From: an uncultured Flavobacteriales bacterium
GTDB taxonomy: Bacteria > Bacteroidota > Bacteroidia > Flavobacteriales_G > Salibacteraceae
Direction: 5' to 3'
Length of the DNA: 62,346 nucleotides
Assembly (NCBI GenBank): GCA_913062955.1
Contig: CAJXZP010000017.1
Location: forward strand, 1 to 62,346
Below the pieces are notes generated by a model, which saw nothing but the letters and a program-made list of their open reading frames with translations, did no database searches and had not been told where the DNA came from. Made by a program: the position numbers and the translations under genes. Of the stretch, positions 1 through 62,346 are shown in pieces (the first letter of the stretch is position 1; each line of letters begins with the position of its first letter).

Positions 1-157
1 TTCAATACCCATTGGATACAATGCGAACCGTGCCTTCCCAATCGCCATTGCCCTCCCTGTATCAGCGATATTCAATATATAAGTATGTATGCAGCGATGT
101 TCACGGCAATTGTTTGGCTTGCTTTTATTAGTTACACCTATTTCACGAATCGTTCGT

Positions 158-165
158 TACCTTTG
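158..165 (+). promoter_or_regulatory. Bacteroidota -7 promoter box (TACCTTTG)
   Basis: TACCTTTG matches the TAnnTTTG consensus used by the Bacteroidota primary sigma factor. It lies 19 bases before the ATG of the TPR protein at 185. No convincing -33 TTG is seen at the usual 17-23 base spacing, so the call rests on the -7 box and position. Confidence 0.5.
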
Positions 166-184
166 TAACGTGTCAAATATTGTA

Positions 185-2017
185 ATGAACTCAAAACGTA
201 TTATTTTTCTTTTTGTTCTAACCCTTTTATTGGTTGCAACTACCCATTCCGTTACCGCCCAGCGTAAAGGGGATTATCAAATAGCGGAGCAGTATTTTAA
301 ACAAGGAGATTTTGAACGGGCAGCGGAATATTACTTAAAAGTCTACAAACAAACGGGATCCACCGCCTACTTTGACAAATATATTACCGCCCTGAATAAC
401 AATCAAGATTATTCGGGGGCAGAAAAGGCCATCAAAAAACAAATCAGAAAACAGCCTAAACGACTTTCCTTAAGAGTTCAATTAGGGGATATTTATTTTA
501 TCTCAGGAAAGAAAGAATCTGCTACGGAAACCTGGACCAAAGTCATTGACCTATTGGAGGAGAATCAAAACGAAATTGTTACCATAGCCTATCAATTCAC
601 AAAAATTGACCAAGCAGCTTTCGCTTTACAAGCCTATGAACTCGGGAAAGAAAGCATTCCCGGATTTTTCTCCTATTATCCTCAAATGGCCGATTTATAT
701 GGTTTAATTGGTGATTATGGGAAAATGATTGACTTGTATTTAGAACTCATTCGGGTCAACCCAGGCTATCAGCAAACGGTACAAAATTTATTGAATCGCA
801 ACTTTGACTTTACCGATGACAATGTCAACACGCAACTCTTAAAACAAAAGTTATATCAACAAACGAATCAGTTTCCCGACAATCAGATGTATGCGGAAAT
901 GTTGATTTGGTTAAATCTACAACAATCCAATTTCAAAGGTGCTTTTGTTCAAGTTAAAAGTCTGGATAAACGATTTAAAGAAAACGGAAGTCGTTTATTA
1001 AATTTTGCACGAATGGCAAGTAAAAACGAAAAATACAGTATTGCACAAGAAGCGTACGAGACCCTTATTTCCAAAGGGGATTTTCAACCTTATTATGAAA
1101 CCGCAAGAATTGAATTGTTAACGACAAAAAAAGCGGTTTTAGATTATTCCATATCCAGTACCACCAAGCAATACGAAAAACTAAATTCCCAATACCTACA
1201 CACCATTGAGGAGTTTGGTATCGCGGATCACACCGCACCCGCCATCCGAGAAATGGCCCAAATTAATGCGGTTACTCTAAACCAACTTGACTTTGCGATT
1301 GATTGGTTGGTAAGAACTATTGAATCGCCTGGTGTGGCTAAACGAGAAGCCGCTTTATGTAAAATTGCTTTGGGGGATTATTTACTTATGAATAATCAAA
1401 TTTGGGAAGCTGTATTGTATTACATGCAAGCGGAAAAAGCCTTCAAATATGATGCATTGGGAGATGAAGCAAAATTAAAAGCGGCTAAGGTTTATTATTA
1501 TACGGGCGATTTTAACTGGTCTTCTGGAAAATTAAATATCCTGAAAGGGTCCACCTCAAAGCTCATCAGTAATGATGCCTTGTATTTATCCAATTTAATA
1601 ACCGACAACACCACTACCGACACCAATTTACATCCTATGCAAATGTATGCGCAGGCCGATTTATGGTTTGTTCAACATCGCTATGAAAAAGCGTATTCCA
1701 AATTAGATAGTTTACAGGAATTTTATCCGGACCATTCGCTGGCAGATGAAGTATTGTTTCAAAAGTACAAGATTAGATTTGCGCAAAAAGAGTATGAACA
1801 GGCAGCCATTGAGCTAACTCAGATAATGGATTATTACAGTACGGATATTTTGGGGGACGATGCCATTTTCAAATTGGCTGAACTCTACGAAATCCATCTA
1901 TCGGATACCGAAAAAGCGATGCAGTATTACCTACTACTCATGACCGATTACCAAGATTCTGTTTTTGTCACCGAGGCTAGAAAACGTTACCGAAAATTAA
2001 GGGGTGATTCTGCTTAA
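185..2017 (+). CDS. Exported tetratricopeptide-repeat protein
   Basis: A 610-residue protein with an N-terminal signal peptide (MNSKRIIF, hydrophobic core, cleavage near VTAQ), so it is exported to the periplasm or outer membrane. The body is made of helical TPR-like repeats (for example the AEQYFKQGDFERAAEYYLKVY and AALCKIALGDYLLMNN regions) ending with repeats of the YEQAAIELTQIMDYY type. Such proteins are scaffolds rather than enzymes. The reading frame is open 32 codons further upstream, but ATG 185 is chosen because it gives a proper signal peptide and follows a -7 box at a sensible distance. It converges on asd with only 35 bases between the stops. The partner and exact role cannot be read from the sequence. 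Confidence 0.85.
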   Translation: MNSKRIIFLFVLTLLLVATTHSVTAQRKGDYQIAEQYFKQGDFERAAEYYLKVYKQTGSTAYFDKYITALNNNQDYSGAEKAIKKQIRKQPKRLSLRVQLGDIYFISGKKESATETWTKVIDLLEENQNEIVTIAYQFTKIDQAAFALQAYELGKESIPGFFSYYPQMADLYGLIGDYGKMIDLYLELIRVNPGYQQTVQNLLNRNFDFTDDNVNTQLLKQKLYQQTNQFPDNQMYAEMLIWLNLQQSNFKGAFVQVKSLDKRFKENGSRLLNFARMASKNEKYSIAQEAYETLISKGDFQPYYETARIELLTTKKAVLDYSISSTTKQYEKLNSQYLHTIEEFGIADHTAPAIREMAQINAVTLNQLDFAIDWLVRTIESPGVAKREAALCKIALGDYLLMNNQIWEAVLYYMQAEKAFKYDALGDEAKLKAAKVYYYTGDFNWSSGKLNILKGSTSKLISNDALYLSNLITDNTTTDTNLHPMQMYAQADLWFVQHRYEKAYSKLDSLQEFYPDHSLADEVLFQKYKIRFAQKEYEQAAIELTQIMDYYSTDILGDDAIFKLAELYEIHLSDTEKAMQYYLLLMTDYQDSVFVTEARKRYRKLRGDSA

Positions 2018-2052
2018 GGAACCACCCTCTTGTAATTCCTAATTCTTTTTAG

Positions 2053-3042
2053 CTACACCAAGTTATTCTCCAACAAATATTCGGCAATTTGAATGGTATT
2101 TGTTGCGGCCCCTTTTCTTAAGTTATCCGCAACAACCCACATATTTAACGTTTTTGGTTGACTTTCATCTCTACGTAATCTACCTACGAAAACCTCATCT
2201 TTATTATGCGCATATTTAGGCATCGGATAGGTATTGGTTTCTGGACTATCCTGTAAAATCAAACCTTCCGTTTCATGAATGATTTTACGGACATCACTAA
2301 TTTCAAATTCCTGTTTAAATTCTACATTAATCGCTTCCGAATGTCCTCCTTCCAAGGGTACTCGAACAGCTGTAGCTGTAATGGCTAAGGAATTATCGCC
2401 CAAAATTTTGCGGGGTTCATTCACCAATTTCATTTCTTCCTTGGTGTAATCATTTTCTAAAAACACATCACAATGAGGTAAACAGTTTTTATCAATGGAA
2501 TACGGGTAAGCCATTTCACCCTTCACGCCATTCCGTTCATTTTCCATTTGTTGAACAGCCGCTTTTCCGGAACCAGAAATGGACTGATAGGTAGACACAA
2601 TGATTCGTTTAATACCGTATTTCACCTTCAAAGGAGCCAATGCCATCACCAGTTGAATAGTGGAGCAATTGGGATTCGCAATAATCTTATCTTCTTTGGT
2701 TAGTAGATCGGCATTAATTTCAGGAACAATTAATTTGTTTTCTGGATGCATTCTAAAAGCGGAAGAATTGTCGATAACCGTTGTCCCTACGGCTGAAAAT
2801 TGAGGTGCGAACTCCAACGAAATCTCTCCCCCCGCAGAAAACAATGCAATCTCCGGTTGGGCAGCAATAGCGTCTTGCATCGAAACAATCTTTACCTGTT
2901 TACCCCTAAAGGTAATTTCCTTACCCGTAGACTTTTCGGAAGCCACAGGCAACAACACGTCAAATTTCACATTTCGTTCTTCCAATAACTGAAGCATCAC
3001 TCTTCCCACCATTCCGGTAGCTCCTACAACGGCAATTTTCAT
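2053..3042 (-). CDS. asd: Aspartate-semialdehyde dehydrogenase
   Basis: Cytosolic enzyme that reduces aspartyl-4-phosphate to aspartate-4-semialdehyde with NADPH. This is the branch point to lysine/diaminopimelate, threonine and methionine. The 329-residue product starts MKIAVVGATGMVG, the Rossmann NADP-binding glycine loop (residues 1-13), and contains NPNCSTIQ with the catalytic Cys near residue 126. RxPxxxGHS near residue 240 carries the base His. Length is normal for the family. An in-frame start 13 codons upstream is possible, but the ATG at 3042 begins exactly at the Rossmann strand. A one-mismatch -7 box (TATACTTG on the minus strand, 3061-3068) lies 18 bases upstream. It stands alone, convergent with the TPR gene. 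Confidence 0.95.
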   Translation of the reverse strand: MKIAVVGATGMVGRVMLQLLEERNVKFDVLLPVASEKSTGKEITFRGKQVKIVSMQDAIAAQPEIALFSAGGEISLEFAPQFSAVGTTVIDNSSAFRMHPENKLIVPEINADLLTKEDKIIANPNCSTIQLVMALAPLKVKYGIKRIIVSTYQSISGSGKAAVQQMENERNGVKGEMAYPYSIDKNCLPHCDVFLENDYTKEEMKLVNEPRKILGDNSLAITATAVRVPLEGGHSEAINVEFKQEFEISDVRKIIHETEGLILQDSPETNTYPMPKYAHNKDEVFVGRLRRDESQPKTLNMWVVADNLRKGAATNTIQIAEYLLENNLV

Positions 3043-3227
3043 TTTTTTATAAATTTTGTGCAAGTATAACCTTTCTTTCAAGAAATGGAATCTAATTATT
3101 TAGGGTATCATAGCCCTTATAAACAGGTAGGAAAAACAAAATCACCCACCCATTAAAACCTATTCCTATTTATTTCTACATTTATGCAACGGACCTCCAT
3201 TAATATCAGTCTATTATTTCAAGTATC

Positions 3228-3235
3228 TACCTTTG
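3228..3235 (+). promoter_or_regulatory. -7 promoter box (TACCTTTG)
   Basis: Exact TAnnTTTG match 35 bases before the ATG at 3271. It is the likely promoter of the outer-membrane barrel gene. The -33 element is not clear. Confidence 0.5.
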
Positions 3236-3270
3236 TGAGGTATTTGCGCACTTTAACAACATAAATTGTC

Positions 3271-4131
3271 ATGAAAAAAATCTATACACTCGCATGCATT
3301 CTTAGTTTAAGTTCTTGGGTAATGGCTCAAGAAACAAATGAAAATGTTCCTGAAATCCCCCAACCCGTTCAAGTCACCAAAGATACTTCTGAAGTACATA
3401 TGAACGGTAAAAAGATCATCATCATTACCAACGAAACAAATAGATCTAATAAATCAGAACCCTCTACCAAAACAGTTTCCATATTTTCGACCCAGCGAAA
3501 CCGGGTTTGGCAAGGATTCGAAATTGGATTTACGGGAGTGAGTTATTCCAAAGATTTTGATACCGACATACCAGCCGGTTTGGAGTACTTTGAGGTCATT
3601 GAATCCAACTCTATCAATTGGGCCATTAACCCCTTTGAATTAGATGTACGTATCATTGGGGAGTATGTGAAATTTTCTACGGGAATTGGGTACTTGGCAA
3701 AAAACTTCACTTTAGCGAACAACTATCACCTATACAAAGCAACAGATGGAGTAACCAGAGGCTTTCAAGACCCAGATAAACAATTGGAAAGAAATCGTTT
3801 CAGAACCGGATACATCACCTTTCCGGCAATGTTATATTTTAATACGGATCCGCATCCACAACGGGCATTTAGAATTGCCGGGGGAGTTGTATTTGGAACT
3901 AGAATATTTGAAGCATACCGTTTAAAACATCAAGAAAACGGGCACAACACCCGTGAAAAATACAATGGAGAATTTAATGCCAATCCCATGATGTTGGATA
4001 TGCGCGGCTTAATTGGTTACGGAGGATTTAACATTTATGCAACCTATGCTACAATGAGCTTATTCAATCCCGGTTTTGGACCCGAAGTATATCCGTATAC
4101 CATTGGGATTTCATTCATCAACAATTATTAA
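3271..4131 (+). CDS. Outer-membrane beta-barrel-like protein
   Basis: 286 residues with a clear signal peptide (MKKIYTLACILSLSSWVMAQ). A low-complexity segment rich in T, S and N follows (about 21-75). From about residue 85 come alternating aromatic/hydrophobic strands (WQGFEIGFTGVSYS, VKFSTGIGYLAKNF, TGYITFPAMLYF, GFNIYATYATMSLF) and a C-terminal strand ending IGISFINNY, typical of a small outer-membrane barrel. This resembles the generic Bacteroidota porin-like/PorT-type barrels, but no specific family is assigned. It is followed by, and slightly overlaps, a small membrane protein and then a strong terminator. Function unknown. Confidence 0.75.
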   Translation: MKKIYTLACILSLSSWVMAQETNENVPEIPQPVQVTKDTSEVHMNGKKIIIITNETNRSNKSEPSTKTVSIFSTQRNRVWQGFEIGFTGVSYSKDFDTDIPAGLEYFEVIESNSINWAINPFELDVRIIGEYVKFSTGIGYLAKNFTLANNYHLYKATDGVTRGFQDPDKQLERNRFRTGYITFPAMLYFNTDPHPQRAFRIAGGVVFGTRIFEAYRLKHQENGHNTREKYNGEFNANPMMLDMRGLIGYGGFNIYATYATMSLFNPGFGPEVYPYTIGISFINNY

Positions 4132-4300
4132 AAAAATCAGTAAACCTTTAGGAATCATAGCTGGCTTAATTCTGTTAGCATTCGTACCGGTATACTTTAA
4201 CTACTATGGCATTAAAGACGCCATAATTGCTATTATTGGAGGATTAATGGGGGGAGGTATAGCGGACTGGTTATACCGTAAACGGAATAAAAAAAAATAG
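4103..4300 (+). CDS. Small two-helix membrane protein, start uncertain
   Basis: A 65-residue product in another frame overlapping the end of the barrel gene by 29 bases. It has two hydrophobic segments (GIIAGLILLAFVPVYF and AIIAIIGGLMGGGIADWLY) and a very basic tail (RKRNKKK), consistent with an inner-membrane protein with a cytoplasmic tail. No ATG is available. TTG at 4103 is proposed, TTG at 4076 is possible, and an ATT start at 4124 or 4127 just before the barrel stop cannot be excluded. The overlap, shared direction and common terminator (4364-4403) suggest translational coupling with the barrel gene. I do not recognise a family. Confidence 0.5.
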   Translation: MGFHSSTIIKKISKPLGIIAGLILLAFVPVYFNYYGIKDAIIAIIGGLMGGGIADWLYRKRNKKK

Positions 4301-4363
4301 GCTCACCTATATTATATCCGGAAATGGATGATATATAAAGCGAAATAACGATTGCGTTTTGAT

Positions 4364-4403
4364 AAAAAAGGCCTTATTTCCATATGGAAACAAGGCCTTT
4401 TTT
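4364..4403 (+). terminator. Intrinsic terminator
   Basis: Hairpin with arms GGCCTT / AAGGCC and TTTCC / GGAAA separated by a single-base mismatch, an ATAT loop, and flanking A and T runs. It ends the 3271-4300 transcript and could also work leftwards. Confidence 0.85.
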
Positions 4404-4523
4404 ACAAATACAATTTTAAGGGTATTCCATAGTAAAACCCTAATCTAACCCACTCATTAATAACAAGATCATGAATTAAATAAAAAAAATGATTTTTGGT
4501 TATTAGTAGCCGTAAAAAATCAC

Positions 4524-4531
4524 TACTTTTG
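4524..4531 (+). promoter_or_regulatory. -7 promoter box of atpD (TACTTTTG)
   Basis: Exact TAnnTTTG match 45 bases before the atpD ATG. A TTTG at 4495-4498 could serve as -33 but is 25 bases away, longer than usual. The extended string TACTTTTGCCGCCT is shared base for base with the leuS promoter at 19987. Confidence 0.65.
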
Positions 4532-4564
4532 CCGCCTCAAATTGAAACTGATTTTTAATTATAA

Positions 4565-6085
<1,521 letters not shown>

Positions 6086-6098
6086 TAAATTCAAGAAT

Positions 6099-6386
6099 AT
6101 GCAATTAGATATTCTAACACCAGAAAGAAAGCTATACAGCGGAGAAATTACATACGTTGAAATGCCGGGTATCGATGGATACTTTGGGGTTTTAGCAGAA
6201 CATGCTCCAATGATTTCGGCACTTAAAGCTGGTCAAATTACTGTGGATCAAGTGAACGCAATTTCACCAGATGCGGATGCTACGAATACTTTTATTGAAG
6301 AGGCTAAAAACAAACGTTTTAGTCTGGATGTTAAAGGTGGTGTAGTTGAAATTTTCCACAATAAGGTAATTGTTCTTTTGGACTAA
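6099..6386 (+). CDS. atpC: F1F0 ATP synthase subunit epsilon
   Basis: Epsilon subunit of the F1 central stalk, coupling gamma rotation to the c-ring and damping ATP hydrolysis. At 95 residues it is the short form: the N-terminal beta-sandwich is complete (MQLDILTPERKLYSGE, MPGIDGYFGVLAEHAPMISAL, and the closing GGVVEIFHNKVIVLLD). The C-terminal helical hairpin that acts as the inhibitory arm in E. coli is missing, as commonly seen in Bacteroidota. It lies 13 bases after atpD in the same operon and is followed by a bidirectional terminator shared with the convergent rsmA. Confidence 0.95.
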   Translation: MQLDILTPERKLYSGEITYVEMPGIDGYFGVLAEHAPMISALKAGQITVDQVNAISPDADATNTFIEEAKNKRFSLDVKGGVVEIFHNKVIVLLD

Positions 6387-6404
6387 TACTTTATTTCACA
6401 AAAC

Positions 6405-6436
6405 AAAAAAGGGGATGTAAATACATCCCCTTTTTT
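6405..6436. terminator. Bidirectional terminator between atpC and rsmA
   Basis: Perfect 9-bp stem GGGGATGTA / TACATCCCC with a two-base loop, flanked by six A and seven T. It works for atpC on the plus strand and for rsmA on the minus strand. Confidence 0.9.
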
Positions 6437-6454
6437 TATGCCCATTTATTAGAT

Positions 6455-7255
6455 CTACTCACTCGTAATATTTGACGATTGGGACACATCATACAATAAT
6501 TGTGTAATCTCCAAAAACTGTTCTACGTCTAATTGCTCCGGTCTTTGCCCTACATATTTTTCTGGTAATTCTACTTTGAATTCGTTCAACATCGATTTTA
6601 AGGAATTACGTAAAGTTTTCCGTCTTTGTCCAAAGGATGTTTTAACCACTCGCTTATAGAACTTTTCAGGAAAAGGTAATTCGGTTCGTTTATTACGTGT
6701 TAAACGAATAACACCTGAATTTACTTTAGGTGGGGGATCAAAGTTCTCTGGTCCTACCGAAAATAAATATTCAATATCATACCATGTTTGAAGCAAAACA
6801 CTCGTTAATCCATATTGTTTATTACCCGGTTTCGAAGCAATTCTAACCGCCACTTCCTTTTGAAACATCCCCGAACACTCTACAATTTGATCTTTGTTCT
6901 CAAAAACCTTAAACATAATCTGAGTGGAAATGTTATACGGATAGTTTCCTATCAGCGCAATTTTCTCCTCGGTAATATCACTAATTCGCATATGCAAGAA
7001 ATCGCCTTCAATAATCCGATCTCCTAGCGCCTTAAAGTTTTTTCTTAAATACACAATCGACTCCGTATCGATATCAATCACGGTTAAATTTTCACCATGA
7101 ATAGGCATCAACACTTTGGTCAATACGCCCGTTCCAGGGCCAATTTCCAAAACCTTAGTAAAGTTTTTACTTTGTAAACTAGTCGCGATATCGCTGGCTA
7201 TTTTATCGTTGGTTAAAAAGTGTTGCCCTAGATGTTTTTTTGCTCTTACTTTCAT
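6455..7255 (-). CDS. rsmA: 16S rRNA (adenine1518-N6/adenine1519-N6)-dimethyltransferase
   Basis: KsgA/RsmA dimethylates two adjacent adenines in the 3' terminal helix of 16S rRNA with S-adenosylmethionine, a late step in small-subunit maturation. 266 residues. The family N-terminus KKHLGQHFLTN is at residues 6-16, the SAM-binding loop LEIGPGTGVLT at about 36-46, and the target-adenine motif GNYPYNIS (variant of NLPY) at about 102-109. A positively charged RR/K-rich helix (FGQRRKTLRNSL) follows. The start codon overlaps the stop of the upstream DUF4286 gene by one base (TAATG), indicating coupled translation. Confidence 0.96.
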   Translation of the reverse strand: MKVRAKKHLGQHFLTNDKIASDIATSLQSKNFTKVLEIGPGTGVLTKVLMPIHGENLTVIDIDTESIVYLRKNFKALGDRIIEGDFLHMRISDITEEKIALIGNYPYNISTQIMFKVFENKDQIVECSGMFQKEVAVRIASKPGNKQYGLTSVLLQTWYDIEYLFSVGPENFDPPPKVNSGVIRLTRNKRTELPFPEKFYKRVVKTSFGQRRKTLRNSLKSMLNEFKVELPEKYVGQRPEQLDVEQFLEITQLLYDVSQSSNITSE

Positions 7256-7554
7256 TACACGACCTCTAAAAGTGTTCTAAATGCAACGAAATGATCTTTG
7301 TATCGTTGCGTATGTTTTATTTGCAATACAGGTGCAAATTGCTCTTGATACGCTTCTAGTTTTTCCAAACTTTCACAATGGTATTGAATCGAATAATTAG
7401 TTCCCTCCTCATCTTCTACCAAAACTTTAGAAAAAACGCGTTCGGTAAACATTCCGGTATCCATCACTTCTGGAATATGAACTTCCTTCATCCATTTTAG
7501 CCAGTCGTCATGTTTTTCATTCGAAATCTTTACCGTTACATTATAAATAATCAT
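7255..7554 (-). CDS. DUF4286 family protein
   Basis: A 99-residue small cytosolic protein. The first strand, MIIYNVTVKISNEKHDDWLKW, and the following HIPEVMDTGMFTE segment match what I recall of the Bacteroidota DUF4286 family, an alpha-beta-barrel (ferredoxin-like) fold often next to rsmA. No catalytic residues are evident. It is first in a two-gene operon with rsmA (one-base overlap). A near-consensus -7 box (CACCTTTG on the minus strand, 7572-7579) lies 17 bases upstream. Function unknown; the constant neighbour suggests a link to ribosome biogenesis, which is an inference. Confidence 0.85.
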   Translation of the reverse strand: MIIYNVTVKISNEKHDDWLKWMKEVHIPEVMDTGMFTERVFSKVLVEDEEGTNYSIQYHCESLEKLEAYQEQFAPVLQIKHTQRYKDHFVAFRTLLEVV

Positions 7555-7619
7555 GCTTTTGATTTAAGCTGCAAAGGTGGCAATTACAAACGGTTAAGCC
7601 CGCATCACGAGGGAATATT

Positions 7620-8486
7620 TTAGCTATCGTAAAAACGGTATTTCAATTTAGTAATCTTGATTTCCTGTGATTTTAATTCTTTTCGTAAAATGGCGACCAT
7701 TAACCCATCTTCATACAAATACTCATAGCGATAAATAAGTGCTGCATCAATCCACAAATGAGCGACCTGAAGTATACCGTGACCATCATATTCCATCACA
7801 TACTTTTCTTCCCTACGGGTAAGCTCTCGGATATTTCTTGCGAAGGAAATCAATAAGTCACCCTCATATCCATAATCGGTGGAGGAACGATGAACCCCAT
7901 GAATAAAACGTGCCCGTGTATTTGTGACCCTACCCTGCTCGTCCAAATCCACGACTTCATATTTGTACGTTAGATTTTCATCATTCAGGTAAAATCGTTT
8001 AAACTGCCTATCGGAAAACTTTTCATAGGTGAATATTTCTTGAGAAATTAAGTGGGCATCATGGACATTTGAAATTTCCTTTTTTTCGACTAGACCATCT
8101 GGGGTATACTGAAAAGAGGCCAATTCATTCCGACCTTCAAACCGCAAATGAACCGTAGCCAAACGCCCTTTTCGATCTACAAAATACGACTTGATTTTAC
8201 ACGAACCCGAAGGAGCGTACTCCATATATTTTGAAACATTACCGAGTGCATCAAATTCAAAAACCTGATGTTGCTGCGTTTTTCTCAAGGTTCTATTTGG
8301 CATTTTATACATCACTACCGTTTGAATGGATTGCACATTCATCCTATCGATAAAATCTGGATTATAAAAAGGGTACGCCTGTAAAACAGGAGCCGAATGA
8401 ATATCTAACTGTTGCGATACCCCCATGGAACTACATAGCCAACCAGATACGAAAAGAAGTATCCCTAAAAAATGATTATTTGGCAT
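7620..8486 (-). CDS. Exported hypothetical protein, YD-repeat-like
   Basis: 288 residues with a signal peptide (MPNNHFLGILLFVSGWLCSSMGVSQQ). The mature part consists of short strands with recurrent xY-x-D-x-x-G spacing (FEFDALGNVSKYMEY, YTPDGLVEKKEI, VVDLDEQGRVTN, MEYDGHGILQVAHL). This resembles RHS/YD-type or toxin_WG-like beta-hairpin repeats in secreted Bacteroidota proteins. It starts three bases after the stop of the YyaL-like lipoprotein and is therefore probably in the same transcript. No known family could be named. Location is periplasm or cell surface. Confidence 0.65.
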   Translation of the reverse strand: MPNNHFLGILLFVSGWLCSSMGVSQQLDIHSAPVLQAYPFYNPDFIDRMNVQSIQTVVMYKMPNRTLRKTQQHQVFEFDALGNVSKYMEYAPSGSCKIKSYFVDRKGRLATVHLRFEGRNELASFQYTPDGLVEKKEISNVHDAHLISQEIFTYEKFSDRQFKRFYLNDENLTYKYEVVDLDEQGRVTNTRARFIHGVHRSSTDYGYEGDLLISFARNIRELTRREEKYVMEYDGHGILQVAHLWIDAALIYRYEYLYEDGLMVAILRKELKSQEIKITKLKYRFYDS

Positions 8487-8489
8487 ATC

Positions 8490-10619
8490 CTACTTAATCT
8501 GTTTAAAGGCTTCTTCCACGTCCATAGTAGGCATTTGACATGCCTTATTGACACATACATAATAGAAAGTTTCCCGCGCCATATATTTCCCCTGTAATAA
8601 TGGGATTTCGGAATCCCCACGACTTCCCAATACCAATTTATTGGGAATATACGTTCTTTCCAGTGCTTTACGTTTTTCCAATGCTTGGGGACCCACAATG
8701 GCTACCTCGTAAAGAGGATAAACTTGCTTTAGCATCAAATTACCCCAATGAGAATATCCGGAACCATAAGATGCCATTTGTCCTTGAATATTATTCAACA
8801 TGGTTTCACTTATTTCCAACATTTTGTGATCATCGTAAATGGAGCCTACCAAAAACAATCCATTGGCTAAAGAAGCATTGGAACTCGGAATAACATTATC
8901 ACTAATATCCATTTTCCGGGCAATCAATTCCGGATCCAAGTCGGAGGTAAAATAAAACATACCACTTTCATTATCATAAAAGTGCACGATGGAATACTCC
9001 GACAATTTTTTAGCTTCTTCCAACCAATAACTATCAAAGGTAGCTTCATACATACGTACAAAAGCTTCGATAGTTAACGAATAATCCTCCAAAAAACCAT
9101 TAATGCTTGAGGTTCCATTTTTATAATTATGAAATAATCCGCCATCTTTTTTTCGTTGCGTTTCGGCAATAAACCGTCCTGTTTTCTTAGCCGAATTCAG
9201 AAATTCCACCTCATCAAAGGCGATATAAGCATCAATCAATCCTTTCATCATAATCGCATTCCAGGAGGTTAAACTTTTATCGTCTAAACCCGGATGAATA
9301 CGTCCTTCTCTATGTTTTAACAATTTCTTATTCGCTCTAGAAACCGTTTCTTTTAGCTGATCCTCTTTCATTTCTAATTGCGCAGCTAACGACACATCGG
9401 TTAATTGACGTAAGGGAATATTATTTCCATGTTCCCAAAGGGCTTTACCTCCCAAATTATAGTACATTTTCATTACCTCATAATCGGCACCCACCACTGA
9501 TTTAAACTCGGCATTCGTCCATACATAGTATTTTCCTTCCTCCCCATCACTATCGGCATCTAACGAGGAATAAAAGATGCCCTTCCCATTGGACAATTCC
9601 CGTTGACAAAAAGCGATAGAAGCCGCTACTATTTCTTTATATAATGGATTCTTAAATCGAGTATACGCTTCCGAATACAAAGAAATTAGTTGTCCGTTAT
9701 CGTACAGCATTTTCTCAAAATGAGGGACCTTCCAGTACTTATCGGTCGAATACCTGGTGAACCCCCCACCAATTTGATCGTACAATCCACCAAAAGCCAT
9801 TTTATTAAGGGTCAGTTCCACATGCGCTTCCACCTCGGCATGATTCCCTAATGTGCCGTACCGCATTAAAAACTGCAAATTATTCGGCAAGGGAAACTTT
9901 GGTGCTCTTTGGGTCCCCCCTTCTTGGGGATCAAATTGCGATTTCCACTGGTCCACCATTTCATCCAAGGTTCCCAATTCAAAACCAGAAGTTAGGGTGT
10001 TTTTAATAATCAATTCACTTTGCTTCACCCCATCGGTTAAATTCTGCGCATATTCACGCACCTTCTCTGGATGGGTAGTGTATTCTTCGGAGATACGTTT
10101 CAATAATTCCATCCATTGTTCTCGCCTAAAATACGTACCCCCATAAAATGGTTTTCCATCGGGTAAAGCAAAGCAGTTTAATGGCCATCCCCCTCTACCT
10201 GTCATTAATTGAACGGCATTCATATAGATTTGATCAATATCTTGACGCTCTTCTCTATCTACCTTAATACATACAAAATTGTCGTTCATTAATTGCGCCA
10301 CTGCTTCATCTTCAAAGCTTTCATGCTCCATTACATGACACCAATGGCAAGCCGCGTAACCGATACTAATCAGAAGTAATTTATTTTCAGATTTGGCTTT
10401 ATTCAAGGCCTCTTCTCCCCAGGGGTACCAATTCACCGGATTATGAGCGTGTTGTAATAAGTAGGGACTCGACTCCTTAATTAAATGATTGGTATGTGCA
10501 TGTTGTTCTTCCACTTTTTCGTTTTCTTGGCTCTGACAGCTAAAATTCAAAAATAATATACTCCCATAAATCAAAGTGAGTAAGCCACCTGTTGTTACTT
10601 TTTTCACTAAACTTGTCAT
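8490..10619 (-). CDS. YyaL/SPATA20-type thioredoxin-domain lipoprotein (DUF255)
   Basis: 709 residues. The N-terminus has a hydrophobic segment ending FLNFSC, a lipobox, so the protein is probably a lipoprotein. Residues about 45-200 are a thioredoxin-like DUF255 domain with the family block [17 protein letters not shown] and the [10 protein letters not shown] motif (CxxC type). The rest is an alpha/alpha-barrel like N-acylglucosamine 2-epimerases/six-hairpin glycosidases (GGIYDQIGGG-type segment, [36 protein letters not shown]). The enzymatic activity of the family is unsettled. Most homologues I know are cytosolic, so the lipobox is a feature worth noting. An unknown exported protein follows three bases downstream. 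Confidence 0.88.
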
Positions 10620-10690
10620 TTAATACCTTTCAAAATTTAAATCTACTTACGTTGGTCAATATCGGCAAAAATACACACAAAAAACTGCGG

Positions 10691-11221
10691 TTGGAAGTCT
10701 CAAAAAAAGAGCACACCCCAAAATGGGTAGTTCCTACAATGGCAGGGGGTTGGTTTTCAGGTTTATTAATTTTATTCTGGTTGTACTCCGTGACAGCTAT
10801 TTCCATCTGGGAAACCTTAAAACACCTTCTGTTTTTCTCGGTGTCATTCACATTAATCCCCTACAAATGGGTAGTGAAATTCATCCCTTTGGATTACCCC
10901 TTTATTATAACTTTAAATTTTTTAGGGCTTGGGCCCATTCTTACCAGCATGTTCTTCTTGGCTAATTTCATGCTAGCCACCCCGATAGAAACACAGGTTG
11001 TCCAAATCGTAAACACCACTCGTGGAGAAGGCTTTTCGGCTACAAGTACGGTCATTGAACTAAAAAACGAAACCCTTCAAGATTATCCCAAATTCAGAAC
11101 CTTTGACCAGGGTTCGCACCTGCAAATTGTGACCTATCCCTATTTCTCCTATACCCTATCCAACGGATTATTTGGGTACCCTGTTTTGAGCACATACGAT
11201 TTCACAACAAAACCCAAATAG
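10691..11221 (+). CDS. Membrane protein of unknown function, start uncertain
   Basis: 176 residues from TTG 10691, or 160 from ATG 10739. Three hydrophobic stretches (GWFSGLLILFWLYSVTAISI, LLFFSVSFTLIPY, FIITLNFLGLGPILTSMFFLANFML) are followed by a roughly 75-residue soluble tail rich in Thr and aromatic residues (IVNTTRGEGFSATSTVIEL). The frame stays open back into the 5' end of the divergent YyaL-like gene, so the upstream limit is not set by a stop codon. I do not recognise a family. The gene lies between the divergent lipoprotein and the HMG-CoA reductase promoter. Confidence 0.55.
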   Translation: MEVSKKEHTPKWVVPTMAGGWFSGLLILFWLYSVTAISIWETLKHLLFFSVSFTLIPYKWVVKFIPLDYPFIITLNFLGLGPILTSMFFLANFMLATPIETQVVQIVNTTRGEGFSATSTVIELKNETLQDYPKFRTFDQGSHLQIVTYPYFSYTLSNGLFGYPVLSTYDFTTKPK

Positions 11222-11246
11222 CTAGCGTTAAAGAATGTCAAAATCC

Positions 11247-11254
11247 TACATTTG
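11247..11254 (+). promoter_or_regulatory. -7 promoter box of the HMG-CoA reductase gene (TACATTTG)
   Basis: Exact TAnnTTTG match 44 bases before the ATG at 11299, in the 77-base gap after the membrane protein gene. It suggests that the reductase-kinase pair has its own promoter. Confidence 0.55.
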
Positions 11255-11298
11255 TATACTACACAAAAAACGGATTCGTTATTCCGAAAAACAACTGT

Positions 11299-12624
11299 AT
11301 GTCAAAAGCAATTAAGGGTTTTTCTAAACTCACCAAGGAAGAAAAAATAGATTGGGTAGTTTCCAATTATTTCAGTGATCAAGAAACTGGAAAAGCGGTG
11401 TTAAAACAGTATTGGAATAAAGATGAAAAGCTGCAGCAAGTTCATGATGAATTTATTGAAAACACCCTTACCAATTACTACTTACCTTTTGGAGTGGCAC
11501 CAAACTTTCTGATTAACGATGTTATATATACCATTCCAATGGCCATCGAAGAAAGTTCGGTCGTGGCTGCTGCGGCAAAGGCAGCTAGTTTTTGGATGGC
11601 TAGAGGAGGCTTTAAAACAGAAGTGATTTCGACCAAAAAAATTGGACATGTGCATTTCGTGTATTATGGAGATTACGATACTTTACTAAATTTCTTTAAC
11701 AAGATCAAGGATAAATTTTATAGAGACACCGAAAGTATTACCGCCAACATGCGAAAACGTGAGGGGGGTATTACCGATATCATGTTAATCAATAAAAACT
11801 ACGAAGAGCCAAATTACTACCAAATCAAAGCCAACTTTGAAACGGCAGATTCCATGGGTGCCAATTTCATTAACACTTGTTTGGAACAATTTGCCGAAAC
11901 TTTAAAACGTGAAATTGAAGCTTCCGATGTTTTTACCGAGGAAGAAAAACAAATTCAAATCATCATGTGTATCCTATCTAATTACACCCCCGAATGTTTG
12001 GTAAGAGCGGAGGTAAATTGTTCGGTAGATCAATTGGCTACCGAAAACATGACGGGAGAAGAATTTGCTCAAAAATTTCAGCGTGCTATTCATGTAGCTA
12101 CAATAGAACCCTATCGTGCCACTACGCATAACAAAGGAATTATGAATGGGATAGATGCAGTGGTGATTGCTACTGGAAATGACTTTAGAGCGGTGGAGGC
12201 AGCCGCTCATACTTATGCTGCACGTTCCGGTCAATACCGTTCCCTTACGCAATGCGAGATAAAGGACGGCCAATTTAGATTCTGGTTGGACATACCCATG
12301 GCCTTAGGAACGGTAGGAGGTTTAACCACCTTGCATCCTATGGTGAAATTTGCGTATGAACTTTTAGGGAATCCTGGAGCAAAAGATCTAATGATGATTA
12401 TTGCTGCTTCTGGTTTAGCTCAAAATTTTGGCGCTTTAAAAGCTTTAACCACTACGGGAATTCAACAAGGACATATGAAAATGCATTTATTGAATGTATT
12501 AAATAACCTGGGGGCCACGGATAAGGAAAAAGACTTCTTTAAAATCTACTTTAAAGATAAGGTGCCACGTCATAGCGATATTGTAAATAAATTTAATGAA
12601 ATGAGAGCGGCTGTAACCAACTAA
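11299..12624 (+). CDS. Hydroxymethylglutaryl-CoA reductase (class II type)
   Basis: Interconverts HMG-CoA and mevalonate with NAD(P)H, feeding isoprenoid synthesis. 441 residues. Class II landmarks: IPMAIEESSVVAAAAKAA with the catalytic Glu at about 84-85, HNKGIMNGIDAVVIATGNDFRAVEAA (about 274-300) with the catalytic Lys and Asp, LGTVGGLTTLHP, and QQGHMKMHL with the catalytic His near 395. No membrane anchor is present, in contrast to eukaryotic class I enzymes. The stop overlaps the start of the next gene, a GHMP kinase, by one base (TAATG). That arrangement argues for a biosynthetic mevalonate-pathway role rather than mevalonate degradation. Annotated homologues are sometimes called degradative on similarity alone. 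Confidence 0.93.
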   Translation: MSKAIKGFSKLTKEEKIDWVVSNYFSDQETGKAVLKQYWNKDEKLQQVHDEFIENTLTNYYLPFGVAPNFLINDVIYTIPMAIEESSVVAAAAKAASFWMARGGFKTEVISTKKIGHVHFVYYGDYDTLLNFFNKIKDKFYRDTESITANMRKREGGITDIMLINKNYEEPNYYQIKANFETADSMGANFINTCLEQFAETLKREIEASDVFTEEEKQIQIIMCILSNYTPECLVRAEVNCSVDQLATENMTGEEFAQKFQRAIHVATIEPYRATTHNKGIMNGIDAVVIATGNDFRAVEAAAHTYAARSGQYRSLTQCEIKDGQFRFWLDIPMALGTVGGLTTLHPMVKFAYELLGNPGAKDLMMIIAASGLAQNFGALKALTTTGIQQGHMKMHLLNVLNNLGATDKEKDFFKIYFKDKVPRHSDIVNKFNEMRAAVTN

Positions 12625-13541
12625 TGCAGCCTATTCAAAAATATTATGCTAAAGGGAAGCTCCTAATCACGGGAGAATACACGGTTCTGGATGGTGCTTT
12701 ATCTTTAGCTATACCGACCAAATTTGGTCAATGGTTAGAAGTTTACACTTCTCCAGATCCCCATCAAATCGAATGGAAGAGTTACGACTATGATCAATCT
12801 CTCTGGTTTGAATGTGTTTTGGATAAAAATTTGGAAGTTCTGACTACCAGTGACCTCCAGAAAGGTCAAAAACTAAGAGATATCCTGCAACAGGTTATTC
12901 ATCAAAACCCGTCTTTTAAATCGGAAGTTTTGGGGAAACAAATACGGACCAAGTTGGAGTTTAACCGAAAGTGGGGATTAGGTTCCAGTTCTACCTTGAT
13001 TCATTTATTAAGCCAATGGGCTCAAATAAACCCGTATATTCTATTAGATAATACTTTTGGTGGTTCTGGATACGATATCGCTTGTGCGGATGCGGATGGT
13101 CCTATTAGCTATCAAATTTCTGATCTCGGTCGGAAGATCAAACCGGTGACATTCGCATTAGAAAGCACCGAGAACATCCACTTCGTTTATTTGGGAGAGA
13201 AACAATTTAGCGATAAAGAGATTGCAAAATATGCACAACTTGAATTCAATAGAGCGCTTTTAGCCCATCAAATAACTACCCTAACAAATCAGGTCATATC
13301 CACTACAGGAATAATCCAATTAGAGACATTACTTTCTACTCACGAGGACTTATTAAGTCAGGCTTTAGGATATTCAACGATTCACCACCAACGATTTAAA
13401 AACATTTCAGGAACCTTTAAATCTTTAGGCGCTTGGGGAGGTGATTTTGTTCTCTTTATTGGACATAAGGCAGAACTAAAACAACTTACAGCTATGGGCT
13501 ACACCACCATTCTTAGTTGGACCGAAATGTTTGACTATTAA
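12624..13541 (+). CDS. GYDIA-family GHMP kinase
   Basis: 305 residues of the GHMP kinase superfamily (mevalonate, phosphomevalonate and homoserine kinases). The start KGKLLITGEYTVLDGALSLA is the GHMP motif 1 region. The ATP-binding loop WGLGSSST is at about residues 113-120, and GGSGYDIACADADGP, the name-giving GYDIA block, follows near 150. Coupling to HMG-CoA reductase by a one-base overlap strongly suggests a mevalonate-pathway phosphorylation step. Whether the substrate is mevalonate or phosphomevalonate cannot be told from sequence. The 3' end shares the four bases TTAA with the convergent histidine kinase gene, so both stop codons overlap. Confidence 0.88.
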   Translation: MQPIQKYYAKGKLLITGEYTVLDGALSLAIPTKFGQWLEVYTSPDPHQIEWKSYDYDQSLWFECVLDKNLEVLTTSDLQKGQKLRDILQQVIHQNPSFKSEVLGKQIRTKLEFNRKWGLGSSSTLIHLLSQWAQINPYILLDNTFGGSGYDIACADADGPISYQISDLGRKIKPVTFALESTENIHFVYLGEKQFSDKEIAKYAQLEFNRALLAHQITTLTNQVISTTGIIQLETLLSTHEDLLSQALGYSTIHHQRFKNISGTFKSLGAWGGDFVLFIGHKAELKQLTAMGYTTILSWTEMFDY

Positions 13542-15943
13542 TAGTCCCTTGGAATAGTTACTGTCACCACCGTACCTTCATTTTCTTTGGATTCCAGGAC
13601 AATCTTACCCGAATGTAGATCCACCACTTTTTTTGAAATGGTTAAGCCTAAGCCATTCCCAGGGATATTTAGGTTCACAATGTTTTTGGCTCTAAAGAAG
13701 GAGGTAAATAAATGCATTTGTTCCTCTTCAGGAATACCCAAACCAGTATCTCTAAATTCCAATTCGAAGCCCTTTTTCCCAATGGTCACTTTGGCAAACA
13801 CCTCTTCCTTTGAATACATCAAAGAATTTTTACACAGATTATACACCAAACTATCCAATAACATAGGGTCAAATAGTTGGCTTTTTTGTTCGCCAACAAT
13901 CAACAAATTCACTTTTTTATTTGGAAATTCCGCCCCTATCTTCTGACTAATGATCTGTTCTACAAACTCTACTAAATCTTGATTTATGGGATTATAAGTA
14001 ATTCCAGAAGATTCAATTTTACCCAAGGTATCAATATTATTAAGCAACGAATTAATACGTGTCACCTGATTCGTGATTTTAGTAAAATGCTTTTGGAAAG
14101 GTTTCATAAATCGCTCTCCCAAATCTTCGGCATACATTTCTAGGAGTTCCACACTGGACTGAATAGACGACAATGGAGTTCTAAACTCATGAGAAGTCAT
14201 GGTAATGAAACGAGATTTTAATTCATTCAAATCTTTCTCCTTTTGGAGCGCCATTTTCATGTCCTCTTCAATCTTTCTTCGGGCAGATATATCCCGAAGA
14301 GCGGCAATAAACGTTCTTTTTCCCGAAACAGCAATCAAGGGTTGTACAATGGCTTCTACCCAAATAAAATCATCATCTGCTGTTTTAAACCGGTATTGTT
14401 CTACCACACGTTTGGCCCCATTGATTAGTTGTTGAAAAATATTTACACTAACACTTTCCTTTTCCTCTGGATGCACATCATCAATGGCTTTATCCCCTAT
14501 AAAATCACTTGGATTTCTGCCTAACATATTACGAGAAGCGTTCGACATAAACAGGTATTCTCCTGTTTCATCAATCTCAATAATTAGGTCAGAAATATTT
14601 TCAGAAATTCGAGCCAATCTATTTTCCGAAGCTTTTTTGGCTATTTCAACTCTTTTCCTTTCATCAATATTAATTAACGTTCCTTTTACTTCCGCTACTT
14701 TTTTTGTTTCACCAAAACGGACGGAGAAGTGAATTTCCATCCATACTGACTGCCCATTAGCCGCTAACAAACGGACTTCTTTAGCAATATGCATCACTTC
14801 TTTCCCGGTAAACTCCATTCGGATAACATTATATACAATATGTCGATCCTCTGGATGAATATACTTCGTATAAAGGGTTCCAATGGTTTTATTTACCTTA
14901 AATAAAAGATGACGTTCCCACGCCTCATTCAAAAAGGTCACAATACCGTTGTTATCAATCTCAAATATTATTTCATGGATAGAGCCCAATAACCTTTTGT
15001 ACTTGGCTTCACTTTGTGCCAATTTACGTTTATACTCAATACGGGAAGTAATATCCGTATTGGTAGCTACAAATTGTAATGGAATTCCATTTTCCGAAAA
15101 ATTAATGTTCGCACGAGTAAGCACCCATAAATAGTTCCCCTGTTTGTGACGAATACGATATTCACATTCATAACTACCTACCCCAATTTTCAAATACGGA
15201 TCAAGTACATGAAGCACCACATCCTTATCCTCTGGATGTAAAAGATTTTCAAATGAAGCAAACGAATCTGCCAACTCATGCTCTTCATAGCCTAACATTC
15301 TTTTCCATTGCCGAGAAAAATGCATTTGATTTTGCTTCAAATCAATATGCCAATATCCGTCATTTGAACTTTCAATCGCCTTTTGTAAAAGATCCTCTTT
15401 GGTGAACAGTTCTTTATTTAAAGTCTCCGCATATAGAAACTGTGTAAAAATCTCACTTAACGATAATAGTTCGGTAGTTTCCTTTTTGGACCATAATCTA
15501 GGTACTTCATTTTCAAAAAATGCGAGATATCCAATTATATTTTTCCCCGCAAATAGCGGAACAATAAAAAGGGAGGAAATTCCCATTTCTTTAATTACCT
15601 CACGAAGGTGCGGATCATGAACATCATGAGCCACTTCCTGTTTAAAGGCTTTTTGTCCATTTATAATTTCACGAATAGACTTTTCAATAAATGAATTATT
15701 TAGTATTTCAACTTCTTGACCAAAAATCACCTGTTGAGCCGAGAAATAATCATTGATATTCCGGGATACATTCGGGATAAAAATAGTTTGATAGGGATAG
15801 TATGTATTTGATAACCACTTTAAAAAAGACCCTACATTAGCCTCAAAGCCCAACCCGGTACGAAATAGATTCAATGTCTTTTCCAAAAAACCCGATTTCA
15901 ATACGGTAATCTCATCCATTTCAAATGCAAATAAATCCTCCAT
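13538..15943 (-). CDS. GAF/PAS-domain sensor histidine kinase
   Basis: 801 residues, no signal peptide or membrane helix, so a cytosolic sensor. Order: GAF-like domain (about 10-175), three PAS/PAC units (about 185-305, 315-435, 445-565; recognised by HPED/HPEE and the ITSRxEYK-, INIDERKR- and ISARRKIE-type linkers), HisKA with the phosphoacceptor His in TSHEFRTPLSSIQSS (about 590), and HATPase with N-box LVYNLCKNSLMYS, G1 FRDTGLGIP and G2 PGNGLGLTISKK. It has no receiver domain. The divergent response regulator gene starts 69 bases away and the promoters interlock, so they very probably form a two-component pair. The bound signal is unknown; the PAS tandem suggests redox, oxygen or small-ligand sensing. 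Confidence 0.93.
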   Translation of the reverse strand: MEDLFAFEMDEITVLKSGFLEKTLNLFRTGLGFEANVGSFLKWLSNTYYPYQTIFIPNVSRNINDYFSAQQVIFGQEVEILNNSFIEKSIREIINGQKAFKQEVAHDVHDPHLREVIKEMGISSLFIVPLFAGKNIIGYLAFFENEVPRLWSKKETTELLSLSEIFTQFLYAETLNKELFTKEDLLQKAIESSNDGYWHIDLKQNQMHFSRQWKRMLGYEEHELADSFASFENLLHPEDKDVVLHVLDPYLKIGVGSYECEYRIRHKQGNYLWVLTRANINFSENGIPLQFVATNTDITSRIEYKRKLAQSEAKYKRLLGSIHEIIFEIDNNGIVTFLNEAWERHLLFKVNKTIGTLYTKYIHPEDRHIVYNVIRMEFTGKEVMHIAKEVRLLAANGQSVWMEIHFSVRFGETKKVAEVKGTLINIDERKRVEIAKKASENRLARISENISDLIIEIDETGEYLFMSNASRNMLGRNPSDFIGDKAIDDVHPEEKESVSVNIFQQLINGAKRVVEQYRFKTADDDFIWVEAIVQPLIAVSGKRTFIAALRDISARRKIEEDMKMALQKEKDLNELKSRFITMTSHEFRTPLSSIQSSVELLEMYAEDLGERFMKPFQKHFTKITNQVTRINSLLNNIDTLGKIESSGITYNPINQDLVEFVEQIISQKIGAEFPNKKVNLLIVGEQKSQLFDPMLLDSLVYNLCKNSLMYSKEEVFAKVTIGKKGFELEFRDTGLGIPEEEQMHLFTSFFRAKNIVNLNIPGNGLGLTISKKVVDLHSGKIVLESKENEGTVVTVTIPRDY

Positions 15944-15949
15944 GTAGTG

Positions 15950-15987
15950 TTGCCAAAAATAATCTCAATAGTTTACATTTGTGTCAA
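15950..15987. promoter_or_regulatory. Interlocked divergent promoters of the kinase and response regulator genes
   Basis: Plus strand: TTG (15950-15952), 21-base spacer, TACATTTG (15974-15981) for the regulator. Minus strand: TTG (15985-15987 on the complement), 23-base spacer, TATTTTTG (15954-15961) for the kinase. Both -7 boxes are exact TAnnTTTG matches. Each -33 element falls near the predicted start site of the opposite promoter, so RNA polymerase could occupy only one at a time. Confidence 0.65.
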
Positions 15988-16012
15988 TAATGAACCAAAA
16001 CGTTTAAATTTC

Positions 16013-16768
16013 ATGTCTAATGTACTCATAATTGAAGATGATGCCACAGTAAGAGAGAACCTAGAAGAACTTTTGAAGTTCAAGGGGTATACTGTGTTTG
16101 TATCTGCTGATGGTAAAAAAGGTCTTGATATGGCTTTTAAAAAAGAACCCGATTTAATAATCTCGGACATCATGATGCCCGAGATGGATGGATATGAGCT
16201 CTTACGTAATGTACGTGAAACCCCGGCTCTTACCAATACTCCAGTTATTCTATTAACGGCAAAAACCATGACCGAATCTCGAATTATGGGATTGGAGTAT
16301 GGGGCAGATGATTACATCACTAAACCGTTTAATGCAAAAGAACTAATCGCACGAATTGCCAATCTGATTGAAATTCGCAGGAAACTAAAAGCCAAGGCAT
16401 ATTTAGAAACCAACAAAACCGAAGTTGAATCTACCGAAGATATTTTCATGCGTGAGTTGATCGTCTTGTTTGCAAACAACTTAGATAAATCACACTTTGC
16501 CATTGAGGATGTAGTTGTAGAGATGGGTTTAAGTAAATCTACGGTGCAAAGACGGGTCAAAGCGATTACGAGTAAAACTTTCAATCAGTTTCTAAGAGAA
16601 TTTAGATTGGAACAAGCGAAACAGATTATTGAACAACGTGGGGGTAATATTTCAGAAATTGCATACGCTACTGGGTTTAATAGTGTTAGTTATTTCTCTT
16701 TTTCTTTCAAAAATTACTTTGGGTATCCTCCAACCGAAATAATACCAAAAGACGCAGGGTTTATTTAA
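16013..16768 (+). CDS. Response regulator with receiver and AraC-type DNA-binding domain
   Basis: 251 residues. Receiver domain (about 1-122): acidic pair EDD at 8-10, phosphoacceptor Asp52 in LIISDIMMPEMDGYE, the conserved Thr in ILLTAKT and Lys in DDYITKPFNAKEL. After a linker, two helix-turn-helix units of the AraC/XylS type occupy about 165-250, including the signature ISEIAYATGFNSVSYFSFSFKNYFGYPPTE. It is a transcription factor activated by phosphorylation, most likely by the divergent kinase at 13538. ATG 16013 is preferred to a longer frame because it begins the first receiver strand and follows the promoter. Its last four bases, TTAA, are shared with the convergent small gene at 16765. 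Confidence 0.94.
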   Translation: MSNVLIIEDDATVRENLEELLKFKGYTVFVSADGKKGLDMAFKKEPDLIISDIMMPEMDGYELLRNVRETPALTNTPVILLTAKTMTESRIMGLEYGADDYITKPFNAKELIARIANLIEIRRKLKAKAYLETNKTEVESTEDIFMRELIVLFANNLDKSHFAIEDVVVEMGLSKSTVQRRVKAITSKTFNQFLREFRLEQAKQIIEQRGGNISEIAYATGFNSVSYFSFSFKNYFGYPPTEIIPKDAGFI

Positions 16769-16935
16769 ACTCCTGCGCTTTCAATTCTTTTTCTTAAAAC
16801 CGAGTGGCTTACTGTCACCTTGTATTTTTCGTACAAGTATTGTTTTATATCTTCAATACTTGAATTTCCTTTTTGATCGAACTCTAATAAAGTTCTTTCC
16901 AGAAGGCCGAATCCTCCTTGTCTCACATTTTCCAT
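16765..16935 (-). CDS. Small protein with a predicted helix-turn-helix
   Basis: 56 residues from ATG 16935 (a TTG at 17004 would give 79). Helical prediction by eye: GLLERTLLEF, then SSIEDIKQYLYEKY, a short turn and SHSVLRKRIESAGV. This spacing looks like a winged-helix or HTH element similar to the C-terminal parts of small regulators. No family recognised. It shares its stop-codon bases with the response regulator, so the two genes are tail to tail without a terminator between them. The regulator and this small protein could influence each other through convergent transcription. Coding status is supported by length and composition only. Confidence 0.5.
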   Translation of the reverse strand: MENVRQGGFGLLERTLLEFDQKGNSSIEDIKQYLYEKYKVTVSHSVLRKRIESAGV

Positions 16936-17153
16936 AACCCTATTTTTAAACTGATTCCCCCAAATCAACGAGTTAAAGATAATAATAGTTCCGGTTTTAT
17001 CCAAACTTTAACATCTGTTAAACAACTCATTATCATTAACAAACATAAACAAAACACCTAGACTGCACCATTTAAGTCATCTTTTCATATGCCCATTGGA
17101 GTTCCATAGATATTTAATTTAATGCCATTACTAATTCCTTTATTTTCGTTCCC

Positions 17154-19067
17154 ATGGATTTCATAAAAGCATTTCTCTTTCTCCTATCCATTTTGAGTAT
17201 TCAAAAAGGGTATACACAAGTAGGGAATTACATACCTGAATTTCCCGTAGAAGAGTGCTCACATCAAAAAAAAGGTTCCCCACTTCAAATCCAAGAAAAC
17301 CAGTTCACCCGCAATTATGACATTACGTATTACCGGCTAAATTTAACGGTTACTCCCGATTCCCAATTCGTTTCTGGTTCGGTTACCTCCCATTTTATTC
17401 CGCTACATGCATTAAATCAAATCTATTTTGAATTGAACCCCACTCTAGAGGTCGATTCTATTCAATACCATAATCAATCCGCTCTTTTTACACAAATAGA
17501 TCAATTAATTCAAGTTAATGCGCATTATGATTCTCTTATCTTGGATTCGTTAACCATTTTTTATCATGGAACCCCACCCGAAGGAGCTTCATTTAAAACG
17601 GAATTACATAACCAAACACCCATTTTATGGACGCTTTCCGAGCCTTACGGTGCAATAGATTGGTGGCCATGCAAACAAAGCTTGACAGATAAAGCGGATT
17701 CTGTGGATATGTATATTACGTGTCCAAAAGAAAATAAAGTGGCAGGAAATGGCATTCTACAAAGTGTTATTACCCATGGCGATTTTTCAACGACACATTG
17801 GAAGAGCAGGTATCCCATTGCCCCTTACTTAATTGCAATGGCGGTAACTCCGTATGCCGAAATAAATTTCACATCGCACCTATCTACGGGCTCCCTATTG
17901 GTTCAAAACTACGTATACAAAGAAGATAGTGCCCGGTATCGAAATGATCTTTTCATTACCGATACGCTTCTTAGATATTATGATTCTTTAGTGGGCCCCT
18001 ATCCTTTTATGAACGAAAAATATGGGCATGCACAATGGGGACGAGGAGGTGGGATGGAGCATCAAACTATGAGTTTTATGCATCACTTTCAATTTAATTT
18101 AAACGCCCATGAATTGGCTCATCAATGGTTTGGTAACAAAATCACATGCGGTTCCTGGCAAGACATATGGCTCAACGAAGGATTCGCCACCTATTTTGCG
18201 GGACTCCCCCTTGAAACAATGTACCATGGGAAATATTGGGAAGAGTGGAAATCAAATACTTTAAAACATGCATTAGCCAATAATTCACTTAGCATTTTTG
18301 TAATGGACACAAGTACATTTCAACGCATTTTCGATCCCGAATTAAGTTATGCCAAAGCCGCTTATGTTTTACATATGTTACGTGGTCAAGTTGGAGACCA
18401 CCATTTTTTCAATGGTATCCGAACCTACCTATCAGATCCTGACCTAGCTTACCAAACGGCTTTAACAGATGATTTCTTTAAACATATGGAACAAGCCTCA
18501 GGCACATCCTTAACCTCCTTTAAAGAACAATGGATTTATGGAATTGGATACCCTAATTTTAATATAGAATGGGATCAAATAAACAGCCAATTAGAAATCC
18601 GCTTACGCCAAACCACCTCAAATTCAACGCCTTCATTTTTTAACTTGAGCGTCCCCATTCTTGTTTTGGGCGAATCAGATTCTACTTGGGTTTCCGCCCA
18701 CGCCTTACAAAACGAGGATTTTTTTTATTGGGATATCAATTTCGAAGTTACTCAGGTAATTATTGACCCCAACAAAGACCTGATTTCAAAAGGGAATTTC
18801 GTGTTACGAAAATCAAAATTCAGCGAGCTCACCCTTTTTCCAAATCCGACCTCCCATACCTTACAGATCGTACTCCAAGCAGAATTTAGAATAATTGATG
18901 GGTATCGTATATATTCAAGTACGGGAATACTCCTTCAATCCCTTTCAGATATTAGATTGGCAAATAGTTTTGAAATAGATGTTTCACACTTATCACAAGG
19001 GAGTTACCAAATTCAATTTACTTCGGGACAAAATAAGCACAGTGAAGGATTCGTAATAATTCGCTAG
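17154..19067 (+). CDS. M1-family zinc aminopeptidase with T9SS sorting domain
   Basis: 637 residues. Signal peptide (MDFIKAFLFLLSILSIQKGYTQ), an M1 N-terminal beta domain, then the catalytic domain: GGGMEHQ at about 298-304 (a variant of the GAMEN exopeptidase motif), zinc motif HELAHQWFG at 319-327 and the third ligand in NEGFATYF (Glu342). After about residue 555 comes a type A T9SS C-terminal domain (LFPNPTSHTLQI, SHLSQGSYQIQF), so the enzyme is exported and attached to or released from the cell surface. It removes N-terminal amino acids from peptides. A one-mismatch -7 box (TATTTTCG, 17141-17148) sits directly before the ATG. It is convergent with the GT2 gene, two bases between the stops. 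Confidence 0.93.
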   Translation: MDFIKAFLFLLSILSIQKGYTQVGNYIPEFPVEECSHQKKGSPLQIQENQFTRNYDITYYRLNLTVTPDSQFVSGSVTSHFIPLHALNQIYFELNPTLEVDSIQYHNQSALFTQIDQLIQVNAHYDSLILDSLTIFYHGTPPEGASFKTELHNQTPILWTLSEPYGAIDWWPCKQSLTDKADSVDMYITCPKENKVAGNGILQSVITHGDFSTTHWKSRYPIAPYLIAMAVTPYAEINFTSHLSTGSLLVQNYVYKEDSARYRNDLFITDTLLRYYDSLVGPYPFMNEKYGHAQWGRGGGMEHQTMSFMHHFQFNLNAHELAHQWFGNKITCGSWQDIWLNEGFATYFAGLPLETMYHGKYWEEWKSNTLKHALANNSLSIFVMDTSTFQRIFDPELSYAKAAYVLHMLRGQVGDHHFFNGIRTYLSDPDLAYQTALTDDFFKHMEQASGTSLTSFKEQWIYGIGYPNFNIEWDQINSQLEIRLRQTTSNSTPSFFNLSVPILVLGESDSTWVSAHALQNEDFFYWDINFEVTQVIIDPNKDLISKGNFVLRKSKFSELTLFPNPTSHTLQIVLQAEFRIIDGYRIYSSTGILLQSLSDIRLANSFEIDVSHLSQGSYQIQFTSGQNKHSEGFVIIR

Positions 19068-19069
19068 GA

Positions 19070-19795
19070 CTAAATCAATCCGAAAATGCTTTTCAGTTTT
19101 AGTAACCAAACCCCAAAAAATGCTTCTTTAAAAATACCGCCTGACATTTTTGAAGAACCCTCTTGTCTATCCGTAAAAATAATCGGTTCCTCTACCACGT
19201 TAAACCCTTTTTTCCAGGTTCTAAATTTCATTTCGATTTGGAAAGCGTAACCCTTAAACTGAATTTCATCAATAGAAATAGATTCCAATACTTTTTTACG
19301 GTAACACTTAAATCCAGCCGTAGTATCTCGAATTGGCATTCCAGTGATAATTCGAACATACATAGAGGCATAATAGGACATCAGAATTCTTCCCATCGGC
19401 CAATTCACCACATTCACTCCTTTGATGTAACGTGAGCCAATTACTAAGTCGGCATTATTCATTTGAGCTGAATTATATAACACAATTAGATCTTTAGGAT
19501 TATGTGAGAAATCGCAATCCATTTCAAATATAAAATCATAATGACGATCAATACACCAATGAAATCCATGAATATAAGCGGTTCCCAATCCTAGTTTCCC
19601 AATACGTTCCTCAATAAAAAGGCGATCTGGATATTCGGATTGCAGCTTTTTCACCACGGCAGCTGTTCCATCAGGAGACCCGTCATCAATGATCAATAAA
19701 TCGAATGCTTTCTCTAAAGAAAAAACCTTCCGAATCATCTTTTCGATGTTCTCAATCTCATTATAAGTTGGGATTATTACAATACTGTCGTTCAC
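19070..19795 (-). CDS. Polyprenol-phosphate mannosyltransferase-like GT2
   Basis: 241 residues. GT-A fold of the DPM1/Ppm1 type: IVIIPTYNEIENIEKMI (nucleotide-binding start), LLIIDDGSPDGTAAVV, FEMDCDFSHNPKDL with the DxD-like metal site, GSRYIKGVNVVNWPMGRI, and the amphipathic DTTAGFKCYR segment conserved in dolichol-phosphate mannose synthases. It probably transfers mannose or another hexose to undecaprenyl phosphate on the cytoplasmic face for use in surface glycans or glycoproteins. The sugar is inferred from the family. It starts at GTG 19795, with a one-mismatch -7 box (TATCTTCG, complement 19815-19822) about 20 bases upstream. Confidence 0.9.
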   Translation of the reverse strand: MNDSIVIIPTYNEIENIEKMIRKVFSLEKAFDLLIIDDGSPDGTAAVVKKLQSEYPDRLFIEERIGKLGLGTAYIHGFHWCIDRHYDFIFEMDCDFSHNPKDLIVLYNSAQMNNADLVIGSRYIKGVNVVNWPMGRILMSYYASMYVRIITGMPIRDTTAGFKCYRKKVLESISIDEIQFKGYAFQIEMKFRTWKKGFNVVEEPIIFTDRQEGSSKMSGGIFKEAFFGVWLLKLKSIFGLI

Positions 19796-19986
19796 GATTC
19801 ACTTTATTTGCGGGCGAAGATAAATCAAGAAGAGGAAAGCATAAAACTTGAAACTACCGGTTTCGTTAAATTCTTTTAAAAGATTCGTGGCAAGTGAGAA
19901 TCTAGTAATCTCTAAGTGTCAGTTGTCTCATCTCAATTACTTGAGAATATAGGCTGCAAATCCTTCTCCATTGGGCTAAACCTTAC

Positions 19987-19994
19987 TACTTTTG
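19987..19994 (+). promoter_or_regulatory. -7 promoter box of leuS (TACTTTTG)
   Basis: Exact TAnnTTTG match 34 bases before the leuS ATG. The 14-base string TACTTTTGCCGCCT is identical to the atpD promoter. No -33 TTG at canonical spacing. Confidence 0.65.
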
Positions 19995-20028
19995 CCGCCT
20001 GAATTTTACGCATAAAAAAGAGAAAGTT

Positions 20029-22791
20029 ATGGCTTATAAGTTTTTTGATATTGAAAAAAAATGGCAATCGTATTGGGCGGCAAACAAGACGTTTAAAAGC
20101 CAAATCAATTCTGAAAAAGAAAAGTTTTATGTACTCGATATGTTTCCTTACCCTTCCGGAGCAGGACTTCACGTAGGGCACCCACTAGGATACATCGCTT
20201 CTGATATTTTTTCAAGATATAAAAGACTGCAAAATTTTGAAGTATTGCATCCTATGGGATACGATTCTTTTGGTTTACCAGCTGAGCAATATGCCATTCA
20301 AACCGGTCAACATCCGGATATCACGACCAAAGAAAACATTACACGTTACCGTCAGCAGTTAGATCGAATTGGTTTTTCATTTGATTGGGATCGTGAAGTA
20401 CGTACATCAGAAAAAAACTATTACAAATGGACCCAAACCATTTTCATCTCCATTTTCAACTCTTGGTATAACACCGAAGCTAATAAAGCAACGCCTATTG
20501 ATGAATTGCTTCTACTTTTCGCTGCTTCAGGTACCGAAAACGTAAAAGCCCAATGCTCGGAAGAATTGACATTTACGGCTAATGAATGGAATTCGAAATC
20601 AGCAGAACAACAATATGAAACCTTGCTAAACTACCGAATGGCATATTTGAGCGAATCGGAAGTCAACTGGTGTCCGGAATTAGGAACCGTTTTAGCGAAC
20701 GATGAAGTTAAAAATGGTGTTTCTGAACGTGGCGGATTTCCAGTAGAGCAGAAAAAAATGAAGCAATGGTCGTTACGAATTACGGCTTATGCGGATCGCC
20801 TAATAAATGACTTAGATGGAATTGATTGGCCCGAATCTATTAAAGAAATTCAAAAAAATTGGATTGGTAAATCCCAAGGCGCTTTAGTCAATTTTGCGGT
20901 GAAAGATCATGCCGATAAAATTGAGGTTTTCACGACTCGTCCCGATACTATTTTTGGAGTTTCGTTTATGGTGGTTGCTCCCGAGCATGAGTTGGTTCAA
21001 AAAATCACCACTACAGATCAAAAAGCAGCTGTAAAAGAATACATCGAGGTGACCAGCAAACGTTCGGAACGTGACCGTATGTCGGATGTAAAACACATTT
21101 CAGGTGCATTTACCGGAGCCTATGCTATTCACCCATTTAGTGGCATTGAAATTCCAATTTGGATTGGAGATTACGTTTTAGCACATTACGGAACCGGAGC
21201 AATTATGGCCGTTCCGGCAGGTGATCAGCGGGATTGGAGTTTTGCGACTCATTTCAAACTTCCTATTCCAAATATTTTTGAAGAGGCCGATTTAAGCGAA
21301 GGAGCTGTGGAAGGTAAGGATGCGGTAGTCTGTAACTCCGATTTCCTTAACGGATTGAAAGCAAAGAAAGCCATAAGTTTGGCCATTTATGAATTGGAAA
21401 AAGCAGGAGTTGGAACCAAGAAAATCAACTTCAAATTAAGAGATGCTGGTTTTAGCCGTCAACGATATTGGGGAGAACCTATACCTGTATATTTCAAAAA
21501 TGATCTTCCGTACGTATTAGATGCAAAGGAACTTCCTTTAGAATTGCCAGAGGTTGATAAATACCTCCCTACAAAAAATGGGGAACCCCCATTGGCGAGA
21601 GCTAAAAACTGGACCACAAAAGAAGGACATCCTTTAGAAACCAACACTATGCCGGGTTGGGCCGGGTCTTCTTGGTATTACCTAAGATATATGGATCCAA
21701 ACAACACCACCGAGTTGTTCTCGCAAGAAGCCGTAAATTATTACAAACAAGTGGATTTGTATTTGGGAGGGGCTGAACATGCCACCGGACATTTATTGTA
21801 CGTCCGTTTTTGGACTAAATTCCTAAATGATTTAGGAATGATTCCATTTAACGAACCGGCAAAAAAGTTAATTAACCAAGGAATGATTCAAGGGGTATCT
21901 AAGTTTGTGTACCGATTAGACGGCACCAATACTTTTGTATCTAAGGGTTTAATTGGCGACCGAAAAGTAGCTTCTATTCATGCCGATGTGAGTTTTGTTA
22001 CTGGAGATGTATTGGATACCGAAGCCTTCAAAAACTGGCGGGTAGAATATGCCAATGCCGAATTCGAACTCGAAAACGGAGCCTACATTTGTGGAAGTGA
22101 AGTCGAGAAAATGTCGAAGTCCAAATACAACGTGGTCAACCCAGACGAACTGATAGAACGTTACGGAGCAGATGCCTTACGTTTACACGAAATGTTTTTA
22201 GGCCCAATTGAAATGCACAAACCATGGAATACAAAAGGTATTGATGGGGTATCGCGTTTCTTACGTAAGTTATGGGCCTTGTATCATAATGACACCGAAG
22301 AATTTTCAGTATCAGATGAGGCTCCAAGTAAGGCTGCATTAAAAGTATTGCATAAAACTATTAAAGCGATACAAGATGACATGGACCGTTATTCGTTTAA
22401 TACCACGGTGAGTCACTTAATGATTTGTGTGAATGAATTGTCTTCTTTGAAATGTAATCACAGAGCCATTTTAAGTGAATTAGTTGTACTGGCAGCGTGT
22501 CATGCACCTCATATTGCGGAAGAACTTTGGAGCCAATTAGGAAACGACACCTCGGTATCTTATGCTACATTCCCAAAATTCAATCCAGAAGTATTGGTTG
22601 AATCCAGTCATAGCTATCCGGTATCTTTTAACGGGAAAATGCGATTCAAATTAGAGCTACCTATCGGTATGGATGCAAAAGCGGTGGAAGAGAAGTTATT
22701 ATGCCTTCCAGAGGCGCAAAAGTGGTTAGATGGTAAAGCCCCAAAGAAAATTATTTACGTTAACAAAAAGATAATCAACGTAGTACTATAA
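20029..22791 (+). CDS. leuS: Leucyl-tRNA synthetase
   Basis: 920 residues, class Ia synthetase charging tRNA-Leu. The HIGH-type motif HVGH at 48-51 (PYPSGAGLHVGHPLGY), CP1 editing domain with TTRPDTIFGVSF and AHYGTGAIMAVPAGDQRDW, the WAGSSWYYLRYMDP block and KMSKS near 693 are all present. Residues about 150-210 (KATPIDELLLLF to YRMAYLSE) are an insertion before the CP1 region compared with E. coli; I recall it from other Bacteroidota LeuRS. No T-box or attenuator is evident upstream, only a -7 box. Confidence 0.98.
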   Translation: MAYKFFDIEKKWQSYWAANKTFKSQINSEKEKFYVLDMFPYPSGAGLHVGHPLGYIASDIFSRYKRLQNFEVLHPMGYDSFGLPAEQYAIQTGQHPDITTKENITRYRQQLDRIGFSFDWDREVRTSEKNYYKWTQTIFISIFNSWYNTEANKATPIDELLLLFAASGTENVKAQCSEELTFTANEWNSKSAEQQYETLLNYRMAYLSESEVNWCPELGTVLANDEVKNGVSERGGFPVEQKKMKQWSLRITAYADRLINDLDGIDWPESIKEIQKNWIGKSQGALVNFAVKDHADKIEVFTTRPDTIFGVSFMVVAPEHELVQKITTTDQKAAVKEYIEVTSKRSERDRMSDVKHISGAFTGAYAIHPFSGIEIPIWIGDYVLAHYGTGAIMAVPAGDQRDWSFATHFKLPIPNIFEEADLSEGAVEGKDAVVCNSDFLNGLKAKKAISLAIYELEKAGVGTKKINFKLRDAGFSRQRYWGEPIPVYFKNDLPYVLDAKELPLELPEVDKYLPTKNGEPPLARAKNWTTKEGHPLETNTMPGWAGSSWYYLRYMDPNNTTELFSQEAVNYYKQVDLYLGGAEHATGHLLYVRFWTKFLNDLGMIPFNEPAKKLINQGMIQGVSKFVYRLDGTNTFVSKGLIGDRKVASIHADVSFVTGDVLDTEAFKNWRVEYANAEFELENGAYICGSEVEKMSKSKYNVVNPDELIERYGADALRLHEMFLGPIEMHKPWNTKGIDGVSRFLRKLWALYHNDTEEFSVSDEAPSKAALKVLHKTIKAIQDDMDRYSFNTTVSHLMICVNELSSLKCNHRAILSELVVLAACHAPHIAEELWSQLGNDTSVSYATFPKFNPEVLVESSHSYPVSFNGKMRFKLELPIGMDAKAVEEKLLCLPEAQKWLDGKAPKKIIYVNKKIINVVL

Positions 22792-22808
22792 AATAACGAA
22801 CATACTCG

Positions 22809-22838
22809 TTGAGTGACAAGGATTTTTTTTTATATTTA
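22809..22838 (+). promoter_or_regulatory. Promoter-like signal before the 48-codon gene
   Basis: TTG (22809-22811), a 19-base spacer, then TATATTTA (22831-22838), which differs from TAnnTTTG only in the last base. It begins 17 bases after the leuS stop and gives a leader of about 35-40 bases to the ATG at 22882. Confidence 0.45.
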
Positions 22839-22881
22839 CTCTACCTAACAGTAATTTATCAACAAAAACACCCCTGGAACG

Positions 22882-23028
22882 ATGAGTATCGATTTAAACA
22901 AAAAAACAACAAAACTAAAAGGGTTATTGAAATCAAATATTGTCAAAGCATGGTACCAGTTGGACAAAAAGTCTTACGAAAACTGGCTTGAAGGCCGCAA
23001 GATTTCAAAATCTGAATTAAAAGTTTAA
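22882..23028 (+). CDS. Small basic protein, 48 residues, unannotated
   Basis: ATG-initiated small frame. The product starts MSIDLNKKTTKLKGLL and continues SNIVKAWYQLDKKSYENWLEGRKISKSELKV: very lysine-rich at the N-terminus, then a Trp/Tyr-containing helix-turn-helix-like segment. It is followed seven bases later by a strong intrinsic terminator and preceded by a promoter-like signal, which together argue for a real, independently transcribed gene between leuS and the convergent Spy-like gene. A different-frame TTG-started alternative over the same bases has poorer composition. No family recognised; it may bind nucleic acid given its charge. Confidence 0.6.
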   Translation: MSIDLNKKTTKLKGLLKSNIVKAWYQLDKKSYENWLEGRKISKSELKV

Positions 23029-23035
23029 AATGAAG

Positions 23036-23059
23036 AAAGCCGCGAATAGCGGCTTTTTT
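23036..23059 (+). terminator. Intrinsic terminator
   Basis: Perfect 8-bp stem AAAGCCGC / GCGGCTTT with a five-base loop GAATA and a run of six T. It lies directly after the 48-codon gene at 22882. Confidence 0.88.
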
Positions 23060-23098
23060 CATTTATATATCTCCCTTCCTTTAATTCCTTTTCTTTCC

Positions 23099-23746
23099 TT
23101 ATTTGCCCTCTTTTCCTTTATGCGATTTTTGAATCCTCAAATACTTTTGATATTGCTCCTTTGAAAGAACAGATTCTACATTTGAATTCATTTCTTTTTT
23201 CAAGCTTTTCATTTCCTTTTTGACCTGCTGTAGTTCCGGGTACTTATTTCCAATCGCCTCTTTTTTCTCTTTCATCTCCTGATCCAACTCCAACAGTTTT
23301 TCCACCTGATCATCCGATAAATTTAACGCAGCCTTCATCTTGGACATGTGCGGCTCTTTATTTTTTTCTTTAGAATACCCTATGCCTTTTTTGGAATTCG
23401 AGGCACGCTTTTCTTTCATTAATTCAAGTTGCTCCTCCGTTAAAATAACTTTTAACTGCTCCTGTTTATATTTCCTTAGGCTTTTCATTTCTTCCTTTGC
23501 TTCCTTTAACGCTGGATATTTTACACGAATCACCATCCTCTCCTTTTGCAAATCCTTTAGAATACGAGTCATCTCTTCCGACTGACTTTCGGTCAATTCC
23601 AATTCTCTGTTCCATTGCGCCATCTTTTTTTCAACATGCACTTCAGGGTTGTGGTCCCTTTGTGTTTCTTGCCCTTTTTGTGCAAACAGACATCCGCTCC
23701 CCCCTATTAATAGGACGAAAATCATTCCTAACATTTTCTTTTTCAT
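23099..23746 (-). CDS. Exported Spy/CpxP-like helical protein with an internal duplication
   Basis: 215 residues. A signal peptide (MKKKMLGMIFVLLIGGSGCLFAQ) directs it to the periplasm; the Cys lies within the signal region and is not followed by a good lipobox. The mature part is strongly charged and helical. Two similar halves can be seen: LELTESQSEEMTRILKDL ... YPALKEAKEEMKSLRKYK ... LTEEQLELM and LNLSDDQVEKLLELDQEM ... YPELQQVKKEMKSLKKEM ... LSKEQYQKYL. Each half is of the LTxxQ type found in Spy/CpxP periplasmic chaperones and metal-stress proteins, though the signature is loose. Function is inferred only. Confidence 0.72.
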   Translation of the reverse strand: MKKKMLGMIFVLLIGGSGCLFAQKGQETQRDHNPEVHVEKKMAQWNRELELTESQSEEMTRILKDLQKERMVIRVKYPALKEAKEEMKSLRKYKQEQLKVILTEEQLELMKEKRASNSKKGIGYSKEKNKEPHMSKMKAALNLSDDQVEKLLELDQEMKEKKEAIGNKYPELQQVKKEMKSLKKEMNSNVESVLSKEQYQKYLRIQKSHKGKEGK

Positions 23747-23907
23747 AGTACTTATTTTTTTGTGCAACATGGACTTTAGATATACGCTCTCTCCAATGGT
23801 TTAACTGCCTAAAAAATCACAGCGGTTATAAACCTAAAATACGGATGGATAAACCCATGCATTTTCAAGTTAGAAATCAACTATTCGTACTACTTTAGAC
23901 GTCTTCT

Positions 23908-25362
23908 ATGAATATTTATATCAAACTAAAAATAACCGTTTTCTTATCCGGATTTGTCTTAATGGTATTTGAACTGGTAGGGTTACGCGTATTAGCTCCG
24001 TTTCTAGGTTCTTCCTCTATTGTATGGACCTCGGTAATTGGCATCATTTTATTGTTCATGTCGGCAGGATACTGGAAAGGTGGAAAACTTGCCGACCAGT
24101 ATCATGCAACCCGGGTGTTAGGACTCATTCTACTCGGAGCTGCTGCTTCCATATTGGTTATGAATGTGAGTAAAAACGTAGTTCTCGTTCAACTCAATTC
24201 CTATTCACTCCCCCTAATTACAAAAAGTTTACTGGCGTGTACTTTATTGTTTGGAGCTCCCTCATTTTTGATGGCTATGGTAAGCCCTTTCGCTATTCGT
24301 TTGAGTATGGATAAAAAAGAAAACTCGGGCTCCGTAGCAGGCGGCATTTACGCATTTTCTACGCTGGGTAGTATTGTAGGTACTTTCTTAGGCGGTTTTG
24401 TACTCATATCCTTCCTTGGCACCAATCTCATCATCTATTTACTAAGCATTCTATTATTCCTGCTGTCACTGTTATTTATCGTCAAAGAATTCCATAAAAT
24501 AGCGTTGGTGGTGGCTTTTTTAGTTGTAGGAAACGGGTTACAGCTTACTAAATCACGTAACTATATAGATATTGACACCCAATATGCCAGAGTATTTATT
24601 GAACATGGCAACTACAAAAACCAAGAAACCAAATTCCTGTTACTAGATGGATATGTTAATTCAGGAATGGCTATTGCTGCACCCAATAAACTTCTATTTG
24701 AATACACCCAATTTTTTGATGTGCTCAAATACTACCATCCCCAGTTTGACCGGGTATTACTTTTTGGCGGAGGGGGCTTCTCTTACCCCAAGCACTTTCA
24801 AGAGAAATTTCCAAGTGCACATTTAGATATCGTTGAAATTGATGGGCAACTCACTCAAATATCTCAAGAACATTTTGCTTTTGAAAAAGCGATGAATACC
24901 ACTATTTATAATGAAGATGCCCGTTACTTTTTACAAAAAGAACACCAGGCTTACGATGTGGTATTATATGATGTATTGACTTCTCCATTATCTATTCCGT
25001 TTCATTTAACCACCCAAGAAACTTTTAAAGAGGTTTCCCATATCCTCATGGATGATGGTGTATTAATCCTCAACTTATTAGGGGATTTAAAAGGGAAAAG
25101 CGCCCGATTTATTGAGAGTGAGTTCCTGACCTTACAATCTGTTTTTCCACAAGTTTTGATTTATTCGGCTCAAGAAAAAAATGTAAATGGCTTACATAAC
25201 TATATGATGGTGGCCATTAAACAGAAACAGGAGATCCTTAACGAACACATTCCTAAAACCTACCAAAAACTTCTAGCCCATCCCGTCACTTTAAAAATGG
25301 AGATGAATGGCTTTGTGCTTACCGACAATTTTGCCCCCGTAGACCATTTGATAGGAGGGTAA
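23908..25362 (+). CDS. Membrane-fused spermidine synthase-like protein
   Basis: 484 residues. Residues 1-200 carry six to seven membrane helices beginning FLSGFVLMVFELVGLRVLAPFLG, the hallmark of fused spermidine-synthase-like transporters. The rest is a Rossmann methyltransferase-like domain: RVLLFGGGGFSYPKHF (GGGxG), LDIVEIDGQL with the acidic cofactor-binding residue, NEDARYFL, and VVLYDVLTSP replacing the usual D-AxxP catalytic segment. The polyamine activity of this class is unproven. It is not in an obvious operon; downstream is a minus-strand terminator. Confidence 0.85.
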   Translation: MNIYIKLKITVFLSGFVLMVFELVGLRVLAPFLGSSSIVWTSVIGIILLFMSAGYWKGGKLADQYHATRVLGLILLGAAASILVMNVSKNVVLVQLNSYSLPLITKSLLACTLLFGAPSFLMAMVSPFAIRLSMDKKENSGSVAGGIYAFSTLGSIVGTFLGGFVLISFLGTNLIIYLLSILLFLLSLLFIVKEFHKIALVVAFLVVGNGLQLTKSRNYIDIDTQYARVFIEHGNYKNQETKFLLLDGYVNSGMAIAAPNKLLFEYTQFFDVLKYYHPQFDRVLLFGGGGFSYPKHFQEKFPSAHLDIVEIDGQLTQISQEHFAFEKAMNTTIYNEDARYFLQKEHQAYDVVLYDVLTSPLSIPFHLTTQETFKEVSHILMDDGVLILNLLGDLKGKSARFIESEFLTLQSVFPQVLIYSAQEKNVNGLHNYMMVAIKQKQEILNEHIPKTYQKLLAHPVTLKMEMNGFVLTDNFAPVDHLIGG

Positions 25363-25398
25363 AAAAAAAGCCCCTAAATCATACGACTTAGAGGCTTT
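25362..25398 (-). terminator. Terminator of the acyl-CoA dehydrogenase gene
   Basis: Imperfect hairpin with two mismatches (minus strand AAAGCC...GGGGCTTT, ATAC-complement loop) followed on the minus strand by a run of T (complement of the A run 25362-25369). It lies 19 bases beyond the stop at 25417. On the plus strand the T run is too short to end the synthase-like gene well. Confidence 0.75.
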
Positions 25399-25416
25399 CC
25401 ATAAAACTATCCTTAC

Positions 25417-26592
25417 CTAGCTAAATGCCTGAATTCCTGTCACATCCATCCCCGTAATCAATAGGTGAATATCGTGAGTTCCTTCATAGGTAATAACCGA
25501 TTCTAAGTTCGCCATATGACGCATAATAGAATACTCGCTAGTAATACCCATTGCGCCATGAATTTGACGTGCTTCTCTGGCAATTTTCAAAGCCATATCC
25601 ACATTGTTTCTTTTTGCCATTGAAATTTGAGCCGTGGTAGCTCTCCCTTCTTCCCGTAATTGACCCAATCTAAAAGTTAACAATTGCGCTTTCGTGATTT
25701 CGGTCACCATCTCTGCCAGTTTCTTTTGAATCAATTGAAAGGATGCAATGGGTTTCCCAAACTGAATACGTTCTTTCGCATATTTCAAAGCCGAATCGTA
25801 ACAGTCCATAGCGGAACCAATAGCTCCCCATGCGATACCATAACGAGCAGAATCTAAACAAGACAATGGGGCTCCTAGTCCAGATCTACCTGGTAACAGG
25901 TTTTCTTTTGGAACTTTTACATTATCAAAAATCAATTCACCAGTAATAGAAGCTCTTAAGGAATGTTTTCCATGCATTTCTGGTGCAGTGAAACCTTCCA
26001 TTCCTTTTTCTACAAGAATACCGTGAATTCTACCCGCTTCATTTTTTGCCCAAACCACAGCCACATCCGCAATTGGTGAATTTGAGATCCACATTTTAGC
26101 GCCATTCAATAAATAATGGTCGCCCATATCTTTAAAGTTGGTGACCATACTCCCTGGATCCGAACCATGATCTGGTTCTGTTAATCCAAAACAACCAATA
26201 AACTCACCGGTGGCCAATTTAGGTAGGAATTTTTGCTTTTGCTCTTCCGATCCATATTTCCAAATAGGATACATGACCAATGATGATTGCACCGAAGAAG
26301 TAGATCTAACTCCAGAATCAACTCGTTCTAATTCCTGCATTAATAGACCGTAGGTAATTTGATCTAAACCAGCACCGCCATATTCTGTTGGAATGTAAGG
26401 ACCAAAACACCCGTACTCACCTAAACCAGGAATGATTTGGCTTGGGAATGCCGCACGTTCGTAATAATCTTCAATTATGGGAGAAACATCTTTTTTTAAC
26501 CATGCGCGTAATGAATCTCTGAACAACTTTTGTTCTTCAGTTAACAATTCATCCATTAAATAATAATCGTGCGCTTCAAATCTATCCGTCAT
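25417..26592 (-). CDS. Acyl-CoA dehydrogenase, glutaryl-CoA dehydrogenase-like
   Basis: 391 residues, a flavoenzyme of the ACAD superfamily. The FAD/substrate signature GCFGLTEPDHGSDPGSM is at about 140-156, KMWISNSPIADVAVVWAK follows, and RYGIAWGAIGSAMDC with FGKPIASFQLIQKKLA are family blocks. The catalytic base Glu is in ITYEGTHDIHLLI near 370, the position used by glutaryl-CoA dehydrogenases. The sequence most resembles that subfamily (lysine/tryptophan degradation: glutaryl-CoA to crotonyl-CoA), but no pathway neighbours are present. An exact -7 box lies 20 bases upstream. Confidence 0.9.
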   Translation of the reverse strand: MTDRFEAHDYYLMDELLTEEQKLFRDSLRAWLKKDVSPIIEDYYERAAFPSQIIPGLGEYGCFGPYIPTEYGGAGLDQITYGLLMQELERVDSGVRSTSSVQSSLVMYPIWKYGSEEQKQKFLPKLATGEFIGCFGLTEPDHGSDPGSMVTNFKDMGDHYLLNGAKMWISNSPIADVAVVWAKNEAGRIHGILVEKGMEGFTAPEMHGKHSLRASITGELIFDNVKVPKENLLPGRSGLGAPLSCLDSARYGIAWGAIGSAMDCYDSALKYAKERIQFGKPIASFQLIQKKLAEMVTEITKAQLLTFRLGQLREEGRATTAQISMAKRNNVDMALKIAREARQIHGAMGITSEYSIMRHMANLESVITYEGTHDIHLLITGMDVTGIQAFS

Positions 26593-26612
26593 GAGTGTTT
26601 TAATTAAGCCGT

Positions 26613-26620
26613 CAAAGGTA
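26613..26620 (-). promoter_or_regulatory. -7 promoter box of the acyl-CoA dehydrogenase gene
   Basis: CAAAGGTA on the plus strand, i.e. TACCTTTG on the minus strand, an exact match 20 bases before the ATG at 26592. A possible -33 TTG (complement of 26645-26647) is 24 bases away. Confidence 0.6.
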
Positions 26621-26698
26621 TTGAAATCTGTAAATAATTATGTTCAAAAAAACACGGATTATTTACAGATATTAAATGAATGTGACAATTGCTACAAT

Positions 26699-26706
26699 TA
26701 CTTTTG
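26699..26706 (+). promoter_or_regulatory. -7 promoter box of the DUF4271 operon (TACTTTTG)
   Basis: Exact TAnnTTTG match only nine bases before ATG 26716. It argues against the longer TTG-started frame at 26689, which would overlap the promoter, and implies a leader of a few bases or none. Confidence 0.55.
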
Positions 26707-26715
26707 TCTTCGGAC

Positions 26716-27570
26716 ATGCCTCAGCTAAAAAATCACATACCAGATTCTTATTCCACTCCTAATACGAGTGACTCAAGTTTAGTTTTTACTCACATGACGA
26801 ATCCCAAGGAAGACACCCTTTGGGAACCCCAATTTCAAAATAATGAATGGATAACAGTGAAGGACGATTCTCAATTACCTCCACCCCCATTTATTAACCG
26901 GGAGGTTTCAAGTACCACCGTACTTTTTAGTCTGTATCTTCTTATTCTTATTTCGTGGGGTTATTATTATCAGAAACACCCGAAGGGACTACGATCCATT
27001 TCCACTTCCTTTTTTAAAAGCGGCACTTTTTTCAGTGAGTTAAACGACCGTAGTGGCGCCAATGGGTTTGTCTCACTTGGAATGTTTTTACTCGGCATCA
27101 TAAATATATCCATATTCTCTTACCAGGTTATTTCGGAAGCCACCGTCCCGGTATTATTATTTGATTTCCAAAAAACGGGATTTGCGGTATTGATTATTGG
27201 TTTTTTGCTTATTATTTTGTTGTTTTTTAAAACGATGTTTATTCTCTTATCAGGGATGGTATTTAATTCTTTTAAAACATTTCAAGGCTACTTGTCCTTG
27301 CTCATTTTATCTATACAGGTGGAAGGTGTGATCCTATTCCCCATTATTGTATTACATACCTTTGCTCACCTAATCGATTCGGATGTGGTGGTCACCATAG
27401 GCCTTATTCTAATGAGTTCCATCTACTTCTACCGGATAACACGAACCTTTATTTTAGGGTTAAAACAAACTAATATTCAAGTGTTTCACATTATTTTGTA
27501 CATTTGCGCGCTTGAAATTTTGCCGTTATTCGTTTTAGGTCGATATGCTTTAGAAAATGAATGGCTATGA
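26716..27570 (+). CDS. DUF4271 membrane protein
   Basis: 284 residues. The N-terminal 60 or so are soluble and rich in Pro, Asn and Thr, ending PPPPFINREVSS. Six membrane segments follow (TTVLFSLYLLILISWGYYY, FVSLGMFLLGIINISIF, FAVLIIGFLLIILLFF and three more). The position of a six-helix DUF4271 protein directly upstream of hemD is well known in Flavobacteriales. Its role is not established. ATG 26716 is chosen because the promoter box overlaps the longer frame. It is followed 44 bases later by hemD, probably the same transcript. Confidence 0.85.
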   Translation: MPQLKNHIPDSYSTPNTSDSSLVFTHMTNPKEDTLWEPQFQNNEWITVKDDSQLPPPPFINREVSSTTVLFSLYLLILISWGYYYQKHPKGLRSISTSFFKSGTFFSELNDRSGANGFVSLGMFLLGIINISIFSYQVISEATVPVLLFDFQKTGFAVLIIGFLLIILLFFKTMFILLSGMVFNSFKTFQGYLSLLILSIQVEGVILFPIIVLHTFAHLIDSDVVVTIGLILMSSIYFYRITRTFILGLKQTNIQVFHIILYICALEILPLFVLGRYALENEWL

Positions 27571-27614
27571 ATTATTAATCAAGAACACTAACCAAGCTTT
27601 ATAAGGGTTAAATT

Positions 27615-28367
27615 ATGGATTTGAAAGTAAAAACTATTCTCGTATCGCAACCTAAACCAGAATCGGATAAATCTCCGTACTTTGAGGTAGGTTCAAAGCA
27701 TAAATTAACAATCGATTTCCGTCCTTTTATTCATATTGAAGGCGTAGATGAAATAGATTTCCGTGCTGATAAAATCAATCTTCTAGATCATACTGCAGTG
27801 ATTTTCACTTCCAGAAATGCGGTGGATCATTATTTCAGAATTGCAAAAGAAGCTCGTATCACTGTTCCAGATACCATGAAGTACTTTTGTATTTCAGAAT
27901 CAACGGCCTATTACCTCCAAAAATACGTAGTGTATAGAAAACGTAAAATTTTCCATGGGAAACAACGTTTTGCGGAATTGATAGAGGTAATGAAGAAACA
28001 CAAGAAAGAAACGTTCTTGTTACCCTGCTCAGATATTTTGAAAAAAGAAATACCAGAATTATTAGATAAAAGCAAATTCCAATATTCTAAAGCGGTTCTT
28101 TATAAAACAGTTTGTTCGGATTTATCGGATTTAGAAGATGTACTGTACGACATGTTGGTGTTTTTCTCCCCTGCAGGAATTGAATCTTTATTAAAGAATT
28201 TCCCAGAGTTCAAACAAAACAGCACCCGTATTGCGGTGTTTGGACCTACCACTGCAAGAGCAGCAAAAGACGCAGGTTTTAAAGTTGATATTCAAGCGCC
28301 TACTCAAATTGCACCGTCTATGACCATGGCAATTGAGAACTACGTTAAGGAACATAACAAGAAATAA
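27615..28367 (+). CDS. hemD: Uroporphyrinogen-III synthase
   Basis: Closes and inverts ring D of hydroxymethylbilane to give uroporphyrinogen III on the way to haem and sirohaem. 250 residues, the usual length for this poorly conserved family. Recognisable features are the two-lobed pattern with VIFTSRNAVDHYF (first lobe), FCISESTAYYLQKY, the hinge, FLLPCSDILKKEIPELL, and DMLVFFSPAGIESLLKNF with AVFGPTTARAAKDAGF near the C-terminus. It lies between DUF4271 and rnpA and is closed by a strong terminator at 28392. Confidence 0.9.
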   Translation: MDLKVKTILVSQPKPESDKSPYFEVGSKHKLTIDFRPFIHIEGVDEIDFRADKINLLDHTAVIFTSRNAVDHYFRIAKEARITVPDTMKYFCISESTAYYLQKYVVYRKRKIFHGKQRFAELIEVMKKHKKETFLLPCSDILKKEIPELLDKSKFQYSKAVLYKTVCSDLSDLEDVLYDMLVFFSPAGIESLLKNFPEFKQNSTRIAVFGPTTARAAKDAGFKVDIQAPTQIAPSMTMAIENYVKEHNKK

Positions 28368-28391
28368 CATTATTCTTTTACTATTTATAGG

Positions 28392-28419
28392 AAGGGTTTC
28401 GAAAGAAACCCTTTTTTTT
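28392..28419 (+). terminator. Intrinsic terminator of hemD
   Basis: Nine-base-pair stem AAGGGTTTC / GAAACCCTT with a GAAA tetraloop and a T run. It lies six bases before the GTG start of rnpA, so rnpA must be reached by read-through or by a promoter not identified here. Confidence 0.88.
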
Positions 28420-28424
28420 GTGTC

Positions 28425-28823
28425 GTGAAGTTAGCGAACAAACGAAAAAACCATTTGAAAAGCAAAGTAGTCATAGATCAACTTTTTTCTACAGGTAAGG
28501 TAATAACCAAGCCACCCTTTCGTTTAGTTTATTTAAAAATATCGGATTCCGATTTCGTAGGTACACAAACGTTAATTAGCGTTCCAAAAAGAAGGTTTAA
28601 ATTGGCTGTTTCTCGCAATTCGATTAAACGGAAAATATCGGAGGCTTTTCGATTAAATTCAATAGAATTAAACGAAATTTTAAATAAATCCAATACCCAT
28701 TTGGCCATTGGATTTATTTATATTGGCAGCAAGAAAATTGATTTTGTGGAAACACAAAACAAAATGCAAAGTGTGTTGGAAAAACTCCAATGCAAATTAA
28801 AACTGAATGAAAATGAGCAATAA
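28425..28823 (+). CDS. rnpA: Ribonuclease P protein component
   Basis: Protein subunit that assists RNase P RNA in trimming the 5' ends of pre-tRNAs. 132 residues, GTG start. Landmarks are the N-terminal basic segment ANKRKNHLKSK, the central strand PFRLVYLKI and the RNR-type RNA-binding block PKRRFKLAVSRNSIKRKISEAFR. The 3' end overlaps the S41 peptidase start by 17 bases, indicating coupled translation. The usual rpmH partner is not adjacent, which is normal for Bacteroidota. Confidence 0.95.
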   Translation: MKLANKRKNHLKSKVVIDQLFSTGKVITKPPFRLVYLKISDSDFVGTQTLISVPKRRFKLAVSRNSIKRKISEAFRLNSIELNEILNKSNTHLAIGFIYIGSKKIDFVETQNKMQSVLEKLQCKLKLNENEQ

Positions 28824-30483
28824 ATACAAATCGTCTACCAAATGGATTGCGGGTGTCATCACGATCGTTTCCATTGGTCTTTTTAGCTTTCAAGACAGCT
28901 ATTTCGAGATTAGTAAAAACCTAGACATTTTTGTGAGTGTGTATAAAAACGTAAATACCTATTACGTAGATGAAACACAACCGGGTGAATTGATGAAAAC
29001 CGGCATTGATGCGATGCTAAAGAAACTGGATCCATACACGGTGTATTACCCAGAATCAGATATAGAAGATTACCGTTTTATGACTACGGGTCAGTATGGT
29101 GGAATTGGGGCTTTGATTTCACGAAAAAAAGGATTTGTTTACATTTCCGAACCCTATGAAAATTTCCCGGCCGACAAAGCAGGTTTACGTGCGGGGGATA
29201 AAATTTTAATGGTGGATGGAAAATCGGCCGAAGGAAAATCTACTTCTGAAATTAGCTCGTTCTTAAAAGGAGAACCAAATACAAGTTTGGTAATAACCAT
29301 TGAAAGATATGGCGAGGAGCAACCCCGAGAGGTAACCGTTACCCGTGAAGAAATAAAAATTAAAGATGTACCGTACTATGGACTTGCCGAAGAAAAAACA
29401 GGATACATCAAACTAAATGGCTTTACCGAATCCGCCAGTGCGGAGGTGAAAGCTGCATTAAAAGACTTAAAAGAAAAGCATCAAATCACCAGTTTGGTAC
29501 TCGACCTTAGAGGTAATGGCGGAGGACTTTTACGTGAAGCCGTTAGTATTGTGGGTCTTTTTGTTCCAGTTGGAACCAAAGTAGTAGAAACCAAAGGAAA
29601 GTTAACCGATTGGAATCAGACGTATTTTACCACGGCACCACCGATTGACACGGCCATTAATTTGGTCGTTTTAATCAATGGTTCTTCTGCCTCTGCTTCA
29701 GAAATTGTTTCGGGGACAATTCAAGATTTAGATCGTGGAGTGATCATTGGGAGTAACTCTTTTGGAAAGGGCTTGGTCCAACAAACCCGAGATTTGAAGT
29801 ACAATTCGAAAATGAAATTAACGGTCGCCAAATATTACATTCCAAGCGGAAGATGTATTCAACGTTTGGATTACTCTCATAAAGACCCAAACGGAAAAGC
29901 CATGACCGTTCCCGATTCTTTGAGAAAAGAATTCAAAACCATCGGAGGACGTATCGTTTTAGACGGGGCCGGAATTGAACCAGAAGTAAAAGTAGAAGGT
30001 CCTATTGCCAGTTCTATTTTAATTAGCTTGGTTCAAAAGCAATTGATTTTTGACTATGCAAACGCTTTTAGGAACACGCACGACTCTATTGGAGATCCAA
30101 GTACGTATTCTGTATCCAATGAAGATTATGACGATTTCAAGAAGTTTTTGGAAGGTAAAGACTATGACTATTCCACGGAGACTGAACGCTTATTAAAACG
30201 CCTTGAAAAAGCCGTGGAGGAGGAGAAGTACGCGGAACAGATCCAAAAGGATTTAGCGAAACTGGAAACAGCCATTTTCAAAAACAAAGCCAAAGATTTA
30301 GATTTATTCCAAGATCAAATTAGAAAATACATGTCGGGCGAGATAGTAACACGTTACCATTACCAAACGGGTAGAATTGAACACAACATGCATTTTGATG
30401 AAGATATGCTAGAAGCCAAAAGGATTTTAGCTGATTTGGACGCTTACCATGCCATTCTTAACGGGGCCTATTCTGACAAATAA
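28807..30483 (+). CDS. S41 family carboxyl-terminal processing peptidase
   Basis: 558 residues. An N-terminal hydrophobic segment (WIAGVITIVSIGLFSF) anchors it in the inner membrane with the protease in the periplasm. PDZ domain from about 90 to 170 (GGIGALISRKKGFVYI, PADKAGLRAGDKILMVDG), then the S41 core: LVLDLRGNGGGLLREAV, catalytic Ser in INGSSASASEIVSG near 300 and catalytic Lys in SFGKGLVQQ. The C-terminal 150 residues are a charged helical extension. It probably processes or degrades envelope proteins. The start overlaps rnpA. Confidence 0.93.
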   Translation: MKMSNKYKSSTKWIAGVITIVSIGLFSFQDSYFEISKNLDIFVSVYKNVNTYYVDETQPGELMKTGIDAMLKKLDPYTVYYPESDIEDYRFMTTGQYGGIGALISRKKGFVYISEPYENFPADKAGLRAGDKILMVDGKSAEGKSTSEISSFLKGEPNTSLVITIERYGEEQPREVTVTREEIKIKDVPYYGLAEEKTGYIKLNGFTESASAEVKAALKDLKEKHQITSLVLDLRGNGGGLLREAVSIVGLFVPVGTKVVETKGKLTDWNQTYFTTAPPIDTAINLVVLINGSSASASEIVSGTIQDLDRGVIIGSNSFGKGLVQQTRDLKYNSKMKLTVAKYYIPSGRCIQRLDYSHKDPNGKAMTVPDSLRKEFKTIGGRIVLDGAGIEPEVKVEGPIASSILISLVQKQLIFDYANAFRNTHDSIGDPSTYSVSNEDYDDFKKFLEGKDYDYSTETERLLKRLEKAVEEEKYAEQIQKDLAKLETAIFKNKAKDLDLFQDQIRKYMSGEIVTRYHYQTGRIEHNMHFDEDMLEAKRILADLDAYHAILNGAYSDK

Positions 30484-30488
30484 GTCCA

Positions 30489-32072
30489 TTGAATATCCTT
30501 TCAAATAGAGCAAAAATCCATCAAAACATCTTTTTTGGGTTACTAATCGTCATGGTTATTGGCATGCAATTTTCTCACTTTTTGGTGAGTTTATCCATGA
30601 TGTTAATGTCGGCCAATTACCTGGCTGAAGGAAAATACATTACCAAATCGAAATTTGTTTGGCAGCACTACACCATCCTATTATTTGTCGGCTTTTTCGT
30701 CCTTCATATTATCGGATTAGGGTGGAGTACCGATCTCGATTTTGGTAACCATGACATTCAAATTAAACTTCCTCTTTTTGCGTTACCCATGGCAATTGGT
30801 TCGTCCATGAAACTACCTGCCAAACGATTTGAGTGGATTTTGTTAATATTCCTAGCTACCTCATTCATGAGCAGTGTTATCGGGTCAATCATTTATTTCT
30901 TCCTTTCTAAGCCGGGTGACGATTACCGATTAATGTCGCCTTTCATGTCGCATATTCGACTCAGTTTAATGATGGGAATAGCGGTTTTCTCTTCCTTATA
31001 TTTAAGTCGAAACACCATCCAATGGCAGCGACTAAAAGGGTGGTTTATTGGCATCGGGTTTTGGTTTATCATATACCTTTTTATGCTACGTGCCATGTCA
31101 GGTATTGTAGCCGTTCTAGCCGCAGGTTTTATTCTTATCTGGATGATTTCTTCGGAGCGAAAAATGAAGCATCAACTCACCGCCAAATGGTTTCTTTTAG
31201 GTAGTGTTCTTTTGTCTCTATTCTATTTAACATGGCAAGTCAACACGTTTTACGACATTGAAGAATTAGACCCAAATACGGTGGCCAAATTCAGTGCCGG
31301 AGGAGAGGAATACGCCTTTGATTTCCATTCTCCCAAGGTTGAAAACGGACAATACACCTATGTTTACCTAGCTCCAAAGGAACTAAAAAAAGCATGGAAC
31401 TCCATCAGTGATTTAGATTTCGATGGCCATGATTTAGCCGGACAGGATTTACGATTTACCCTGATACGATATCTTACGTCTAAAAACCTACGTAAAGATG
31501 CGGAAGGTGTAAAAGCATTAACACATCAGGATATTTGGGCCATTGAAAAAGGAATAGCCAATTACCGATTTTTAGATGGTAAAAACATCAATACATTGGT
31601 ATATCGTTACATCTGGGAAATACACAATTATCGAGCGGGGTTTAATCCTCAAGGAAATTCCTTGGCTCAACGTTTCTTATTTTGGAAACTAGGATTCGAA
31701 ATATTTACAGAAAACTGGATTTATGGAGTAGGAACCGGTGATGTTCAATTGGCTTTCGATGCCCAATACGATTCCCTACCTTTTCAAATGCAAGAAAAAT
31801 ATCATTTAAGAGCCCACAATCAATACCTAACGGTCGCTATTACCTTTGGTTTATTTGGCTTCCTATATTTTATTTGGATGCTCTTTTCGGGCTTTAGCAT
31901 CCGACCAAATTCAGAATCCTATTTATTTATTGGCGCTTTTATTATTATGTTGGTTTCCATGTTGGATGAGGATACTTTTGAAACACAGTTTGGAATCACT
32001 TACGCCCTTTTCTTTTACTTCCTTTTCTTATTTCATCAGCCTACTAAGGCCGAATTGGAAGCATTTAAATAA
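30489..32072 (+). CDS. O-antigen ligase family protein
   Basis: 527 residues, about ten membrane helices, from FFGLLIVMVIGMQFSHFL onward. A large periplasmic loop (about 250-430) ends with the Wzy_C/WaaL-type block LAQRFLFWKLGFEIFTENWIYGVG and RAHNQYLTVAITFG, the conserved His-bearing segment of ligases. Such proteins polymerise or ligate undecaprenyl-linked glycans on the periplasmic side. The start is TTG 30489, five bases after the S41 gene, so it is probably the last gene of that operon. It is convergent with a GT2 gene four bases away. Confidence 0.87.
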   Translation: MNILSNRAKIHQNIFFGLLIVMVIGMQFSHFLVSLSMMLMSANYLAEGKYITKSKFVWQHYTILLFVGFFVLHIIGLGWSTDLDFGNHDIQIKLPLFALPMAIGSSMKLPAKRFEWILLIFLATSFMSSVIGSIIYFFLSKPGDDYRLMSPFMSHIRLSLMMGIAVFSSLYLSRNTIQWQRLKGWFIGIGFWFIIYLFMLRAMSGIVAVLAAGFILIWMISSERKMKHQLTAKWFLLGSVLLSLFYLTWQVNTFYDIEELDPNTVAKFSAGGEEYAFDFHSPKVENGQYTYVYLAPKELKKAWNSISDLDFDGHDLAGQDLRFTLIRYLTSKNLRKDAEGVKALTHQDIWAIEKGIANYRFLDGKNINTLVYRYIWEIHNYRAGFNPQGNSLAQRFLFWKLGFEIFTENWIYGVGTGDVQLAFDAQYDSLPFQMQEKYHLRAHNQYLTVAITFGLFGFLYFIWMLFSGFSIRPNSESYLFIGAFIIMLVSMLDEDTFETQFGITYALFFYFLFLFHQPTKAELEAFK

Positions 32073-32076
32073 TCCA

Positions 32077-32841
32077 TCACTTGTTATTTTCTTCCTGCCA
32101 GAGTTGGCGTAATTTTTTGTATTTCCAGTACACCGATAAGGCTGAAATTTGGGCAACTTTAAATCCGGCTTTTCCGTCCAAATAGCCCCTACGAATCACG
32201 ATATCTTTGATGACCGAAGCAAGTGGATTTAACACCAGTTTATACAAAGGTGCTTTCTTACCTCTGTGATACAACGCATGGGCAGCGATGGTTGAGAATT
32301 TTTCTTGTTGCAAGTAATGCCCTTCAATCGTATAATAGGAATAATGTAAAATATCGCCCTTTAAATGAACGGTTTCGGGATCAGTTAAGGCAATTAAACG
32401 ATCATGTGGGTTATCCCCTCCCCATGTAACGGCTCCCTTTCTAGCCAATCTCAATTTAGTATCGGGATACCAACTTCCATGTTTGATCCAATCGCCACAG
32501 TAATTAGTTAAACGATTCATTTTATAGGTATCACTTTTCCAGTTGGCTTTTTGATTCCTAATGCTTTTCTCCAACTCCGGACTTAGGGCTTCATCCGCAT
32601 CCAAAGACAAGATATAGTCATATTTAGCTTTCGTTAACGCATAATTTTTTTGTTCTATATGTCCCTCAAATTTATGGGTGAGGAAACGCACTTTATGCCG
32701 TTCACAAATTTCCTGAGTCGCATCGGAGGAAAAAGAATCTACTACGACAATTTCATCGGCAATATTTTTTACCGAATGTAAACAACGGGCTATGTTTACC
32801 TCTTCATTAAAAGTGATGATCACTACCGATAATTTGATCAT
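32077..32841 (-). CDS. Family 2 glycosyltransferase, WaaE/KdtX-like
   Basis: 254 residues. GT-A domain with VVIITFNEEVNIARCLHSV, EIVVVDSFSSDATQEI, EGHIEQKNYAL, and the metal-binding LSLDADEAL. The later segments WIKHGSWYPDTKLRL and GGDNPHDRLI are typical of the WaaE/KdtX LPS core glucosyltransferase group. A lipooligosaccharide core role is inferred, and the convergent O-antigen ligase gene supports it. It overlaps the murF-alr gene by four bases (ATGA), so the three minus-strand genes form an operon. Confidence 0.88.
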   Translation of the reverse strand: MIKLSVVIITFNEEVNIARCLHSVKNIADEIVVVDSFSSDATQEICERHKVRFLTHKFEGHIEQKNYALTKAKYDYILSLDADEALSPELEKSIRNQKANWKSDTYKMNRLTNYCGDWIKHGSWYPDTKLRLARKGAVTWGGDNPHDRLIALTDPETVHLKGDILHYSYYTIEGHYLQQEKFSTIAAHALYHRGKKAPLYKLVLNPLASVIKDIVIRRGYLDGKAGFKVAQISALSVYWKYKKLRQLWQEENNK

Positions 32842-35315
32842 GACTCTACCTTTACGTATACTCGTTTCACCCGTATTGGAATACCCGCCAAAATCTCATA
32901 ACTAATGGTTTCCGCTTTTTCTGCTAATTCCTGAACCTTTACCATGCTCCCGAAAATTTCAACTCGTTCATTCACCTGGGTTGGAAGCCCGGTGACATCC
33001 ACCATAATTAAATCCATACATATACTACCAACAATAGGCCGTTTATGTCCGGAAATAAATACTTCCCCTACACCGTTGCCTAATTTCCGATTCAGTCCAT
33101 CCGCATAACCAATGGGAATTATGGCAATTTGCATTTCTTCCTTGGCCATGTAATTTCTACCATAACCTATACTTTCGCCTGCGTGAACTTTTTTAATTTG
33201 CACCACAATCGAGTACAAAGAAGAAACTACTTGCAGATAGTTTTGATTCTTTTTGTCGATAGCCACTCCATAAAGACCCAATCCTAAGCGCACCATATCC
33301 AAATGAGCCTGTGGAAATCGTTCCAGTCCGGCCGTATTACAAATGTGACGCATAAAAGAATAACCCAATTCCTTCTCCACCTTTAGGGTCAGCTCGTTAA
33401 ATCGGCTGATTTGTTGCCGGGTAAAATCATCAAATTTCGGATCGTCACCAGCGGCCAAATGTGAAAACACGGAAGCGACCTTAAAGTAACGATACTCCTT
33501 TAACACTTCCAATACTTGACCCACCTCTTGCTCTTTAAAACCCAATCGATTCATCCCCGTATCCATCTTTAAATGGATTTTATAGGTGGCGTTCATCATT
33601 CCTTCGGCAATCAAAGCTTGATTAAAAGCTTCTAAAACTTCCAAGGAATAAATTTCAGGTTCCAAATCAAAATTAATCATGACCGAGAAAGCTTCGACCG
33701 AAGGATTCATGACCATTATCGGGATTGAAATCCCTGCATTTCTTATGGCCACACCCTCATCGGCATAGGCAACTCCCAAATAGTCTACCTCTTCTGAAGC
33801 TAATAAACGCGCTATTTCTGGCCCACCTGCACCATACCCCGAAGCTTTAACCATGACCATTAATTGGGTTCCAGGATGTAGTTTTTTACGATAAAATCGG
33901 AGGTTATTTTTTAAAGCATCCAGACTAATTTCCAATTGCGTTTCGTGCGTTTTTGAAGCCAATTTAGCGGTAATTCGTTCAAATTTATACTGCCGTGCTC
34001 CTTTAATTAGAATACTATTATCCCGAAAATCAAAACCCTGAATTTGGTCGGTAAATTGCTGGGTATATACAAAGAAATGTTTTTCTGGAATTTCGATTAG
34101 ATCTTGGTGTTCATTCAAATCCTTTCCGATACCAATAAAACGAGTGATTTTATGATCCAGCAAACTCTGATTAATCCGCTTGTACAAATGCTCTTTTTTT
34201 TGTCCACTCTGTAAGATATCCGATAAAATAACGGTTTTATTAATTCTATTTATCTGCACCAGATTATCCAATGCAATTTCAATGGAAGTGATATCCGAAT
34301 TGTAGGCATCATCAATAATGATACTGTTATCCAGTCCATTTTTTTGTTCCAGTCGCATAGCGATAGCCTCTAATTGCTTAAATCGTCTTTTTATTTCAAA
34401 GGGATTCGTTTTATAATGCAACATCACCACCCAACAATGAATGGCATTTTCGATAGATGCATCATCCAAAAAAGGAATGGTAATTTCGATTTTCTTTTTT
34501 TGAAACTTGCCATAAATAATGGTTTTTTCAGGAAGGGTATTTGAACCTAATATTTGCAAAAAATTGGTATCTTCTAGTCCCCAAGAAAGTGTTTTTATAT
34601 TTGGGAGGGATTGGGAAACTCCCAAACGGATCATTTCCGAATCGGCCCGATAAACCAAAAATTCAGACTCCGTAAATAAAAGCAATTTCTCTTTTAATTT
34701 TTCCTCGGTAGTGCTAAAATTTTCTTGATGAGCCGTTCCAATATTGGTTAGAATACCCAAAGTAGGTTGCACAATTTTTTGCAAGTTGGCCATTTCATTA
34801 GGCATTGAAATACCTGCTTCAATAAGGGCCAAGTTGTAATCCGAATTTATAGCCCAAACCGAAATAGGTACCCCAATTTGAGAATTGTAACTCTTAGGAG
34901 ATCGAACAATATTAAAATCCTTTTTCAGTAATTGGTACAACCATTCTTTGACTACGGTTTTCCCATTACTTCCCGTTATTCCAATGACTGGAATTGGGGT
35001 TGCCTCTCGTTGAAATTTGGCTAAGTTTTGCAAACTTTGGAGCGTCCGTTTCACCACAAAAACATTCGCTTCAGGGACATCGGTTACCGGTTGAGCAACC
35101 AAGAAATTTCGCACCCCTTTTTTATACATCTCGTGTACAAATCGGTGGCCATTTCTAAAATCCCCATTTAAAGCGATAAAAAGACTCGATTCGAATTGCC
35201 TTCCTTTTCTACTGTCAATGAGTAGATTGGTCACCACACTACTTGGGTTAACCAATGTATGATTACCTTCTAAAACTTCTCCTATTTCTTTGGCACTAAA
35301 ACTCGTTAATTTCAT
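32838..35315 (-). CDS. Bifunctional MurF ligase / alanine racemase
   Basis: 825 residues, two enzymes in one chain. Residues 1 to about 450: MurF, adding D-Ala-D-Ala to UDP-MurNAc-tripeptide, with P-loop GITGSNGKT at about 112-120, [10 protein letters not shown] and the ADDAYN-type [12 protein letters not shown]. Residues about 455-825: alanine racemase, with the PLP lysine in [15 protein letters not shown] (about 490), MGRLG-type [22 protein letters not shown] with the catalytic Tyr, and [11 protein letters not shown]. The fusion couples D-Ala supply with its incorporation and is widespread in Bacteroidota. The start overlaps the tdk 3' end by 20 bases. Confidence 0.96.
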
Positions 35316-35922
35316 CCTTTAAATTCGTGTTCTTCACGTTACCTCTATCCAATTGATTTTGGTTAAAACATTTACGACACAGAGGTTTGTAACTTTCTTT
35401 CTCTCCGACCAAAACTAAGTCATCGCTTTGTTGAAAACGGAAAGAGTGAAGCGCTAAATCACCACAATCTACACAGATCGCATGAACTTTGGTAATGTAT
35501 TCGGCTGTAGCCAGTAGTGCTGGCATGGGACCAAAAGGCTTTCCGCTGAAATCCATATCCAACCCCGCTACAATTACACGCACGCCTTTATTGGCTAATT
35601 GGGTGCATACATTTACCAATTCATCGTCAAAAAATTGGGCTTCATCAATACCGACTACATCCACCCCATCGGCCAGCAATAAAATATTGGATGATGCCGG
35701 TACGGGGGTAGACGAAATGGAATTTCTATCATGCGAAACCACCTCATTTATATCGTACCGAGTATCAATTTGCGGTTTAAAAATCTCGACTTTTAACTGC
35801 GCAAATTGAGCCCGTTTTAATCTTCTAATTAATTCTTCGGTCTTCCCCGAGAACATCGAACCGCAGACGACTTCAATCCAGCCTCTACGCGCATTTTGAT
35901 TAACAAGCTTCTCTAAAAACAT
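35296..35922 (-). CDS. tdk: Thymidine kinase
   Basis: Cytosolic enzyme phosphorylating thymidine to dTMP in pyrimidine salvage. 208 residues, type II (small) kinase. P-loop [16 protein letters not shown] at about 20-35, [13 protein letters not shown] with the catalytic acidic residues, the [21 protein letters not shown] lasso region, and a zinc site formed by CVDCGDLA and CRKCFNQNQ. Overlaps murF-alr at its 3' end. Upstream the only promoter-like string is a one-mismatch TATTTTTA (complement of 35941-35948). Confidence 0.95.
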
Positions 35923-36067
35923 TCCTTACCCCACATTGATTAAAAATAAAATGTTTCTTTTCACAAAAAAAACATTCAAACCGACTGTTACACCTCTTGA
36001 TTAACAGACTATAACACTTCCTGTTCATTAAAAGGAAATATCTAATTCGGTTGTACACAAATCTAAC

Positions 36068-36075
36068 TAAATTTG
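36068..36075 (+). promoter_or_regulatory. -7 promoter box (TAAATTTG)
   Basis: Exact TAnnTTTG match about 75 bases before ATG 36151. It is the likely promoter of the operon with the unknown protein, the TerB-like protein and rsmI. A TTG at 36051-36053 is only 14 bases upstream, shorter than usual. Confidence 0.5.
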
Positions 36076-36150
36076 CGTTTAAGAGATGTCTACTATTTCA
36101 TTATATTGGATGGAAAACCAGACTACCTCATATTAAAACATTTAGTACCG

Positions 36151-37038
36151 ATGGGAACAAGAGAAAAACTATTCAGACAAAAACTAGCGATTCAATTAGA
36201 AACGTTACTTACGCATTCTGAAAAAGTATTTAGCGCAGAAAAATTAGATCAAAAGTGGGTTTCACAAATGATCCAGGAAACCCAAGAATTAACCAGTGTT
36301 TTAACTATTTATCAATTTCTGCATGAACTACCGGAAGACTCCAATTTACAGTTGGAATTTTTAGAATTGCAAGATCAAGAAAAACAAAAAGTTCGTACTC
36401 CTGTGCCTAACTACGGAGATGAAATCCTCAAGGAAGTAGAGGAATTTGAAACCGCAACTGCACAGGATGTGGTGATAGAGGAGGAAACCATTGAAATTCC
36501 CGCCCCACAAGCGGCTACAGAAGAAGTTGTGATTCCAACACCCGAACCTGTAGTGGAACCTTTAGCAGAACCAATCCTCCACGAAAAAATGGAGGATATC
36601 CCTGTACAGGTAGAGCCTCAAGAGGCTCCAACCATCCATCCAGAGCCAGAACCGATGGAAGCAGAAGCCGCTCCAATTAAGGTAGAACCTAAAAAAGAAG
36701 TGGTTTCTACCCCAATAAGCAATAATGGGGATGACGTGGTGGAGATTAATGATGCGGTGGCATTAAATGCGACATCATTGGCGGATAAACTTCGAAGTAA
36801 ATCTATTTTAAAGTTAGCCGAATCCATTGCCTTGAACGAACGTTTCTTATACGCTAACGAGTTATTTAACGGAAACATGGAAGCTTTTAAGCGCGCCTTA
36901 ACCGAATTGGATCACATAGCCAGTTTAGATGATGCTACTCGTTTTTTAGAAGTTCAGTTAATGGTCCAAAATAATTGGGACAAAGATTCTTCTACCGTTC
37001 AGCAATTTATTCAACTGGTTGGAAGAAGATTTAATTAA
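36151..37038 (+). CDS. Hypothetical protein with acidic proline-rich linker
   Basis: 295 residues in three parts. About 1-90: charged helices (EKLFRQKLAIQLETLLTHSE). About 95-205: an extremely acidic Glu/Pro/Val linker with PEP repeats (PTPEPVVEPLAEP, HPEPEPMEAEAAP). About 215-295: a folded helical domain (DKLRSKSILKLAESIALNERFLYANELFNGN, then LTELDHIASLDDATRFLEVQL). I recall the last domain as a conserved C-terminus in many Bacteroidota proteins of unknown function, but cannot name it. No signal peptide. The frame stays open upstream to 36073; ATG 36151 is the first good start. Possible operon with a TerB-like protein and rsmI. Confidence 0.7.
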   Translation: MGTREKLFRQKLAIQLETLLTHSEKVFSAEKLDQKWVSQMIQETQELTSVLTIYQFLHELPEDSNLQLEFLELQDQEKQKVRTPVPNYGDEILKEVEEFETATAQDVVIEEETIEIPAPQAATEEVVIPTPEPVVEPLAEPILHEKMEDIPVQVEPQEAPTIHPEPEPMEAEAAPIKVEPKKEVVSTPISNNGDDVVEINDAVALNATSLADKLRSKSILKLAESIALNERFLYANELFNGNMEAFKRALTELDHIASLDDATRFLEVQLMVQNNWDKDSSTVQQFIQLVGRRFN

Positions 37039-37066
37039 TTTAGCCCAACAAATTTCAAAACTACTT

Positions 37067-37468
37067 ATGGAGGATTCAATTTCAAAACAACATTTCAAAA
37101 ACTTATTGTCTATTGCTTTTGCAGACGGTATTTTAGATAAAGCAGAATTAGATTACATCTTCAAAAAATCGGGTAAGTACTACTTGATGACGGAAGATAT
37201 TGAAGGGATTGTGAGTAACGTAATACATCCGACCCCTTTAATTATTGAAAACTCAAAAAGGAGAGCGGTTCTCATGTTCGAACTGATTAAAATAATGTTT
37301 TTAGACAGCGAAATCTCGGAAGGTCAATTACGTCAATGCTCCATTTTCGGAGTGAGTATGGGTTATTCCGACAAAATTATTGAAGATTTAGTATCTCAAT
37401 CTATCCAAAAACTAGAAGCGGGAGAAAAAAAATCAGCGGTTAAAAAATTCATCAAAAGCTTCCACTAA
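37067..37468 (+). CDS. TerB-like helical protein
   Basis: 133 residues, all helical: QHFKNLLSIAFADGILDKAELDYIFKKSG begins the first of two EF-hand-like helical hairpins, and the later RRAVLMFELIKIMFLDSEISEGQLRQCSIFG repeats the DGxxxxxE pattern. This is the layout of TerB/tellurite-resistance-like proteins, where acidic residues coordinate a metal. Start chosen at ATG 37067; a TTG at 37019 would overlap the upstream gene by 20 bases and is possible. rsmI begins directly after the stop. Function is unknown. Confidence 0.72.
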   Translation: MEDSISKQHFKNLLSIAFADGILDKAELDYIFKKSGKYYLMTEDIEGIVSNVIHPTPLIIENSKRRAVLMFELIKIMFLDSEISEGQLRQCSIFGVSMGYSDKIIEDLVSQSIQKLEAGEKKSAVKKFIKSFH

Positions 37469-38191
37469 TTGAAACCATTAACGCTCGTTCCCACTCCGAT
37501 TGGAAATTTAAAAGATATCACCCTTAGGGCGTTAGATACCTTAAAAGAAGCAGATGTTATTTTGGCGGAAGATACCCGTCAAACCAAAAAGCTTCTGATG
37601 CATTATGGAATTGAAACGCCAATGACCGCGTTTCATATGCATAACGAACATAAAACCACGGAAAAATTCATGGCGCAAATGAAAGCGGGCAAACATATCG
37701 CCATGGTGAGTGATGCCGGTACACCTGGCATTTCTGATCCGGGTTTTTTGTTAATTCGTGCCTGTATTGAAACCGGTATTGAAGTGGAGGTTTTACCGGG
37801 TGCGACTGCCTTTGTACCGGCTGTGGTAGCCTCTGGACTCCCGTGTGATAAATTTGTATTCGAAGGTTTTTTACCTCATAAAAAGGGACGTCAAAAAATC
37901 TTGGAAAGCCTAGCTACCGAAGTACGCTCCATTGTATTTTATGAATCCCCTCATCGCTTAGTAAAATCGCTCGAGTTAATGATGCAGTTTTTCGGTGAAG
38001 ACAGACGGGTAAGTGTTTCCAGAGAATTGACTAAAATGTTTGAGGAGCATAAAAGAGGAACTCTAAAAGAAGTGGCACAACATTATACAGAAACGCCACC
38101 TCGAGGAGAAATCGTTATTGTACTGGCTGGAACTCCGGAAATAAAAGCGCCTAAAAAATCGTACGCTAAATACATCGATAAAGAAAAGTAA
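37469..38191 (+). CDS. rsmI: 16S rRNA (cytidine1402-2'-O)-methyltransferase
   Basis: RsmI methylates the ribose of C1402 in the decoding centre of 16S rRNA with SAM. 240 residues, TTG start immediately after the TerB-like stop. Tetrapyrrole-methylase fold: LVPTPIGNLKDITLRALDTL at the N-terminus, AEDTRQTKKLL, MVSDAGTPGISDPGFLLI (SAM site, about 81-98), LPGATAFVPAVVASGLP and FYESPHRL. It is the best understood gene of its small operon, convergent with an M23 peptidase one base from the stop. Confidence 0.95.
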   Translation: MKPLTLVPTPIGNLKDITLRALDTLKEADVILAEDTRQTKKLLMHYGIETPMTAFHMHNEHKTTEKFMAQMKAGKHIAMVSDAGTPGISDPGFLLIRACIETGIEVEVLPGATAFVPAVVASGLPCDKFVFEGFLPHKKGRQKILESLATEVRSIVFYESPHRLVKSLELMMQFFGEDRRVSVSRELTKMFEEHKRGTLKEVAQHYTETPPRGEIVIVLAGTPEIKAPKKSYAKYIDKEK

Positions 38192-38192
38192 T

Positions 38193-39455
38193 CTACAAGA
38201 CGACTACTCCATTTGGAATGGAATCAATTTTCGCTTTCCAATCTTTCACAAACACATCAAAATCTGCTCGTTTCTTCTTTTTAATGGGTTTCGATGGCGG
38301 TATTTTTTCACGTCTCGCATCTACTTGTTTCCCATTTTTCCAGAAGCGGTAACATACATGCGGCCCCGTAGCCAACCCCGTAGAGCCAACATATCCAATG
38401 GTTTGCCCTTGCTTTACTCGAACACCTGGACGAATACCTTTTCCTATTTTACTCATATGTAAGTATTGTGTGGTATACGTTCCGTTATGACGCACTTTCA
38501 CATAATTCCCGTTGTATTTGGAGTATTGCGCTTGGGTGATTACCCCATCTCCTACCGACATAATTGGCGTTCCTGTGGGTGCTGCGTAATCGGTACCTAA
38601 ATGTGCCTTGTATCTTTTCTGTACCGGATGAAATCTTCTTTTGGTATACGCAGAGGTTAATCTACCAAACTTCAATGGCGATTGTAAAAATGCTCTTTTT
38701 AAACTTTCTGCCCCTTCATTAAAATAATCCTCTCCTTCGCCTTGATCGTATAAAAATGCGTAATTATCCTTCCCATAGTTATTGAAATTGGCCGCCAAAA
38801 TCCGTCCAACTCCCACCCGTTCCCCATCTACATATTGCTCTTCATACACGACTTTAAAATGATCGCCTTTTTGAATCCGATAGAAATCGATGGTCCATGC
38901 GTAAATATCGGCTAAACGAACGGCTAATGCCCGACTTAAATTTTGATCCACCAACGTTTGATACAAGGAAGAGTGAATCACACCAGAAGCTGATTTCACC
39001 AGGGTTACAAGCTCTTTCTTTCCTTTATACACCTGTAAAGAGTCCCGTAAATCATAAACGACATAATCAATAGAATTGGGTTGATACACAAAATAGGCCA
39101 CTTGAGGAACCAAATCCTGCGTACTAAAAACGGTGTAATTTTTCCCCGTTCTAAACTTTCTAACATCATATACTTCTTTGGAAGCTTTAGCCAATTCTGA
39201 GATCCGTACCGAAGAAACATGAAAACGATCTAAGACCGTTCCTAAGAATTCATTTTTCCCAAATTCCGATTGCACTACTTCAAAGGAATCCACCGGGATT
39301 TCAAATAGGTAAACGGTGGGTTCCACCTCCTCAATTACTTGTTCGGGGAGTTGTTCTACTGGAGGTAAAGCGTGCTCTTTGGGCTGCAACATATACACCG
39401 CACCAAACAACAAAATAATCCCCGCAATAATTCCTAGTATACTTTTTAAATTCAT
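38193..39455 (-). CDS. M23/LytM-family peptidase, cysteine variant of the HxH motif
   Basis: 420 residues. An N-terminal hydrophobic segment (SILGIIAGIILLFGAVYML) anchors it in the inner membrane with the rest in the periplasm. An OapA-like domain (about 60-230) precedes the LytM domain (about 270-375): HLGTDYAAPTGTP has the HxxxD zinc pair, and TQYLHMSKI holds the catalytic His. GPHVCYRFW, however, shows HxC instead of HxH, so the third zinc ligand is Cys. It may be a cell-wall endopeptidase or a non-catalytic activator; I recall the same variant from other Bacteroidota. Two positively charged KKKKR residues near the C-terminus are also visible. Confidence 0.9.
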   Translation of the reverse strand: MNLKSILGIIAGIILLFGAVYMLQPKEHALPPVEQLPEQVIEEVEPTVYLFEIPVDSFEVVQSEFGKNEFLGTVLDRFHVSSVRISELAKASKEVYDVRKFRTGKNYTVFSTQDLVPQVAYFVYQPNSIDYVVYDLRDSLQVYKGKKELVTLVKSASGVIHSSLYQTLVDQNLSRALAVRLADIYAWTIDFYRIQKGDHFKVVYEEQYVDGERVGVGRILAANFNNYGKDNYAFLYDQGEGEDYFNEGAESLKRAFLQSPLKFGRLTSAYTKRRFHPVQKRYKAHLGTDYAAPTGTPIMSVGDGVITQAQYSKYNGNYVKVRHNGTYTTQYLHMSKIGKGIRPGVRVKQGQTIGYVGSTGLATGPHVCYRFWKNGKQVDARREKIPPSKPIKKKKRADFDVFVKDWKAKIDSIPNGVVVL

Positions 39456-39635
39456 CGACCCTACTCTTGATTCTTATCTCTTGCAAGTATCCGTATTAAA
39501 ACCATGCCATTTACCAACTAAATGCTTTGATATTCACAATTTATAGCGCACGAAATAAAGTCTTATTATGCCCTGATTAGAAGCTATTATCATTCTTTAA
39601 CAACTTGTTCTTACCCCCACTGTAATTGCTTCCTT

Positions 39636-39643
39636 TAAATTTG
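39636..39643 (+). promoter_or_regulatory. -7 promoter box (TAAATTTG)
   Basis: Exact TAnnTTTG match 18 bases before ATG 39662 of the metallophosphoesterase gene. The nearest usable TTG upstream (39605-39607) is 28 bases away. Confidence 0.55.
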
Positions 39644-39661
39644 CGCCCTCAATCAAACAAT

Positions 39662-40933
39662 ATGAATTCACGGTCACTCAAATTTTTTCCTTTTATTATA
39701 CTTTTCGCCCTCCTTTTTATTATCGATTTGTACGTTTATAAAGGTCTTAAAATGCTATTATCGGATATGCAAAACACGGTGTTGCGTAAGACCCTATTAA
39801 TTGGCCACTGGGTAATATTTGCGGCAGTAGTTATTTGGATCGCCTTGGTTTTATTTAATGTCAATACCAATCCTGAATTCAAGAATTACAAAACCACCTA
39901 TTATTTAGTGGGGGTTACCATGCTTTTTTACCTACCGAAAGTGGTGTTTTCGCTATTCATCTTTTCGGATGATATTTTACTTTTATTTAGAAATATCATT
40001 GGTTATTTCACCCCAACCGATACCTCTTCGAGTGGGGAGAATATTTCTCGTTTAAAATTTCTTTACCAATTAGGCATTGGCGCAGCTACCATTCCATTTA
40101 TTGGGACCGCTTATGGAATGATTAAAGGTCGTTACGACTTCGGGGTAAAGAACATTCCGGTAAAGTTACCGAATCTACCCGCCTCTTTCGAAGGGTTGAC
40201 TATGGTACAATTAAGCGATTTGCATCTAGGAAGTTTCTTTAACGATAAGGAACCGGTAGCCAAAGCCTTTCAAATGGTGAAGGATTTGAATCCAGACATC
40301 TTAGTAGTGACAGGAGATTGGGTAAATAATTTTGCGCATGAAGCTGAAGGATGGATTGAAGAATTTAAATCTTTACCCGCCCATATGGCTAAACTCGCTA
40401 TTGTAGGAAACCATGATTATGGCGATTACAGCCAATGGCCGAGTGCAGATAAAAAAAGACAAAATTTTGATCGTTTGTTAGAAATCCACAAAGAAATGGG
40501 CTTTCAATCCTTGATGAATGAAAACGTGGTTTTCGATAAAAATGGCGATAAACTCGCGGTGATTGGAGTAGAGAATTGGGGGGTGAAACCGTTTCCTCAA
40601 CATGGTGATTTAGCGAAAGCAAAACAGGGAACCGAAGGGGTTCCGGTAAAGATTTTATTATCGCATGACCCTTCTCACTTTGAAGAAGTAGTGACTAAAG
40701 GACATCCAGATATTGACTTAACGCTTTCGGGCCATACGCATGGAGCGCAATTTGGAGTCGAATTAGGAAATATTAAATGGAGTCCTGTAAAATACAAATA
40801 CCCACGTTGGGCGGGATTGTATGAGGTCGCACATCAAAAACTGTATGTAAATCGTGGCTTTGGATATTTAGCATTTCCAGGTAGAATTGGGATGCCGCCT
40901 GAGATTACGTATTTTACTTTTAATAAGGGATAG
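39662..40933 (+). CDS. Membrane-anchored metallophosphoesterase
   Basis: 423 residues. Four hydrophobic segments in the first 140 residues (FFPFIILFALLFIIDLYVY onwards), then a calcineurin-like phosphoesterase domain: LSDLHLGSFF (metal-binding D and H), VTGDWVNN, VGNHDYGDY, LSHDPSHFEEV and LSGHTHGAQFG supply all metal ligands. Similar proteins act on nucleotides or lipid-linked pyrophosphates at the membrane. The substrate is not deducible. ATG 39662 is preferred to a slightly longer frame because it follows the -7 box at normal distance. The region immediately downstream carries the hairpin array at 40953. Confidence 0.9.
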   Translation: MNSRSLKFFPFIILFALLFIIDLYVYKGLKMLLSDMQNTVLRKTLLIGHWVIFAAVVIWIALVLFNVNTNPEFKNYKTTYYLVGVTMLFYLPKVVFSLFIFSDDILLLFRNIIGYFTPTDTSSSGENISRLKFLYQLGIGAATIPFIGTAYGMIKGRYDFGVKNIPVKLPNLPASFEGLTMVQLSDLHLGSFFNDKEPVAKAFQMVKDLNPDILVVTGDWVNNFAHEAEGWIEEFKSLPAHMAKLAIVGNHDYGDYSQWPSADKKRQNFDRLLEIHKEMGFQSLMNENVVFDKNGDKLAVIGVENWGVKPFPQHGDLAKAKQGTEGVPVKILLSHDPSHFEEVVTKGHPDIDLTLSGHTHGAQFGVELGNIKWSPVKYKYPRWAGLYEVAHQKLYVNRGFGYLAFPGRIGMPPEITYFTFNKG

Positions 40934-40952
40934 GCTGATTCGTTTGAATACA

Positions 40953-41103
40953 TTCATTGCTACCGCAATGAAAGTTAAATTTACTAAAGGATAACAATTT
41001 GGATAAAGGAATACCTTGCTACCTCAAGGTATTCTAAATTTACTAGAGGGTAGTTCAAAATATAAAGGATGCATTCCTACCGGAATCCATCCTAAATTTA
41101 CTA
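40953..41103 (+). repeat. Array of three hairpin units with constant loop and flank
   Basis: Three units about 57 bases apart. Unit 1: TTCATTGC (40953-40960), loop TACC, GCAATGAA. Unit 2: GAATACCTTG (41009-41018), loop CTACCT, CAAGGTATTC. Unit 3: GGATGCATTCC (41067-41077), loop TACC, GGAATCCATCC with one mismatch. After each 3' arm comes TAAATTTACTA (41035-41045, 41093-41103; in unit 1 TTAAATTTACTA at 40975-40986). Stem sequences are unrelated but pair; loops and 3' flanks are constant. A looser fourth copy may lie at 41161-41196 (GGGATAC / GTATCCC around TTACC, followed by TAAA). The array lies between the phosphoesterase gene and the glyS promoter. Confidence 0.8.
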
Positions 41104-41228
41104 CGTAAATTTTACCTTTCAGTAAAGCGTAAACAAGTCTCCATACCGGGATTTATTGAGGGGATACGATCACTTCTTACCCGGAAAAAGTATCCCTAAA
41201 AAAACCACAGATAGTTGGGGTATCTACC

Positions 41229-41236
41229 TATTTTTG
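41229..41236 (+). promoter_or_regulatory. -7 promoter box of glyS (TATTTTTG)
   Basis: Exact TAnnTTTG match 21 bases before the glyS ATG. It lies downstream of the hairpin array, so the array is not in the glyS leader if this promoter is used. Confidence 0.6.
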
Positions 41237-41257
41237 CAACCTCAAAAAATTAGATAA

Positions 41258-42796
41258 ATGGCAGCACCAAAAGAAGATAGTTTAAAGAAAATCATTGGTC
41301 ATTCTAAGGAATACGGATTTGTATTTCAAAGTAGCGAAATCTATGACGGTCTCAGTGCCGTTTACGATTACGGACAAATGGGCGCAGAATTAAAGCGTAA
41401 CATCAAGGATTATTGGTGGACCGCCATGGTGCAGATGAACGAAAATATTGTGGGACTCGATTCTTCAATTTTCATGCATCCTACTACTTGGAAAGCATCC
41501 GGACATGTAGATGCGTTTAACGATCCGTTGATTGATAACAAGGATTCCAAAAAGCGTTACCGTGCCGATGTACTGATTGAAGAACATGTAGAAAAATACC
41601 GTATCAAAATCAAAAAAGACGTAGCCAAAGGCTTGAAACGTTTTGGAGATGACTTTAATGAGGAAGAGTTTTTAAAAACGAATCCCAATGTAAAACGGAA
41701 CCAAGATAAAATTGACGACATCAACGGACGTTATAAATCGGCTATGGATGCGGATGATTTAGCCGCCATTAAAACGTTGATTGAAGATCTAGGGATTGTA
41801 TGTCCGATTAGCGGGACTAAAAACTGGACGGATGTAAAGCAATTCAATTTGATGTTTGCGACCGAAATTGGTTCGGTAGCTGATTCTGCTAACACCATTT
41901 ATTTACGTCCCGAAACGGCTCAAGGTATTTTTGTGAATTTCTTAAACGTTCAGAAAACGGGCCGAATGAAAATTCCATTTGGAATTGCACAAATTGGTAA
42001 AGCCTTCCGTAACGAAATCGTAGCGCGTCAATTCATTTTTAGAATGCGTGAGTTTGAACAAATGGAAATGCAATTTTTTGTACGTCCAGGAGAAGAAATG
42101 AAATGGTATGAGTACTGGAAAGAACAACGTATTAACTGGCACAAATCTTTAGGGATTCCGCAAGAGAAATACCGTTACCATGATCATATTAAGTTAGCGC
42201 ATTACGCTAATGCAGCCAGTGATATTGAATTTGATTTCCCTATGGGATTCAAAGAATTAGAAGGAATCCACTCGCGTACAGATTTTGATTTGAAACAACA
42301 CGAAAAATTTTCGGGTAAGAAATTACAATATTTTGATCCGGAGATTAACGAAAATTATGTGCCTTACGTGGTAGAGACTTCGGTTGGTTTGGATCGCACA
42401 TTCTTAGCGGTTCTTTCATCGGCTTATACCGAAGAGAAATTAGAAAATGGAACGGAACGTACCGTGTTAAAGTTACCGGCTATGTTAGCGCCATACAAAG
42501 CGGCTATTATGCCATTAACACGGAAAGATGGTTTACCGGAAAAAGCACGTGAAATTTTAAACGACTTGAAATTTGATTTCAACTGTCAATACGATGAGAA
42601 AGATTCGCCCGGAAAACGTTACCGTAGACAAGATGCTATTGGAACACCGTTTTGTATCATGGTGGACCACCAAACATTAGAAGACAACACCGTGACTGTT
42701 CGTGATCGAGATACCATGGAACAAGAACGTGTGGCTATTGATCAATTGGCTACCCTCATTAAAAGGAAGACTGATTTCAGACATTATTTGAGTTAG
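41258..42796 (+). CDS. glyS: Glycyl-tRNA synthetase, dimeric eukaryote-like type
   Basis: Charges tRNA-Gly. 512 residues in a single chain, i.e. the homodimeric class IIa form rather than the alpha2-beta2 E. coli form, as usual for Bacteroidota. Start SLKKIIGHSKEYGFVFQSSEIYDGLSAVYDYGQMGAELKR-type region, FMHPTTWKASGHVDAF, motif 2 FRNEIVARQFIFRMREFEQ, and motif 3 VGLDRTFLAVL. The C-terminal anticodon-binding domain contains YDEKDSPGKRYRRQDAIGTPFC. It ends with a bidirectional terminator 94 bases later. No T-box-like leader is seen. Confidence 0.97.
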   Translation: MAAPKEDSLKKIIGHSKEYGFVFQSSEIYDGLSAVYDYGQMGAELKRNIKDYWWTAMVQMNENIVGLDSSIFMHPTTWKASGHVDAFNDPLIDNKDSKKRYRADVLIEEHVEKYRIKIKKDVAKGLKRFGDDFNEEEFLKTNPNVKRNQDKIDDINGRYKSAMDADDLAAIKTLIEDLGIVCPISGTKNWTDVKQFNLMFATEIGSVADSANTIYLRPETAQGIFVNFLNVQKTGRMKIPFGIAQIGKAFRNEIVARQFIFRMREFEQMEMQFFVRPGEEMKWYEYWKEQRINWHKSLGIPQEKYRYHDHIKLAHYANAASDIEFDFPMGFKELEGIHSRTDFDLKQHEKFSGKKLQYFDPEINENYVPYVVETSVGLDRTFLAVLSSAYTEEKLENGTERTVLKLPAMLAPYKAAIMPLTRKDGLPEKAREILNDLKFDFNCQYDEKDSPGKRYRRQDAIGTPFCIMVDHQTLEDNTVTVRDRDTMEQERVAIDQLATLIKRKTDFRHYLS

Positions 42797-42800
42797 AAGT

Positions 42801-42865
42801 CGGGAGACGGGAGACGGGAGTTGGATTTACTTCGACTACGCTCAGTGCAAGTCGCTCAGTAGCCT
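42801..42865. repeat. Short tandem repeat and intergenic palindrome
   Basis: Three head-to-tail heptamers CGGGAGA / CGGGAGA / CGGGAGT (42801-42821). They are followed by an inverted repeat CGACT (42833-42837) / AGTCG (42850-42854) and a direct repeat CGCTCAGT (42839-42846 and 42853-42860). Similar CGCTCAGT/ACTGAGCG strings occur as short intergenic repeats in many Bacteroidota, from memory. It lies between glyS and its terminator. Confidence 0.55.
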
Positions 42866-42890
42866 TTGATTTAATTTGAAGATAGAACAT

Positions 42891-42926
42891 AAAAGCCCCC
42901 TTTCAATTTCTTGAAAGGGGGCTTTT
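42891..42926. terminator. Bidirectional terminator
   Basis: Sixteen-base-pair perfect hairpin: AAAAGCCCCCTTTCAA pairs with the reverse complement ending GGGGGCTTTT, around a TTTC loop. It separates the convergent glyS gene and T9SS protein gene. Confidence 0.92.
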
Positions 42927-42932
42927 ATGTTG

Positions 42933-45900
42933 TTATTTTTTAATAAAGGTCTTCTTTAATACTCCCTTTTTTCCTATTAAGTCTAAATGATAAATTCCTG
43001 ACGCTAAACTTTCCACATTCACCTTATCAAAATTCGAGGTTACTGTTTTAACTCGTTTACCCGAAAAATCAAAAATTTGAATCTCATAGATTACAAAATT
43101 ATTGCTTACAATTGTGAGTTCAAAAGAGGTCGGATTAGGGTAAATAGTCACATCCCCAACTATATTTTCCATAATTCCAACATTGATAAACGAGAAACAT
43201 TCGGAAGTATCTACACATCCATTTTGAGAAACTTCAACTGCGTAATCTCCACTCAGGGTTACTACAAACAATGCGTTTGTCTCGTTTGGAATGGAATTGT
43301 TTGTATTGCAATCTATCCATTGAAAGGATGCGTTGGTGGCTTGAGCTGTTAATTTTAAATCCTGCTTTACCATGCTCGTATCCACATTATTAATTGTCAA
43401 ATTAAGATGAATAATACTATCACATCCGACACTATTTATATGCGTATCTACCAGAGTGTTGTTACTAGAATAGTAGGTAATGCCATTAATCCAAGTTAGA
43501 CTATCACACGCAGTTATCACATCCACCCTTGAGTTGGAATGTACTATGGTCAAATCTAGTGTGACAATACTATCGCAACCTACAGAGTTTGGTATTGTAT
43601 GAATAGCCACATTATTACTTGTGTTATAAGTAAACCCATTAATCCAGGTATAACTATCACAAGCGGTTAATACATCAACCCCATTGGAAGCGTTTAGTAT
43701 GGTGAGGTTTAACCAAACAATACTATCACAACCAACAGCATTTACTAGTGTATCATTAATATTAGTGGTACTGGAATAGTAGGTAATGCCATTTATCCAA
43801 GTTAAGCTATCACAGGTTACTATTGAATCAACAAAAAGGGTAAATGGCAAAATGGTTAAATTTAAAGCAACTATACTATCACAACCTAAAGAATTTATCA
43901 AGGTGTCTTTTGCCAAGGTATTACTTGCGTTATAAGTAATTCCATCAATCCAAGTATAACTATCACAGCCCACAATTGAATCCGTACCATATGACGTATA
44001 ATTAACCACTAAATTTAACGCAACAACGCTATCACATCCTCCATTGCTTATTAATGTATCTACCACGGTGTTAATACTAGAATAATAAGTAATTCCGTTA
44101 ACCCATGTCAGGCTATCGCAAACTACAATATTGTCTACGTATATATTAGAATCAAAAATGGTTAACTCCAAGAGTACTATGGTATCACATCCATTTAGGT
44201 TGATTAAGGTGTCTGTTGCCGTATTATTACTCGAATAGTAGGTAACCCCGTTACGCCATGTTACGCTATTGCAACTTGAAATTGTTTCAACAATTGGATA
44301 ATAACCAATGGTTAACTTCAATTCAATGATACTATCACACCCTTCTGTATTGGTAAAGGTAGCAGTATCGATATAATTACTTGAGGAATATGTCTGCCCA
44401 TTAATCCAAGTATAACTAGCGCAGGCATATTTAATATCCTCTTGTAAATTAACGCATGACTCACAAGAGCCAACTTCTCTTATCTGTTTTAAGGTCCTAT
44501 TCTGGGCAGAAGAATTATCTAATGGATTACCCATGTTTAATACAGGAGAGGGGTACAAAGGCATTAACGTCATCGTACTTCCTCCATTATTTTTTAGGGT
44601 ATCTAAATTTAATGTGATTGAATCTACACCAATTTGATCCGAATTTACGGTATCAATCAAAGCAGTATCTGAGAAAATATTATTCCCTCCTGAAACCAAT
44701 CTAGGAATATTATTACGAAATATATTTATTGAATCGCTCGATACAAAAATTGAACTAGAAGGATTTATTTCAGGGTTATGCGAATAAATATTCCCTCCAA
44801 AACTATGGGCATTATTAAAAGCAAATGTTGAGTTAACTACATCCATGTATGATTGAAGTGATCCGGAGGACTTCGTATAAATCCCACCACCAATACCTGT
44901 ACTATTTTCATTTATTGTGGATTTCAATATTTCAATTTGCACTTTTGAATCATAATACGGCCCAAACCATCCTGAATAGGCCAAGGGAATTCCAACATAG
45001 AACCCACCTCCTTTATCACCAGAAATATTTCTGTTTATAGTAGATGAACGAACTTTTAATTCACTCAACCCAATTTGGTTATAACTAGAAGATGTAACAT
45101 ATACCCCACCTCCTGAGCCATTTAATGCAGTGTTTGAAGTAACATTACTATTTAATATTGAAACTCTAGAAGTGTCACCATCCTGGTATGATAATGAAAT
45201 AACGTAAATCCCCCCTCCATCACCTAATGCCATGTTATTCTTGACCATGGAACGTTCTACATTCACCTCTGATTTAATAGGGTTATTACTATTTGGGCAT
45301 CGGGAGTAAATACCTCCTCCATTTGTTATTGCATAATTGGAATCAATAATTGAATTTAGAACATTTACTATTGAAAATTCACCGGAGGAAACACTGTGAC
45401 TGGTGCCGGAGTAAATCCCCCCACCAAGTTTAGAACTGTTTCCCATAATAGTAGAGTTGTTTAGATTCACCCAAGAAGAAACCGTTGAATGAGAAGCAAT
45501 CCCTCCTCCCTCTCCATTGCCACTACTTGTATTATACTTAATATAAGACGATTCTACATCGATTTCGGAATCGATTGCTGATACAAACACACCTCCTCCA
45601 CTACCTCCTGCAGAATTCTCCGAAATGGTTGAACTATCAATGTAAATTTCCGATTTGTTTCCAGAAGAGCAAATTCCCCCTCCCCCATTTGCAATTGACT
45701 CATTTCCGTTTATTTGGGAATTAAGCACCCTTATTTTCACGGAATTAAATCCAGGGTTATTATTCGCAAAACAGATTATTCCTCCACCCATTGTACCCGC
45801 CTCATTGGAATCGATAATCGAGTTCACTATTTGAACCTCCATGTTACTAGTATCACCATTAGCAAATGAGGAACAATAAACCCCACCTCCTTCATATAAA

Positions 45901-46766
45901 CTAGTATTTTTAAATATGTTAGAATTTAAAAAACTAACAAAAGACCTAGCTTTTAAATTAGTAGATTTTGCAATACAGAAAATGCCTCCACCACTGGCCG
46001 AGCTATTCCATCTTACTTCAGAGTTTTTTACGATAACTGATGCAAATGCAGAAGGTAAGGAGTAGCTAGTATTTGGAGCATTACAGTAAACTCCACCTCC
46101 TTCCATTGATGCACTATTACCACTTATTAATGAGCTGTCAATAAAAACATACGTTGTAATATCTGTACTATCTGAACTTCCACAACAAGTACCTTTACAA
46201 TAAATCCCACCACCTTTTCCATTAGTAGCACTATTATTCACAATTTCAGAATTGAAAACTTCCACCGCAATTGATTTACTATTGGCTGAACCACCCCCTG
46301 CATGAGCATAAATAGCCCCACCAATTGTTGCAACATTATTCCGAATAACCGAATTTCTAACAAACAAGGTGTCAGAACTACGAAACTCAATAGCCCCACC
46401 TCCACCATTTGTTGAATAACCATTTACCATGACCAAAGAGTCTATGACCACATTAGACGTATTAGATATTCTAAATAATGTGGTTGCTCCCCCACCAGAT
46501 AAATACAAGGTATCACTTGAAGAATATAACCCTATAATTGAAAGAGATTTACTGAAAATCAATGGAGAAGCTAAAACAATATTTGGACTCCCAATGGCGA
46601 TTAAACTTGGACTAAAACGAATGGTATCACCGTTATTCGCTAAAGTAATTTTGGACCTTAAAGAACCAAATCCACTATTACTTGTAGATGTAACCGTCCA
46701 CACGGTAGCATACGAATACGTTGAATACGTAAATAACAAAAGGACAAGAAGGATTAGCTTTCTCAT
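42933..46766 (-). CDS. Giant secreted beta-helix protein with seven 51-residue repeats and T9SS sorting domain
   Basis: 1277 residues. Signal peptide (MRKLILLVLLLFTYSTYSYA). About 20-770: parallel beta-helix of the choice-of-anchor/Pmp type, with recurring GGGIY/GGGVYC and NSxIxxN motifs (about 20 turns). About 780-1140: seven tandem repeats (CDSxTWxNGxTYYSSNN ... GCDSIVxLNLTI, two Cys each). About 1140-1195: an Ig-like/PKD segment. C-terminus: type A T9SS sorting domain (IYPNPTSFELTIVSNN, SLASGIYHLDL), so the protein is exported by T9SS and anchored to or shed from the surface. Probably an adhesin or surface-layer component. It is the last gene on its transcript, ended by the terminator at 42891. 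Confidence 0.9.
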   Translation of the reverse strand: MRKLILLVLLLFTYSTYSYATVWTVTSTSNSGFGSLRSKITLANNGDTIRFSPSLIAIGSPNIVLASPLIFSKSLSIIGLYSSSDTLYLSGGGATTLFRISNTSNVVIDSLVMVNGYSTNGGGGAIEFRSSDTLFVRNSVIRNNVATIGGAIYAHAGGGSANSKSIAVEVFNSEIVNNSATNGKGGGIYCKGTCCGSSDSTDITTYVFIDSSLISGNSASMEGGGVYCNAPNTSYSLPSAFASVIVKNSEVRWNSSASGGGIFCIAKSTNLKARSFVSFLNSNIFKNTSLYEGGGVYCSSFANGDTSNMEVQIVNSIIDSNEAGTMGGGIICFANNNPGFNSVKIRVLNSQINGNESIANGGGGICSSGNKSEIYIDSSTISENSAGGSGGGVFVSAIDSEIDVESSYIKYNTSSGNGEGGGIASHSTVSSWVNLNNSTIMGNSSKLGGGIYSGTSHSVSSGEFSIVNVLNSIIDSNYAITNGGGIYSRCPNSNNPIKSEVNVERSMVKNNMALGDGGGIYVISLSYQDGDTSRVSILNSNVTSNTALNGSGGGVYVTSSSYNQIGLSELKVRSSTINRNISGDKGGGFYVGIPLAYSGWFGPYYDSKVQIEILKSTINENSTGIGGGIYTKSSGSLQSYMDVVNSTFAFNNAHSFGGNIYSHNPEINPSSSIFVSSDSINIFRNNIPRLVSGGNNIFSDTALIDTVNSDQIGVDSITLNLDTLKNNGGSTMTLMPLYPSPVLNMGNPLDNSSAQNRTLKQIREVGSCESCVNLQEDIKYACASYTWINGQTYSSSNYIDTATFTNTEGCDSIIELKLTIGYYPIVETISSCNSVTWRNGVTYYSSNNTATDTLINLNGCDTIVLLELTIFDSNIYVDNIVVCDSLTWVNGITYYSSINTVVDTLISNGGCDSVVALNLVVNYTSYGTDSIVGCDSYTWIDGITYNASNTLAKDTLINSLGCDSIVALNLTILPFTLFVDSIVTCDSLTWINGITYYSSTTNINDTLVNAVGCDSIVWLNLTILNASNGVDVLTACDSYTWINGFTYNTSNNVAIHTIPNSVGCDSIVTLDLTIVHSNSRVDVITACDSLTWINGITYYSSNNTLVDTHINSVGCDSIIHLNLTINNVDTSMVKQDLKLTAQATNASFQWIDCNTNNSIPNETNALFVVTLSGDYAVEVSQNGCVDTSECFSFINVGIMENIVGDVTIYPNPTSFELTIVSNNFVIYEIQIFDFSGKRVKTVTSNFDKVNVESLASGIYHLDLIGKKGVLKKTFIKK
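43358..44423 (-). repeat. Seven tandem 51-residue coding repeats
   Basis: Within the T9SS gene. Each unit is about 150-153 bases and begins with Cys in a CxSxTW motif. The first Cys codon is at 44421-44423 and the seventh at 43506-43508, i.e. 305 codons for six units. Units 3, 5 and 7 share CDSLTWxNGITYYSS, while 4 and 6 share CDSYTWI, an alternation that hints at expansion by duplicating pairs of units. Confidence 0.85.
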
Positions 46767-46827
46767 GGCTACAAAAAATTAGAAAAGTTTCCGCAATTAT
46801 ACACTTTTTTGTCCCTTTAAATTCAAT

Positions 46828-46835
46828 TACATTTG
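46828..46835 (+). promoter_or_regulatory. -7 promoter box (TACATTTG)
   Basis: Exact TAnnTTTG match, with a TTTG at 46808-46811 16 bases upstream. It lies 25 bases before the TTG start of the M90 peptidase gene. Confidence 0.6.
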
Positions 46836-46860
46836 ACCGAACCATAATTCCATTTGTGTA

Positions 46861-47691
46861 TTGCCGCTCCTTTTTTTAAATATTGATCAACTAGACGATA
46901 ACGTAAATAGCCTTGTATTTCTGCTCCCTTTTGTTCTGGCGGCTATGTATGCTATTTTTATTGCTGCTCGTTACCATTACTGGTTTCGTTACCGTCCTAT
47001 TGAACCTCGATACAAACTGATTTTAGAGAAGCATTTTGATTATTACCGGAATTTAACCCCTAAACTCAAAGGGGCTTTTGAACGGAGAGTTAGTTTGTTT
47101 ATTCGTGGGAAATCTTTTTATGGGAAAGAGGGATTAGAAATAACCGATGAAATGCGGGTGATGGTGGCCGCTTCAGCGGTTCAAATCACCTTTGGATTTC
47201 AGTTTTTTCAATTGCCTCGATTTTCAAAAATATTTATTCACCCGACCAAGTATTTCAATCCCCAAACCCAAAAACTACATAAAGGCGAAGTATATCCTAT
47301 GGGGCGTTGGATCCGTTTATCATGGGATAATTTTTTATATGGTTTTGGCGACCCCAAAGACGGTATTAATTTAGGACTGCATGAAATGACGCATGCCATG
47401 AGTTTGGAAAACCGTATCCGTACCAATGAAGCACATTCGTATATTAACCCACAGGCACATGCCACTTGGGAAAAATTGGCTTTGAAAGAAATAGAAAAAA
47501 TAAAACGGAAAGAAAAATCGCTTTTTAGAGCGTATGCATCGGCCAATTTAGAGGAGTTTTTAGCCGTTTCGGTAGAAGTGTTTTTTGAACAAACGCAAGC
47601 CTTTTATGCGTATCACCCTGCCTTGTATAAAGCCACCGCTCAATTATTAAAACAAGATCCACTACGGAATAAAAAAAACGGAGTTAAATAA
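46861..47691 (+). CDS. MtfA-family zinc peptidase (M90)
   Basis: 276 residues. One N-terminal membrane segment (LVFLLPFVLAAMYAIFIAA, about 18-36). The soluble domain carries the zinc motif HEMTH in NLGLHEMTHAMSLENRI (about 173-188), with a downstream Glu in LEEFLAVSVEVFFEQ as probable third ligand, as in MtfA/Mlc-titration-factor peptidases. E. coli MtfA is soluble and modulates glucose uptake through Mlc. Here the membrane anchor and lack of any mlc gene make that role unlikely. TTG 46861 is the only upstream start fitting the -7 box; the first ATG would remove the membrane segment. Confidence 0.85.
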   Translation: MPLLFLNIDQLDDNVNSLVFLLPFVLAAMYAIFIAARYHYWFRYRPIEPRYKLILEKHFDYYRNLTPKLKGAFERRVSLFIRGKSFYGKEGLEITDEMRVMVAASAVQITFGFQFFQLPRFSKIFIHPTKYFNPQTQKLHKGEVYPMGRWIRLSWDNFLYGFGDPKDGINLGLHEMTHAMSLENRIRTNEAHSYINPQAHATWEKLALKEIEKIKRKEKSLFRAYASANLEEFLAVSVEVFFEQTQAFYAYHPALYKATAQLLKQDPLRNKKNGVK

Positions 47692-48053
47692 GAATTCCAC
47701 CGCGACTTAATTCTCGGGGTGAAAATTAAGCCGCCTGTGGAAATGGGGGTTTAATATTGGCCACTTTGTGCAACAAGACCAATTTTCAGTTTAGAAATCG
47801 AGAAGTTTGAGCATTCACCTATGTAATGAACTCACTCCGAATGGAGCAACTAGGCTGAAACTTCCAAAGAATTTCTGTTTTTCGAATTGAAACAAAGGTC
47901 TATAAGCAACCCATTTTTTCACCTAATGGTTTACCGTGATATTCCATATTCAGAAACCATTCTTCGGTAAAAAGAATCGATTCTTTTTTTGTGCTTTAAA
48001 ATCCCGACTTGAAACTCCCCCACATCCCTAAACAATCCTTTATTTTTGACTTC
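47692..48053. other. Intergenic region with AT palindrome
   Basis: 361 bases without a gene. It contains CTTAATT (47704-47710) and AATTAAG further on, forming a possible hairpin, and a perfect 20-base palindrome AAAAAGAATCGATTCTTTTT at 47969-47988 followed by more T. This could be a weak terminator or a binding site upstream of the DUF2490 gene. No coding frame or promoter consensus was seen. Confidence 0.5.
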
Positions 48054-48758
48054 GTGAAAAAAACCGTTTTCCTATTCGCATGGCTCTTCTGGGTGTGTAG
48101 TTACCAGGCTATCGCCCAAGACCAGAATGGGATGGAAACATGGTTGGATTATTACCATTACCACAAACTATCGGGTAAAACGGAGTTTTATAATGATGGC
48201 GGAATTCGATTTAGTAGCATTACCCCTAATAATTCGGGTTGGTGGCAAGTACATCTCCGACCCTCGGTATCATTTCGGTTTCGGGCACGATACGATTTTA
48301 GAGGGGGAATTGGGGTTTTGTTTAACAACAACGAAAAAAATAAAAACCCCACCTATTTTGAATTTAGACCTTGGCAAGGTTACCGTTTGTATTGGCCGGT
48401 TATTGGGAAGTTAAAATTCACCCACTACCTTCGTTTTGAAGAACGTTTTATTGCCGATGGAACGAATAAAGAATTTACGTTTAAGGGCAGATACCAAGCC
48501 TCTACTAACATTCCATTAAAAGCGAAGAGTATTACTCCGGGCACTTATTTTATTCCGATCAGTATAGAGTTGTTTCTAAATCTTTTTAATAATGCCACAG
48601 GGACACGAAACGATAAGTTCCGTTTTACCGCAGGGATTGCTTATCGGAAAACAGAGAATATAGATTTTTTAATTCGAGGTATTTTTCAACAATCGCCCAC
48701 CACAACAGGGATAGATCCGGTCATTCGATTTACCATTAAACAACGCTTTGGCTATTAA
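48054..48758 (+). CDS. DUF2490 outer-membrane protein
   Basis: 234 residues. The GTG start at 48054 gives a classic signal peptide (MKKTVFLFAWLFWVCSYQAIAQ), while a TTG 15 codons earlier would add a poor leader. The mature part is DUF2490-like: GMETWLDYYHYHKLSGKTEFYNDGGIRF, then alternating strands (WWQVHLRPSVSFRF, FRPWQGYRLYWPVIG, KLKFTHYLRFEERF) and a terminal strand ending FTIKQRFGY. It is an outer-membrane barrel of unknown function that probably replaces a porin-like role. Convergent with the SRPBCC gene. Confidence 0.82.
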   Translation: MKKTVFLFAWLFWVCSYQAIAQDQNGMETWLDYYHYHKLSGKTEFYNDGGIRFSSITPNNSGWWQVHLRPSVSFRFRARYDFRGGIGVLFNNNEKNKNPTYFEFRPWQGYRLYWPVIGKLKFTHYLRFEERFIADGTNKEFTFKGRYQASTNIPLKAKSITPGTYFIPISIELFLNLFNNATGTRNDKFRFTAGIAYRKTENIDFLIRGIFQQSPTTTGIDPVIRFTIKQRFGY

Positions 48759-48782
48759 GTAATCGAAAGTTATTTTGGATTC

Positions 48783-49772
48783 TTACTCTTTAAAAGCGGT
48801 ATGAATCACCTTCCATTTAACCTTACCTTCCCCCGAAGTCGTTTGGGTACAACCTACGTTTACTTGGCTGGTTGGATTGATTTCATATTCTTTGTAAATC
48901 GTTGTTTTCTCTTTACTGGAATTTTTCCATACCATACTCATCCGTACCAAAATCACCTTTTCATGATGATCGTTCTCGAGCCATACCGTATTCCCTAAAT
49001 CCAAATCGCCACATACCCCACCCGATTTTTTGTAGGTTAAGATATATTCAAAAGCGCGATTGGTTAAATCGTTTCCTAAGGCATCCGTTAGCAATTCCCC
49101 TTCCTCTTCATTAATGAAACTCGGAAGAGTTCGTTTGACCACTGCACGTGTACTCTTTGTAATTTCCACTACTTCTATAAGCGCATCTGTAGCAGATAGC
49201 ACCTTATTTTTGGCTTCGGCTTCTTTATTCATTTTCACCTCTTTATCCAAAAACTCATCCATACGTCTTAACCCCGTTTCATACATCGGACCTAACTCTT
49301 CTTCCAGATCCACAAACAGCATAAAACCTCGGACTAAAAATGGAGGCTCCATACGAAAACCCCAAGTCACCTTAGTGGTCGAATCATCGATAGGTGTAAT
49401 TTCAAAACTAGCCTGCGCATTCCCCTGGTCTTTAAATTCAAGGTCAACCAAAACAAACCGTCTAGGAATCGTTTCTACCATGGTTTGGGTTCCGCTTCCT
49501 ACTCTGTCTTTTTCACTGATCCAACTGGCCGAACTACCCACTCCTTCTTTACCGATATAGGTAAGTTGAAGATTGCTATCCATTTGCATCCAGGGCGACC
49601 AATGCTCCCAGTTTTGAAAAGAAACGATTTGTTCGTATACTGATTTAGCGGGATGATCCATGACCCTATTCCGTTCTATATCCAGGTTTTTAGGCCCGAT
49701 AGAGCACAGTATTAGGTATCCCATAATTACCCCACCCAAGAGTACGCTCAATACAATAATGACCTGTTTCAT
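48783..49772 (-). CDS. SRPBCC-domain membrane-anchored protein
   Basis: 329 residues. N-terminal membrane anchor (VIIVLSVLLGGVIMGYLILCSIG), then a START/SRPBCC helix-grip domain (about 30-170): ERNRVMDHPAKSVYEQIVSFQNWEHWSPWMQMD and the TTKVTWGFRMEPPFL strand. The C-terminal half (about 190-329) looks like a second ligand-binding or GyrI/AraC-effector-type domain (VVEITKSTRAVVKRTLPSF, YILTYKKSGGVCGDL). Such SRPBCC plus GyrI-like chimeras are common in Bacteroidota. The ligand is unknown. It precedes the TMTC-like gene by 40 bases on the complement. Confidence 0.78.
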   Translation of the reverse strand: MKQVIIVLSVLLGGVIMGYLILCSIGPKNLDIERNRVMDHPAKSVYEQIVSFQNWEHWSPWMQMDSNLQLTYIGKEGVGSSASWISEKDRVGSGTQTMVETIPRRFVLVDLEFKDQGNAQASFEITPIDDSTTKVTWGFRMEPPFLVRGFMLFVDLEEELGPMYETGLRRMDEFLDKEVKMNKEAEAKNKVLSATDALIEVVEITKSTRAVVKRTLPSFINEEEGELLTDALGNDLTNRAFEYILTYKKSGGVCGDLDLGNTVWLENDHHEKVILVRMSMVWKNSSKEKTTIYKEYEINPTSQVNVGCTQTTSGEGKVKWKVIHTAFKE

Positions 49773-49812
49773 ACACGAATTTTAATGGACGCTATAAGTT
49801 AAACATTAACTT

Positions 49813-51669
49813 CTAATTAACCGTACCCGAAACCTGTACCCTCGCATCGGTATAAAACTTGGCGCTATCTGCCATCCCGATTTGAGTATAAGCAATACTC
49901 AAATTATTTAATACTACGAGGCTATTCGGCTTCTGCTCCATGGCTTTTCGGTAATAGGAAATCGCACTTTTTACTTTTCCAGTATTATGATAAATAGCAC
50001 CTACATTGATTAACGCATCCCCATGATTGGGTGCTAGTTCTAACGCGTGTGTCAAATACACCAAAGCTTCCTCGTATTGCTTTTCGTTAAACAAAATGGT
50101 TCCAAGGTTATTAAGTGAATTCACATGGTTTGCATCAAATCCCAATAGTTTCAAATACTGCTGTTTGGCTTGCGGGTACCGACCGGTTTCAAAATACATC
50201 ACCCCCAAATTATAACGACTCATTATAAATTCGGGGTAAATTTCTAAACTACGTAAAAAGTTCTTTTCCGACTCCTCAAACAAGCCCCCTTGCTTCCGAG
50301 TATTGGATTCTTGAAAAGCCGCTCGTTTGGCATGCACCCCTAAACTAAAATGGGTTCGAGCGCTATTGGGAGCACTTACTACACCCGCTCTAGCTAAAGT
50401 CAAATTATCACGCCACACTTGTGTTTGACTAAACGTTTTTAATCCAAAAAGAAGCGTGATCACTCCCATGGTACCCACCAGAATATTTTTATTCTTCCCT
50501 AATAAAGAGGTGCGATCTACCTGTAGTATTTTGGTACACGCCCACATCAATAAAAAACTAAATGCCAAAGAAGGGACAAACAAAAATCGTTCGGCCATAG
50601 TAGACCCAATTTCTACCAATACATTCGCAGATAACGAAAAGGTAACCACAAAAAATAAAGTCCAGAATGCCGTAACACCGTTAAATTTAAGTTTTTTGAT
50701 CGCTAGATACACCACCCCAAAAACAATGATTAAGGAAATAATTACTCGGAGAGCACTGAAATCCACGATGGGAATTTGATTAAACGAATAATCCCAAGAG
50801 AGCTGTACTGGAAAAAACAATAATTCTATATAATGACTAAAAATGGAAATCCGAGTGGCTAAAGATTCCGAGAAAGAAGCGGTTTGAAATAATACATTGT
50901 TAATGATATCGGAATCGGTGACTTGAACGGCTCCTTTATTCACCCACATCCATACAGCCAAATACAAAGCTGCAGGTAAAGCAAATATCCACGTTTTATG
51001 TACGGTTTCTTTTACGGATAAGGGTTTCAAGTAATACACACTCAACGGGAAAATAGCGACCCATGTTAGTCCACTTTCTTTCGATAAACAAGCCAACAAA
51101 AACAAAGCTACCGATGCTACTAAATTCTTAGTGTTTGGTGTAAATAGCTGTTTCCAAAACAGTAATAGACTACTCAAACCAAAGAACATAACTAAGAGTT
51201 CATCTCTACTTTTTACATTAGCTACCACTTCGGTATGGATGGGGTGGACTAAAAACAAGAGGGTTACAAAAAACAATAACTGGACATGTACGGTTGGAAA
51301 CCAACGGATCAATAAGCGAAAAAGCAGCCATCCAATAGCCATCAATAACAAGACATTAATGCCATGAGCCATCCCTGGCGAATTGCTGGAAATGGATTGT
51401 TCTAACGCAAATAACGACAGGGTAACTGGACGGTAAGGTTGTTGGGTATTTTCAGTATCCATATACCCCAAACTTTTTTGGGTGAATATTTCGGGGATCG
51501 CACTCACTCCTTGTTGTACCAACGGATGATTGGCAATAAACAACTCATCATCCAACACATATTGGAAGGATATGGTTTGTGCAAATAACAACAAAGGGAT
51601 TACCAATAATAGGATTTCGTATATCCGAGTAGAGGAAGCTGTCCCAGTTGGACTTTTCTTTTTTAGCAT
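49813..51669 (-). CDS. TMTC-like GT-C membrane protein with TPR tail
   Basis: 618 residues, start at ATG 51669 (TTG 51678 three codons earlier is unlikely). About ten membrane helices to residue 430. The first periplasmic loop has FQYVLDDELFIANHPLV, with the acidic pair expected of GT-C glycosyltransferases, and a DUF1736-type region follows (NTQQPYRPVTLSLFALE). Residues about 455-615 contain three to four TPR units (NFLRSLEIYPEFIMSRYNLGVMYFE, YLTHALELAPNHGDALINVGAIYHN). This is the TMTC architecture, known in eukaryotes as an O-mannosyltransferase. A role in protein or lipid glycosylation is inferred. The region upstream is the repeat island. Confidence 0.8.
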   Translation of the reverse strand: MLKKKSPTGTASSTRIYEILLLVIPLLLFAQTISFQYVLDDELFIANHPLVQQGVSAIPEIFTQKSLGYMDTENTQQPYRPVTLSLFALEQSISSNSPGMAHGINVLLLMAIGWLLFRLLIRWFPTVHVQLLFFVTLLFLVHPIHTEVVANVKSRDELLVMFFGLSSLLLFWKQLFTPNTKNLVASVALFLLACLSKESGLTWVAIFPLSVYYLKPLSVKETVHKTWIFALPAALYLAVWMWVNKGAVQVTDSDIINNVLFQTASFSESLATRISIFSHYIELLFFPVQLSWDYSFNQIPIVDFSALRVIISLIIVFGVVYLAIKKLKFNGVTAFWTLFFVVTFSLSANVLVEIGSTMAERFLFVPSLAFSFLLMWACTKILQVDRTSLLGKNKNILVGTMGVITLLFGLKTFSQTQVWRDNLTLARAGVVSAPNSARTHFSLGVHAKRAAFQESNTRKQGGLFEESEKNFLRSLEIYPEFIMSRYNLGVMYFETGRYPQAKQQYLKLLGFDANHVNSLNNLGTILFNEKQYEEALVYLTHALELAPNHGDALINVGAIYHNTGKVKSAISYYRKAMEQKPNSLVVLNNLSIAYTQIGMADSAKFYTDARVQVSGTVN

Positions 51670-51854
51670 AACACACAAATAAACGTAATATACGGGAGGT
51701 GGGAAAGGGTATTAAAAATTAAACCCGGGCCTTCGAGACAATCGGCTTCCAGCCGATCCCTCAGGCACCTCTGATTCTTTTGGTGTTTTTGATGGATGCT
51801 TCCCTCAAGTGCTTTTGATTATTGTGTGGTTTAGAGTGAGGTTGTAATTCGTGG

Positions 51855-52006
51855 ATTCCCCCTTGGCGGAGGGGGAAGGAATTCTGACAACGGAAGAATT
51901 TAGGGGGATTGACTTTTGAGTTTTTCAAGAATCTATCTATTACATTAACAAATCAATCCCCCGGAATCTCACTTCGATCGATTCGCCCCCTCCGCCAAGG
52001 GGGAAT
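51855..52006. repeat. Inverted-repeat element, copy 1
   Basis: Perfect 21-bp outer inverted repeat (51855-51875 and 51986-52006, ATTCCCCCTTGGCGGAGGGGG and its complement) and an inner repeat GGGGGATTGA / TCAATCCCCC (51903-51912 and 51953-51962). In RNA or single-stranded DNA it would fold as one long hairpin of about 150 bases with a 40-base AT-rich loop. It resembles a miniature inverted-repeat element, but no target-site duplication is obvious. Confidence 0.8.
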
Positions 52007-52086
52007 TCCTGGGTTTTATACTCTTGGTGAAGGATTCAAAATATACGGTGCGAAACGCTTGAATTTAGAGTGAATTTGCAAATAAT

Positions 52087-52240
52087 GCCCCCCCTTGGAG
52101 GAGGGGAAGGGAATTCTGACAGCGGAAGAATTTAGGGGGATTGACTTTTGGTTTTTTCAAGAATCTATACAATACATTAACAAATCAATCCCCCAGAATC
52201 TCACTCCGTTCGATTCGCCCCCTTCGCCAAGGGGGAATTC
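52087..52240. repeat. Inverted-repeat element, copy 2
   Basis: Direct-orientation second copy of the 51855 element. The core is nearly identical, with TTTAGGGGGATTGACTTTTG at 52131-52150, ACATTAACAAATCAATCCCC and CGCCAAGGGGGAATTCCTG. The outer left arm has diverged (CCCCCCCTTGGAGGAGGGG), so the outer palindrome is imperfect while the inner one is kept. Confidence 0.75.
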
Positions 52241-52744
52241 CTGAGTTTTATATGTATTGGTATATGATTTAAAATATTCTTTCTTTTTCATTTTTTTGCT
52301 TCCCCAAAAAAAACGAAACAAAAAAAGGGGCCTTTTTGAAAGGTGGTTCGCTTGCGACCGTGGATCCTCTCGCTTTCCATGCTCCTTTCGCTATCGCGAA
52401 CGCAATTCCAAGCTTCGGACCACTACCACTCACAAAAAGATTTAAACCATTAATACTATTTCAAGCTTCCAGCCGATCCCTCAGGCACCTTTGATTTTTG
52501 TGAGGTTTAGAGTGAGTTTGTAATTCGTGGATGCCCTGTTTTATATGTATGGGTGAAGGATCAAAATATACGGTGCGAAACGGGGTTGAATTTAACGAGA
52601 GGCTGTCACAAAGGTGCCTGAGGGATATGACGAAGGAATATCGTCTAGAAGGCATTTTTGTTGAATTTAGAGAATTAAACTTTATTTCAAAAAAAGGTAG
52701 GGTGAATGGATTTTCAAACGGTGTGTAACAAAACAGACCACAAC

Positions 52745-55165
52745 ATGACGAAAATCAACACCTTCTTTTTATTAATGGCCTTACTAGTCAGTACTTATTC
52801 TGTGGCTCAGAACGCGACTATCAGTGGGTTTATAAGAGATTTTGAAACGGGAGAAGCGCTGATTGGCGCAACTATCTACGAGCAGCATACCGAAACGGGA
52901 ACCATTGCTAATGAATATGGTTTTTTTAGTTTAACGCTTCCGCAAGACAGTGTGCATCTACGGGTTTCCTTTATCGGGTTTCAAACCGTTGATTATATTC
53001 TGGTACTGGATTCCAATATTCAAATCAATATTACCCTTACGGAAGGGACGCAACTCAACACCGTGTATGTAACGGCTCATGAGCCTATTGAGCAACAATC
53101 GCAAATGAGCGCAATCCACTTAGACATGTCCAAAGTGAAGGCTTTGCCCGTTATTTTAGGGGAACAGGATATCATTAAAACGCTGCAACTTTTTCCGGGG
53201 ATTCAATCGGGAAGTGAAGGTTCGAGCGGTTTGTATGTACGGGGTGGTGGTCCCGATCAAAATCTGATTTTGCTAGATGGGGTACCTATTTACAATGCGT
53301 CTCATTTATTCGGGTTTTTCTCCATTTTCAATGCCGATGCCATTAACAGTGCCACCATTATCAAGGGTGGGTTTCCTGCAAGGTACGGAGGGCGTTTATC
53401 CTCTGTGTTAGATATTCGGATGAAGGAAGGCAACTTGAAAAAATTTGGAGGGGAAGCGTCCATCGGACTTTTATCGTCTAAACTTACGCTGGAAGGTCCT
53501 TTATGGAAAGACAAAACTTCGTTTATTATTTCGGGTCGAAGAACGTATGTAGATGTTCTGGCCAAACCCTTTTTGAAAGCCATGAATAAGAAACAAGGCA
53601 TGGATGGAGGGTCTACGAATAGCCAAAGTACTGGCGGTTATTATTTCTGGGATTTTAATGCCAAAGTGAATCATGTATTCTCGCCCACGAGTCGGTTGTA
53701 TGCGAGTATCTATATGGGAAAGGATCGGTTTTATAACACCACCTCAAATTCGTATGTAGATGGGAATAAACAGAATGAAAATAAAACGACCAATGATTTG
53801 AAGTGGGGGAATTTAATTTCTGCCTTGAGATGGAATAAGGTTTATGGTCCCAAGTTATTTATGAATGTCACCGGTTCTTTTAGTCGGTACAATTTCAATA
53901 TTGGATCAGATCATTCCTCTTCCATAACCACAGGCGATTCTACCCAAAGCAATGGGAGTACTTCGAAATTTAACTCTGGAATTATGGATTGGTCTGGAAA
54001 GGTAGATTTTCAGTATTTGCCGAATGTAAACCATGCTATTCGGTTCGGTATAGGCAATACCTACCACACGTTTAACCCGGGAGGCACGCAACAGCAATAC
54101 ACTTTAAGTAACAAGGCGTCTATAGACACCACTTACGGTTCCAATACCTTGTATAGCCATGAACACTGGATGTATGTGGAAGACGATTGGAAAATAGGGA
54201 ACCGTCTAAAATTCAATGCGGGATTACATTTTTCAGGATTTGTTACGGGAGATACGTGGTATAATAGTCTGCAGCCTCGTTTATCGGGACGGTACTTAAT
54301 CACCAAGACTTCGGCTATTAAGGCGTCTTATTCTCGGATGACACAATACCTGCATTTACTATCCAATCCCACCATTGGATTGCCTACAGATTTGTGGGTT
54401 CCGGCTACCGAAAGAATCAAACCCGAACATTCCCATCAAGTAGCTCTGGGTTATTCCAAAACCTTAAAAAAGGGCTTTCAATTTTCGGTAGAGGGCTATT
54501 ACAAAGTGATGCAAAATTTGATTGAATACAAGGAAGGGGCCAGTTACAGCAGCACTTCTCAGGATTGGCAAGATCTGGTGGTAGTGGGAAAGGGAAACAG
54601 TTATGGCGCTGAATTTTTATTGGAAAAGAAAACCGGTAAAACAACGGGTTGGATTGGCTATACCTTGAGTTGGAGCAATAGACAATTTGAGGACCTTAAC
54701 TTTGGGGATGCTTACCCGCATAGATATGACCGGAGACATGATATAGGCTTAGCTGTGACGCATAAACTCAATGACAAAATAGATGTAGGATTGGTTTGGG
54801 TATATGGTACCGGAAATGCCACCACTTTGGCGCAACAAACCTATCAGGGGATGAATGGGCTCCAAGGTGGAAGCGCCCCCCATATGAATAGTATTGATTA
54901 CCTATCGGAAAGAAATAACTACCGAATGCCTGCGTATCACCGATTGGATTTGGGGGTAAACCTCCATAAACAAAGGGAAAGGTTTGAAAGCACCTGGAGT
55001 TTTGGTTTGTACAATGCGTATTCGCGCCAAAACCCCTTTTACTTATATTTCCAAACCGATCTGGATAACATGCAAATAGGCATGAACACCAAAGAATCTA
55101 AACGACTTTACCAATTGAGTTTATTTCCAATTCTTCCTAGTATTTCATATAAAATTGACTTTTAA
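52745..55165 (+). CDS. TonB-dependent outer-membrane receptor
   Basis: 806 residues from ATG 52745 (signal peptide KINTFFLLMALLVSTYSVAQ; the longer frame upstream lacks sense). Carboxypeptidase-regulatory-like domain (about 22-110: ATISGFIRDFETGEALIGATIY). The plug (about 120-225) contains LPVILGEQDIIKTLQLFPGIQSGSEGSSGLYVRGGGPDQNLILLDGVP. A 22-stranded barrel forms the remainder. The protein carries no STN domain, so it should not signal to a FecR-type anti-sigma factor. It is followed one base later by a DUF4249 lipoprotein, its probable surface partner. Substrate unknown. Transport is powered by TonB-ExbBD across the periplasm. Confidence 0.92.
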   Translation: MTKINTFFLLMALLVSTYSVAQNATISGFIRDFETGEALIGATIYEQHTETGTIANEYGFFSLTLPQDSVHLRVSFIGFQTVDYILVLDSNIQINITLTEGTQLNTVYVTAHEPIEQQSQMSAIHLDMSKVKALPVILGEQDIIKTLQLFPGIQSGSEGSSGLYVRGGGPDQNLILLDGVPIYNASHLFGFFSIFNADAINSATIIKGGFPARYGGRLSSVLDIRMKEGNLKKFGGEASIGLLSSKLTLEGPLWKDKTSFIISGRRTYVDVLAKPFLKAMNKKQGMDGGSTNSQSTGGYYFWDFNAKVNHVFSPTSRLYASIYMGKDRFYNTTSNSYVDGNKQNENKTTNDLKWGNLISALRWNKVYGPKLFMNVTGSFSRYNFNIGSDHSSSITTGDSTQSNGSTSKFNSGIMDWSGKVDFQYLPNVNHAIRFGIGNTYHTFNPGGTQQQYTLSNKASIDTTYGSNTLYSHEHWMYVEDDWKIGNRLKFNAGLHFSGFVTGDTWYNSLQPRLSGRYLITKTSAIKASYSRMTQYLHLLSNPTIGLPTDLWVPATERIKPEHSHQVALGYSKTLKKGFQFSVEGYYKVMQNLIEYKEGASYSSTSQDWQDLVVVGKGNSYGAEFLLEKKTGKTTGWIGYTLSWSNRQFEDLNFGDAYPHRYDRRHDIGLAVTHKLNDKIDVGLVWVYGTGNATTLAQQTYQGMNGLQGGSAPHMNSIDYLSERNNYRMPAYHRLDLGVNLHKQRERFESTWSFGLYNAYSRQNPFYLYFQTDLDNMQIGMNTKESKRLYQLSLFPILPSISYKIDF

Positions 55166-55166
55166 C

Positions 55167-56084
55167 ATGCCTAATTCAATCCAAAAAATAACCATTTATT
55201 CGTTGTTCGTTCTCCTATCTCTTTCTTGCCGAAAAGAACTTCCGTTTAAATCTACTGCGCAACAATCTAGGATTGTCGTTAACAGTTTATTCGCTACCGA
55301 CTCCACACTAAGGGTTCATGTGAGTCGCAGCTCAAGTGTCATGGACACCGCAAATCATAAGGTAATTACAGATGCCATGGTAGAAATTTACAATGCGGAA
55401 AACACCTTAATAACTACCTTAGACTATACGAAAGAAGGGGTATATAATAACGTTTCTTTTTATCCTTCGCAGAACGAGGTTTATCACTTGAAAATAAGTG
55501 CCGATGGTTTTGAATCGGTGTCTTCCAGTGAGTCTATTCCGCAACCGGTAGTTATTGTAGGTGTAGATACCGTAAGTACCACCAACAAAGAGGGAGAACC
55601 TATTCTGGAGGTTTCAGTGCACTTCAAAGACCCCGGAAACATCCGTAATTTTTACCTTATTGAGATGGTTGTGATCGGGATGATGCCTATTGATATTGGA
55701 GGAGACTCCCTAAATTTTAGACAACAAGAGAGAATGTCATCGAACGATCCCAATATTGAAACGGTCAATCAATTTATTTTCAATGGATATTCCAACGCTT
55801 CGGATTATCTGATATTAAGCGATAAAAACTTTGATGGGACAACCTACACCTTAAATTTCTCCATCATTAATTGGCACCAATGGTCGGATAGTCAAATGAC
55901 GGGACAAATACGACTTTTGAGTACGAGTGAGGCCTATTTTAATTACCGTAAATCCTACGAGGAATACGTTAATACCCAAGGGAATCCGTTTGCGAATCCC
56001 GTTCAAGTATATTCAAATATAGAAAATGGAATTGGAATCTTTGCTGGGGGTACGCTCACCACTTGGGATATTAATTTTAAATAA
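55167..56084 (+). CDS. DUF4249 lipoprotein
   Basis: 305 residues with a lipoprotein signal (TIYSLFVLLSLSC). The mature part begins RKELPFKSTAQQSRIVVNSLFATDS, the usual DUF4249 opening, and is a beta-sandwich protein with an N-terminal Ig-like region (VSRSSSVMDTANHKVITDAMVEIYN). DUF4249 genes follow TonB receptors of the carboxypeptidase-regulatory type as an accessory pair analogous to SusD. It starts one base after the receptor stop, so they are co-transcribed. A lid or surface capture function is inferred. Confidence 0.88.
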   Translation: MPNSIQKITIYSLFVLLSLSCRKELPFKSTAQQSRIVVNSLFATDSTLRVHVSRSSSVMDTANHKVITDAMVEIYNAENTLITTLDYTKEGVYNNVSFYPSQNEVYHLKISADGFESVSSSESIPQPVVIVGVDTVSTTNKEGEPILEVSVHFKDPGNIRNFYLIEMVVIGMMPIDIGGDSLNFRQQERMSSNDPNIETVNQFIFNGYSNASDYLILSDKNFDGTTYTLNFSIINWHQWSDSQMTGQIRLLSTSEAYFNYRKSYEEYVNTQGNPFANPVQVYSNIENGIGIFAGGTLTTWDINFK

Positions 56085-56150
56085 TAAACGGGGTACCAAA
56101 AATCATTACTTTGCCAACCCGTTTGGCTTGGCAACACTAAAACTAAATCA

Positions 56151-56642
56151 TTGACAAAAGACCAATTTAAAATATGTTTTGATGACTTGTTCGATGCGGT
56201 TCGAAATTACATTTACTACTGGTGTACGGATCAGGAAGTAGCTACCGACATCACTCAGGAAGCATTTATGAAGTTATGGGAAAAGAAGGTAGATTATGAA
56301 CCCAATAAAGTCAAAGGATTACTGTATCATATGGCGAAACAATTGTGGATTGATCAGCTCCGGAAAAATGCCAGCGCTCAAAAATACGAACTCACCTTGG
56401 CTTTCAAACACAGTACGGATATCCCAAACATACCCATAGAATTAGCAGAATTAAAAGAACAGTATGAAAGGACGTTGACCAATTTACCCATAAAACAACG
56501 AGAGGTTTTTTTAATGAGTAGAGGGGATGATTTGACTTATAAAGAAATTGCAGAGCGCCTAGGCATTAGTGTCAAAGCGGTTGAAAAGCGAATGAATATC
56601 GCTCTTCAAAAACTGCGTAAAGATTTGGCATATGAACAATAA
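56151..56642 (+). CDS. ECF-type RNA polymerase sigma factor
   Basis: 163 residues, TTG start. Region 2 (about 10-80): DDLFDAVRNYIYYWCTDQEVATDITQEAFMKLWEKK; region 4 (about 100-160): LPIKQREVFLMSRGDDLTYKEIAERLGISVKAVEKRM, a clear HTH. This is the group linked to FecR-like anti-sigma factors. It is the first gene of a three-gene cluster, with a TACTTTG one base short of a -7 box at 56107-56113. Release of the sigma factor when the downstream receptor is occupied should drive the operon. Confidence 0.93.
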   Translation: MTKDQFKICFDDLFDAVRNYIYYWCTDQEVATDITQEAFMKLWEKKVDYEPNKVKGLLYHMAKQLWIDQLRKNASAQKYELTLAFKHSTDIPNIPIELAELKEQYERTLTNLPIKQREVFLMSRGDDLTYKEIAERLGISVKAVEKRMNIALQKLRKDLAYEQ

Positions 56643-57489
56643 CGAGAACCACACTAATAGCCATCCACAAAAAGAAAAAGAATTTTTCTCGAAGGTGGAA
56701 GTCAAGTACACGCGTTCAAAGGAAGATATTTGGGCCGCAATGGAACCGCAACTGGAAGAATCTACCCCGATGAAAGAAGGGAAGGTGGTACGTATGGCTT
56801 GGTTCAAATACGCAGCAGCCGCTATGGTAATGGTACTGGTAGGATCTTCTTTATTCCTAAAATATTATTCGGTAGCGTTCACCACCTCCTTAGGCGAACA
56901 AAAAATAGCTTCCTTACCGGATGGATCAAAAGTATATTTAAATCAAGGCACTACGCTCTCGTATGCGCCCTATTGGTGGTTCATGGATAGAGAGGTTCAC
57001 TTGGAAGGAGAGGCCTTCTTTGAGGTTGAAAAAGGAGCGAAATTTTCGGTTGAATCACAGAATGGGATGACGCAGGTACTGGGTACTTCCTTTAATATTT
57101 ATGCCAAAGACACGGATTATGAAGTGTATTGCAAAACAGGGAAGGTGAGTGTGCGCAGTCAGGATATACAACAAATCATTTACCCCGGAGAATTGGTGAC
57201 ACTCACCCATGGTAATCTGCAGGTGCAGGAGGCCCCTGAAAACCAAGTGATTTCGTGGAGGCTTCATCGTTTTATCTTTAATACCACCCCTTTAAACAAG
57301 GTGATTCAAGATATCGAAAGACAGTATTTTGTTACGGTGGAATTGGATTTTAATGCCCCATTGAACTATCACTATACAGGGTTATTTGAGCGGTCCATTA
57401 CGGTAGATGAAGCCCTAGAAATTATTTGTTTTAGTCTAAATTTGCATTACTCTAAAACGGGTAAAAACGCATACACCATTAGTCAATAG
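56632..57489 (+). CDS. FecR-type anti-sigma factor
   Basis: 285 residues; ATG start overlaps the sigma gene by 11 bases. A cytoplasmic N-terminal part (about 1-55) should hold the sigma factor. One membrane helix (WFKYAAAAMVMVLVGSSLFL, about 56-76) is followed by a periplasmic FecR domain (SLGEQKIASLPDGSKVYLNQGTTLSY, then GEAFFEVEKGAKFSVESQNGMTQVLGTSFNIYA) and a DUF4974-type C-terminal domain (PLNKVIQDIERQYFVTVELDF). It transduces occupancy of the STN receptor to the sigma factor. Confidence 0.93.
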   Translation: MNNNENHTNSHPQKEKEFFSKVEVKYTRSKEDIWAAMEPQLEESTPMKEGKVVRMAWFKYAAAAMVMVLVGSSLFLKYYSVAFTTSLGEQKIASLPDGSKVYLNQGTTLSYAPYWWFMDREVHLEGEAFFEVEKGAKFSVESQNGMTQVLGTSFNIYAKDTDYEVYCKTGKVSVRSQDIQQIIYPGELVTLTHGNLQVQEAPENQVISWRLHRFIFNTTPLNKVIQDIERQYFVTVELDFNAPLNYHYTGLFERSITVDEALEIICFSLNLHYSKTGKNAYTISQ

Positions 57490-59945
57490 TGAGCATACGA
57501 TTAGGAATCATTATTTTTATACTGATGCGATGCACTGTTTGCGTTGCACAGCAAACGGAATTGAACTATACCAACATTCCGATGAATGATCTCTTGCTCG
57601 ATTTTAGCGAAAGGTACCACGTACAAATTTCGATCAACGCCCAGGAGTCCAATAATTGTTTAGTATCGATCCAGGAAAAATTTGAAACCCTGGATCAGGC
57701 GATGGAAAAACTCGCCTTGTCATGTAACTTGGTGGTTAAAAAAATTGGGAATGTGTATACCTTTAGGAGGAAGGAATCCGCTCGAGTCTATTCGAGCACC
57801 TCCCCTTCTATTCCGATTAAATACCTTTTTCAAGGCGTGGTACTCAATTTGATTTCGGAAGAGCCCTTACCCTTTTCTACAATTGAAACGCCTCAAAAAT
57901 CATTGATTTGCGATGCACAAGGACGGTTTAGCTTTTATGCCAATCTGCCGAATGTGAAAATAAAAATCCGACATCTCGGGTATTTTCCGCTTGAAAGAAA
58001 CCTAGAGAATGGTCACCATCTCCTCCTGAAATTAAATTCTAATATCCAAATCCTACAAGAGGTAGAGGTCCAATTATCGGAAGGGACAGATTATGCCAGT
58101 ACCCGGGTGGATGTAGGTAGGATCAAACTCAATAACCTTAACAAAACTTTGGTACCGGGTAATTACAGCAATCTCTTATTTAATGCCACCCGGATGTGTC
58201 CCGGTATTATGTCGTCTGGAGAATCGGTTTCGGACTTCATTGTTTGGGGCTCTTCTCCGGGTCAAACCAACGTGATTTTTGATGGAATCAATCTTTTCAA
58301 TAGTAGCGGAATCAATGACGATATTGGCCGAATAAATCCCCTGCTTATCAAAAACATTGAAGTGTTTAAAGGGGGCTATAATGTGGATGTAGGAGATCGC
58401 GTAGGCGGGGTTTTGTTGGTGGATGGCAAACAAGGGAATCCCGATAGTTTAAGCGGAGAATTGGTGGCCAATACCCGCATTATAAGCACCTACGTGTCTA
58501 TCCCTATTGGGAAATCAGGTACGGTACTTCAATTGGGAGGCCGAAAGACGTATACCAATTTATTTAATGCGATGGTATCGAATTCGCAACGGCAAGCATT
58601 TTCGATCCCCAAGTATAATTATGGGGATGTCAACATCAAACTCACGGGTCGTTTACAAAATGGAGATCGGATCCAATTTAGTTCTATTATGGGTGCCGAC
58701 AAATATGAAGAATCCTTGGAAACGGGAAATTTAATAAGTTACGGAAATGTCCAAAATATAAATGCGCATCAGTTTGGTAATTCCCTCATTTACCATAAAA
58801 CGTGGAATACGGGAGGACTGATGACCATAACAGTTGCGCAAAGTCAATACACTTCACTCCAACAATCCAACTCCCAATTCAGCGATAGTTTACTTTGGTT
58901 TTTTAACCAAAGTAAGGAAGACATCGAAGATGGAATCCAGGAGTTCTCCACCCGAGTTAAACACCAATTCGCAGCAAAGGGAAACCAAGATCTGGTACTT
59001 GGGGTGGGCTTCATTCACAATGCTACTGCCATGAAAGTAACGATCGACTCCCATGAGATTCTTTCCGAAAACAAAGAATTAAATCGAATGGAACTACTGG
59101 CAAAAGACCAATTACATTTTGGGAAGCAATTACGTTTGGTTTTAGGACTAAAAACAGATATTCCCTTATCCAGTATGCACGTTTATTTACAACCTCGGGT
59201 AAATGGTACGTGGAATATGAGTAAAAGATTGCAGTTCAATTTTGGCTGGGGCATCTATACGCAATTCGCACACAAATTGGCGTTTACCGATTATTCAAGT
59301 AGCCCCAATTATGTGTGGAGCATTCATAAAGACACCCCGCTGCAATCCATGCATAACGTAGTTGGGTTTAGTTACCACAAAAAAAATATAGAGATCACCG
59401 TGGAGGGATATTACAAAACCACCCGTCATATGCAAATGGTGAGTTTGGATCCCGATTCCGTGCTCCATACCCGAACGCATACGGGAGTTACATTTGGGTC
59501 GGATGTATGGATTAAAAAACGTTGGAAGAATTTCGATGCCCAAATAGGCTATTCCATAAGTGAAAACACCGAGAATTACACGGATATTTTCGGTGAACCC
59601 ACCACTCAATTCGCCCCTCATAACCAACTCCATGAACTAAAACTAGGAGCCATCTATCACCGACCCAAATTCCAATGTTCGGCCAATTACGTTTATGGTT
59701 CTGGATTTAGTGGATGGGTCACCTTTAATGATGGGCAAACCATAGCCTCTTCGCGGTTTGATATTGCTGCCCGGTACCGATTGATGGATAAAAAACAACA
59801 GCTGGATATTGGACTCTCCATTCTCAATGTATTCGATACCAAAAATGTGCTGTACAATCAGGTCATTATTTTCGAAGATGGTAATGTATCTCAATCTTCC
59901 GCTACCCCATTTTTACCTTCGCTGAATTTGAGACTGGGTTTTTAG
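57489..59945 (+). CDS. TonB-dependent receptor with STN signalling domain
   Basis: 818 residues, GTG start at 57489, sharing one base with the fecR stop. Signal peptide IIIFILMRCTVCVA. The STN domain (about 20-85: TNIPMNDLLLDFSERYHVQISIN, DQAMEKLALSCNLVVKKIGNVYTF) can pass a signal to FecR. A carboxypeptidase-regulatory-like segment (about 110-195) and the plug (about 205-320: NPLLIKNIEVFKGGYNVDVGDRVGGVLLVDGK) follow, then the barrel. No DUF4249 or SusD gene follows; the nearest such gene belongs to the neighbouring receptor. The transported compound is not evident. Confidence 0.92.
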   Translation: MSIRLGIIIFILMRCTVCVAQQTELNYTNIPMNDLLLDFSERYHVQISINAQESNNCLVSIQEKFETLDQAMEKLALSCNLVVKKIGNVYTFRRKESARVYSSTSPSIPIKYLFQGVVLNLISEEPLPFSTIETPQKSLICDAQGRFSFYANLPNVKIKIRHLGYFPLERNLENGHHLLLKLNSNIQILQEVEVQLSEGTDYASTRVDVGRIKLNNLNKTLVPGNYSNLLFNATRMCPGIMSSGESVSDFIVWGSSPGQTNVIFDGINLFNSSGINDDIGRINPLLIKNIEVFKGGYNVDVGDRVGGVLLVDGKQGNPDSLSGELVANTRIISTYVSIPIGKSGTVLQLGGRKTYTNLFNAMVSNSQRQAFSIPKYNYGDVNIKLTGRLQNGDRIQFSSIMGADKYEESLETGNLISYGNVQNINAHQFGNSLIYHKTWNTGGLMTITVAQSQYTSLQQSNSQFSDSLLWFFNQSKEDIEDGIQEFSTRVKHQFAAKGNQDLVLGVGFIHNATAMKVTIDSHEILSENKELNRMELLAKDQLHFGKQLRLVLGLKTDIPLSSMHVYLQPRVNGTWNMSKRLQFNFGWGIYTQFAHKLAFTDYSSSPNYVWSIHKDTPLQSMHNVVGFSYHKKNIEITVEGYYKTTRHMQMVSLDPDSVLHTRTHTGVTFGSDVWIKKRWKNFDAQIGYSISENTENYTDIFGEPTTQFAPHNQLHELKLGAIYHRPKFQCSANYVYGSGFSGWVTFNDGQTIASSRFDIAARYRLMDKKQQLDIGLSILNVFDTKNVLYNQVIIFEDGNVSQSSATPFLPSLNLRLGF

Positions 59946-60087
59946 GGAAGATCCGCTTCATTTAAAAAATAAATTCGATTAGGATGAATGGATAAAAAGG
60001 TCACGTGCAACTAGGTGTCCAATAAACAATGTATGCTCGTCCTATAGCATTCCTAATAAATGCTTATGAAAGAGAAAATAACCCCAT

Positions 60088-60126
60088 AAAAAAAAGCGTC
60101 CAGGGTGGAAGCCCTTGGACGCTTTT
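60088..60126 (-). terminator. Intrinsic terminator
   Basis: Stem AAAAGCGTCCA...GGG / CCC...TTGGACGCTTTT with a small bulge. The A run on its left gives a T run on the minus strand, so it chiefly ends the tRNA-Ala transcript. It may also work for the plus-strand receptor gene. Confidence 0.8.
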
Positions 60127-60181
60127 AAAATTCTCACCCTACTTAACTGGCACTAACAAAGTTAACACCCTAGAATGATAG

Positions 60182-60255
60182 TGGAGAATATCGGAATCGA
60201 ACCGATGACCTCTTGACTGCCAGTCAAACGCTCTAGCCAACTGAGCTAATCCCCC
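60182..60255 (-). tRNA. tRNA-Ala (anticodon GGC)
   Basis: 74 bases on the minus strand. Acceptor GGGGGAT pairs with ATTCTCC (two G-T wobbles), D arm AGCTCAGTTGGCTAGAGC, anticodon arm TTTGA CTGGCAG TCAAG with GGC in the loop, and T arm ATCGG TTCGATT CCGAT. Discriminator A; CCA is not encoded (CTA follows). GGC reads the GCC and GCU alanine codons. Confidence 0.95.
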
Positions 60256-60262
60256 ATGGCCA

Positions 60263-60292
60263 CAAATGTAATATTATTGTGGAATTAAGCAA
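60263..60292 (-). promoter_or_regulatory. Promoter of tRNA-Ala
   Basis: On the minus strand: TTG (complement 60290-60292), 19-base spacer, TACATTTG (complement 60263-60270). Both elements and spacing match the Bacteroidota consensus exactly. Seven bases separate the -7 box from the mature 5' end of the tRNA. Confidence 0.8.
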
Positions 60293-60308
60293 CCCAAATT
60301 CACGCGAG

Positions 60309-60662
60309 TCATGAACTAAATTGTTTTCGTAAAATTACTTTTTGAATTTCACGCTTAACAATCAGTGTACATAGGGCCTGAGCGGTATCATCGGGCATTA
60401 AATCCATTTGTTTTTTTACTTTTATTTCGCTGATATCTATCCGATATAAGAGGCGCATCACCGCATTAAAGTCAGAATGAATGTATTTTATCAGTACGGG
60501 ATACAAAATAGCGTAGATCTCATCTAAGGTATTCACCGAAGCTTCCTGAAGGTCGAGTGCCTCCATCCAAAAATCTTTTTGAACTTGTGCCCAAACCAAG
60601 GGTACCAAATCCGAATATTTTTCAATCCATTCGCGATGGCTATCTTGCCATAACTCACTCAT
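60309..60662 (-). CDS. Small helical protein of unknown function
   Basis: 117 residues, mainly helical and cytosolic: SELWQDSHREWIEKYSDLVPLVWAQVQKDFWMEALDLQ, then LDEIYAILYPVLIKYIHSDFNAVMRLLYRIDISEIKVKKQM. It lies three bases after the polyprenyl synthetase gene and is probably translated with it. I recall short proteins of this kind in the same place in other Flavobacteriales, but no family name or function. Confidence 0.75.
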   Translation of the reverse strand: MSELWQDSHREWIEKYSDLVPLVWAQVQKDFWMEALDLQEASVNTLDEIYAILYPVLIKYIHSDFNAVMRLLYRIDISEIKVKKQMDLMPDDTAQALCTLIVKREIQKVILRKQFSS

Positions 60663-60665
60663 GAA

Positions 60666-61637
60666 TTAAAATTCTCGTTTTAAGAGTTGTTCCAGAACCT
60701 CTTTAAGGTTGACTTTCTTCTCCTCTTTGATATTTAAATCGTCCAATAATTGAAACGCTTTATCACTGTAATTCAACATTTCCTTTTCTGCCAATTCTTT
60801 AATCTTCAACGATTCAAAAATTTCCAAAACAGCCGCTACTTTCTCTTCGTCATTAAATTCGGTGGCAGAGATCCAACGATTCAATTCTTCTTTTTCTTTA
60901 CCGGTGGCTAACTGTTGTGCAGATAATAACAAAATAGTTTTCTTATTCGAAATGATATCGCCTCCTTTACGTTTCCCTACCTTGGCCGTACCAAAGGCAT
61001 CTAAAATATCATCTTGCAATTGAAAAGCTAAACCCAAACTTTCGCCAATAGCATACATGGCATCAATCTCCTTCTTTTCGGCTCCTCCAATTATACTTCC
61101 CGTTTTCAAGGCACAGGCCAAAAGAATCGCGGTTTTTAAACGAATCATCTCCATATACTCTGGGATGGTCACATCATCACGACTTTCAAACTCCATATCA
61201 AATTGCTGCCCTTCGCATACCCCAATAGCGGTATCGTTAAACAAGGTCAATATCTCCGGTAAATAAATAGCGGGAGAGGCACTCAATAATTGGTACGCTT
61301 TAATAAGCATGGCATCACCACTTAAAATACCGGTATTAATATTCCATTTTAAATGCACCGTTTCCTGGTTTCTACGCAAAGGCGCTTCATCCATTATGTC
61401 ATCGTGCAATAAAGTAAAATTATGAAACACTTCAATAGCGAGTGCCTGTGGCATGGCATTGTAGGGAGAGGCATCAAACATCTCGGCTGCAATCAAGGTC
61501 AATAATGGACGAATACGTTTACCTCCCAGGTTCAAAATGTATCGGATAGGTTCGTACAATCCGTTTGGAGTCCCGTTTAATCCAAGGCGTTCCACACTTT
61601 GGTTTAATTTATTTGAGATATCGGTAATCTGTTCCAT
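60666..61637 (-). CDS. Polyprenyl synthetase (trans-isoprenyl diphosphate synthase)
   Basis: Condenses isopentenyl diphosphate with allylic diphosphates. 323 residues. First aspartate motif in LLHDDIMDEAPLRRNQETVH (about 82-95), second in FQLQDDILDAFG, GGKRIRPLLTLI with the basic substrate loop, and AEKEMLNYSDKAFQLL near the end. Whether the product is geranylgeranyl, farnesyl or longer (quinone side chain) cannot be decided by eye; the bulky residues before the first motif limit chain length. It fits with the mevalonate genes at 11.3-13.5 kb. Confidence 0.92.
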   Translation of the reverse strand: MEQITDISNKLNQSVERLGLNGTPNGLYEPIRYILNLGGKRIRPLLTLIAAEMFDASPYNAMPQALAIEVFHNFTLLHDDIMDEAPLRRNQETVHLKWNINTGILSGDAMLIKAYQLLSASPAIYLPEILTLFNDTAIGVCEGQQFDMEFESRDDVTIPEYMEMIRLKTAILLACALKTGSIIGGAEKKEIDAMYAIGESLGLAFQLQDDILDAFGTAKVGKRKGGDIISNKKTILLLSAQQLATGKEKEELNRWISATEFNDEEKVAAVLEIFESLKIKELAEKEMLNYSDKAFQLLDDLNIKEEKKVNLKEVLEQLLKREF

Positions 61638-61696
61638 GGTATGCGTATAGAAATGATTTTTAGCGACTCAGAAATCGAGTACGGCATTGATTGGTT

Positions 61697-62346
61697 TTAA
61701 GTGGTTTCTTCCGACTTCTGGATACGTAAACCTGCGTAATCAATGTCGTCTTCTTCATCAATAATTTCGATCAATGGCTCTTTAAATGCTTTGTTGGTTA
61801 ATTGATTCCCCATGGTTAAAAGCAAAGAAGGCAACAACACTAAGTTGACTAACATCGCTACAATCAAGGTTAAAGAAACAAGGATTCCTAGCGCTTGTGT
61901 TCCCCCAAAATCGGAGGAGGCAAATACGCCAAATCCAAAGAATAATATAATGGAGGTATACATCATACTTACTCCGGTTTCCTTAATAGATTCAATCACA
62001 GCGGGTTTCAAGTCCCACTCACACGTTTCCAATTCTTGCCGGTATTTGGCCAAGAAGTGAATGGTATCATCAATGGAAATACCAAAGGCAATACTAAATA
62101 CCAAAATGGTGGATGGTTTTAATGGAATACCGAAATAGCCCATCACCGCACCGGTGACTAACAAGGGAATCAGATTCACCATAATACTCATGATGATCAT
62201 TCGGTAGGACTTAAATAAGGCAGCCATCAAAATGGCAATAATAAAGATGGCTAAAGCCAAACTTTGCAATAGATTCTTTACCAAATACTTGGTCCCTTTC
62301 AAGTACACTAATCCGGGACCGGTTAATAATATTTGGTATTTACTGG
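61697..62346 (-). CDS. RND/MMPL-family transporter, C-terminal part (cut by the window end)
   Basis: The frame runs off the right edge (residues SKYQILLTGPGLVYLKGTKYLV precede the first in-window Met-type codon). Membrane helices LLQSLALAIFIIAILMAALFKS, VNLIPLLVTGAVMGYFGIPL, TILVFSIAFGISIDDTIHFLAKYR (the GxxxDDTIHF block of SSD/MMPL transporters), MMYTSIILFFGFGVF and ALGILVSLTLIVAMLVNLVLLPSLLL are seen. The C-terminal tail is acidic (LIEIIDEEDDIDYAG). It is a proton-driven exporter of lipid or hydrophobic compounds, by family. Substrate unknown. Confidence 0.88.
   Translation of the reverse strand, partial: SKYQILLTGPGLVYLKGTKYLVKNLLQSLALAIFIIAILMAALFKSYRMIIMSIMVNLIPLLVTGAVMGYFGIPLKPSTILVFSIAFGISIDDTIHFLAKYRQELETCEWDLKPAVIESIKETGVSMMYTSIILFFGFGVFASSDFGGTQALGILVSLTLIVAMLVNLVLLPSLLLTMGNQLTNKAFKEPLIEIIDEEDDIDYAGLRIQKSEETT

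What the first reader, a model, noticed from the sequence alone, without database searches (positions are those of the whole stretch)
40953..41196. Array of hairpins with unrelated stems, constant TACC loop and constant TAAATTTACTA flank
Seen: three units at about 57-base spacing. Their stems are completely different (TTCATTGC, GAATACCTTG, GGATGCATTCC) but each is complementary to its partner. The loop contains TACC in all three, and each 3' arm is followed by TAAATTTACTA. Non-identical stems that still pair mean structure, not sequence, is kept. A looser fourth unit may follow at 41161. Known: REP/RAYT elements, attC sites and structured RNAs conserve structure in this way. Inference: a REP-like or RNA-binding element family, possibly a 3' UTR of the phosphoesterase gene, or an unknown mobile hairpin. 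No RAYT transposase lies in this window.
Basis: seen in the sequence. Interest (0 to 1): 0.65.

Follow-up and report, generated by a model that had tools for sequence, protein, structure and literature searches.

The report
Genus-specific two-hairpin repeat, tripled
A Flavobacteriales genome carries, between two ordinary genes, three side-by-side copies of a short hairpin repeat that turns up at dozens of places in its genus and keeps its folded shape while its letters change, which looks like a previously undescribed relative of the known bacterial REP repeats.

Summary
Three units (40949, 41008, 41066; spacing 59 and 58) each have a TACC-looped hairpin with compensatory stem changes, followed by an identical TAAATTTACTA. 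The proposed fourth unit is not supported. TAAATTTACTA is the 5' arm of a second hairpin, complete only in unit 3. Covariance models show that unit 3 belongs to a two-hairpin module. At E<=0.05 there are 11 copies in this genome, 16 in one congener and 1 in another. There are none in 32 other genomes of the family. Sixteen non-window copies align without gaps and covary strongly: 64 cells changed on both sides, against 23 in shuffles. A model built without any window sequence finds unit 3 at E=1.7e-4 across the genome. The strong copies are mostly intergenic, lie in mixed orientations, and some form inverted pairs inside elements ending TCAATCCCCCT...AGGGGGATTGA. The best reading is a REP/REPIN-like non-autonomous DNA repeat recognised by structure, here amplified in tandem. 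Defining REP features fail: there is no GTAG foot, no linked RAYT and copy number is low. It is filed as a new variant that works like REPs, not as a REP. No Rfam family matches. The mobilising enzyme and any host role are unknown.

The parts
40949..40986 (+). Unit 1: hp1 (stem 8 bp plus 2 outer pairs, loop TACC 40961-40964) followed by TAAATTTACTA (40976-40986); hp2 3' arm absent
   Evidence: family model R3 18.4 bits
41008..41045 (+). Unit 2: hp1 (10 Watson-Crick pairs, TACC at 41020-41023) followed by TAAATTTACTA (41035-41045); hp2 3' arm absent
41066..41115 (+). Unit 3: complete two-hairpin module; hp1 41066-41093 (loop TACC 41078-41081, one C.C mismatch), hp2 arms 41094-41101 and 41105-41112 (triloop TAC)
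   Evidence: R3, built without window sequence, 42.7 bits, E 1.7e-4 genome-wide, 2.7e-6 in the window; DNA fold z -6.3 and -8.5 on the two strands
40987..41007 (+). Spacer between units 1 and 2; shares AGGRTAR..ATAAAGG with the spacer after unit 2, so the units are tandem duplicates
41046..41065 (+). Spacer between units 2 and 3
41161..41196 (+).
   Evidence: DNA fold z +0.2; no R3 match in window scan
39665..40933 (+). Upstream gene: membrane metallophosphoesterase-like protein (start codon approximate)
   Evidence: 75% identical orthologue with the same neighbour in G001
41258..42796 (+). Downstream gene: glycyl-tRNA synthetase (glyS)
   Evidence: 92% identical orthologue in G001

Best explanation
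The array is three diverged direct tandem copies of a genus-restricted, low-copy, two-hairpin extragenic repeat. The full module is 50 nt. Hp1 has about 10 bp, usually with one unpaired purine in the 5' arm, and a C(TACC)G loop (variants TATC, TGTC, TTCC). An AT-rich 8-bp triloop hairpin, hp2, follows at once. SHOWN: the module is dispersed in intergenic DNA of three congeneric genomes, occurs singly, in direct tandem (59 nt) and in inverted pairs inside TIR-bounded elements of about 180-215 bp, and keeps both stems by compensatory change. INFERRED: it works as REP/REPIN and MITE repeats do. The hairpins form in single-stranded DNA and are recognised by shape plus loop and unpaired base by a trans-acting enzyme, so the stem sequence can drift while pairing is kept. 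The tandem array here arose after insertion, by slippage or unequal exchange over a 58/59-bp unit; units 1 and 2 lost the hp2 3' arm. Any effect on the phosphoesterase or glyS transcripts would be secondary.
For: R1, built only from the three window units, had four of its five best non-window hits in G002, plus one in G000 C18. Inspection showed an hp2 3' arm there that R1 did not contain. R2 and R3: 11 hits in G000, 1 in G001 and 16 in G002 at E<=0.05, 0 in 32 other genomes of the family. Sixteen non-window copies align ungapped: 88.2% of cells paired against 68.5% shuffled and 32-57% slid; 64 both-side changes against 23; covariation 0.58 against 0.22. R3 without window rows finds unit 3 at E 1.7e-4. 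Copies are mostly intergenic in tandem, convergent and divergent gene contexts. Direct tandem at 59 nt in G002 C20. Inverted second modules about 10 nt away at G002 C213, C161, C210, C52 and C51. TIR TCAATCCCCCT: 29 matches against 1 in the reversed control, with inverted pairs spanning 132-216 bp. G001 has the same gene pair but a 132-nt gap with no array.
Against: No transposase was tied to the module: RAYT/IS200-like genes in the three genomes are flanked by other repeats, and R3 finds nothing there above noise. Copy number is low and copies are diverse, unlike recent REP bursts. No clear target-site duplication was seen in the TIR elements. The array has neither the TIR nor an inverted partner module. 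G-U pairs outnumber A-C mismatches 11 to 4 on the + strand, a weak hint of RNA-level constraint, but rows are related. Part of the search chain began with the window units, so independence is good but not complete.
Confidence: 0.66

Rival explanations
1. A cis-acting RNA element family: the paired hairpins act in transcripts, for example as 3' end protection, termination or a protein-binding site with a C(UACC)G loop. The window array would be the 3' UTR of the phosphoesterase mRNA.
For: Strong structural covariation; G-U pairs outnumber A-C mismatches 11 to 4; the array lies directly after the phosphoesterase stop codon; + strand RNA fold z -5.0 against -2.8 for the - strand.
Against: G001 keeps the gene pair without the array. 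Copies sit next to unrelated genes in either orientation and also between divergent genes (G002 C20). Some lie as inverted pairs inside TIR elements. No Rfam match.
Confidence: 0.17
2. Relict palindromes without function: old tandem and dispersed repeats whose stems are kept paired by templated correction of quasi-palindromes during replication (known mutational process, from own knowledge), not by selection.
For: Explains compensated stems without any protein; low copy number; hp2 decay in units 1 and 2.
Against: Does not explain the conserved loop C-T..C-G over 16 diverse copies, the recurrent unpaired 5'-arm base, or the perfect 11-mer retained in units 1 and 2 where it no longer pairs.
Confidence: 0.15
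3. Chance hairpins with a coincidental common flank.
For: Three hairpins of this quality occur in 17 of 3000 dinucleotide shuffles.
Against: Common register, loop, 11-mer and spacing; an independent model hit at E 1.7e-4; genus-wide family.
Confidence: 0.01

Closest known systems
GTAG-class REPs and their inverted doublets (REPIN/BIME), served by TnpA_REP/RAYT (PMC8266576, PMC3116915, PMC3733652)
   Same: Short extragenic imperfect palindromes with a small loop and an unpaired base in the stem; stems vary with complementarity kept; singles, inverted doublets and tandem clusters; any gene orientation.
   Different: No unpaired GTAG at the foot (the nearest GTAG is in the loop of the complementary strand); an added second AT-rich hairpin; about 1-16 confident copies per genome; no RAYT flanked by the module.
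MITEs (TIR-bounded miniature elements)
   Same: Several module pairs sit inside 132-216-bp non-coding elements with inverted ends TCAATCCCCCT/AGGGGGATTGA.
   Different: The window array and other copies have no such TIR; TIR elements also exist without the module; no target duplication seen.
Repeats of Bacteroidetes TnpA_REP subclass 2.6 ('atypical secondary structures', PMC6006769)
   Same: Bacteroidetes; multi-hairpin atypical structures said to have copies elsewhere in the genome; this genome has one Y1 gene of that motif type (NHFH, YIHNNP).
   Different: That gene's flanks here are a different direct repeat and carry no module.
attC sites of integrons
   Same: Structure kept over sequence, extrahelical base.
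   Different: No cassette ORFs between units, spacing 58-59 nt; recombination core sites and integron integrase were not tested for.

Membership tests
REP (GTAG class) | Unpaired GTAG (or CGTC) tetranucleotide at one foot of the palindrome | tested here: not met
   No conserved GTAG/CGTC at the foot in the 19 aligned rows; conserved letters are the loop C(TACC)G and hp2
REP (GTAG class) | Imperfect palindrome with unpaired base, extragenic, dispersed | tested here: met
   One unpaired 5'-arm base in most copies; mostly intergenic
REP (GTAG class) | High copy number of near-identical units | tested here: not met
   11, 1 and 16 copies at E<=0.05, diverse stems; only the top candidates were scored, so these are lower bounds
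REP/REPIN | Cognate RAYT (Y1 transposase) flanked by the repeat | tested here: not met
   One Y1 gene each in G000, G001 and G002; none with the module within the 1.5 kb held on either side; assemblies of G000 and G002 incomplete
REPIN/BIME | Two units in inverted orientation at short distance | tested here: inconclusive
   Met by five G002 loci, not by the window array, which is a direct tandem
MITE | Terminal inverted repeats and target-site duplication | tested here: inconclusive
   TIR shown for a subset in G002 and G000 C97; no duplication seen; window array has no TIR
Rfam RNA family | Match at gathering score | tested here: not met
   None in window 40500-41400 (laxer threshold) or in eight family loci apart from RNase P next to one copy
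attC | Cassette ORFs between sites | tested here: not met
   Units 58-59 nt apart with no ORF
attC | Integrase core sites and integron integrase | not tested
   No integrase search was run

The most novel reading that the evidence does not exclude
A new class of structure-recognised repeat whose recognition code is the C(TACC)G loop, the unpaired purine and the following hp2 rather than a foot tetranucleotide. It would be served in this Flavobacteriales genus by an enzyme that is not a RAYT flanked by its own repeat, or by a host hairpin-binding protein.
Probability: 0.2. Interest if true: 0.6.

Novelty: new variant of a known kind. Interest (0 to 1): 0.42.

Why it matters
REP-like repeats in Bacteroidota are poorly described, and their transposase subclass 2.6 is known only to have 'atypical' flanking structures. 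This gives a defined two-hairpin consensus with strong covariation and a usable covariance model in a genus where copies can be compared. It makes two questions testable: what keeps hairpin stems paired while their letters drift, and what enzyme, if any, reads the loop.

Tried and rejected
Exact pattern CTACC-N(9-12)-CTAAATTTACTA in 60 relatives: only the window. DNA similarity of the region in its own genome and genus: only itself. Pattern for hp1 plus hp2 in 84,980 species genomes: 12 loci, of which only the two G002 loci are real two-hairpin modules; the other ten folded without a proper hp1 and are taken as chance. Survey of 4-nt loops among non-coding hairpins in 462 kb of G000 and 400 kb of G002: TACC loops not enriched, so this is not an abundant repeat. 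RAYT flanks: no module. Rfam: nothing. tRNA or terminator reading: no tRNA nearby; one weak terminator-like site, expected 0.4 by chance. Literature strings: no relevant paper.

Full report
WHAT IS THERE. Between a metallophosphoesterase-like gene (stop at 40933) and glyS (start at 41258) lie three units at 40949, 41008 and 41066. In one ungapped register, columns 1-12 pair with 17-28 around TACC. Across the three units five pairs change on both sides, and 89% of cells are paired against 70% in shuffles; sliding the partner by one column drops this to 39-42%. The 11-mer TAAATTTACTA is exact in all three. Loop plus 11-mer is invariant in 16 of 16 columns, the rest in 8 of 22 (Fisher p = 3e-5, with the caveat that the classes were chosen after looking).

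A SECOND HAIRPIN. After unit 3 the sequence TAAATTTAC-TAC-GTAAATTTT is a second hairpin. Units 1 and 2 keep its 5' arm but not its 3' arm. This was noticed only through relatives. A covariance model R1, made from the three window units up to TAAATTTACTA, gave weak matches in the congener G002 and in the window's own genome. When those were read, most had the 3' arm as well, which R1 could not have selected for.

THE FAMILY. Models R2 (eight copies) and R3 (sixteen copies, none from the window) define a 50-nt module. In 35 genomes of the family, R3 at E<=0.05 gives 11 matches in G000, 1 in G001, 16 in G002, and none in the 32 genomes of other genera. Only the best 150 first-look candidates per genome were scored, so copy numbers are lower bounds. 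R3 finds window unit 3 at 42.7 bits, E = 1.7e-4 for the genome, well above every other place in the window. The sixteen non-window copies align without a gap. Their two stems are 88% paired, with 64 cells changed on both sides against 23 in shuffles, and covariation 0.58 against 0.22. The closing C-G of hp1 never varies in these sixteen; the loop is TACC or a one-letter variant in nearly all. In most copies a single purine, 3-6 pairs below the loop, is left unpaired in the 5' arm. G002 corresponds to a record named 'uncultured Flavobacteriales bacterium SRR3933268_bin.10', so the window is inferred to be Flavobacteriales.

ARRANGEMENTS. The strong copies are mostly intergenic, between genes in tandem, convergent or divergent order; a few fall in doubtful or short predicted frames. 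Besides singles there is another direct tandem at exactly 59 nt in G002 C20 and a looser pair in G000 C9. In G002 five copies have a second module about 10 nt away in the opposite orientation, meeting at a CTCCCTCC...AAGGGAG palindrome. Several of these sit in elements of 179-216 bp that begin TCAATCCCCCT and end AGGGGGATTGA. That 11-mer occurs 29 times in the three genomes, against once for its reversed control. Such TIR elements also occur without the module, including two relatives in this window at 51855-52240, so module and TIR element are associated but separable.

THE LOCUS IN A CONGENER. G001 has the same two genes side by side (75% and 92% identical proteins) with a gap of only 132 nt and no array. 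The array is therefore not an obligatory part of either gene's expression. Direction of change (gain in G000 or loss in G001) is not shown.

HOW IT PROBABLY WORKS. Shown: dispersed, extragenic, structure conserved over sequence, loop and unpaired base conserved, singles, tandems and inverted pairs. Inferred: as for REPs and TnpA_REP (PMC8266576), where loop, stem irregularity and foot contribute to recognition of single-stranded hairpins, an enzyme reads the shape plus a few letters, so stems drift under a pairing constraint. The tandem in the window would then be a later local amplification. Against this, no enzyme is linked: each of the three genomes has one detectable Y1 gene, and none carries the module in its flanks.

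COMPARISON. REPs and REPINs share most organisation, including tandem clusters (PMC3116915) and stem variation. The defining GTAG or CGTC foot (PMC3733652) was tested and is absent, and RAYT linkage was tested and is absent. It therefore works like a REP but is not filed as one. The nearest literature lead is subclass 2.6 of TnpA_REP in Bacteroidetes, reported to be flanked by atypical secondary structures with copies elsewhere (PMC6006769). The G000 Y1 gene has its motifs, but its flanks are a different repeat.

LIMITS. G000 and G002 are draft assemblies. The search chain began with window units, so R3 is not wholly independent, though its negative result in 32 genomes is a strong control. 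Strand choice (RNA or DNA) is open: G-U pairs outnumber A-C mismatches 11 to 4 in related rows. Why units 1 and 2 keep a perfect half of hp2 is unexplained.

Noticed in passing
window 51855-52240: Two tandem copies, about 230 bp apart, of a composite repeat with CCCCCTTGGCGGAGGGGG hairpins and AGGGGGATTGA/TCAATCCCCC ends, the same ends as the TIR elements that carry the module in G002.
   Followed up: partly
L183 about 3000-3190 and L184 about 2635-2860 (G000 C1:73100, C92:4250): A minisatellite of GGAAGTCGGGAGACGGAAGACGG-like units lies directly upstream of two module copies.
   Followed up: no
window 42933-46766 (-): A 1277-residue secreted-type protein with beta-helix-like repeats followed by CDSYTWINGxTYxSSN repeats and a C-terminal sorting-like domain.
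   Followed up: no
window 41229-41238: TATTTTTGCA before glyS is shared with G001 and resembles a Bacteroidota -7 promoter box.
   Followed up: no
L092 about 1101-1230 and 1993-2108 (G000 C52): The only Y1 transposase gene found in this genome is flanked by two direct copies of a TTGCCAAAT...TTTTTCAATTCTGTTTGCAAAACAGGATTAGAAAACCTT...ATGGCAACTG repeat, possibly its own atypical REP.
   Followed up: partly
G002 C64:7865 region (L196 about 2840-2980): One module copy is enclosed by a longer inverted repeat, AATTGAACTATC...GATAGTTCAATT.
   Followed up: no
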